33,997 bases of DNA from an uncultured Flavobacteriales bacterium. Its GTDB lineage: Bacteria; Bacteroidota; Bacteroidia; Flavobacteriales; Flavobacteriaceae. The stretch covers positions 1 to 33,997 of the forward strand of contig CAJWCT010000007.1 of the NCBI GenBank assembly GCA_913031385.1. The letters are read 5' to 3'. Shown here one piece after another: positions 1-33,997 of this stretch. Position 1 is the stretch's first letter. Each line of letters starts with the position of its first letter. The notes below the pieces were generated by a model, which did not search any database, had not been told where the DNA came from, and was given only the letters and a program-made list of their open reading frames with translations. A program made the translations under genes and the position numbers.

Positions 1-310
1 GAGATGTATTTGCATTAAAACTACCTCCATTGGCAGGGATAATCTTCATGAATTCCCCTCTTCCAATATTTTCTGATCCTTCAAATAATAAATGTTCGAA
101 GAAGTGAGCAAAACCTGTTCTTTCTCTGTCACCATCTTTCCCACCTACATCATACATTATAGAGGTTGTTACAACAGGGGCTGAGTTATCTTGATGTAAG
201 ATAACATGCAGTCCATTTTCAAGATTAAATTCAGTGAAATCTACTTGTTGAGCCAATAAATGACCACTCATAAGCAGAAAAATAGAAAATAGTAATAGAA
301 TTTTTTTCAT
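1..310 (-). CDS. M16 family zinc metallopeptidase, N-terminal part (cut by window edge)
   Basis: Translating the minus strand from the ATG at 310 gives an open frame that runs off the window start. Residues 1-20 look like a Sec signal peptide (MKK, hydrophobic run, ending HLLA before QQ), so the protein is exported. Residues 69-73 read HFFEH, the inverted zinc motif HxxEH of M16 peptidases (insulinase/pitrilysin clan), followed by LLFEGSENI, also typical of the family. An in-frame ATG nine bases upstream (319) is an equally possible start. Such periplasmic M16 proteases are common in Bacteroidota and often occur in pairs. The second half and any partner lie outside the window. The family call is firm; the substrate is unknown. 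Confidence 0.88.
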   Translation of the reverse strand, partial: MKKILLLFSIFLLMSGHLLAQQVDFTEFNLENGLHVILHQDNSAPVVTTSIMYDVGGKDGDRERTGFAHFFEHLLFEGSENIGRGEFMKIIPANGGSFNANTS

Positions 311-333
311 TTTTTTCATTTTTAGATTGATAA

Positions 334-377
334 ATACATTATCAATGTATAAGTATTAATTTTGGACAGCAAATGTA
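334..377 (-). promoter_or_regulatory. Candidate promoter -7 element and leader hairpin of the M16 gene
   Basis: On the minus strand, 377-370 reads TACATTTG followed by C, matching the Bacteroidota -7 consensus TAnnTTTG. No TTG is present 19-21 bases upstream, so only half the promoter is seen. The predicted leader holds a perfect 7-bp inverted repeat (334-340 with 344-350, 3-base loop) between this element and the start codon. Confidence 0.4.
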
Positions 378-438
378 CAAAAATTATCATTTATTAGATT
401 TTACATGAATTTTGATGATTTTTATAATATAAAAAACA

Positions 439-470
439 TTTGTAGGTTAATATATAAACTTTATATTTGC
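439..470 (+). promoter_or_regulatory. Bacteroidota-type promoter of rplU-rpmA
   Basis: TTTG at 439-442, a spacer of exactly 19 bases (443-461), then TATATTTG at 462-469 followed by C. This is the textbook Bacteroidota housekeeping promoter (TTTG/TTG-N19-TAnnTTTG). The predicted transcript starts near 474, leaving a leader of about 28 bases before the rplU ATG at 502. It is the best-matching promoter in the window. Confidence 0.85.
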
Positions 471-501
471 AGACGTTTTCGAGAGATATAATCATAATAA
501 A

Positions 502-993
502 ATGTATGCAATTGTTGAAATAGCAGGGAAACAATTTAAGGTTGAAAAAGATCAAAAGTTATACGTTCATCGTTTAAAAGAAGATGAGGGTAAAAAAGTG
601 ACTTTTGACAAGGTCCTTATGATTGACAATAAGGATAAGGTTTCATTTGGATCACCCATGATTAATGGTGCTCAGGTTGGTGCAAAGATTTTAAAGCATT
701 TAAAATCTGATAAAATAATTGTTTTTAAGAAGAAAAGAAGGAAAGGTTACAGAGTAAAAAATGGACATCGTCAACTATTGACTCAGATTCAAATAAATGA
801 TATATCATTATCGGCAGCAAAAAAACAAAAGAAATCTGTTAAAGCAGTTGAAAAAGCAAAAGATAAAAAGTCAGACAAGAAGGAAGATATGACTAAGTTA
901 TCTGTTGCTGCTTTAAAAGATTTAGCTAAATCAAAAGGTATTTCAGGTATTTCTAAAATGAAGAAAGCGGATTTGATTAAGGCGCTGAGTTAA
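502..993 (+). CDS. rplU: 50S ribosomal protein L21 with C-terminal SAP/Rho_N-like tail
   Basis: Residues 1-100 are a canonical L21 (start MYAIVEIAGKQFKV; basic rRNA-binding segment KKKRRKGYRVKNGHRQ near 76-91). The usual family length is about 103 residues; this protein has 163. The extra part is a Lys-rich linker (about 105-128) and a small helical module (about 130-163, LSVAALKDLAKSKGISG...KADLIKAL) resembling SAP/HeH/Rho_N domains, which bind nucleic acid. Comparable tails are seen on Bacteroidota L21. It sits 12 bases upstream of rpmA, the usual rplU-rpmA operon, behind a strong promoter. The function of the tail is not established; nucleic-acid binding is inferred from the fold resemblance. 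Confidence 0.97.
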   Translation: MYAIVEIAGKQFKVEKDQKLYVHRLKEDEGKKVTFDKVLMIDNKDKVSFGSPMINGAQVGAKILKHLKSDKIIVFKKKRRKGYRVKNGHRQLLTQIQINDISLSAAKKQKKSVKAVEKAKDKKSDKKEDMTKLSVAALKDLAKSKGISGISKMKKADLIKALS

Positions 994-1005
994 AAAGTAT
1001 AAAAA

Positions 1006-1266
1006 ATGGCACATAAAAAAGGAGTAGGTAGTTCTAAAAACGGTAGAGAATCAGAATCGAAACGATTAGGTGTTAAGATTTTTGGTGGTCAAGCAGCAAG
1101 GGCTGGCAATATAATTGTCAGACAAAGAGGGACTGTACATAATCCTGGTGAAAATGTCTACTTAGGCAAAGACCATACTCTTCACGCAAGAGTGGATGGT
1201 GTTGTTAAGTTTACAAAAAAGAAGGATAACAAGTCTTTTGTTTCTATTGTCGCTTCTAAAGCATAA
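1006..1266 (+). CDS. rpmA: 50S ribosomal protein L27
   Basis: 86 residues, full length for L27, starting [16 protein letters not shown] with the conserved GSSKNGRDS-like N-terminus that reaches toward the peptidyl-transferase centre. There is no cleavable N-terminal extension of the Firmicutes kind. The core [16 protein letters not shown] and the HPG-like NPGENVYLG segment are intact. It is the second gene of the rplU-rpmA operon, 12 bases after rplU. No hairpin terminator is visible in the 51 bases after it, so read-through into the next gene is possible. Confidence 0.98.
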
Positions 1267-1317
1267 TCTTTAATTTTCAGAGTTGTACTTTTATAGTGCA
1301 GAATTTATTTTATTACA

Positions 1318-1947
1318 ATGCCAATTATTCGAATAATAAAACCGAATGATAATACCATAGTTGGTATTTGGAAGATTACAGAAACTCTCGATAATTTATC
1401 TAAATCGGTTAGCCTTTCTTCTACATCTAAAGAATTATTGAAAAACAGAAAGAGCAAAGTTCATAAATTACAATTTCTAGGTGTTAGAGCTATTTTACTT
1501 GAACTCGGGTATTCTGTAGATAGTTTATCTTATCAAGACAATACGCCGATATTAAATGACAGCAAAAAAATATCTATAAGTCATTCAAATTTATTCTCTT
1601 GTGTAATAATTAGTGATTTAAGGGTAGGAATTGATGTTCAGCAAGAAGATAATAATAAAATTAGAACGATTGCCAAAAAATTTATTGGATATGAAACTTC
1701 ATACTTAACACATGACGATTTTAAAAGGAAATCAATAATTTGGAATATTAAGGAATCAATTTATAAGATTGCCAATATTATAGGGCTAGATTATAAAACC
1801 CATTTATTAGTAGTCCCATTTAATTTATCTGATAATTTTACATACTCATGGCTTATATATAAAAACCTAAAGGAACGCTATGCATCTTATTTTTTTACAA
1901 TAGAAAATTATAGTTTTGCATATTTAATACATGCAGATGATGAATGA
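1318..1947 (+). CDS. 4'-phosphopantetheinyl transferase superfamily protein
   Basis: 209 residues with the two signature motifs of Sfp/AcpS-type transferases: VGIDVQ (D106, Mg binding) and WNIKESIYK (142-150; catalytic K145, E146). Enzymes of this family move the phosphopantetheine arm of CoA onto a serine of carrier proteins (acyl-carrier protein, or peptide/polyketide carriers), activating them. The N-terminal half carries the weak SxSHS segment (86-90) typical of the fold. The end overlaps the start of the next gene (transporter) by 17 bases, suggesting translational coupling. No carrier protein or synthase is nearby, so a housekeeping ACP role is most likely. Confidence 0.88.
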   Translation: MPIIRIIKPNDNTIVGIWKITETLDNLSKSVSLSSTSKELLKNRKSKVHKLQFLGVRAILLELGYSVDSLSYQDNTPILNDSKKISISHSNLFSCVIISDLRVGIDVQQEDNNKIRTIAKKFIGYETSYLTHDDFKRKSIIWNIKESIYKIANIIGLDYKTHLLVVPFNLSDNFTYSWLIYKNLKERYASYFFTIENYSFAYLIHADDE

Positions 1948-2572
1948 AATTTATAATTTTTTTTTAGAGGCATATTCAAATTCTCCTACTTACATAATTG
2001 TACTTGAATTTCTTGCATTTATTTTTGGAATAATAAGCGTAGTTTATGCAAAAAAAGAAAACATATTGGTATATCCAACAGGAATTATTTGTACTGTTAT
2101 TACAATATATCTTCTATATAGGGCTCAATATTTTGGAGATATGATGATGAATGTATACTATTCTGTAATGAGCATATATGGATGGTGGAATTGGTCTAGA
2201 GTTAAGGATAATCACTACATAATTTTAATCTCTAAAACAAATAAAAAGGAATATTTGATAGCATCTTTTTTCTTTTTACTAACAATTGTAATTACATTTT
2301 CTGTTTATAAAATGAACTTAGATTCTCTTGAAATACCAAATTATATTGACATTTTTACTTCTGGTATTTTCTTTACAGCTATGTGGTTAATGGCAAACAA
2401 GAAAATTGAAAGTTGGATATTTTGGATTATTGGCGATATAATAACAATACCTTTATATAGTTATAGAGGTTTAGGTATACTATCTTTACAATATTTAATT
2501 TTTCTGATATTAGCAATACAAGGATATTACGAATGGAAAAAAACCTTAAACAAACAAAATCAAACTGCATAA
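1931..2572 (+). CDS. pnuC: PnuC family vitamin (nicotinamide riboside or thiamine) transporter
   Basis: 213 residues with about seven hydrophobic segments and the PnuC core: LVYPTGIICTVITIYLLY, then YFGDMMMNVYYSVMSIYGWWNW, including the aromatic WWNW motif at the substrate site. PnuC proteins are SWEET-like facilitators for nicotinamide riboside; the PnuT branch carries thiamine and is typically TPP-riboswitch linked. Here the following genes are a NadR-like kinase and then a TPP-riboswitch-controlled outer-membrane receptor, so both substrates are plausible. It overlaps its neighbours at both ends (17 and 40 bases). In-frame Met codons at 1937 and 1940 are alternative starts. Family certain, substrate open. 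Confidence 0.9.
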   Translation: MQMMNEIYNFFLEAYSNSPTYIIVLEFLAFIFGIISVVYAKKENILVYPTGIICTVITIYLLYRAQYFGDMMMNVYYSVMSIYGWWNWSRVKDNHYIILISKTNKKEYLIASFFFLLTIVITFSVYKMNLDSLEIPNYIDIFTSGIFFTAMWLMANKKIESWIFWIIGDIITIPLYSYRGLGILSLQYLIFLILAIQGYYEWKKTLNKQNQTA

Positions 2573-3099
2573 AGGTTGTTTTATTTGGTCCAGAGTCTAC
2601 TGGAAAGACAACTTTGGCTCAAAAACTAGCCAGACATTACAATTCAGTCTGGGTTAGAGAGTATGCAAGAGAATATCTGCAGAACAAATGGAATAATCAA
2701 AGAAAAACTTGTGAACCAAATGATCTAATTGAAATTGCTAAAGGTCAAATTAGCTCAGAAAATGAACTATCTCAAAAAACTAATACAGTTTTAATCTGTG
2801 ATACAGATTTATTGGAAACTAAGGTATATTCAGAATCATATTATTCTGGCACATGTGATCCAACTATAGAAAAATATGCTATAGAAAACACCTATGATTT
2901 ATATTTTCTAACATACATTGATGTGCCATGGGTTAAGGACGATCTTAGGGATAAACCAAATGAGAGACTAGAATCTTTCAATACTTTTGAAAGAGCATTA
3001 ATTAAATATAACCGGCCATATGTTATTTTAAGAGGCAGCAAACAAGAAAAATTAGATTTAGCCATTAATCATATTGATAATCTTATAAAAAATAAATAA
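2533..3099 (+). CDS. Stand-alone NadR-like kinase (ribosylnicotinamide kinase-type P-loop ATPase)
   Basis: 188 residues. Walker A GPESTGKTTLA lies at about 19-29, followed by VREYAREYL, a motif characteristic of the kinase half of NadR, and LICDTDLLETKVYSE as the Walker B/substrate region. NadR proteins of other bacteria are usually about twice as long because they carry an N-terminal NMN adenylyltransferase domain; that domain is absent here. The expected role is to phosphorylate, and so trap, the compound brought in by the adjacent PnuC protein. The start overlaps pnuC by 40 bases and no other ATG precedes the P-loop, so tight translational coupling is likely. Substrate could be nicotinamide riboside or, given the adjacent TPP riboswitch, thiamine or a precursor. 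Confidence 0.85.
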   Translation: MEKNLKQTKSNCIKVVLFGPESTGKTTLAQKLARHYNSVWVREYAREYLQNKWNNQRKTCEPNDLIEIAKGQISSENELSQKTNTVLICDTDLLETKVYSESYYSGTCDPTIEKYAIENTYDLYFLTYIDVPWVKDDLRDKPNERLESFNTFERALIKYNRPYVILRGSKQEKLDLAINHIDNLIKNK

Positions 3100-3110
3100 A
3101 TTTGATATAA

Positions 3111-3182
3111 AATCTGGGGTGCTTAAGGCTGAGATTATACTCATTGAACGTGACTAAGTAATTTTAGAAACGGAAAACCAAA
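3111..3182 (+). promoter_or_regulatory. TPP (THI-box) riboswitch, divergent
   Basis: The conserved TPP-aptamer order is visible. TGGGGT (3115-3120) pairs with ACTCA (3139-3143) as P2 with one extra G, as in E. coli thiM. GCTGAGA (3128-3134) is the pyrimidine-sensing motif. GAAC (3146-3149) follows. A P5 stem, CTAA (3154-3157) with TTAG (3164-3167), encloses a GTAATT loop in place of the usual GATAAT. GGAAA follows at 3172-3176. The P4 bases differ from consensus on both sides (CGT 3149-3151 with ACG 3170-3172), which keeps pairing. P3 is minimal and P1 is unclear. It lies 20 bases before the receptor ATG, so TPP probably blocks translation. Confidence 0.82.
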
Positions 3183-3202
3183 GCATTCAAAAATTTATTC
3201 TA

Positions 3203-5419
3203 ATGAAAAAAATTATAGGCTGCTTTTTTTTATCAATATTCTGTTCTTATTCTCAAATTACAGAGAAAGATTCTTTAAAAATTATAGATGTTCATTTAGA
3301 AGAGGTTGTAGTTGCAGCCTTTAGAGCATCAGATGATACACCTGTTACCTATTCAGAAATAACTAGAGAAGAATTACGACCATTCAATATTGGGCAGGAT
3401 ATCCCTACATTGCTAAAATACACACCGGGCGTTATTACTCATAGTGATTCTGGAAATGGCATTGGATATTCAGCTATGCATATTAGGGGCTCTGATGAAA
3501 CTAGGATAAATGTCACAATTAATGGAATTCCATTAAATGATGCAGAATCTCTAAATTCTTATTGGGTTGATCTTCCAGATTTGTCTTCTTCAGTTAACAA
3601 CATTCAGATTCAAAGAGGTGTTGGAACTTCAACGAATGGAGCTGGTGCTTTTGGAGGAAGTATAAATATTCTAACAGATGTTCATTCCAATGAACCTATA
3701 GGTGAATATTCAAATTCATTTGGGAGCTATGGAACTCTAAAAAATACATTTAATTTTTCAACAGGGCTTTTAAATGATAAAATAGAGTTTAGCGGTAGGC
3801 TATCAAAAATTGAATCAGATGGATATATTGATAGAGCTAGTTCTAATTTAAGATCTTATTTTCTTCAAGCTATATATGAGACTGATGAAACTGTATTAAA
3901 GTTTTTAAATATGGCTGGACATGAAATTACCTATCAATCTTGGTATGGTATTGACGGAGCTACTTTAGAAAATGACAGAACATATAACCCTGCTGGCTTA
4001 TATACTGATGATGAAGGTAATATACACTTTTATGATAATCAGGAGGATAATTATAAGCAAGATCACTATCAATTTCATTGGAATCAAAGACTAAATAATA
4101 ATTGGGTCTCTAATTTTAGTTTACACTATACTTATGGAAGAGGGTATTATGAAGAATATGTCGAAGATCAACACATGGAAGATTATGGTTTAGATCATAA
4201 CGATGAAGAGGAAGAAGAGGAAGAATTAACCGATCTTATTAGAAGAAAATGGTTGGATAATGATTTTTATGGTACAGTTTTCAATTTTATTAAGACTACC
4301 AACAAGTACGAATTAGTATTGGGAGGATCCTGGAATAATTATTATGGAAAACACTTTGGTGAAGTAATATGGGCTAGACATGCTGGTGAATCTGAGATCA
4401 GACATAAGTATTATGACCTTTATGGAGATAAAACAGAACTAAATCTATATTCAAAATTAGATTACCATTTAAACGAAAAAATTTCATTATTTGCGGATCT
4501 TCAATTAAGAAGTATTAATTATGATGCTAGTCTTCCAGGTGAATTTGCGACTCATGATGGACATGTGCATGGGAACCCAGGAGATATTCCATTAGAAGCA
4601 ATAGATAAAAAATACAAATTTTTTAATCCTAAACTTGGTATTTATTATAAAATGGATAGCAGAAATGAGTTTTATTTTTCTTTTGCCAGAGCTAATCGTG
4701 AGCCTACAAGAACCGATTTTTCAAATGGGAATCCCAATCATGAGGAATTAGATGATTTTGAATTGGGCTATAAAAGCAAAACCAATAATTCTCAGTCTAA
4801 GGCTAATTTATATTTCATGAATTACACTAATCAATTAGTTTTAACTGGACAGATTGATGATGTAGGTAATAGAATTAAAACTAACAGTGGTAAAAGCTAC
4901 AGATTAGGTGTAGAAATTGAAGACACTAGAAGTTTAGGCAATAAACTTTCATTATATACTAATATTACGGGAAGCATAAATAAAAACAAGGATTTTTATT
5001 ATGTATATGATGGAGAATTACAAAATTTTGGAGATACTGATCTTTCATTTTCTCCAAATTTAATTGGTGTAATTTCTTTTAATTATGAACTTATAGAGAA
5101 TCTAGACCTGAGTTTAAATACAAAATATATTTCAGATCAATACATGTCAAACATAAACTCTAATACATCAAAATTAGATTCATTTACTATTGTAGATTTA
5201 AATGTATTCTATCAATTTTCAATACCTGAGTTAATTGATAATGTTTCTGTGAGCTTATTAGTTAATAATTTATTCAACAAGTTATATGTTAATCATGGCT
5301 ATCATTACACCTATGATGATACATGGTCAGATCCTAATCAAATAGTATCAATTGAAGGTGTTGGATATTATCCTCAAGCTACACGAAATTATTTGTTAGG
5401 AATTACTTTTAGGTTTTAG
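3203..5419 (+). CDS. TonB-dependent outer-membrane receptor, probably for thiamine or a related compound
   Basis: 738 residues: signal peptide (about 1-17, MKKIIGCFFLSIFCSYS), a TonB-box-like stretch and plug domain (about 30-155, with IPTLLKYTPGV, MHIRGSDETRINVTINGIPLND and GAGAFGGSINI), then a beta-barrel ending in the C-terminal aromatic GITFRF expected for BAM insertion. There is no N-terminal carboxypeptidase-like domain and no SusD partner, so this is a vitamin/siderophore-type receptor, not a glycan one. The TPP riboswitch directly upstream points to thiamine, its phosphates or precursors. Extracellular-loop candidates include an acidic run DEEEEEEE (about 334-341) and a His-rich HDGHVHG segment. 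Its last bases overlap the convergent gene by four. Confidence 0.92.
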   Translation: MKKIIGCFFLSIFCSYSQITEKDSLKIIDVHLEEVVVAAFRASDDTPVTYSEITREELRPFNIGQDIPTLLKYTPGVITHSDSGNGIGYSAMHIRGSDETRINVTINGIPLNDAESLNSYWVDLPDLSSSVNNIQIQRGVGTSTNGAGAFGGSINILTDVHSNEPIGEYSNSFGSYGTLKNTFNFSTGLLNDKIEFSGRLSKIESDGYIDRASSNLRSYFLQAIYETDETVLKFLNMAGHEITYQSWYGIDGATLENDRTYNPAGLYTDDEGNIHFYDNQEDNYKQDHYQFHWNQRLNNNWVSNFSLHYTYGRGYYEEYVEDQHMEDYGLDHNDEEEEEEELTDLIRRKWLDNDFYGTVFNFIKTTNKYELVLGGSWNNYYGKHFGEVIWARHAGESEIRHKYYDLYGDKTELNLYSKLDYHLNEKISLFADLQLRSINYDASLPGEFATHDGHVHGNPGDIPLEAIDKKYKFFNPKLGIYYKMDSRNEFYFSFARANREPTRTDFSNGNPNHEELDDFELGYKSKTNNSQSKANLYFMNYTNQLVLTGQIDDVGNRIKTNSGKSYRLGVEIEDTRSLGNKLSLYTNITGSINKNKDFYYVYDGELQNFGDTDLSFSPNLIGVISFNYELIENLDLSLNTKYISDQYMSNINSNTSKLDSFTIVDLNVFYQFSIPELIDNVSVSLLVNNLFNKLYVNHGYHYTYDDTWSDPNQIVSIEGVGYYPQATRNYLLGITFRF

Positions 5420-5844
5420 AAACTAGTAATAATTAAATTACTTCCAACCTGATCTACTCTATATATTTTTAAAGTACAATTTAATTGAGTTTTTAATGAT
5501 TGCCCAGTTATTAAGCTATATTTATTTTCATCAGGGCAATTGCATGAGGCTTCTAGTCCTTCAATAGATAAAATTGAGCATTGGCTAAAAGTATGATTTG
5601 GATCAGCAGCATCCCAAGCTAAAAATCCTGTACCTGAGTTTGTTACTATTACACCTCCATTTCCAATATTTGGAACATATACTGAATTACTAATGAAATT
5701 CAAATCATTGTATTGCGGTAGATTCATATTTAACTCATGCGCAACTTTTACATCAAACAGAAAATTGCATTTTGGGTCAGGATCAAAATCAGAGCATGTT
5801 AAAAATGCACATATAATGATACACAAAAATAGAAATTGCTTCAT
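5416..5844 (-). CDS. Small exported Rieske-fold-like protein with altered cluster ligands
   Basis: 142 residues. The first 17 are hydrophobic (MKQFLFLCIIICAFLTC); FLTC is a weak lipobox (Thr before Cys), so a lipoprotein is possible. The rest resembles the small Rieske-like proteins common in Flavobacteriia: NSVYVPNIGNGGVIVTN, then a segment aligning with the first Rieske ligand loop but reading DAADPNH, then CNCPDENKYSLITGQ in place of the C-x2-H-G loop. The canonical CxH...CxxH pattern is not intact, so a normal 2Fe-2S cluster is doubtful. It is convergent with the receptor gene (4-base overlap) and divergent from greA. Function unknown. Confidence 0.72.
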   Translation of the reverse strand: MKQFLFLCIIICAFLTCSDFDPDPKCNFLFDVKVAHELNMNLPQYNDLNFISNSVYVPNIGNGGVIVTNSGTGFLAWDAADPNHTFSQCSILSIEGLEASCNCPDENKYSLITGQSLKTQLNCTLKIYRVDQVGSNLIITSF

Positions 5845-5886
5845 TTTGCGAAATTACAATAAAAAAATATTGAAATAAATATTTTG

Positions 5887-5894
5887 TATATTTG
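5887..5894 (+). promoter_or_regulatory. Candidate -7 element of the greA promoter
   Basis: TATATTTG exactly matches the Bacteroidota -7 consensus TAnnTTTG. The nearest upstream TTG (5870-5872) is only 14 bases away, so the -33 half is not convincing. Transcription would begin near 5898-5901, directly at the hairpin described next and about 57 bases before the greA ATG. Confidence 0.5.
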
Positions 5895-5900
5895 ATATAA

Positions 5901-5923
5901 TCTCGTGTGAACGAGATTTTTTT
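5901..5923 (+). terminator. Terminator-like hairpin at the 5' end of the greA leader
   Basis: TCTCGT (5901-5906), loop GTGA, ACGAGA (5911-5916), then seven T (5917-5923): a perfect 6-bp GC-containing stem with a U-tract on the plus strand only. It is not at the end of a plus-strand gene. The nearest upstream one ends about 480 bases earlier, with an opposing gene in between. It follows the putative greA -7 element by six bases, so it would form the very start of the transcript. It may act as an attenuator, release a tiny RNA, or stabilise the mRNA. Confidence 0.6.
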
Positions 5924-5957
5924 AATATAAGTAGGTAATAGTATTAAAATATAGATC

Positions 5958-6431
5958 ATGAGTAACATCTCATATTATACTGAAGAAGGGCTAAAAAAAT
6001 TAAGACAAGAGCTTAATACATTAAAGGATATTGAAAGGCCTAAAATTTCTAATGCAATTGCTGAGGCAAGAGATAAGGGAGATTTAAGTGAAAATGCTGA
6101 ATATGATGCTGCTAAGGAGGCTCAAGGGATGTTAGAAATGAAAATATCAAAATTAGAAGAAACTTTAGCTGGCGCTAGATTAATTGATGAATCTCAGCTA
6201 GATAATTCTAAAGTTTTAGTTTTATCAAAAGTTAAAATCAAAAATATGTCTAATAATATGGAAATGGATTACATGATTGTAGCAGATGGTGAAGCAGATT
6301 TAGCTTCTGGAAAGATATCTGTTAATTCACCAATAGGAAAAGGCTTATTAGGGAAGTCAGTTGGTGATATAGCTGAAATAGATGTTCCAAGTGGAAAATT
6401 AAAATTTAAAATTCTAAAAATTTCAAGATAA
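5958..6431 (+). CDS. greA: Transcription elongation factor GreA
   Basis: 157 residues, the standard GreA length. The N-terminal coiled-coil finger carries GDLSENAEYDAAKEAQ (41-56), whose acidic tip residues D42 and E45 enter the RNA polymerase secondary channel and promote cleavage of backtracked RNA. The C-terminal FKBP-like domain is complete, with SVNSPIGKGLLGKSVGD. The stop codon abuts the ATG of the HIT gene with no gap, so the two are co-transcribed. The leader contains an unusual terminator-like hairpin (5901-5923), suggesting control by early termination. Confidence 0.98.
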   Translation: MSNISYYTEEGLKKLRQELNTLKDIERPKISNAIAEARDKGDLSENAEYDAAKEAQGMLEMKISKLEETLAGARLIDESQLDNSKVLVLSKVKIKNMSNNMEMDYMIVADGEADLASGKISVNSPIGKGLLGKSVGDIAEIDVPSGKLKFKILKISR

Positions 6432-6830
6432 ATGCCTTCAATATTTTCAAAAATTATTTCTGGTGATATTCCCTCATTTAAGGTTGCTGAAAATGAAAAA
6501 TTCCTAGCCTTCCTAGATATAAATCCTAATACAAGAGGACATACTCTTTGTATTCCAAAAAAAGAAGTTGATGATTTTCTAGATCTTGATCCTTCTCTAT
6601 TTAAAGAATTAATAGGATTTTCTAGAGATGTTGCTCTTGCTATAAAAAGAACTATCCCTTGTGAAAAGGTAGCTTTATCTATTGTAGGATTGGAGGTCCC
6701 CCATGTTCATGTTCATTTAATTCCAATCACAGCAATTAAAGATGTAACATTTATAAATAAGGTAAAATTAGATAAAGATGAGTTTATAAATACAGCAGAA
6801 AAAATTGCTTTAGCCTATAGTTCTCTTTAA
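6432..6830 (+). CDS. HIT family protein (nucleotide hydrolase/transferase)
   Basis: 132 residues with the N-terminal SIFSKIISGDIPSFKV and the catalytic histidine-triad motif HVHVHL (91-96; H91, H93, H95). These place it in the HINT/HIT branch, which hydrolyses phosphoramidates or related adenine nucleotides through a nucleotidyl-histidine intermediate. Its start follows the greA stop directly. Its last 21 bases overlap the convergent histidine kinase gene, so the two 3' ends are complementary. The physiological substrate is not known. Confidence 0.93.
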   Translation: MPSIFSKIISGDIPSFKVAENEKFLAFLDINPNTRGHTLCIPKKEVDDFLDLDPSLFKELIGFSRDVALAIKRTIPCEKVALSIVGLEVPHVHVHLIPITAIKDVTFINKVKLDKDEFINTAEKIALAYSSL

Positions 6831-7955
6831 TTGAATTTTTATTGTTGTTCCTTTACCAATTGTTGAAGAAACTACCTGTATTGATCCTTTATGATAATCT
6901 TCAATTATTCTTTTTGATAATGACAGCCCTAGACCCCAGCCTCTTTTTTTAGATGTATATCCTGGATCAAATATTTTTTTATATAGTCTTTTTTCAATTC
7001 CACTTCCTGTGTCAATTATAAGAACATCTACTAATAAGTTTGCCTCATTTATTTCTATAGTAATATCACCTGATCCCTTCATTGAATCAATACTGTTTTT
7101 TAACAAATTTTCAATTGTCCAGCTGTAAAGCTGTGAATTTAGTAGGGTAATGATTTTTTCTTTCGGTTTTATCAATTTAAAATTTACTGAATTTGAAGAT
7201 CTAGTTTTCATATACTCAATTGTAGATTCTGTTTCAGATATAATATCTTTTCTCTCAAGAGAGGGAACAGAACCAATTTTACTGAATCTGTCAGCAATAG
7301 TATTAAGTCTTTTAATATCTTTTTGAATTTCATCTATATAGTTATTATCGACATTTTTATTTTTTAGAATTTCAATCCATCCCATAATTGAAGATAATGG
7401 TGTAGCAATTTGATGAGCAGTTTCTTTAGCCATGCCTGACCATAATTTATTTAGTGTAGCTGTTTTTGAGCTTTTATAAAAGAAATAAACAACTGATCCA
7501 AAAAGGAAAACTATTAGAAGAAGTGCTAGTGGATAATATTTTAATTTATTTATAACAGTTGAATTTCCATAATATAATACGGATAATAATTCATCATTAT
7601 ACTTAATTTCTATTGGTTTATTTTCTTGAGAAAATCTTTTAATTAGTTTAGAGACTGCAGTTGTATCCGTAATATTAAAATTTTCTATATTATTATGTTC
7701 AATGCTTCCATCATTATTTACTTTAATCATTGGTGTGGAAGTATTATTTCTTATAATATCTAATGTCAGGGGTGATATTTTTTCTTGATCGGAGTTAATT
7801 AGTTCAATTTGTGCTTTAGACCAAATTTCCATTTTAATCCTTTCTTCATTTTTAAAATTTTGAAAGAAAACATAAGTATTCCAAAGAATTGATGAAATTA
7901 TAAGGAATGAGCCTAAAATAATAGACCATCTAATAATATTTGTATTACTGTTCAT
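6810..7955 (-). CDS. Orphan sensor histidine kinase
   Basis: 381 residues. Two membrane segments (about 10-30 and 140-160) flank a periplasmic sensor region of about 110 residues with no family I recognise. The cytoplasmic part has an H-box, ETAHQIATPLSS (phosphoacceptor H181). The ATPase domain has an N-box (NLLKNSIDSM), G1 (DTGSGI), an F-box-like FDPGYTSKK, G2 (GWGLGLSLSK) and G3 (GKGTTIKI). The F-box and GWGLGLSL are characteristic of NtrB/DctB-like kinases. No response regulator gene adjoins it; the nearest is at 25551 beside its own kinase. It is convergent with the HIT gene, overlapping 21 bases. Confidence 0.93.
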   Translation of the reverse strand: MNSNTNIIRWSIILGSFLIISSILWNTYVFFQNFKNEERIKMEIWSKAQIELINSDQEKISPLTLDIIRNNTSTPMIKVNNDGSIEHNNIENFNITDTTAVSKLIKRFSQENKPIEIKYNDELLSVLYYGNSTVINKLKYYPLALLLIVFLFGSVVYFFYKSSKTATLNKLWSGMAKETAHQIATPLSSIMGWIEILKNKNVDNNYIDEIQKDIKRLNTIADRFSKIGSVPSLERKDIISETESTIEYMKTRSSNSVNFKLIKPKEKIITLLNSQLYSWTIENLLKNSIDSMKGSGDITIEINEANLLVDVLIIDTGSGIEKRLYKKIFDPGYTSKKRGWGLGLSLSKRIIEDYHKGSIQVVSSTIGKGTTIKIQLKRTIG

Positions 7956-8029
7956 AATTTCTTTTAGAATAAGAGTACTAAATATAGTGAGATTAAATCA
8001 AAATAAACCATTCATTAATTTGCAAATAA

Positions 8030-8061
8030 TTGCCAATCTTTATTTTAGATTGTTAAATTTG
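8030..8061 (+). promoter_or_regulatory. Candidate promoter of the DUF3127 gene
   Basis: TTG at 8030-8032 and TAAATTTG at 8054-8061, with a 21-base spacer (19 is optimal). It lies about 33 bases upstream of the ATG at 8094, in the intergenic space between divergent genes. Confidence 0.4.
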
Positions 8062-8093
8062 TCAGTTCATATATTAATCAGAAATTAAAACAG

Positions 8094-8468
8094 ATGGAAG
8101 TTCAGGGTAAAATCAAATTAGTAGGCAATGTTCAAGAAATAACAGATAGTTTTAGAAAAAGGGAGTTAATAATTGTAACTCAAGAACAATATCCACAAAC
8201 ATTGTGTGTTGAGTTTGTTCAGGATAAAACAGATTTGTTAAATGATTTTCAGGAAGGGCAAGAAGTAAAAATAGGAATTAACTTAAGAGGTAGAGAATGG
8301 AAAAATCCAGAAGGAATAATTAAATACTTCACTTCACTTCAGGGATGGAGAATTGAGCTTTTACAGGATCAAAATTTAGAGGATGAACAACCCGGATTAG
8401 ATTCACTAACCCCGTTTGAACCAGCTGATGATATTAATAAAGAGGATTTAGATGATCTCCCTTTTTAG
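8094..8468 (+). CDS. DUF3127 domain protein (putative OB-fold, Bacteroidota-specific)
   Basis: 124 residues. Residues 1-95 match the DUF3127 pattern: MEVQGKIKLVGNVQEITDSF, then FRKRELIIVTQEQYPQTLCVEFVQDK, then REWKNPEGIIKYFTSLQGWRIE. The alternation of strands and the length suggest a small OB-like beta-barrel, similar to single-strand DNA-binding folds. The C-terminus is acidic and ends DDLPF, reminiscent of the protein-interaction tail of SSB. That resemblance is my observation and no function is established. It stands alone upstream of two polyphosphate kinases, 66 bases away. Confidence 0.85.
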   Translation: MEVQGKIKLVGNVQEITDSFRKRELIIVTQEQYPQTLCVEFVQDKTDLLNDFQEGQEVKIGINLRGREWKNPEGIIKYFTSLQGWRIELLQDQNLEDEQPGLDSLTPFEPADDINKEDLDDLPF

Positions 8469-8534
8469 CAGTTGTTAAATTCTATTTACTAGTTTAATAA
8501 TAACGTTTTTTTAGATTTAATTTTTTAAGCATAA

Positions 8535-9347
8535 ATGATGTTAAAAGAAAAGGATTTTATTTTTTTTGATGATAAAGAAAAATTTTTAAAAATTTTAAAA
8601 AGTAAGCTTCCTAGCAAAAAATATAAAAAGACAATTGACAGACTTAATTATAATAAGGAATTATTATTTCTGCAATCCAGACTTGTAGATCTTCAGAACT
8701 ACATCAAGAGTGAGAAGATGAGGGTATGTATTATATTTGAGGGAAGAGATGCTGCAGGTAAGGGAGGGGCAATCAAACGTTTTACACAACACCTTAATCC
8801 AAGAAATTCTAGAATTGTTGCGCTTCCTGAACCAACTATAGAAGAAAAAGGCCAATGGTATTTTAGACGATATATGAGAGCGATGCCTAACCCTGGTGAA
8901 ATAGTATTTTTTGATAGAAGTTGGTATAATAGAGCTGTAGTTGAGCCAGTTATGGGTTTTTGCACAAATCGAGAATACAGCACTTTTATGTCTCAGGTAA
9001 ATGAATTTGAAAACATGTTAATTGATGATGGAGTTCAAATAATTAAATTTTGGTTTTCAATAACAAAATATGAGCAGAAGAGACGTTTTAAAAAAAGAAT
9101 GACAAATCCACTGAAATCATGGAAATTTAGCAATGTAGATATGGAGAGCCAGAATAGATGGGAGATATACACAAAATACAAAAACCAAATGTTTAACAGA
9201 TCAGGTACAAATATTTCTCCTTGGATTAATATTAAAAGTAATAATAAATTAACAGCAAGGATAGAATCAATAAAATATGTTTTATCAAGATTCGAAATGT
9301 CTAAAAGTAATATTTTGCTAGATAAAAACATTATAAGTTCAATTTAA
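8535..9347 (+). CDS. ppk2: Polyphosphate kinase 2 (PPK2), copy 1
   Basis: 270 residues. Walker A EGRDAAGKGGAIKR has G70, G75 and K76; the lid region PRNSRIVALPEPT follows, then QWYFRRY and the Walker-B-like FFDRSWYNRAVVEPVMGF (D127, R128). This is a one-domain PPK2, which uses polyphosphate to phosphorylate nucleoside diphosphates (or the reverse); class I (ADP/GDP) is the closest match by motif and length. It is followed 13 bases later by a second PPK2 that aligns without gaps through the catalytic core. Start choice: ATG 8535, with a second ATG immediately after (8538). Confidence 0.94.
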   Translation: MMLKEKDFIFFDDKEKFLKILKSKLPSKKYKKTIDRLNYNKELLFLQSRLVDLQNYIKSEKMRVCIIFEGRDAAGKGGAIKRFTQHLNPRNSRIVALPEPTIEEKGQWYFRRYMRAMPNPGEIVFFDRSWYNRAVVEPVMGFCTNREYSTFMSQVNEFENMLIDDGVQIIKFWFSITKYEQKRRFKKRMTNPLKSWKFSNVDMESQNRWEIYTKYKNQMFNRSGTNISPWINIKSNNKLTARIESIKYVLSRFEMSKSNILLDKNIISSI

Positions 9348-9360
9348 AAATATTATAATA

Positions 9361-10167
9361 ATGAACGGCAGTCTTTCAGACAAGGAACTAAAATTATTGA
9401 ACTCCAACAAAGGATTAGTAAATTTATTAGACAGGCATAATACATCTATTGCTAAAACTATAAAATATGTAAAATATGAATCTGAATTAAAGAAGCTACA
9501 ATCGGAGATGATTAAACTTCAAAATTGGGTATATGATAATAAAATGAAAGTTGTTATCATATTTGAGGGAAGAGATGCTGCAGGTAAGGGAGGCGCAATA
9601 AGAAGGGCTGTAGAACATCTTAATCCAAGAAGACTAAAAGTAATAGCTCTCCCAAGACCAACAAAAACTCAAAGTTCTCAATGGTATTTCCAAAGATATG
9701 TAGAATGCCTACCTAAGGAAGGAAATATGGTGTTTTTTGATAGAAGTTGGTATAATAGAGCGGTTGTCGAACCAGTTAACAAATTTTGTACAGATAATGA
9801 ATACAACATTTTTATGTCTCAGGTAAATGAATTTGAAAAGATGTTAATTGATTCAGGATTTTATCTTTTAAAATTTTATTTTTCAATAAGTAAGGAAGTT
9901 CAGCTTAAAAGATTTAATGAAATAAAAAATAGCCCAATAAAGAGATGGAAATATACTAAAGTGGATAAAAAAGCTCAAAGACTATGGAAAGAATATTCTT
10001 ATTATAAGGATGTTATGTTTAAAAAAACAAACACTAAAATTTGTCCGTGGAATATTATTCAAGCTAACAAGAAAATATATGCCAGAATGAAGGCTGTTAG
10101 TATGATTTTAGAAACCATTCCCTATGATAAAAACTATAAAATAATGACAGAAAAGATAGATTTTTAG
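9361..10167 (+). CDS. ppk2: Polyphosphate kinase 2 (PPK2), copy 2
   Basis: 268 residues, same architecture as the preceding gene: Walker A EGRDAAGKGGAIRR at the same residue numbers (G70, K76), PRPTKTQSSQWYFQRY, FFDRSWYNRAVVEPVNKF (D127), QVNEFEKMLIDSG. Both frames keep a constant 826-base offset from the start codons through at least residue 160, so no gaps are needed. The N-terminal 60 residues and C-terminal 80 differ substantially between copies while the core is near-identical, including at the DNA level. Substrate preference may therefore differ (ADP versus GDP or NMP), but that cannot be read from the sequence. The 3' end overlaps truB by four bases. Confidence 0.94.
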   Translation: MNGSLSDKELKLLNSNKGLVNLLDRHNTSIAKTIKYVKYESELKKLQSEMIKLQNWVYDNKMKVVIIFEGRDAAGKGGAIRRAVEHLNPRRLKVIALPRPTKTQSSQWYFQRYVECLPKEGNMVFFDRSWYNRAVVEPVNKFCTDNEYNIFMSQVNEFEKMLIDSGFYLLKFYFSISKEVQLKRFNEIKNSPIKRWKYTKVDKKAQRLWKEYSYYKDVMFKKTNTKICPWNIIQANKKIYARMKAVSMILETIPYDKNYKIMTEKIDF

Positions 10168-10853
10168 TTTAAATATTTATCAATAAACTCATCAACTTTA
10201 GATGCGTTAATTATTTTAAAATCTCCTATTTCCGTTCTTTTTAAATTCGATAGATATGCTCCAGAGTTAAGATTTTTTCCAAAATCATTAGCAATAGATC
10301 GAATATATGTGCCTTTGCTACATGATATTTCAAAATCAATATTAGGCATATTTATTTTTACAATTTTAAAGTCAAATATTTCAATTTTTCTAGAGTTTAT
10401 TTCGATTTTTTCTCCTGCTCTTGCATACATATAAAGCCTTTTGCCATCTTTTTTTATTGCGGAATATATTGGTGGTTTTTGGCTGATAACTCCAATATAA
10501 TTATTGATATTTGATTTTATCAATTTTTCTGTAATATGACTAGTTGGATATGTGTTGTTAATATCCGTCTCACAATCATATGATGGAGTTGTTGCTCCTA
10601 AGGTAATTGTACCTAAATACCTTTTTCTTAATATGCTTAAGTTGTCAATATTTTTTGTCATTTTCCCTGTACATAATATTAGTAATCCTGTAGCTAATGG
10701 ATCAAGAGTCCCTGCATGTCCAACTTTAATTTTTTTTATTGAAAATTTCTTTTTAATTGCATTTCTAATTTTATTCACCACATCAAAGGATGACCATTTT
10801 TTTTCTTTATCGATCAGAATTAATTTTCCTGAAATGAAGTCTTCACCATTCAT
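10164..10853 (-). CDS. truB: tRNA pseudouridine-55 synthase TruB
   Basis: Catalytic motif GHAGTLDPLATGLLIL with nucleophile D51, plus the KPPIYSAIKKDGKRLYMYAR and KGTYIRSIANDFG segments of TruB. It isomerises U55 of the tRNA T-loop. I start at the ATG at 10853 because it overlaps the uppP stop as TAATG, giving 229 residues. An ATG at 10898 would add 15 residues and overlap uppP by 46 bases, which is less likely. It is the last gene of the minus-strand ftsX-DUF3098-uppP-truB operon, with stop-start overlap implying translational coupling. No long C-terminal PUA extension is present. Confidence 0.95.
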   Translation of the reverse strand: MNGEDFISGKLILIDKEKKWSSFDVVNKIRNAIKKKFSIKKIKVGHAGTLDPLATGLLILCTGKMTKNIDNLSILRKRYLGTITLGATTPSYDCETDINNTYPTSHITEKLIKSNINNYIGVISQKPPIYSAIKKDGKRLYMYARAGEKIEINSRKIEIFDFKIVKINMPNIDFEISCSKGTYIRSIANDFGKNLNSGAYLSNLKRTEIGDFKIINASKVDEFIDKYLN

Positions 10854-11644
10854 TAGAATGAAGTAATTATAATAGATATTAATCCAAGGATTATACAATA
10901 TGCACTAAATATATTTAGGCTGTTGTTTTTAACGATTTTCAACATCAATTTGCATGCAAAGAGACCTGTCATAAATGCACTGAGAAACCCAAATATATAC
11001 ACTATATAGTCTATATCATTGAAGCCTATGTTATCGCTAAATAAGTCTTTAATTATTTTTCCAAATATTAAAGGAATAACCATTAGAAAAGAAAATTTGG
11101 CAGACTGTTTTTTATTATTTCCTAGAAGTAATGATGTGCAAATTGTAGCTCCAGATCTGGAGATTCCTGGAATAATAGCAAATGCTTGAGCAAGTCCAAC
11201 TATAAATGAGTGAGAATAAGATATTTGGCGTCTTTTTTCTTTACTTATCTTAGTTAATAATAAAAGTATTCCTGTAATTATAAGCATTGATCCTACTAAA
11301 GTTATATTGCCAGTAAATAATATTTCAATTTCTTCTTCAAAAAACAAACCTATTAATACTGCTGGAATCATTGAAATAATTATTTTAAATAAATATTTGT
11401 GATTTCCATTAATAGAATTGGCAATAGAACCTTTTATCAGGTTAATTATATCTTCTTTAAAAACAATTATTGTACTTATGGCAGTTGCAAAATGTAATAT
11501 TATTGTAAATAGTAGATTTTCACTTGCTAATAAATCAGCATTTAATATTTCTCTTCCAATTTCTAGATGGCCACTTGATGATACTGGAAGAAATTCAGTT
11601 AATCCTTGAATAATACCTAAAATTATTGCATCTACTATATCCAT
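10853..11644 (-). CDS. uppP: Undecaprenyl-diphosphatase UppP/BacA
   Basis: 263 residues from the ATG at 11644 (MDIVDAIILGIIQGLTEFLPVSSSGHL). The two BacA signatures are present: QGLTEFLPVSSSGHL (about 13-27) and PGISRSGAT further on. About eight hydrophobic segments follow. The enzyme dephosphorylates undecaprenyl pyrophosphate to recycle the lipid carrier for peptidoglycan and O-antigen synthesis. An upstream ATG at 11677 would add an unrelated 11-residue head and overlap the preceding gene by 29 bases, so the shorter start is preferred. Its stop overlaps the truB start. Confidence 0.95.
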   Translation of the reverse strand: MDIVDAIILGIIQGLTEFLPVSSSGHLEIGREILNADLLASENLLFTIILHFATAISTIIVFKEDIINLIKGSIANSINGNHKYLFKIIISMIPAVLIGLFFEEEIEILFTGNITLVGSMLIITGILLLLTKISKEKRRQISYSHSFIVGLAQAFAIIPGISRSGATICTSLLLGNNKKQSAKFSFLMVIPLIFGKIIKDLFSDNIGFNDIDYIVYIFGFLSAFMTGLFACKLMLKIVKNNSLNIFSAYCIILGLISIIITSF

Positions 11645-11648
11645 TAAA

Positions 11649-11891
11649 TTATTTTTTAGAAGAAAATAAGATTGCATAAACTTGTATTCCCAGCCCTAAC
11701 AGAACTAGTAATGGAGCAATTCTTATTCTTCTAAAATTATATATTTCTTTATTAAAAATATTAGGGTCATTACTTTCTCCACCAGACATAATAATAAAGC
11801 CAACTAAAATCAAAATTAATCCAATAGAACTAATTAAATAATTCTTTTTTGTAAATAATAATTTCTTATTAGATGATTTTTTTTCTTTCAT
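11649..11891 (-). CDS. DUF3098 small membrane protein
   Basis: 80 residues with two hydrophobic segments (about 18-36, LISSIGLILILVGFIIMSGG, and 58-76, IAPLLVLLGLGIQVYAILF) joined by a short polar stretch containing FRRIRIAP, the DUF3098 pattern. It lies between ftsX and uppP, one base after the ftsX stop and four bases before uppP. That position, as far as I recall, is conserved in Flavobacteriia and suggests a role in the cell envelope or division. No biochemical function is known to me. Confidence 0.85.
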   Translation of the reverse strand: MKEKKSSNKKLLFTKKNYLISSIGLILILVGFIIMSGGESNDPNIFNKEIYNFRRIRIAPLLVLLGLGIQVYAILFSSKK

Positions 11892-11892
11892 A

Positions 11893-12777
11893 TTAGAAAT
11901 TAAATTTTTCAGTATTCAGATTCAATATATTTTGAGTTGCAAAAAAAGTACTTGCCCAGCTAATTATCACTCCTAGTATTAAGATAACAATAAATAACCC
12001 AAGTAATAAAAGTTCATTTATCATATCTAGCAGGGAGATACTATTATCAAGGTAAATAATTAGCGCTATAAGACCTAGGGAGGCAATAATTGAACTTATT
12101 ATGCTTAGTTTAATGTTTTTAATTATAAATGGATATCTAATAAAATGTTTTGTTGCTCCAACCATCTGCATTGTTTTTATTGTATGTCTATTTGAAAAGA
12201 TAGAAAGTCTTATAGAACTATTAATGATTAAAAAAGCTATAATTGTGAATATTAAGGAAGCTGGAAGTATCCAAAAAGCAATTTTATTAAGATTATTATT
12301 CATAATAGATATCAAATCCCTATCATAAATCACTTCATCTACAAATTTATTTTCTAATATTTTATTAGAAATACTGTCTAATATTTTATTATTTATATAG
12401 TCAGATTTTAAATTAATATCAATAGAATTAACCAGAGGATTATACCCTATATCATCTGTAAAATCTTCTCCATATTCCTCTTTCATAAATATTGCTGCTT
12501 CATCTTTTGAAATAAAATTTAGACTTTTTATGTAGGGAGACATTGTCAAACTATTTTTCAATTGATTTATTTCAACATTTTTTATGTCTTCTTTAAGATA
12601 TATTGATACAGTTAATTTTTCTTTAAACGAATTACTTGCAGATTTAATGCTTATTACTGAAAGCCCCAGAATGCCAAAGAGGAATAGAACTACTGATATA
12701 ATTATAATAACAGAAAAATATGATGTAAGTAATCTCTTTTTCTGAAATTCTTCAAATTGGTTATTCATGTTTGTCAA
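11893..12777 (-). CDS. ftsX: Cell division protein FtsX (ABC transporter permease-like)
   Basis: 294 residues. Four membrane segments in the FtsX arrangement: one at about 22-45, a periplasmic loop (about 50-165, with KLTVSIYLKEDI and the FISKDEAA motif), then three at about 170-190, 215-240 and 260-285. FtsX works with the ATPase FtsE to activate peptidoglycan hydrolases during division; ftsE is not in the window. The start may be ATG 12777 or the ATG three codons later (12768, MNNQFEEFQKKR). It is the first gene of the operon leading to uppP and truB, and divergent from leuS. Confidence 0.93.
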   Translation of the reverse strand: MTNMNNQFEEFQKKRLLTSYFSVIIIISVVLFLFGILGLSVISIKSASNSFKEKLTVSIYLKEDIKNVEINQLKNSLTMSPYIKSLNFISKDEAAIFMKEEYGEDFTDDIGYNPLVNSIDINLKSDYINNKILDSISNKILENKFVDEVIYDRDLISIMNNNLNKIAFWILPASLIFTIIAFLIINSSIRLSIFSNRHTIKTMQMVGATKHFIRYPFIIKNIKLSIISSIIASLGLIALIIYLDNSISLLDMINELLLLGLFIVILILGVIISWASTFFATQNILNLNTEKFNF

Positions 12778-12787
12778 TTAGTTTCAA

Positions 12788-12795
12788 CAAAAATA
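12788..12795 (-). promoter_or_regulatory. Weak candidate -7 element of the ftsX operon
   Basis: On the minus strand, 12795-12788 reads TATTTTTG (TAnnTTTG), with TTA instead of TTG 19 bases upstream. Transcription would start close to the ATG at 12777, giving a very short leader or favouring the ATG at 12768. Confidence 0.3.
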
Positions 12796-12821
12796 ATGAA
12801 CAAAATCAAATATTTAAAAAG

Positions 12822-12839
12822 ATTTTCTTATAAGAAAAT
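12822..12839. promoter_or_regulatory. 18-bp perfect palindrome between ftsX and leuS (possible operator)
   Basis: ATTTTCTTA joined directly to TAAGAAAAT is a perfect 18-bp inverted repeat with no spacer. It ends one base before the leuS -7 candidate (TAAATTTG, 12841-12848), so it fills the promoter spacer. It is too tightly closed to form a stable RNA hairpin and is unlikely to be transcribed from the leuS start. A dimeric DNA-binding protein there would block leuS and could influence ftsX. Confidence 0.45.
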
Positions 12840-12840
12840 G

Positions 12841-12848
12841 TAAATTTG
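12841..12848 (+). promoter_or_regulatory. Candidate -7 element of leuS
   Basis: TAAATTTG matches TAnnTTTG exactly, 24 bases before the leuS ATG. No TTG is found 19-21 bases upstream, where a palindrome lies instead. Confidence 0.45.
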
Positions 12849-12872
12849 TTTAATATCAGTAGGACAAAGTAA

Positions 12873-15686
12873 ATGAAGTATAACTTTAAATCAATAGAAA
12901 AAAAATGGCAAAAGTATTGGACAGAGAATAATACATATAAAACCAAAATTGATTTAGATAAAAAAAAATACTATATAATGGATATGTTCCCATATCCAAG
13001 TGGAGAAGGCCTTCATGTCGGCCATCCTTTAGGCTATATAGCTTCTGACATTTATTCTAGATTTAAAAAATTAAAGGGATTTAATGTATTACATCCTCAA
13101 GGTTATGATAGTTTTGGATTGCCAGCAGAACAATATGCAATTCAAACGGGCCAACATCCAAAAAAAACTACTGAAGAAAACATAAATACCTATAGAAATC
13201 AACTAGATAAGATGGGGTTTTCATTTGATTGGTCTAGAGAAATTAGAACTAGTAATCCGGACTATTATAGATGGACTCAATTTATTTTTATTGAACTATT
13301 CAAATCATGGTATGATAAGGATCAAGATAAGGCAAGACCAATCGATGATTTAATCAGTATTTTTAATAAGTCAGGGAATCAACAAATAAATCTTACAACT
13401 ACTAAGAATGCCTTAAAATTTTCTTCAGAACAGTGGAATGATTTTAATAAGGAAAAAAGGGAAAAAATACTACAAGACTACAGAATTGCATATTTAGCTA
13501 AATCGGAAGTTAATTGGTGCCCTGAATTAGGAACGGTATTGGCTAATGATGAAATTGTAAATGGTGTATCTGAAAGAGGAGGCTTTAAAATAGAAAAGAG
13601 ATTAATGTTGCAATGGAATATGAGAATTAGTGCTTATGCAGATAGACTATTAAATGATTTAGACAAAATAGATTGGTCATCTTCAATAAAAGAAACACAA
13701 AGAAATTGGATTGGGAAATCAATTGGTGTTTCCATGAAATTCAATATTATTGGTCATGATGATTCTATAGAAGTTTTTACCACTAGACCTGACACAATAT
13801 TTGGGGCTAGTTTTATGACGTTAGCACCTGAACATGAACTTACATTAAAGATTACTACTAATGAAAACAGAGCTGAAGTTCAAGAATATATAAGATTTGC
13901 ATCAAACAGAAGTGAGAAGGATCGTATTTCAGAAGTAAAAAAAATAACAGGAGTATTTACTGGTTCTTATGCAGAGCATCCTCTTACTAAAGAGAAAATC
14001 CCAATATGGATCGGAGATTATGTTTTAGTAACTTATGGAACGGGAGCAGTAATGTCTGTCCCATGTGGAGATCAGAGAGATTATGATTTTGCAAAATATT
14101 TTGATATTGATATTCCTAATATTTTTAAGGATAAAGACATATCAGACCAAGCTTTTGTTGATAAAGAAAATTTTGAATTACAAAATAGTTCATTCATAGA
14201 TGGTCTTTCTTTTGATGATGCTACAGACTCTATTATCTCTAGACTAGAGAAAGATGGAATTGGCATTAAAGAAATTAATTATAGATTGAGAGATGCAGTT
14301 TTTTCTAGGCAAAGGTACTGGGGCGAACCATTCCCTGTATATTATGTAAACGACATACCAAAAATTATAGAAAAAGCATATTTACCTATAAAACTTCCAG
14401 ATGTTGAAAAATATCTTCCAACAGAATCGGGAGATCCTCCTCTTGGAAGAGCAGAGTATTGGGCATGGGATGAAAAAGAGAAGAAAATAGTTCCTAAAAA
14501 TAAAATAGACAACAAATCAATTTTTCCAATGGAATTAAATACAATGCCAGGATGGGCTGGAAGTTCCTGGTATTTTTTAAGGTATATAGATCCTAAGAAT
14601 TCTAATCATATATGCAGTAAAAAAGCTTTAGATTACTGGTCAAATGTAGATTTATATATTGGAGGTAGCGAACATGCAACTGGGCACCTTCTTTATTCAA
14701 GATTTTGGACTAAATTTTTATATGACAGGGAAATTATTCCATTTGATGAACCATTTAAAAAATTAATAAATCAAGGCATGATTTTAGGTTCTAGTGCAAT
14801 TATATATAGACTTTCAGGGACTAATAAATATATCTCAAAGAATTTATTAAAAAATGAGGATGTTGAAGAAATTCATGTCGATGTCAATTTGATCAATTTT
14901 TCTGATGAATTAGATATAGAAGGGCTCAAGAAATGGCAACCAATTTTTGAGAAAGCTGAATTTATTTCTAAGAACAATGTATTTATGGTTGATAGAAAAA
15001 TAGAAAAGATGTCTAAGAGATGGTATAATGTTGTAAATCCAGATTTAATATGTGAGGACTATGGTGCTGACAGTTTAAGATTATTTGAAATGTTTTTAGG
15101 ACCTTTAGAACAATATAAACCATGGAATACATCAGGTATAGTTGGAACGCATAATTTTTTAAAAAAATTATGGAAACTATATGTAGATGAATCGGGAATT
15201 AAAGTAAAGAACATAAAACCTGAGTTACACAATTTAAAAACTCTTCATAAAACAATTAAGAAGATTGATAATGATATTGAGTCATATTCATTCAATACAG
15301 CTGTTTCAAATTTTATGATTGCAGTTAATGAATTGACTGACCAAAATTGTGTTAGTAGTGAAATACTATCACCGCTATTAATAATTTTATCTCCATATGT
15401 GCCACATATTACAGAAGAATTATGGAGTTTGCTTGGAAATAAAGAATCCATAACAAAGGAATCTTTCCCTGATTTTGAAAAGAAATATTTAAAAGAAGAA
15501 AGCAAAATTTATCCTATATCAATTAATGGAAAAGTTAGGCTTAAACTAAAATTATCTCTTGATCTTACTAATAAAGAAATAGAGAATATCATAATGGCTA
15601 ATGACAATGTTTTAAATAAGTTAGAAGGTGTTAAGCCAAAAAGAATTATTATTGTTCCAGGAAAAATAATCAACTTAGTTATTTAA
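12873..15686 (+). CDS. leuS: Leucyl-tRNA synthetase
   Basis: 937 residues, full length for bacterial LeuRS. Class I motifs: the HIGH-type PSGEGLHVGHPLGY near 43-56 and KMSKR near residue 710 (preceding WYNVVNPD). The CP1 editing domain is present, with TTRPDTIFGASFMTLAPEH and the later YGTGAVMSVPCGDQRDYDFA (editing-site Thr-rich and Asp-containing motifs). A WCP zinc-region motif (NWCPELGTVLANDE) follows an insertion of about 60 residues. The anticodon-binding and C-terminal domains are complete. The next small gene begins two bases after its stop. Divergent from ftsX, with a palindrome in the shared promoter region. Confidence 0.98.
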   Translation: MKYNFKSIEKKWQKYWTENNTYKTKIDLDKKKYYIMDMFPYPSGEGLHVGHPLGYIASDIYSRFKKLKGFNVLHPQGYDSFGLPAEQYAIQTGQHPKKTTEENINTYRNQLDKMGFSFDWSREIRTSNPDYYRWTQFIFIELFKSWYDKDQDKARPIDDLISIFNKSGNQQINLTTTKNALKFSSEQWNDFNKEKREKILQDYRIAYLAKSEVNWCPELGTVLANDEIVNGVSERGGFKIEKRLMLQWNMRISAYADRLLNDLDKIDWSSSIKETQRNWIGKSIGVSMKFNIIGHDDSIEVFTTRPDTIFGASFMTLAPEHELTLKITTNENRAEVQEYIRFASNRSEKDRISEVKKITGVFTGSYAEHPLTKEKIPIWIGDYVLVTYGTGAVMSVPCGDQRDYDFAKYFDIDIPNIFKDKDISDQAFVDKENFELQNSSFIDGLSFDDATDSIISRLEKDGIGIKEINYRLRDAVFSRQRYWGEPFPVYYVNDIPKIIEKAYLPIKLPDVEKYLPTESGDPPLGRAEYWAWDEKEKKIVPKNKIDNKSIFPMELNTMPGWAGSSWYFLRYIDPKNSNHICSKKALDYWSNVDLYIGGSEHATGHLLYSRFWTKFLYDREIIPFDEPFKKLINQGMILGSSAIIYRLSGTNKYISKNLLKNEDVEEIHVDVNLINFSDELDIEGLKKWQPIFEKAEFISKNNVFMVDRKIEKMSKRWYNVVNPDLICEDYGADSLRLFEMFLGPLEQYKPWNTSGIVGTHNFLKKLWKLYVDESGIKVKNIKPELHNLKTLHKTIKKIDNDIESYSFNTAVSNFMIAVNELTDQNCVSSEILSPLLIILSPYVPHITEELWSLLGNKESITKESFPDFEKKYLKEESKIYPISINGKVRLKLKLSLDLTNKEIENIIMANDNVLNKLEGVKPKRIIIVPGKIINLVI

Positions 15687-15688
15687 TT

Positions 15689-16006
15689 ATGGAAATATTT
15701 TGGGTAGTCCTTTTTGTAGATGTTATTTTTATTGGAGTAGCATATTTAGTAAATAAAGATAATGCTAAATATTTATTGGCGGGTTATAATACCATGTCAA
15801 TAGAAGAAAGAAAAAAGTTTGATTTAGAAAATTTTCTAATTTTTTGGAAAAAGTTTTTTGTGATACTTGCTTTTGCTTCTACTACAATTTTTGTAATCTC
15901 ATATCTGATGTTTACAGAATCAGTAACATTAATAATTTGGACAGTATGTTTAATTATTCCATGGCCAATATTTTTATACAAGGCTAATAAAGATTTTATA
16001 AAGTAG
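15689..16006 (+). CDS. DUF3784 family small membrane protein
   Basis: 105 residues: hydrophobic segments at about 3-20, 52-72 and 77-95 around a soluble stretch with the DUF3784 hallmark LLAGYNTMSIEERKKFD. Proteins of this family are small membrane proteins of unknown function found in Bacteroidota and Firmicutes. It begins two bases after the leuS stop, so it is co-transcribed, and its end lies four bases from the convergent saccharopine dehydrogenase gene. Confidence 0.78.
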   Translation: MEIFWVVLFVDVIFIGVAYLVNKDNAKYLLAGYNTMSIEERKKFDLENFLIFWKKFFVILAFASTTIFVISYLMFTESVTLIIWTVCLIIPWPIFLYKANKDFIK

Positions 16007-16010
16007 CTTT

Positions 16011-17357
16011 TTAAAGTTTAAATGGCACATGCTTTTCTTTAAATTTAATATTATATTCTTCTAGTTCTTTTAGAATTGGTATATATATCTCTTTAGAAAC
16101 AGGTAATTGAACTCCTGTAGATTTTATTTCCTTATTTAAGATACCTAAAGTTGCTATTGCTAGTGGCAGTCCAACTGTTTTTGCCATTGCTGTATATGTT
16201 TCATCTTCTCCAATGCTAACCATTGTTGAATCAATTTGATGAATTTTTTTATTTTTTTTATAACCAAGCTTATGGTACATAACAATCATGTCTTTATCAT
16301 TTTTTTCTAGTTGCCAGTTTTGCAATAAGATATACTCAAGTATTTGAGCTGGTGTTGCATTTTTTAAAGGAATTTTTTTTGTACTACTAAAAATATCTAA
16401 TTCTAGCAATTTATGCCATATCACATTTGTTTCATTAATCCCTAATTTATTCTTGATTCTTGATTCAATTGATTTAATTGAATTTGATGAAAGAAAATAA
16501 TCAACATAGTTACTATAACTCATCATATGTGAGTTTTGAATGGAGTAGCTATCATCTGTCATGCCAAGACTTACAAAAACATTCCAAGCGTTAGAAAATC
16601 CAGGCCTTCTAATCGTCCCTCTTAATATGGTACTGATATTATCTAGTTTGTATATACTTCTATATTTTAATGAATCTCTATTAGGATAAGCTTCAAAATT
16701 CCCATATCCATCAATTTCCAATAGCTCAGTATTCTTAAAGAGTTTACTATATGGAATTTGTTTCTGTTTATCTCTTTCAATAAATATTGCATCACCACCT
16801 TGCCCTGCTAAAACTACATTTCTAGGATTCCATGTGAATTTGTAATTCCATAAGTTATTGTCACTTTCAGGAGCAATTAATCCGCCTGTATAGGACTTGA
16901 ACATAACTAGCTCATTGCCCTCATCTTTAATCTTATCAATTATTTTCATGGCACTCATATGATCAATTCCTGGATCAACGCCAATCTCATTCATAAATAT
17001 TATTCCTAATCTTTTGACTTCATCATCAAGTTCATTCATTTGATCACTAATATAGGAGGCTGTTAAAAGACTTTTTTTGTGCTTTAAACATTCACTTGCA
17101 ACCAAAGGATGAAATCTTGCAGGTAGCATAGAAATAACAATATCAGATTGAAAAATCTGCTCACTGCTGTTTGTTTTATTTAAAATATCAAATTTGATTG
17201 CTCTAATATTTGTATAGCCAGTTGCTAATTTCTTTGCGTTATTTATATCTATGTCTCCAATGGTTAGAAATAAATTTTCTTTTGAAGATTTATGCATTAA
17301 ATATTTTACTATATAAGGTGTAGATTTTCCTGCTCCAATGATCAATATGTTTCTCAT
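16011..17357 (-). CDS. Saccharopine dehydrogenase family protein (glutamate-forming/LYS9-like)
   Basis: 448 residues. The N-terminal Rossmann fold has NILIIGAGKSTPYIVKYL; SDIVISMLPARFHPLVA and ASYISDQM form the NAD(P) domain edge; MNEIGVDPGIDHMSAM is a strong LYS9-type motif, followed by SYTGGLIAPESDNNLWNYKFTWNPRNVVLAGQGG from the catalytic domain (given here only as a location near 150-190). These enzymes interconvert saccharopine with aminoadipate semialdehyde plus glutamate. With no lysine-biosynthetic aminoadipate genes in view, lysine catabolism is the more likely role. Alternatively it may act on another amino-acid conjugate. Confidence 0.87.
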   Translation of the reverse strand: MRNILIIGAGKSTPYIVKYLMHKSSKENLFLTIGDIDINNAKKLATGYTNIRAIKFDILNKTNSSEQIFQSDIVISMLPARFHPLVASECLKHKKSLLTASYISDQMNELDDEVKRLGIIFMNEIGVDPGIDHMSAMKIIDKIKDEGNELVMFKSYTGGLIAPESDNNLWNYKFTWNPRNVVLAGQGGDAIFIERDKQKQIPYSKLFKNTELLEIDGYGNFEAYPNRDSLKYRSIYKLDNISTILRGTIRRPGFSNAWNVFVSLGMTDDSYSIQNSHMMSYSNYVDYFLSSNSIKSIESRIKNKLGINETNVIWHKLLELDIFSSTKKIPLKNATPAQILEYILLQNWQLEKNDKDMIVMYHKLGYKKNKKIHQIDSTMVSIGEDETYTAMAKTVGLPLAIATLGILNKEIKSTGVQLPVSKEIYIPILKELEEYNIKFKEKHVPFKL

Positions 17358-17464
17358 TTATTTTAAATAAAATATTAAGTAATATTACTAAAATAAAATT
17401 CTATTAATTAATAATTTTAGATTATTTTTACGAACTATTTATACAAATTTTAAAGTTATTTTCT

Positions 17465-19075
17465 ATGAATAGCAACTCTAATATTTCAAGAAATATTTCC
17501 TTAGATATTTATGGGATACATAAAGCAAAAATAAATTACAATCTTTCTGTATCGGATCTGTATGAAATATCAATTTCAAAAAAATTAGGACAACTTACCA
17601 ATGATGGAGTTCTATCAATAAATACTGGAAAATTCACAGGCAGATCACCGAAAGACAGATATATTGTTAAGGATGAGATAACTGAAGAAAAGGTTTGGTG
17701 GGGAGATATAAATATTCCAATAGATCAAACTTCATTTGAGAATTTATATAATAAGATAACAAAGCATCTATCAAACAAAGAGTTATACGTAAGGGATGCT
17801 TATGCATGCGCGAATAATGAATGCAAAATTAATATAAGAACTATTTGTGAAATTCCCTGGAGTGATATTTTTGTATATAATATGTTCCTTAGACCAGATA
17901 AGGCTTCAATTAAGGGTTTTAGGCCTGAATGGACCATAATTAATGCACCAAATTTCTATGCAGATCCATCAATTGACAATGTAAATGACAAAAATTTTGC
18001 AATAATTAACTTTACAAGTAAGGTTATAATTGTTGGAGGCACAGGCTATACAGGTGAAATAAAAAAAGGAATTTTTTCAGTTTTAAATTTTACTTTACCT
18101 ACATACAAAAATGTGTTGCCTATGCATTGTAGTGCAAATACTGGAAGTAATGGGGATACATCTATTTTCTTTGGCTTGTCTGGTACTGGAAAAACGACCT
18201 TATCTACGGATAGTAGTAGAAAACTTATTGGAGATGATGAGCATGGATGGAATTCGAAAAACCAAATTTTTAATTTTGAAGGAGGATGTTATGCCAAGGT
18301 TATAAATCTATCTAAAGATAAAGAGCCTGAGATATATGATGCAATCAAACCCGGAGCTCTACTAGAAAATGTAATTATAGATGATACGCGTACTGTTGAT
18401 TATAGTAACAAATCAATAACTCAAAATACAAGGGTTAGTTATCCAATACACTTTATTGAAAATATAATGACACCTTCACAAGGTGAAAATCCTAAAAATA
18501 TCTTTTTTTTAACAGCAGATGCTTTTGGAGTTTTACCCCCAATATCAAAATTAAATCCTGCTCAGTCTGCATATCACTTCATATCTGGATATACATCAAA
18601 AGTTGCAGGAACAGAAGCAGGTATTAATGAGCCTGAACCATCATTTTCTGCATGTTTTGGAGCTCCTTTTATGCCATTACATCCAACTATTTATGCAAAA
18701 ATGCTAATAAAGAAAATGAAAATGTCAAATGTAAATGTTTGGCTAGTAAATACTGGATGGACTGGGGGCCCATATGGTATAGGAAAAAGAATGAAATTAA
18801 AATATACAAGAGCAATGATCAATGCTGCAATGGATGGTGAATTAGACAAAATAAATAACAGGAATTATCATATTCATTCTGTTTTTAATGTTAAGCAGCC
18901 AAGAGAATGCCCAAATGTCCCTTCTAACATTTTGAGTCCTAGACAAACTTGGAATAATGATGAAGAATATTATAAAAAGGCATATATGTTATCCAACTAT
19001 TTTATCAAAAATTTTGAAAAATTTAAGAAATTTGCTGATAAATCAATTTTAGATGGCGCTCCAAATACTAAATAG
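17465..19075 (+). CDS. pckA: Phosphoenolpyruvate carboxykinase (ATP)
   Basis: 536 residues, standard for the ATP-dependent enzyme. Motifs: substrate loop TGRSPKDRYIV near 58-68, the kinase-1a P-loop GLSGTGKTTLS near 238-248, metal-binding DDEHGW (about 259-264), FEGGCYAK, and the adenine-binding region with RVSYP. It catalyses oxaloacetate + ATP to PEP + CO2 + ADP, the gateway of gluconeogenesis. It stands alone, divergent from the saccharopine dehydrogenase gene and convergent (11 bases apart) with the heme gene. No recognisable promoter element is visible in the 107-base upstream gap. Confidence 0.98.
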   Translation: MNSNSNISRNISLDIYGIHKAKINYNLSVSDLYEISISKKLGQLTNDGVLSINTGKFTGRSPKDRYIVKDEITEEKVWWGDINIPIDQTSFENLYNKITKHLSNKELYVRDAYACANNECKINIRTICEIPWSDIFVYNMFLRPDKASIKGFRPEWTIINAPNFYADPSIDNVNDKNFAIINFTSKVIIVGGTGYTGEIKKGIFSVLNFTLPTYKNVLPMHCSANTGSNGDTSIFFGLSGTGKTTLSTDSSRKLIGDDEHGWNSKNQIFNFEGGCYAKVINLSKDKEPEIYDAIKPGALLENVIIDDTRTVDYSNKSITQNTRVSYPIHFIENIMTPSQGENPKNIFFLTADAFGVLPPISKLNPAQSAYHFISGYTSKVAGTEAGINEPEPSFSACFGAPFMPLHPTIYAKMLIKKMKMSNVNVWLVNTGWTGGPYGIGKRMKLKYTRAMINAAMDGELDKINNRNYHIHSVFNVKQPRECPNVPSNILSPRQTWNNDEEYYKKAYMLSNYFIKNFEKFKKFADKSILDGAPNTK

Positions 19076-19086
19076 TTTTATATAGT

Positions 19087-19839
19087 CTATTTTTTGTTTG
19101 ATTTAGAAATATAATTATCTAAAGCCATTGTCATAGAAGGAAATTTTGGAGAAGGAGCATAGATATCTACATTAAGACCTTTCTCTTCTACAGCTTTCTT
19201 TGTTATTGAACCAAAAACTGCAATTTTTGTTCCATTTTGTTTAAATTCTGGAAAGTTTTGAAATAGAGATTCAATTCCTGATGGACTAAAGAAAACTAAG
19301 ATATCATATGTGACATCTGCTAATTGAGTTAGATCGCTTATTACCGTTTTATAAAATACACATCTTTTCCATTTTATATCAAGACTATCAAGAAGTTCAG
19401 GAACTTTAGGTTTTAGCTTATCTGTTGTAGGTAGTAAAAAATTTTCATCTTTATTATGCTTTGATATTATGGGACATAGTTCTTTAAATGATCTTTTACC
19501 AACATATATTTTTCTTTTTCTATAAACAACATATTTTTGAAGGTAGAAAGCTACAGCTTCTGATTGACAAAAATATTTCATAGAATCAGGAACTTTAAAC
19601 CTCATTCTCTCACATACTCTAAAATAATGGTCAACTGCGTATCTGCTTGTTAATATTATAGATGAAAATTTAGATAAATCAACTTTTTGTAATCTGATTT
19701 CTTTAAGAGTTGCTCCTTTTACATGAATAAAGGGAATGAAATCAATTTTTAATTTCCTTTTTTTCTGAAGATCAAAATATGGTGAATTTACCAATGTTGG
19801 TTTAGGTTGTGAAACTAAAACTGTTTTTATCTTTGCCAT
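19087..19839 (-). CDS. hemD: Uroporphyrinogen-III synthase family protein
   Basis: 250 residues with the two-lobe HemD pattern: KTVLVSQPKP at the N-terminus, IILTSRYAVDHYF (about 60-72), then KWKRCVFYKT, DILVFFSPSGIESLFQNF and IAVFGSITKKAVEEKGL in the second lobe. HemD enzymes close hydroxymethylbilane to uroporphyrinogen III in tetrapyrrole synthesis. Sequence conservation in this family is low, and Bacteroidota often carry more than one homologue, so the catalytic assignment is probable rather than certain. It is co-transcribed with the DUF4271 gene upstream (22-base gap), a pairing I recall as common in Flavobacteriia. Confidence 0.82.
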   Translation of the reverse strand: MAKIKTVLVSQPKPTLVNSPYFDLQKKRKLKIDFIPFIHVKGATLKEIRLQKVDLSKFSSIILTSRYAVDHYFRVCERMRFKVPDSMKYFCQSEAVAFYLQKYVVYRKRKIYVGKRSFKELCPIISKHNKDENFLLPTTDKLKPKVPELLDSLDIKWKRCVFYKTVISDLTQLADVTYDILVFFSPSGIESLFQNFPEFKQNGTKIAVFGSITKKAVEEKGLNVDIYAPSPKFPSMTMALDNYISKSNKK

Positions 19840-19861
19840 CTTTTAATAACTAATATCTTCC

Positions 19862-20512
19862 CTACATAGAAAGAAAAAAATTATACAATAATAGATATGG
19901 TATAATTTCGAGTGTGCAAAGATACAAAATAAAATAAAACCAACTTTTTTTGATTGTTTTTTGGTGTAATATGAATGAATTTACATAAGCAGTTAATTTT
20001 AGTAATAATATGATATAAATGAAGATAAATAAGATATTTATACTTGGATTAAAAAAATATAATATTAGAACATTAATTGGGAGAATAATTAGTCCAATCA
20101 GGCTATTGTAGTTAATTTTTTCATTTAAATATAGGTTAGTTAACCATTGGATATTAAAAACCCACGAAATTACGATTTCAGTTAAATTTTTTAGTACCAA
20201 AAATGTTATTATAATTTGAATTATATCTATAAATTCCAGAAAATTAAATGATAATCTATTTCCATTGTATATTATATTATATATAAGGACAAATAAACCA
20301 AGTGAAACAATAAAGTTTATTTGTAAAAAGTAGTCAAATAGGTAGTATGTTATCTTTTCATACTTATATTTTTTTAAATAGGAACTATTCCAAAAGATTT
20401 TAAGAAGGGAATTAAATTTTTTATGATTATTATATTTAATTAGTGTTATTATAACTATAAGTGAAAGTATAATGACTGTAAATGCGTCTTTTAACAATAT
20501 ATCTCTGATCAT
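19862..20512 (-). CDS. DUF4271 integral membrane protein
   Basis: 216 residues with about five to six hydrophobic segments, rich in Ile, Leu, Phe and Tyr. A short charged segment (about 28-55) follows the first one and carries FNSLLKIFWNSSYLKKY. This fits DUF4271, a Bacteroidota family of unknown function usually found directly upstream of the uroporphyrinogen-III synthase homologue, as here. Its divergent neighbour is the GT2 gene. The assignment rests on the membrane pattern and gene context more than on a strong motif. Confidence 0.72.
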   Translation of the reverse strand: MIRDILLKDAFTVIILSLIVIITLIKYNNHKKFNSLLKIFWNSSYLKKYKYEKITYYLFDYFLQINFIVSLGLFVLIYNIIYNGNRLSFNFLEFIDIIQIIITFLVLKNLTEIVISWVFNIQWLTNLYLNEKINYNSLIGLIILPINVLILYFFNPSINILFIFIYIILLLKLTAYVNSFILHQKTIKKSWFYFILYLCTLEIIPYLLLYNFFLSM

Positions 20513-20562
20513 AACGGCTAAATTATAGATAATAAATTATAAACTTTATCGTACAAATATTA

Positions 20563-20570
20563 TATTTTTG
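20563..20570 (+). promoter_or_regulatory. Candidate -7 element of the GT2-dihydroorotase operon
   Basis: TATTTTTG followed by C fits TAnnTTTG and lies 17 bases before the ATG at 20588. No TTG is found 19-21 bases upstream, so confidence is low. Confidence 0.33.
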
Positions 20571-20587
20571 CTTAAAAGATAAAATTA

Positions 20588-21325
20588 ATGAATGATGTAT
20601 TGATAATAATACCAACTTATAATGAGATTGAAAACATTGATAAAATAATTAAATCGATATTTGACCTGTATAATGGTGTAAATATTCTTGTAGTTGACGA
20701 CAATTCCCCTGATCATACATCATCCAAAGTAATAGAGCTTCAAGCCATATATAAGCAACAATTATATCTTCAAATTAGAAAAGGAAAATCTGGGCTAGGG
20801 CCTGCATATATTCATGGATTTAAATGGGCTATAAAAAAAGATTATAATTTCATTTTTGAAATGGATGCCGATTTTTCTCATGACCCCCGTGACATTAAAG
20901 TTCTTTATAATAAGTGTAAGGAAGGATTAGCAGATATATGTATTGGGTCTAGATATAAAGAAGGAATTAATGTTGTAAATTGGCCTTTAGGAAGAATAGC
21001 GCTATCCTTATTTGCTTCATACTATGTTAGATTTTTTACGGGAATGAATATTAAAGATCCAACTTCAGGGTTTATATGTTATAAAAGGAATGTAATTGAG
21101 AAAATTAATTTAGATATGATTAAATTTATTGGATATGCTTTTCAAATTGAAATGAAATACAAATCTTATCTAAGTAAATTTAAAATTCTTGAGATTCCTA
21201 TAGTATTTACAGATAGAAAATATGGTAAATCTAAGCTAGACGCTTCTATAATTAATGAAGCAGTTTTCGGAGTTATTTACATGAGAATTAAAAGTTTTTT
21301 CTCTACAGATTATTATGAAAAATAG
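20588..21325 (+). CDS. Polyprenol-phosphate mannose synthase-like glycosyltransferase (GT2)
   Basis: 245 residues with the soluble Dpm1-type GT2 fold. VLIIIPTYNEIENI is at the N-terminus, then VVDDNSPDHTS, GLGPAYIHGFKWA, and the metal-binding EMDADFSHDP (DxD); IGSRYKEG and DPTSGFICYKR follow. There is no C-terminal membrane domain. Enzymes of this type transfer mannose (or another hexose) from GDP-sugar to a polyprenyl phosphate at the inner membrane, feeding protein or lipid glycosylation. The end overlaps the dihydroorotase start by 11 bases, so the genes are translationally coupled. Confidence 0.92.
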   Translation: MNDVLIIIPTYNEIENIDKIIKSIFDLYNGVNILVVDDNSPDHTSSKVIELQAIYKQQLYLQIRKGKSGLGPAYIHGFKWAIKKDYNFIFEMDADFSHDPRDIKVLYNKCKEGLADICIGSRYKEGINVVNWPLGRIALSLFASYYVRFFTGMNIKDPTSGFICYKRNVIEKINLDMIKFIGYAFQIEMKYKSYLSKFKILEIPIVFTDRKYGKSKLDASIINEAVFGVIYMRIKSFFSTDYYEK

Positions 21326-22658
21326 TATATTAATCAAAAATGGAAGAATAATTAATGAAGGCAAAATATATCGGTCAGATATATATATTGAAGATGAAAT
21401 AATTAAAGAAATATCTCCCTCCATTAGCCCGAAATTATCAGATACTATAACTATAGATGCTGAGAATAACTATGTTATCCCTGGACTAATAGATGATCAG
21501 GTCCATTTTAGGGAACCTGGGTTAACACATAAGGGTGATATTTACACGGAATCTAGAGCGGCAGTTGCAGGAGGAATAACTTCATTTTTGGAAATGCCTA
21601 ATACAATACCCCAAACCATAACTCAAGATAAATTAAAGGAGAAATTCACAATTGCATCAAAAAAATCAATTGCAAACTATTCTTTTATGTTTGGGGGAAC
21701 CAATGATAATATTAATGAAATATTAGAATTAGATTTTAAGGAAGTCCCAGCATTAAAAATATTTCTAGGATCATCTACTGGTAATATGCTCTTAGATAAT
21801 CTTGATGCATTGGAGGAAATATTTCTAAAATGCAATTTGCCAATTGCTGTTCATTGTGAGGATGAAAATACAATAAGAGAAAATCTCAAACTATATACTG
21901 ACATATACGGAGAAAATATTCCAATAAAATTTCATTCAAAAATTAGGAATGAGGAGGCTTGTTATCTTTCTTCATCCATGGCAATTGATTTGGCTAAAAA
22001 AACAGGTGCTAGATTGCATGTATTCCATCTTTCAACTAAAAAAGAAACTGATTTATTTTCAAATTCTATTGATTTAAAGGATAAAAAAATAACTGCTGAG
22101 GTATGTGTTCACCATTTAACTTTCAGTGAAGATGATTATGAAAAATATGGAACTAGAATCAAATGGAACCCTTCTATTAAGTCCTTAGTTGATCAAGATG
22201 GCTTGTGGGATGCTTTAAATGATGATAGAATAGATATTATTGCATCAGATCATGCACCACATACATATCAGGAAAAAAGCAATGAATATCTTAATTGCCC
22301 TTCTGGGGCCCCATTAGTACAACATTCTTTTGTTGCTATGTTAGAGGGGTATCATAATAATAAAATAAAATTGGAAAAAATTGTACAAAAAATGTGTCAT
22401 AATCCTGCTATTTTGTATGAAATAGAAAAAAGAGGCTTTATTAAAGAAGGATATTATGCAGATATAGTTATTTTCAGTCCAAATAATCCATGGACTGTTA
22501 ATAAGGGAAATATTTTATACAAATGCGGATGGTCTCCTTTTGAAGGAAATACATTTAGGTCTAGAATATCTCATACAATAGTTAATGGAAATATAGTTTA
22601 TAATAATGATAAGATATTTGATAATAAATTAGGTAAAAAGTTAATATTTAATAGATGA
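21315..22658 (+). CDS. pyrC: Dihydroorotase (Bacteroidota type, QxH variant)
   Basis: 447 residues of the amidohydrolase superfamily; closes carbamoyl aspartate to dihydroorotate in pyrimidine synthesis. Visible features: IDDQVHFREPGLTHKGD (59-75), GGTNDN, LKIFLGSSTGN (lysine expected to be carbamylated), VHCED, HVFHLST, VHHLTF and SDHAPH with the catalytic Asp. The usual first metal-binding motif HxH reads Q62-V-H64, a change I recall also in the Porphyromonas gingivalis dihydroorotase, so it is a lineage feature, not damage. It overlaps the GT2 gene by 11 bases upstream and the lipoprotein gene by the ATGA junction downstream. Confidence 0.94.
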   Translation: MKNSILIKNGRIINEGKIYRSDIYIEDEIIKEISPSISPKLSDTITIDAENNYVIPGLIDDQVHFREPGLTHKGDIYTESRAAVAGGITSFLEMPNTIPQTITQDKLKEKFTIASKKSIANYSFMFGGTNDNINEILELDFKEVPALKIFLGSSTGNMLLDNLDALEEIFLKCNLPIAVHCEDENTIRENLKLYTDIYGENIPIKFHSKIRNEEACYLSSSMAIDLAKKTGARLHVFHLSTKKETDLFSNSIDLKDKKITAEVCVHHLTFSEDDYEKYGTRIKWNPSIKSLVDQDGLWDALNDDRIDIIASDHAPHTYQEKSNEYLNCPSGAPLVQHSFVAMLEGYHNNKIKLEKIVQKMCHNPAILYEIEKRGFIKEGYYADIVIFSPNNPWTVNKGNILYKCGWSPFEGNTFRSRISHTIVNGNIVYNNDKIFDNKLGKKLIFNR

Positions 22659-23110
22659 AAAAAATATTTTTTGTAATTGTTATTTTATTTGGTTGTAATA
22701 AAAATATTCAAAAAACACCTATGCCAGATAACTTAATATCTGAAGAAAAAATGGTTGATGTTATTTATGAAATGACTTTAATAACTGTTTCTAAGGGGGT
22801 TAACAGAAGAATTCTAGAGAATAGTGGGGTTATTCCGGAAAAATACATTTTTGAAAAATATAATATAGACAGCTTACAATTTGCTTTGAGTAATGAGTTT
22901 TATTCAAATGACTTAAATAGGTATTTAGATATTTATAATAGAGTTAAGGCGAAGCTTCAGGAAAATAAACAGATAATTATAGATAGTATTGAGAATTACA
23001 AAAAGGATAGAGCTAAAAGAAGTTTAGAAATTGTAAAGAGAGAAAGATCAAGTACAATAGACAGTATTAAAATGAAAAGATCAAGGATGCCCTTGAAAAC
23101 AAATGATTAA
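22655..23110 (+). CDS. DUF4296 lipoprotein
   Basis: 151 residues. Signal peptide with lipobox MKKIFFVIVILFGC (Cys 14), so it is lipid-anchored. The body has the DUF4296 pattern: MPDNLISEEKMVDVIYEMTL, the YIFEKYNIDSLQF segment and FYSNDLNRYLDIYNRVKAKL. A Lys/Arg-rich, helical C-terminal tail (about 120-151) follows. Its start overlaps the dihydroorotase stop as ATGA. As far as I recall, it accompanies dihydroorotase in many Flavobacteriia. Function unknown. Confidence 0.85.
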   Translation: MKKIFFVIVILFGCNKNIQKTPMPDNLISEEKMVDVIYEMTLITVSKGVNRRILENSGVIPEKYIFEKYNIDSLQFALSNEFYSNDLNRYLDIYNRVKAKLQENKQIIIDSIENYKKDRAKRSLEIVKRERSSTIDSIKMKRSRMPLKTND

Positions 23111-23123
23111 TCAATTACCTTTG
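23093..23123 (+). promoter_or_regulatory. Promoter of tyrS inside the end of the DUF4296 gene
   Basis: TTG at 23093-23095, a 20-base spacer, then TACCTTTG at 23116-23123. Both elements fit the Bacteroidota consensus, with the spacing one base over the optimum. Transcription would begin near 23128, giving an 11-base leader before the tyrS ATG at 23139. Confidence 0.55.
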
Positions 23124-23138
23124 ATTATATTTAATTAA

Positions 23139-24437
23139 ATGAAATCAAATAATTTTATTGATGAAATTAAATGGAGAGGCATGATTCATGATATCATGCC
23201 CGGTTTTGAGGATTTCTTGAAAGGGAACATAAGATCTGCTTATATTGGTTTTGATCCCACTTCAAATTCACTACATATAGGGCACTTAGTTCCAATAATG
23301 TTATTAGCACATTTTCAAAGATCTGGTCATCGCCCAATTGCATTAGTAGGGGGTGCAACAGGAATGATTGGTGATCCTTCTGGAAAATCATCAGAGAGAA
23401 ATTTACTTGATGAAGCAATTTTGAAAACTAACCAAAAACAAATTAAGGATCAGTTAGCTCATTTTTTAGATTTTGATGAGTCTAAATCTAATGCCGCATT
23501 ATTGTTAAATAATTTAGAATGGATGAAAGGATTAACATTCCTAGATTTTATTCGCGATGTAGGCAAGCATATGACGGTTAATTATATGATGTCAAAAGAT
23601 TCTGTGAAAAATAGAATCTCTAATGATGAAGCTGAAGGAATGAGTTTTACTGAGTTTTCTTATCAGTTGGTCCAAGGATATGATTTTCTTTATTTGTACA
23701 AGAATTTTGATTGCTCCATTCAAATGGGAGGAAGTGATCAATGGGGAAATATTACTAGTGGAGCTGAGCTAATAAGAAGAATGGATAATGGAAAAGGCTA
23801 TGCCTTAACTTGCCCATTAATTACAAAATCTGATGGCAGTAAGTTTGGCAAAACACAACAGGGGAATATTTGGCTTGATCCCAAGAAAACTTCTGTTTTT
23901 AAATTTTATCAATATTGGTTGAACACCTCAGATGAAGATGCTGAAAAGCATATAAAAATATTTACATTTTTGACTGAAGAAGAAATAAAAAAAATAGCCT
24001 CAGAACATAAGAAGGCCCCACATTTAAGAGTTCTTCAGAAGACACTCTCTAAAGAAATTACCTCGATTGTACATTCTGACGAGGCATATGAAAATGCTCT
24101 AAAGGCTTCAAATATATTGTTCAGCAATAATTTTAAGGAGGATATTGAGGCTATAGATGAATCAATTTTTCTTGAAATATTCGAAGGGGTTCCGCAATAT
24201 GAAATAGAATCATCTATAATTAATAAAGGTTTAGATATGATCTCAGCCTTATCTAATACTACAAATTTTCTTCAATCTAATTCAGAAGCTAGGAGAGCTT
24301 TAAGAGAAAACTCAATTTCAATCAATAAGAATAAAGTAAATGAGGACTATCTAATTGATAAAAAGGACTTAATAAGTAATAAATACATAATATTAAATAA
24401 GGGGAAAAGAAATACTTATATTATCAAAGTAGTATAG
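23139..24437 (+). CDS. tyrS: Tyrosyl-tRNA synthetase
   Basis: 432 residues with class Ic features: SLHIGHLVPIM (HIGH at 46-49), GGATGMIGDPSGKSSER, YQLVQGYDFLYLY, QMGGSDQWGNI (tyrosine/ATP site) and the bacterial KMSKS equivalent KFGKT near residue 237. The C-terminal S4-like RNA-binding domain starts at about 365 (SEARRALRENSISINKNKV). It charges tRNA-Tyr. It is 28 bases after the DUF4296 gene with its own promoter, and its stop lies two bases from the convergent LuxE-like gene. Confidence 0.98.
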   Translation: MKSNNFIDEIKWRGMIHDIMPGFEDFLKGNIRSAYIGFDPTSNSLHIGHLVPIMLLAHFQRSGHRPIALVGGATGMIGDPSGKSSERNLLDEAILKTNQKQIKDQLAHFLDFDESKSNAALLLNNLEWMKGLTFLDFIRDVGKHMTVNYMMSKDSVKNRISNDEAEGMSFTEFSYQLVQGYDFLYLYKNFDCSIQMGGSDQWGNITSGAELIRRMDNGKGYALTCPLITKSDGSKFGKTQQGNIWLDPKKTSVFKFYQYWLNTSDEDAEKHIKIFTFLTEEEIKKIASEHKKAPHLRVLQKTLSKEITSIVHSDEAYENALKASNILFSNNFKEDIEAIDESIFLEIFEGVPQYEIESSIINKGLDMISALSNTTNFLQSNSEARRALRENSISINKNKVNEDYLIDKKDLISNKYIILNKGKRNTYIIKVV

Positions 24438-24439
24438 AT

Positions 24440-25420
24440 TTAATCAATCAGCAGATTGCATCCTCTTTGATCAGAATTGTCTAATCTTCCAAGAATCTCA
24501 AAATTACCATCTTCATCTAATTTACCAAGATCATCTGTTGCTATAAATGAACAAGAATTATAATTGGCTAGATCAATTATGTTTATCCCTCCAATTTTAT
24601 TATCAGTTTTAATATTCATTGGATCTTCTGATTCCCTTATATAGATTTTCATCCATGGCGGGCATTTGAATTTTTCATTATTTATTGAATAGGCTTGAGA
24701 CATTAATTCAGTCATTCCATATTCGCTATTAATATTTTTAACCCCAAAACCAATTTTCAGCATTTTATGTAACTCACTTTTAATTAATTCCTTTCTTTTC
24801 CCTTTCATCCCCCCTGTTTCTATTATTGTGGTTTTTTTTAATTTAAAATTGTGGAATTCAATTAAATTTAAAAGCGCATATGAAACTCCAAAAAGAATAG
24901 TTTTTTTATTTCCTTCTTCTAGATAAAGTATTTTTTCCTTTAATTCTTTATAATCATTAAGATAGAACCCGCTATTTCTGTTTTTTGATTTTTCAATTAG
25001 GTGATTTACCATATATATTAGTGATGAATTCTTATTCTCAAAGTATGTAGGTAATAGAGCTATTATATTATATTTAGATGGATGTCCATAGAAATCCATA
25101 AATATTTTAAGAAAACAATCTTCATAAAGTTTTAAATCTATAATGTGGTGTTTGCTCAAATTATCTTTTGTAGTACCACTACTATAAAATGTCTTTTGTA
25201 TTGGTTGATTAGAAGAAACTATTTTATGTGTTTTAAAAAATTGAATAGGAAAAAATGGAATTTCAGAAGAAGATTTGATATTGCTTGAATTTTTGCCTGT
25301 CAAGTTGCAAAATTCTCTATAAATAGTATTATTCTGAAATTGGTAATTAAAGATTTCTATTGAGTTTTTTTCAAATTCATTTGGGGATGTAATATTTAAT
25401 ATTTTCTTTGAATCAATCAC
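24440..25420 (-). CDS. LuxE-family acyl-protein synthetase/acyl transferase-like protein (GTG start)
   Basis: 326 residues resembling the acyl-activating LuxE family: IPFFPIQFFKTHKIVS (about 54-69), the nucleotide loop FYSSGTTKDNLSKHH, ALLPTYFENKNSSLIYMVNHL, then TIIETGGMKGKRKE and INSEYGMTELMSQAYS, and a C-terminal DDLGKLDEDGNFEILGRLDNSDQRGCN typical of acyl-adenylating enzymes. LuxE activates fatty acids as acyl-AMP. No luxC or luxD is present, so luminescence is not implied; in Bacteroidota the role is unknown. The start is GTG at 25420, preceded by AAGG and by a hairpin (25439-25466). Convergent with tyrS. Confidence 0.8.
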   Translation of the reverse strand: MIDSKKILNITSPNEFEKNSIEIFNYQFQNNTIYREFCNLTGKNSSNIKSSSEIPFFPIQFFKTHKIVSSNQPIQKTFYSSGTTKDNLSKHHIIDLKLYEDCFLKIFMDFYGHPSKYNIIALLPTYFENKNSSLIYMVNHLIEKSKNRNSGFYLNDYKELKEKILYLEEGNKKTILFGVSYALLNLIEFHNFKLKKTTIIETGGMKGKRKELIKSELHKMLKIGFGVKNINSEYGMTELMSQAYSINNEKFKCPPWMKIYIRESEDPMNIKTDNKIGGINIIDLANYNSCSFIATDDLGKLDEDGNFEILGRLDNSDQRGCNLLID

Positions 25421-25438
25421 ACCTTAAATATAAATGAA

Positions 25439-25466
25439 AAAGAGCATTAAATTAATAATGCTCTTT
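25439..25466 (-). promoter_or_regulatory. 11-bp stem-loop with U-tract upstream of the LuxE-like gene
   Basis: AAAGAGCATTA (25439-25449) and TAATGCTCTTT (25456-25466) are perfectly complementary around a six-base loop. On the minus strand the stem continues into a run of five T, terminator-like, and ends about 18 bases before the GTG start at 25420. On the plus strand no U-tract follows. It lies between two divergent genes, so it is either a leader attenuator or a two-fold protein site. Confidence 0.5.
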
Positions 25467-25550
25467 AATTACTATGCTAAAAGTTAATATCATCTTTTTT
25501 ATTTAAATCTAATTTTATAAGTTGGTATCTTTATAAATAGTAAAAAAATT

Positions 25551-26228
25551 ATGAATCCTGAAGATTTTAAAATTTTGCTTGTTGATGATGAGTCTGATAT
25601 TTTAGAAATAATTTCTTATTCTCTAAAAAGTGCTGGTTATAATGTATGTACTGCAAAAAATGGAATTGAAGCTGTAAAGCAAGCAGAAAAGATGAAACCT
25701 CATTTAATTATTTTAGATGTAATGATGCCTAAAATGGATGGGATCGAAGCTTGTGAGATAATAAGAAAAACACAAAAAATAAAACACACATTAATTACTT
25801 TCCTATCCGCCCGTGGAGAAGATTATAGTCAAATAGCAGGATTTAATGCTGGTGCTGATGATTATATTACAAAGCCTATAAAACCTAAAATTTTATTAAG
25901 CAAAGTTAAATCGCTGCTTAGAAGAATTTCATTAGATCAAGTTGAAATTATAGAAATTGGAAATTTAATTATTGATAGGTCTAGTTATAAGGCTTCTTGT
26001 AAAGGAAAAGAGATAAATTTACCAAGAAAGGAATTTGAATTGTTATATTTGTTAGCATCCAAGCCAGGGAAAGTATTTAAAAGAGATTATATTCTTGAAT
26101 CAGTGTGGGGCAGGGATGTTGTAGTGGGAGACAGGACTATTGATGTTCATATTAGAAAACTTAGAGAAAAAATAGGAGATAATTTTTTTAAAACTGTTAA
26201 AGGTGTTGGGTATAAATTTGTTGTTTAA
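25551..26228 (+). CDS. OmpR/PhoB-family response regulator
   Basis: 225 residues. The receiver domain (1-120) has the acidic pair D12/D13, phosphoacceptor D56 in LIILDVMMPKMDG and conserved K108 (DDYITKPIKP). The winged-helix DNA-binding domain (about 130-225) has LPRKEFELLYLLASKPGKVFKRDYIL and RTIDVHIRKLREKIG. Its stop overlaps the start of the kinase gene as TAATG, so the pair is translationally coupled. The order and the kinase type suggest a PhoB/PhoR-like system, but no phosphate genes adjoin it, so the signal is open. Confidence 0.95.
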   Translation: MNPEDFKILLVDDESDILEIISYSLKSAGYNVCTAKNGIEAVKQAEKMKPHLIILDVMMPKMDGIEACEIIRKTQKIKHTLITFLSARGEDYSQIAGFNAGADDYITKPIKPKILLSKVKSLLRRISLDQVEIIEIGNLIIDRSSYKASCKGKEINLPRKEFELLYLLASKPGKVFKRDYILESVWGRDVVVGDRTIDVHIRKLREKIGDNFFKTVKGVGYKFVV

Positions 26229-27253
26229 TGCCGATAAGAAAAACACAAAAAAGCCCTTATCAATTTGCTTTGATTTCTGCTAGTTTAATAGCCTTAGCTA
26301 GTTATCTTATTCTTTTAATATATTCGTCAGCTTCAGTAATTATTTCTTTGTTGATTTTCTTAATCTCTTTTATTATCATACAATATAGAATTCAAGGTTT
26401 TTTATTTAAGAGAGTTAAGGAATTATATCAAGATTTAGACATGCTAGATTCATCTCAAATTAATAAATCTACAATTTCAACAGATATGGATTCATTGATG
26501 CAAAATATTGAAGAGTTTGCAAAAGATAAAAAAATAGAAATAGAAGCATTAAAGTTAAAAGAACAATATAGAAAGGAATTTATTGGAAATGTAGCACATG
26601 AACTTAAAACTCCAATCTTTACAATTCAAGGATATATTTCAAATTTATTAGATGGAGCAATGAATGATAGAGAGCTTTTAAATAAGTATTTAAAACAGAC
26701 GGATAATAGTATTGAACGATTAACTTATATAATAAAGGATTTGGATCTAATTACTCAATTAGAATCTTCTACATTGAATTTAAATATTTCTAGTTTTAAT
26801 ATGATTGATTTAATTACTAATATTTTTGATCAACTTGAAATTAAGTCATCTAAAAGGAATATAAAATTAGTTTTTGATAAAAAATATAATAATGAAATCT
26901 TAGTTTCTGCTGATAAAGAAAGAATTGTGCAAGTCCTTACTAATTTGTTAGTGAATTCTATTAATTATGGGAGGGATAAAGGAACTACTGAAGTTAGCAT
27001 TAGTGATTTGACTGAGGAAAAATTGATTGTAAGAGTAACAGACAATGGAGAAGGAATTTCTGAGGAGCATTTGCCTAGATTATTTGAGAGATTCTATAGA
27101 GTAGATATTAGCAGGAGCCGCAAACATGGTGGTTCAGGTCTTGGACTAGCAATTGTTAAGCATATTATCGATGCTCATAATGAAAACATATATATAAATT
27201 CTAATCCTAGTGTTGGAAGTGAGTTTTCATTTACTTTACAAAAATCTTTATAA
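26228..27253 (+). CDS. PhoR-like sensor histidine kinase
   Basis: 341 residues. Two close membrane helices (about 14-32 and 35-53) with almost no periplasmic loop, so it senses within the membrane or cytoplasm. The H-box FIGNVAHELKTPIFTIQGY has H124. N-box LTNLLVNSINYG, G1 DNGEGI, F-box LPRLFERFYRVD, and G2 HGGSGLGLAIVKHI are all intact, ending with the GSEFSFTL region. It is the partner of the response regulator before it (one-base overlap). No PAS or HAMP domain is obvious. Confidence 0.95.
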   Translation: MPIRKTQKSPYQFALISASLIALASYLILLIYSSASVIISLLIFLISFIIIQYRIQGFLFKRVKELYQDLDMLDSSQINKSTISTDMDSLMQNIEEFAKDKKIEIEALKLKEQYRKEFIGNVAHELKTPIFTIQGYISNLLDGAMNDRELLNKYLKQTDNSIERLTYIIKDLDLITQLESSTLNLNISSFNMIDLITNIFDQLEIKSSKRNIKLVFDKKYNNEILVSADKERIVQVLTNLLVNSINYGRDKGTTEVSISDLTEEKLIVRVTDNGEGISEEHLPRLFERFYRVDISRSRKHGGSGLGLAIVKHIIDAHNENIYINSNPSVGSEFSFTLQKSL

Positions 27254-27302
27254 AGCTCATAATTCTATAATTCAAACATTATATTAAAAATCAAAACAAT
27301 AA

Positions 27303-27980
27303 TTGGGTAGTAAGAATAAATTAAAAAGGTTTAAAGAAAATGAAGGGTTTAATAATGTATTTCAACCCTCAAGAGAAGATTTACTTAATGACAAGTTTAA
27401 TCTTAAGGGGAATTGGAACAGGTTAGCTTTTAAAAATAGCAATCCTATCGTTGTTGAACTTGGCTGTGGTAAAGGTGAATATACAGTAGGACTTGCAAGA
27501 ATGTTCCCCGAAAAAAATTTTATTGGAATAGACATAAAAGGCGCTAGATTTTGGAAGGGAGCTAAAACTTCTTTATCTGAAAAAATTAATAATGTACTTT
27601 TTGTCAGAGCTCAAATTGAGTTGATAGAAAATATTTTTTTAATGGATGAAATTAATGAGATATGGATAACTTTTCCAGATCCACAAATTAAATATAAGAG
27701 AACCAAGCATAGATTAGTTAACATAGATTTTTTAAACAGATATAAAAATATTTTAATTAAAGGTGGGATAATAAATTTGAAGACGGATAATGAATTTTTG
27801 CATGGCTATTTAATTGGATTAATTCAAGGTATGGGAGATGAGATAATATATTCAAACCATGATATATACAATTGTTCTGGGGCTCCTATAGAAGCAACTG
27901 CAATTCAAACATATTATGAGAGCTTATATTTAACTGAAGGCAAGCCAATAACCTATTTAAAATTCAGATATAATGACTAA
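27303..27980 (+). CDS. trmB: tRNA (guanine-N7-)-methyltransferase TrmB (TTG start)
   Basis: 225 residues with the SAM-binding VVELGCGKGEYT (about 50-61), IGIDIKGARFWKGAK and the TrmB signature ITFPDPQIKYKRTKHRLV. It methylates G46 of tRNA. The start codon is TTG: from here the protein begins MGSKNKLKRFKENE, the conserved N-terminus of flavobacterial TrmB, and no in-frame ATG occurs before it is lost. The 3' end overlaps the ATL gene by 8 bases. Confidence 0.95.
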   Translation: MGSKNKLKRFKENEGFNNVFQPSREDLLNDKFNLKGNWNRLAFKNSNPIVVELGCGKGEYTVGLARMFPEKNFIGIDIKGARFWKGAKTSLSEKINNVLFVRAQIELIENIFLMDEINEIWITFPDPQIKYKRTKHRLVNIDFLNRYKNILIKGGIINLKTDNEFLHGYLIGLIQGMGDEIIYSNHDIYNCSGAPIEATAIQTYYESLYLTEGKPITYLKFRYND

Positions 27981-28317
27981 GCAAATGAATTCCAGAAATG
28001 AATCATTTTTTAATAAGGTTTATACTATTGTAAAAAAAATTCCACATGGGAAGGTTACAACATATGGATTAATTGCAAGACATTTGGGGACATCTAAAAG
28101 TGCAAGAATTGTTGGTTATGCAATGAATTCATCTCATAAATTTTCAAATATTCCAGCTCATAGGGTTGTTAATCGTAATGGACTTTTAACTGGAAGACAT
28201 CATTTCTTTGGTTCTTCACTTATGCAGGAATTATTGGAGAATGAAGGAGCAATTATAATAGACAATAAAATCAAAAATTTCAAAGATATTCTATGGGATC
28301 CATCAACCAGGAAATAA
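27973..28317 (+). CDS. Alkyltransferase-like protein (ATL, MGMT fold without catalytic Cys)
   Basis: 114 residues, the size of the MGMT DNA-binding domain alone. The core VYTIVKKIPHGKVTTYGLIARHLG has the helix-turn-helix with recognition segment SARIVGYAMN. The active site PCHRV of O6-methylguanine methyltransferases reads PAHRVVN here. With Ala in place of Cys it cannot accept an alkyl group; by analogy with ATL proteins it should bind O6-alkylguanine and flag the lesion to nucleotide excision repair. It overlaps trmB by 8 bases. Confidence 0.92.
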   Translation: MTKQMNSRNESFFNKVYTIVKKIPHGKVTTYGLIARHLGTSKSARIVGYAMNSSHKFSNIPAHRVVNRNGLLTGRHHFFGSSLMQELLENEGAIIIDNKIKNFKDILWDPSTRK

Positions 28318-28332
28318 ATAAATAAATCATAT

Positions 28333-28340
28333 TATATTTG
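28333..28340 (+). promoter_or_regulatory. Candidate -7 element of the mrp-nifU-FNR operon
   Basis: TATATTTG, an exact TAnnTTTG match, 17 bases before the TTG start codon at 28358. No TTG is seen at the -33 position. Confidence 0.38.
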
Positions 28341-28357
28341 TATTAATTAAAGAACAT

Positions 28358-29467
28358 TTGAAACTATCAAAAAAAAATATTATTTCATTATTTGAAGATT
28401 CTAAATCTAGATATTTCACAATAAAAAATGTTGTGATTTTCGATAAGGATGTTATTATTGATATAAGTATTAATAATCCAACACTTCAAGCTAGAAAAAA
28501 AGTAGAATCTTCAATTAAGGGTTCAATTACTCAAAAATTTGGAGATAAAATAAATATCCAAATAAACACTAAAATTGAAAAGCCAGTAAATGATGTAAAT
28601 CAAATTAAGGGAAAGCCAATTCCTGGGATAAATAATGTAATTGCAGTAGCTTCGGGTAAAGGTGGAGTAGGTAAATCAACAGTTACATCCAATATTGCAG
28701 TTTCTTTAAATAGTATGGGATTCTCAGTTGGTATTTTAGACGCAGATATATACGGTCCATCAATTCCAATTATGTTTGATGTTACTAATTCAAGACCACT
28801 TTCAGTTAACATTGATGGAAAAAACAAAATGAGTCCAGTTGAAAGTTATGGGATTAAAATTTTGTCTATAGGATTTTTTACAAAAAGTGATCAAGCTGTA
28901 ATTTGGAGAGGACCAATGGCAACAAAAGCATTAAATCAAATGATTTTTGATGCAGCTTGGGGAAACTTAGATTTTTTACTAATTGATTTACCTCCTGGTA
29001 CAGGAGATATTCATCTAAGCATATTACAAGCTCTGCCTGTAACAGGTTCAATAATTGTTAGCACTCCTCAAAATGTTGCTTTGTCAGATGCGAGAAAAGG
29101 AGTTGCTATGTTTAAACAAAAAAGTATTAATGTCCCTGTTTTGGGAATTGTAGAAAACATGTCGTATTTTACTCCTGAAGAATTGCCAAATAATAAGTAT
29201 TATATTTTTGGAAGAGATGGAGCAAAAAATCTAGCAAGTGATCTGGAAGTTCCATATTTAGGCGGAGTGCCTATAATTCAGAGTATTAGGGAAGCTTCCG
29301 ACTATGGCCACCCAGCTTCATTGCAAAAAGAGTCATTAATATCAAATTTGATGGAAGATATTACTAGAAATATGGTTTCAGAACTTGTAAAAAGAAATAA
29401 AAATTTGCCACCATCAGAGTCTTTAAAAATAACTACTATGGCAGGTTGTTCTGCAGTAAATAAATAA
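28358..29467 (+). CDS. apbC: Mrp/ApbC (NBP35-type) Fe-S carrier ATPase (TTG start)
   Basis: 369 residues. N-terminal DUF59/MIP18-like domain (about 1-80), then the deviant Walker A of the ParA/Mrp family, SGKGGVGKST (99-108), DADIYGPSIP, and the Mrp-specific DFLLIDLPPGTGD. It stores or transfers Fe-S clusters with ATP hydrolysis. The C-terminal region holds VENMSYF but no clear CxxC pair, only an isolated Cys near the end (MAGCSAVNK). The start codon is TTG (28358), which gives the expected MKLSKKNI-type N-terminus. The next gene, a NifU-domain scaffold, starts two bases after its stop. Confidence 0.95.
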   Translation: MKLSKKNIISLFEDSKSRYFTIKNVVIFDKDVIIDISINNPTLQARKKVESSIKGSITQKFGDKINIQINTKIEKPVNDVNQIKGKPIPGINNVIAVASGKGGVGKSTVTSNIAVSLNSMGFSVGILDADIYGPSIPIMFDVTNSRPLSVNIDGKNKMSPVESYGIKILSIGFFTKSDQAVIWRGPMATKALNQMIFDAAWGNLDFLLIDLPPGTGDIHLSILQALPVTGSIIVSTPQNVALSDARKGVAMFKQKSINVPVLGIVENMSYFTPEELPNNKYYIFGRDGAKNLASDLEVPYLGGVPIIQSIREASDYGHPASLQKESLISNLMEDITRNMVSELVKRNKNLPPSESLKITTMAGCSAVNK

Positions 29468-29469
29468 AT

Positions 29470-29715
29470 ATGGAAAAATCTAATTTAAAAGACAGAATTG
29501 AAACAGCTTTGGATGAGATTAGACCTTTTCTAGAAAATGACGGCGGAGATATTTCATTGATAGAAGTTGAGAATAAAACAGTAAAGGTTAGATTTGAAGG
29601 AACTTGCACTACATGTTCTGTTAATCAGATGACTTTAAAATCTGGTGTTGAGATGACAATAAAAAAACATGCTCCAGAAATAGAAAATATAGTAAACATT
29701 GGAATTAACATTTGA
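29470..29715 (+). CDS. NifU C-terminal-domain protein (Fe-S scaffold)
   Basis: 81 residues, a single NifU/Nfu domain: FLENDGGDISLIEVENKTVKVRF followed by EGTCTTCSVNQMTLKSGVE with the cluster-binding C46-x2-C49. Small Nfu proteins assemble or deliver Fe-S clusters as dimers sharing one cluster. It lies between the Mrp ATPase (two-base gap) and the FAD reductase (three-base gap), a tight Fe-S operon. Confidence 0.95.
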   Translation: MEKSNLKDRIETALDEIRPFLENDGGDISLIEVENKTVKVRFEGTCTTCSVNQMTLKSGVEMTIKKHAPEIENIVNIGINI

Positions 29716-29718
29716 TTA

Positions 29719-30774
29719 ATGATTAAAACTGATATAATAATTATTGGTGCAGGTCCTGCAGGTTTATTTGCAGTTTTTGAGGCAGGACTTTTAAAATTAA
29801 GATGCCATTTGATAGATATACTTCCAAACCCAGGAGGTCAATGTTCTGAACTTTATCCAAAAAAACCTATATATGACATTCCAGGGCATCCTGAAATTTT
29901 AGCTGGTGATTTAGTCGAAAATTTATTAAACCAATGCAGTCAATTTCAGCCTGGATTCACATTGGGAGAAAGTGCAGAAAAAATAAATAAAAATTCGGAA
30001 GGATTATTTACAGTTGTTACTGATAAAGGGACTGCCCATCAAGCTCCAGTGGTTGTTATTGCTGGTGGATTAGGTGGTTTTCATCCAAGAAAACCAATTA
30101 TTAATAATATAGAGTCTTATGAAGAAAAAGGCATTTCTTATTTTATTAAAGATCCAAACCTATATAAAAACAAAAATGTACTTATTGCTGGTGGTGGGGA
30201 TTCGGCTTTAGATTGGACAATAGAATTAGCGAATATTGCATCTAATGTTACCCTAATTCATAGGAGAAATGAATTCAGAGGAGCTTTGGATTCAGTAGAG
30301 AAAGTCCAGGAATTAAAAAATAAAAATAAAATTAAACTTATAACTCCTGCAGAAGTTGTTTCTCTAATGGGAGATGATAAGTTAAAAAGTGTTGAAATTA
30401 AAATTGAAAACTCAGAAAATATAACACTGAATGTAGATTGTTTTATTCCACTTTTTGGATTAACTCCAAAACTAGGACCAATACATGATTGGGGTTTAGA
30501 AATAGAAAAAAAATCAATAAAGGTTGACAATACTTTAAATTATCAGACTAATGTTCCTGGAATATTTGCAATAGGTGACATTAATACTTATCCGGGCAAA
30601 TTAAAATTAATTTTATGCGGATTTCATGAAGCTGCTATGATGTGTCGGTCAGCGTATAAAATAATTAATCCAGACAAAAAGCTTGTTTTAAAATATACAA
30701 CAATTTCGGGTGTGAGTGGTTTTGACGGATCAATAAAAAAAGCTCAACCTCTTGTTAGAAAATCAATAGATTAA
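29719..30774 (+). CDS. Ferredoxin/flavodoxin-NADP reductase (thioredoxin-reductase-like, YumC type)
   Basis: 351 residues of the TrxR-like FNR family: FAD-binding IIIGAGPAGLFAVFEAGL, the NPGGQCSELYPKKPIYDIPG segment typical of Bacillus YumC-like reductases, NADPH-binding VLIAGGGDSALDWTIEL (about 154-170) and FAIGDINTYPGKLKLI at the second FAD site. The CxxC of true thioredoxin reductases is absent. It passes electrons between NADPH and ferredoxin or flavodoxin. It is the last gene of the mrp-nifU operon and may supply electrons for cluster work. Its stop overlaps the minus-strand small gene by four bases. Confidence 0.92.
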   Translation: MIKTDIIIIGAGPAGLFAVFEAGLLKLRCHLIDILPNPGGQCSELYPKKPIYDIPGHPEILAGDLVENLLNQCSQFQPGFTLGESAEKINKNSEGLFTVVTDKGTAHQAPVVVIAGGLGGFHPRKPIINNIESYEEKGISYFIKDPNLYKNKNVLIAGGGDSALDWTIELANIASNVTLIHRRNEFRGALDSVEKVQELKNKNKIKLITPAEVVSLMGDDKLKSVEIKIENSENITLNVDCFIPLFGLTPKLGPIHDWGLEIEKKSIKVDNTLNYQTNVPGIFAIGDINTYPGKLKLILCGFHEAAMMCRSAYKIINPDKKLVLKYTTISGVSGFDGSIKKAQPLVRKSID

Positions 30775-30944
30775 ATTTTAAATATAAAATCGATAAATTC
30801 GTATGAGTATGTTTCTTCATTTATATCCGTCTCCATATATTCTCTTTTTTGACTCCAGGATTTTTTTTGGTTAGTTATTTTCTCTTGAACAGCATCTCCT
30901 AATTCAATTCTTTTTTTGATTACAGTCATAGTTTTCTTAATCAT
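30771..30944 (-). CDS. Small hypothetical protein, 57 residues, downstream of acyl-CoA dehydrogenase
   Basis: Translating the minus strand from the ATG at 30944 to the TAA at 30771 gives 57 residues. They are charged and soluble-looking: MIKKTMTVIKKRIELGDAVQ at the start, a KKSWSQKREYMETD middle, and an EEETYSYEF-like acidic/aromatic end (NEETYSYEFIDFIFKI). No membrane segment or signal peptide. It starts seven bases after the acyl-CoA dehydrogenase stop and would be co-translated, and it fills the whole gap to the convergent reductase gene. I do not recognise the family. Balanced composition and tight placement suggest a real gene. A second ATG lies five codons in. Confidence 0.6.
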   Translation of the reverse strand: MIKKTMTVIKKRIELGDAVQEKITNQKKSWSQKREYMETDINEETYSYEFIDFIFKI

Positions 30945-30951
30945 TTATATA

Positions 30952-32130
30952 TTATTTAAATGCATTTAATCCTGTAATATCTAATCCAGTAATTAGTAAA
31001 TGAATATCATGCGTGCCTTCATATGTAATTACACTTTCAAGATTCATCATATGCCTCATAATTGAGTAATCCCCAGTAATTCCCATTGCACCTAAAATTT
31101 GTCTTGATTCTCTTGCTATTTTAATAGCCATTTCAACATTATTTCTTTTAGCCATAGATATTTGTGCTGAAGTTGCTTTATCCGCATTTTTTAACATACC
31201 AAGCCTCCATGCTAAAAGTTGTGCTTTAGTAATTTCAGTTATCATTTCAGCTAATTTTTTCTGTTGTAATTGGAATCCTGCAATTGGTTTACCAAACTGA
31301 ATTCTCTCTTTACTATATCTAAGAGCTGTATCATAGCAATCCATGGCAGCTCCAATTGCACCCCATGATATTCCATATCTAGCAGAATCTAAACATCCTA
31401 AAGGAGCACCTAATCCAGATTTATTAGGGAGCAAATTTTCTTTAGGAACTTTAACATTATTGAATATTAATTCTCCTGTCGAACTTGCCCTTAAAGACCA
31501 TTTGTTATGAGTCTCAGGAGCACTAAACCCTTCCATGTCTCTTTCAATAATTAATCCATGAATTCTTCCTTTTTCATTTTTTGCCCATACAATTGCTATA
31601 TCTGCAAATGGAGAGTTTGAAATCCAAAGTTTAGCACCATTTAATAAAAAATGATCTCCCATATCTTTAAAGTTTGTAATCATGTCGCTAGGATTTGACC
31701 CATGATCAGGTTCAGTTAAGCCAAAACAACCCATAAATTCTCCTGATGCTAATTTTGGAAGGTATTTTTTCTTTTGATCTTCACTACCATATTTCCATAT
31801 TGGAAACATAACAAGTGATGATTGAACTGAAGCTGTTGATCTAATTCCTGAGTCTCCTCTTTCTATTTCTTGCATTAATAAACCATATGAGATATGATCA
31901 AGCCCTGCACCACCATATTCTTCAGGGATATAAGATCCAAATGCACCTATATCAGCTAGGCCTTTAATAAGTTGATCAGGGAATTTTGCTTTTTGTGCGT
32001 ATTCTTCAATTATAGGCGAAACAGATTTTTTCACCCAATCACGGGCAGAGTTTCTTATTAATTTGTGTTCCTCAGTTAATAATTCATCAAGATTATAATA
32101 GTCTGGAGCTTGAAAAAGATCTTGTTTCAT
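30952..32130 (-). CDS. Acyl-CoA dehydrogenase, glutaryl-CoA dehydrogenase-like
   Basis: 392 residues from the ATG at 32130 (MKQDLFQAPDYY). Motifs: CFGLTEPDHGSNP (FAD/substrate site), LWISNSPFADIAIVWAK, NKWSLRASSTGELIFNNV, RIQFGKPIAGFQL, and the catalytic YEGTHDIH near the C-terminus, with the Glu base placed as in glutaryl-CoA dehydrogenase. It oxidises an acyl-CoA, plausibly glutaryl-CoA from lysine breakdown. An ATG six codons upstream (32148) is in frame, but a consensus -7 element at 32158-32151 would start transcription at about that codon, so the shorter start is favoured. Confidence 0.92.
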   Translation of the reverse strand: MKQDLFQAPDYYNLDELLTEEHKLIRNSARDWVKKSVSPIIEEYAQKAKFPDQLIKGLADIGAFGSYIPEEYGGAGLDHISYGLLMQEIERGDSGIRSTASVQSSLVMFPIWKYGSEDQKKKYLPKLASGEFMGCFGLTEPDHGSNPSDMITNFKDMGDHFLLNGAKLWISNSPFADIAIVWAKNEKGRIHGLIIERDMEGFSAPETHNKWSLRASSTGELIFNNVKVPKENLLPNKSGLGAPLGCLDSARYGISWGAIGAAMDCYDTALRYSKERIQFGKPIAGFQLQQKKLAEMITEITKAQLLAWRLGMLKNADKATSAQISMAKRNNVEMAIKIARESRQILGAMGITGDYSIMRHMMNLESVITYEGTHDIHLLITGLDITGLNAFK

Positions 32131-32150
32131 TTTATGAAAATTATACAATG

Positions 32151-32180
32151 CAAATTTAGTTAATGCTTATTTAAGTTTAA
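32151..32180 (-). promoter_or_regulatory. Promoter of the acyl-CoA dehydrogenase gene, decides its start
   Basis: On the minus strand, 32158-32151 is TAAATTTG followed by C, an exact -7 match. Nineteen bases upstream (32180-32178) TTA stands where TTG is expected. Transcription would begin near 32146, so the ATG at 32148 could not be translated; the next in-frame ATG is at 32130. Confidence 0.5.
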
Positions 32181-32211
32181 GTTTTTTTTAGAATAAATTA
32201 TTGATGCTTTT

Positions 32212-33300
32212 TTATTGGGTGTTAATAAAATCAGAAATTAAATTATGAAAATGATGAACTCCTTTTTCTTTAGTTGGAGAAAATCTTCCTGTATTATAAA
32301 ATGATGAACTTATTCCCTTTTGAACATTTTGAACAACATGTTCATCTTCCATCTCAACTTTATCTAAATCTCCACTAGCTCCTAAATTTAATTTAGATTC
32401 ATCAAATACATATGACCTGAAAATAATTTTTGTATGAGACATATCCTGGGGCTCAACTAAATTAACAGATATTCCCCAAGGATAAACATTTAACATTAGG
32501 TTTGGAAAAACCCAATAATAATAAGCGGCTATTTTCTTGCCACTATCAATATGACCTTTAGGAAAAACAAAACAATCATCCTCGCCAGATGCATAACCAA
32601 CTTGTAGATTGAAGTAATCATAGATCTCTGTATCATAATTTTCATAATCTAAAACTACATCAAGATCTTTATGAACAAAAGGGACATGGAATCCTTCAAG
32701 ATAATTATCACAATATAAAGCCCAATGTGCATCTATTTCATAATTTTTTGACAGAGATTCTTTAATACATAACTTATTAAGAGGAAGGAAGCCAACTCTA
32801 TCTTCAATTTGATTTAATACTTGGTTTAAATCAAATAATGGATTTAAACCAACAAAAAGTAATCCATGCCAGTTTATTAAGGGAAATTGATGAAGATTAT
32901 CACATTCTCTAGGAAACCCTATTGTTTTATCAAACTCTGGCATATATTCAAATATTCCTTTATTATTAAATCTTCTTCCATGGTACTTGCAAACTATTTT
33001 TTTTGTTTTACATGGCTCATCAATTAAAATATTACCTCTATGTGAACATACATTGCTTATGCAATTAATCTTTTCATCTTCTGATCTAGTTAATAAAACA
33101 GGCTCAGTAAGAAAGTTGTCTAAAATAGTTATTGGATATGCAGAATTTTTTTTAATAATACTTTGATCACCAATCCATTGCCATGATTTTAAAAATAATT
33201 TTTCTTTTAGTATTTCAAAAGTTTCAGAATTTTTATAAAATAATGCAGGCAATGTTTCAGCTTTTGTAATATCAGAATCTATAAAAATCTTGGTCTTCAT
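32212..33300 (-). CDS. Rieske non-heme iron oxygenase, alpha-subunit type
   Basis: 362 residues. The Rieske 2Fe-2S domain has C85-S-H87 and C104-x2-H107 (CSHRGN and CKYHGRRF). The catalytic domain carries the mononuclear iron site DNYLEGFHVPFVH with H205 and H210; the third ligand is probably an Asp in the C-terminal VEMEDEHVV stretch. Such single-component alpha subunits hydroxylate or demethylate small substrates (aromatic acids, choline/betaine-type amines) with a separate reductase. No beta subunit or reductase adjoins it. It follows rimM by 15 bases, so it is probably read from the rpsP-rimM transcript, an unusual setting. Confidence 0.9.
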   Translation of the reverse strand: MKTKIFIDSDITKAETLPALFYKNSETFEILKEKLFLKSWQWIGDQSIIKKNSAYPITILDNFLTEPVLLTRSEDEKINCISNVCSHRGNILIDEPCKTKKIVCKYHGRRFNNKGIFEYMPEFDKTIGFPRECDNLHQFPLINWHGLLFVGLNPLFDLNQVLNQIEDRVGFLPLNKLCIKESLSKNYEIDAHWALYCDNYLEGFHVPFVHKDLDVVLDYENYDTEIYDYFNLQVGYASGEDDCFVFPKGHIDSGKKIAAYYYWVFPNLMLNVYPWGISVNLVEPQDMSHTKIIFRSYVFDESKLNLGASGDLDKVEMEDEHVVQNVQKGISSSFYNTGRFSPTKEKGVHHFHNLISDFINTQ

Positions 33301-33315
33301 TACTTACTATAATAA

Positions 33316-33843
33316 TTACTTTAAATATAAGTCAATAAGTCCATTTGGTGCAGAAATATATATAGTTTTATTTTCTCTATTTATTGTTTCAATTATATTA
33401 TCATTAATAGGTATTAAAATTTCTCCCCCCTTATTTTTAACAATAAAAACACTTTGTGATGAATTGTCATCCACTTTTATAATTAACCCTATATCTCCAT
33501 AATTTGAATCCACTACATTGTATCCTATAATTTCATGGTAATAGAATTTTTTGCCTTGTAATTTAGGTAAATTTTCTAGTGGTAAATAAACTTCCTTATT
33601 TATCATAGAAGAAGCTTCCTGTTCAGAATTAATATCTTCAAACTTTATTCTTAAAGTTGATTTTTTTTGGAATGTAGATTTTTCAATAAAATAAGGAATA
33701 AGTTTTCTGTTTATATTTATAAATACTGACTGTAAATTTTCATATACTTCAGGTTCATCAGTATCTAAATTTATTATAAGCTCTCCTTTAAAGCTATACT
33801 TTTTTGTAATTTTCCCTAAATAAAAACAATCCTTTATCTCCAT
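33316..33843 (-). CDS. rimM: Ribosome maturation factor RimM
   Basis: 175 residues. The N-terminal beta-barrel begins CFYLGKITKKYSFKGELIIN (a KxxGxxGE-like element, here KKYSFKGE). The C-terminal PRC-barrel has KFYYHEIIGYNVVDSNYGDIG and GGEILIPINDNII. It binds S19 and helps mature the head of the 30S subunit. It follows rpsP by 62 bases, the conserved rpsP-rimM order. Confidence 0.94.
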   Translation of the reverse strand: MEIKDCFYLGKITKKYSFKGELIINLDTDEPEVYENLQSVFININRKLIPYFIEKSTFQKKSTLRIKFEDINSEQEASSMINKEVYLPLENLPKLQGKKFYYHEIIGYNVVDSNYGDIGLIIKVDDNSSQSVFIVKNKGGEILIPINDNIIETINRENKTIYISAPNGLIDLYLK

Positions 33844-33905
33844 AGCTTTTTAGCTACAACAAAATATTAGTAGGAATAAATTTAAAAATTAATTTGTAGA
33901 ATTAG

Positions 33906-33997
33906 CTATTCTTCCTTAGCCGAGTCTTCTTCAGCAGGTTTCTCTTCAGCAGGTTTCTCTTCGGCTGGTGCTTCTTCAGCAGGTTTCTCTTCGGCTG
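33906..33997 (-). CDS. rpsP: 30S ribosomal protein S16, C-terminal tail only (cut by window edge)
   Basis: The minus strand is open from the window end to TAG at 33908-33906 and encodes 29 residues built of repeated AEEKP units (with one AEEAP), ending EDSAKEE. No S16 core is visible. The call rests on position directly before rimM, and on Bacteroidota S16 proteins usually carrying Ala/Glu/Pro/Lys-rich tails of this type. Confidence 0.72.
   Translation of the reverse strand, partial: AEEKPAEEAPAEEKPAEEKPAEEDSAKEE
33936..33995 (-). repeat. Four 15-bp tandem repeats in the rpsP tail
   Basis: Units at 33936-33950, 33951-33965, 33966-33980 and 33981-33995. On the minus strand each is GCYGAAGAGAAACCT-like, encoding Ala-Glu-Glu-Lys-Pro; the third is degenerate and encodes AEEAP. 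The array continues to the window edge. Confidence 0.85.

Follow-up and report, generated by a model that had tools for sequence, protein, structure and literature searches.

The window analysed here is the whole stretch of 33,997 nucleotides of contig CAJWCT010000007.1 (assembly GCA_913031385.1) from an uncultured Flavobacteriales bacterium. On its forward strand, the gene of a TonB-dependent receptor of 738 amino acids is preceded by a leader with a contracted TPP-type aptamer, and upstream of the leader lie the genes of a PnuC-family transporter and of an AAA_28 kinase-like protein (Table 1). The original prediction had assigned positions 3111-3202 to the aptamer. The element does lie within this span, but the span corresponds to the whole leader and the aptamer proper occupies only about 3115-3174, with 28 bases between its 3' end and the start codon of the receptor. 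The core motifs that had been named were found in the sequence in the expected order (TGGGGT at 3115, GCTGAGA at 3128, GAAC at 3146 and GGAAA at 3172), and so was the P2 stem with its single G-U pair. The loop was correctly read as GTAATT, which differs little from the GTAATG that is usual in the class described below.

Table 1. Features of the locus in the window, and TPP-like matches in related genomes that lie away from the receptor and lack the J5/4 CG
Feature	Position	Strand	Basis or remark
PnuC-family transporter	1931..2572	+	PF04973, TIGR01528; upstream of the switch, outside its control
Kinase-like protein (AAA_28), akin to the kinase domain of NadR	2533..3099	+	PF13521; NadR structure matches; upstream of the switch
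TAAATTTG, likely promoter -7 box (TAnnTTTG)	3097..3104	+	box at similar spacing in 66/78 loci; putative transcription start a few bases further on
Contracted TPP-type aptamer	3115..3174	+	RF00059, 35.7 bits; hold-out model R2, 63.5 bits
P2	3116-3118 with 3140-3142	+	three pairs, one G-U
P3	3121-3123 with 3127-3129	+	sequence; inner P3 pairs in 57/57
UGAGA T-loop	3130-3134	+	invariant in alignment; with P2/P3 the pyrimidine-sensing side (3116..3142)
P4, CGU/ACG	3149-3151 with 3170-3172	+	covariation
P5, CUAA/UUAG	3154-3157 with 3164-3167	+	covariation
U-turn loop GUAAUU	3158-3163	+	sequence
Internal loop GA/AA	within 3149..3172	+	occupies the place of the canonical J5/4 CG; CG in 0/57
AGCAUUC, possible anti-P2 strand	3182..3188	+	complementary to 3117-3123, 7 pairs
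Possible start-codon hairpin	3180..3226	+	z -1.08 in the window (31/200 shuffles as good)
TonB-dependent receptor, 738 aa	3203..5419	+	PF00593, PF07715
Off-receptor match without CG (L154)	G018:C19:91537-91629		
Off-receptor match without CG (L057)	G032:C3:241600-241700		
Off-receptor match without CG (L047)	G036:C1:627266-627353		

The aptamer was detected with the Rfam model of the TPP riboswitch, RF00059. When a 401-base stretch was searched with 4227 families, this model gave a full-length match at 3105-3191 with 35.7 bits and an E-value of 1.7e-5, and in a search of the whole genome the E-value was 1.2e-5. The score is below the Rfam gathering score of 54.3 bits, so a default Rfam scan of the window lists nothing; taken formally, this is the outcome that the original prediction had named as speaking against it. 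A covariance model of 55 relatives (R2), from whose training the window and its sister were left out, found the window aptamer with 63.5 bits and an E-value of 2.3e-16 over 69 kb, the E-values of such class models being rough. The sister copy, at locus L072 of the MAG SI047_bin123, belongs to a receptor 93-94% identical to that of the window and scored 65 bits with the same model. A chance match was ruled out by the E-values and the hold-out model. The proposed arrangement, a TPP-type aptamer in front of a TonB-dependent receptor, is supported by the RF00059 match and by the receptor domains PF00593 and PF07715. The folding energy of the aptamer alone was no better than that of shuffled sequences in the window (z -0.26) or in the sister (z -0.76). 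One other RF00059 match in the genome of the window (1.21 Mb, 72% complete), with 12.6 bits and an E-value of 6, was taken as chance and not as a second TPP element.

The window aptamer lacks both P1 and the CG dinucleotide of J5/4, two losses that the original prediction had not pointed out. The occurrence of this CG was compared at 80 RF00059 places in 60 related genomes and the genome of the window, of which 54 were receptor-linked and 21 unlinked; two weak unlinked places and three without fetched sequence were left out. The CG was absent in 51 of the 54 receptor-linked aptamers (retained in G021, G027 and G050), whereas the unlinked aptamers of at least 24 bits kept it in 18 of 21 cases (absent in G018, G032 and G036). 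The automatic count for linked places of at least 24 bits had given 49 without and 4 with CG and was adjusted by eye to 51 and 3: G045 was moved to the group without CG because the pattern match lay in its 5' flank, and the weak linked match of G038 (20.4 bits) was read as lacking it. The Fisher test applied counts related genomes as independent. Among the named receptor loci, the CG was missing in 75 of 77 aptamers, or in 76 of 78 with the window added. Thirteen genomes, read by eye, hold both kinds: before the receptor they carry a form without CG, and elsewhere one that has it. Three TPP-like matches of 47-65 bits that lie away from the receptor also lack the J5/4 CG (Table 1).

An alignment was made of 57 of the 78 sequences, leaving out those with P3 inserts of more than 17 nt, with Ns or identical to others. 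None of the 57 has CG at the J5/4 place. Instead, a covarying base pair usually fills it: the pair that replaces 61-77 is a standard one in 42 of 57 sequences (GC 23, AU 16, CG 1, GU 1 and UA 1) and non-standard in 15, the window included. One position further in, every one of the 57 sequences forms a standard pair, and five pair types occur there. The UGAGA and UAAU loops and U59-A80 are invariant, G60 is a G in 53 sequences including the window, and P2 and the inner P3 are paired in all 57. In total, 97.5% of the 798 alignment cells pair, so the relatives keep the stems, as the original prediction had proposed to check. Of five pairing measures, four outdid every one of 500 shuffles and the other outdid 497 of them, a test that is inflated by relatedness, and the true register of the alignment was better than every slid register. 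P1, in contrast, was at the chance level: 74 loci had 1.7 of the 5 pairs versus 1.83 with shuffled partners (1.94 of 5 at 51 places before the receptor in related genomes), whereas 20 unlinked aptamers had 4.25 of 5 pairs versus 3.47 when shuffled.

By the features tested, the element is not a canonical TPP riboswitch, and it has the same frame. With RF00059 and the E. coli thiM riboswitch (2gdi) as described in PMC3764141 it shares P2 and P3 with the UGAGA T-loop, the P4/P5 arm with a U-turn UAAU loop, U59-A80 and mostly G60, and probably a thiamine gene context. It departs from them in lacking P1 and the C77-G78 of J5/4, where usually a base pair stands, in an often short P3 and, for the window, in a score under the Rfam cut-off. 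The double-sided changes in P4 (CGT/ACG) and P5 (CTAA/TTAG) that had been reported are real. Two of these pairs, the G-C in the middle of P4 and one U-A in P5, are C-G in the class and occur only in the window and the sister among the 57 aligned sequences. For these two pairs the word "drifted" holds, but 51 of the 54 receptor-linked aptamers share the contracted form; most of the divergence of the window aptamer is class-wide, so that the emphasis on drift was misplaced.

The CG of J5/4 corresponds to C77-G78 of thiM. In the thiM account these two residues contact Mg and the pyrophosphate and are listed among the highly conserved, ligand-side bases (PMC3764141). Most of the receptor-linked copies seen here lack this conserved dinucleotide of a textbook aptamer; either the pocket can be built differently or the ligand is no longer the same. 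With a changed ligand, the contracted class would keep the pyrimidine pocket, have its pyrophosphate pocket dismantled and sense thiamine, TMP or HMP but no longer TPP, leaving the canonical form to other genes of the same genomes. The partition of the CG between linked and unlinked aptamers, the co-occurrence of both kinds in 13 genomes and the position of the contracted aptamer before an uptake gene would fit such a change, but it is opposed by the retention of G60, U59-A80 and the loop and by the three receptor-linked aptamers of related genomes that keep the CG.

A match to the receptor was found in 58 of the 60 related genomes, many of these matches being weak or paralogous, and a long match with an E-value of 1e-136 or better in 51. 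At each of the 54 receptor loci compared, from these genomes and that of the window, the aptamer stands upstream of the gene. In the 80 named loci a pattern search found it upstream of the receptor in 77, and the three loci without it hold just 8, 2 and 0 upstream bases. A class model (R1) matched 354 of 394 Bacteroidota genomes drawn, canonical aptamers being matched as well. The best 30 matches were all contracted, 29 before a receptor homologue and one (G403) not. Another 40 fetched matches, including five already present in the first set, comprised 8 contracted and 32 CG-bearing aptamers; the calls in both sets were made by eye. The 8 contracted ones are spread over five families that belong to the same class but to other orders, and CG forms also occur in two of these families. 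The contracted form is typical of Flavobacteriales.

Ten of the 32 CG aptamers precede receptor homologues with 38-47% identity, so the CG is likely to be the older state at the receptor. These receptors of other families behind CG forms argue against a changed ligand. So does the contracted aptamer of G403 (L211), which precedes thi4, encoding ADP thiazole synthase (TIGR00292, 291 bits versus a cut-off of 148), and is the only contracted copy that was seen in front of a biosynthesis gene. Among 17 receptor-free loci translated downstream of the aptamer, six that were examined with family models gave ThiC (three) or a PnuC-family protein (three) as the product encoded behind the unlinked aptamer, and one locus gave the thi4 product. 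On this evidence we regard a ligand other than TPP as possible but unlikely. The same low chance is given to its more specific form, in which the contracted, P1-less aptamers of Flavobacteriales are a natural class for a thiamine vitamer free of pyrophosphate, most likely thiamine itself. If that were true, the contracted form would monitor the uptake of the intact vitamin, and in some of these genomes the canonical TPP form would monitor the finished cofactor. The element is probably responsive to a vitamer of B1, and most likely the ligand is TPP, bound in a rearranged pocket.

Upstream of the receptor, AAA_28 is encoded in 58 of 80 loci, PnuC in 50 and both in 49, and GreA is found downstream in 46; these counts are lower bounds, as the loci span 3 kb or less per side. 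The common order is PnuC, AAA_28, aptamer, receptor. No match to ThiC, TMP-TENI or TPK was found in the six genomes of the genus, which are 65-84% complete, and PnuC was found in five of them. Six misses for each protein, despite the incompleteness, make B1 auxotrophy likely, and uptake of B1 is therefore expected in this genus. TPK (PF04263) was found in 6 of the 60 Flavobacteriales relatives and in 5 of the 47 of good quality. AAA_28 might be a thiamine (pyrophospho)kinase that has so far escaped recognition. The receptor had no sequence relatives in the PDB at an E-value of 0.001. The link of the element to vitamin B1 that had been predicted is supported, and from its context we infer that the receptor takes up B1.

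The best solved relatives of the two upstream neighbours are PnuC and NadR, and their joint presence at so many loci could point to an NAD-linked ligand. Both genes, however, lie upstream of the switch, the UGAGA of the pyrimidine pocket is invariant, CG-type TPP aptamers too are followed by PnuC-family genes in three cases, and a contracted aptamer stands before thi4. An NAD-linked ligand is therefore highly implausible. Further downstream, at 8535-10167, the window contains two tandem genes for PPK2 polyphosphate kinases.

A similar arrangement is known from Bacteroides thetaiotaomicron, where the TonB-dependent receptor OMthi, the outer-membrane thiamine transporter, lies behind a TPP riboswitch; strains deleted for thiamine biosynthesis are reported to depend on it when thiamine is scarce (PMC5613172). 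The resemblance, judged from the published description, extends to the TPP-type switch before the receptor and to a PnuC-family transporter in the system. In that description pnuT lies with tnr3 under TPP switches (PMC5613172), whereas here the switch comes after PnuC and AAA_28, and no TPK was found.

We take TAnnTTTG to be the -7 box of Bacteroidota. In 66 of 78 loci such a box has its end 9-19 nt upstream of the aptamer, versus 3 of 311 control stretches; with 63 occurrences in the window for 61 expected, the motif is not enriched by number alone. If it is the -7 box, the RNA would begin immediately before the aptamer, and a start at the aptamer's edge would explain the absence of P1.

Downstream of the aptamer, the anti-P2 complementarity had a p-value of 0.10 in the window and 0.005 in the sister. 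Across the loci, p was at most 0.05 in 29 of 76 and the median z was -1.6, and the anti-P2 sequence tracks the 5' strand: AAAGGGG occurs with CCCCUUU, UAAAUGGGGUGCU with GUAUCCUAUUU and AGGGGGUGCU with AGCACUCCU. Two CG-type loci gave no anti-P2 signal (p over 0.9). The free leader of the window folds with the anti-P2 strand paired (z -1.98; 9 of 200 shuffles as good). In the window and the sister this strand can alternatively pair into the first codons and form a hairpin around the AUG, which in the sister had a z of -2.85 (4 of 200 shuffles as good). No terminator-like site was found at 2950-3300, and transcription attenuation was ruled out on this ground.

These observations suggest how the switch may operate. 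P2, P3 and the conserved UGAGA T-loop would form the pocket for the aminopyrimidine ring, and the P4/P5 arm retains its U-turn loop, U59-A80 and mostly G60, having lost the J5/4 CG, usually in favour of a base pair. Without ligand, the strand 3' of the aptamer would base-pair with P2/P3 on their 5' side, undoing the aptamer. With ligand, the freed strand would pair into the first codons, the AUG would be held in a hairpin and translation of the receptor would be lowered. The direction of switching is the weakest step of this proposal. When the aptamer was imposed in constrained folding, the AUG was not closed: its unpaired probability went from 0.64 to 0.67 in the window and from 0.19 to 0.75 in the sister, the opposite of an OFF switch. 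The mean unpaired probability of the start region remained at 0.47 in the window and fell from 0.47 to 0.35 in the sister. Constrained folding therefore does not support the OFF direction. Ligand-dependent masking of the start still appears the likeliest mechanism, partly unsupported as it is.

The window's own copy might be decaying and have lost its switching within a functional class. Its P2 contains a G-U pair and its extra P5 position an A-A, the sister has the stronger anti-P2 strand and start hairpin, and the aptamer energy resembles that of shuffled sequences. On the other hand, the double-sided changes in P4 and P5 and all invariant bases are retained in both copies. Between window and sister, 4 of 60 aptamer sites, counted by eye, and one indel had changed, compared with 33 of 220 fourfold sites in the receptor; the slower change of the aptamer reaches only a weak p of 0.04. 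We give decay a small chance. The sequences suggest that the receptor was exchanged along with its switch: in a receptor tree of 71 rows, the window grouped with L072 and L073 (SH-aLRT 99) apart from its genus-mates L092 and L150, and the flanking genes are 75-89% identical to those of the genus-mates (L092, L148 and L150) but the receptor only about 50%.

Taken together, the element is a real and probably a working riboswitch, and our favoured reading, held with fair though not firm confidence, is a reduced TPP-type switch that controls translation of a B1-uptake receptor, with a thiamine vitamer, most likely TPP, as its ligand. Sensing of a thiamine-pathway compound other than TPP has a precedent in the HMP-PP riboswitch (thiS motif), which is described as a small aptamer embedded in a terminator and for which no sequence resemblance is claimed here (PMC6478431). 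We found no earlier account of the contracted variant in the open-access literature, and a prior description is possible. A search with RF00059 described in PMC10881298 reports several Bacteroidota clusters without described systems for B1 synthesis and transport. In part, surveys may see flavobacteria without B1 uptake because, of the 51 contracted switches before the receptor, 50 score below the Rfam cut-off. In several marine members (L104, L108, L115 and others) P3 is reduced to a C-UACG-G hairpin, which we take to be a tetraloop of the UNCG type.
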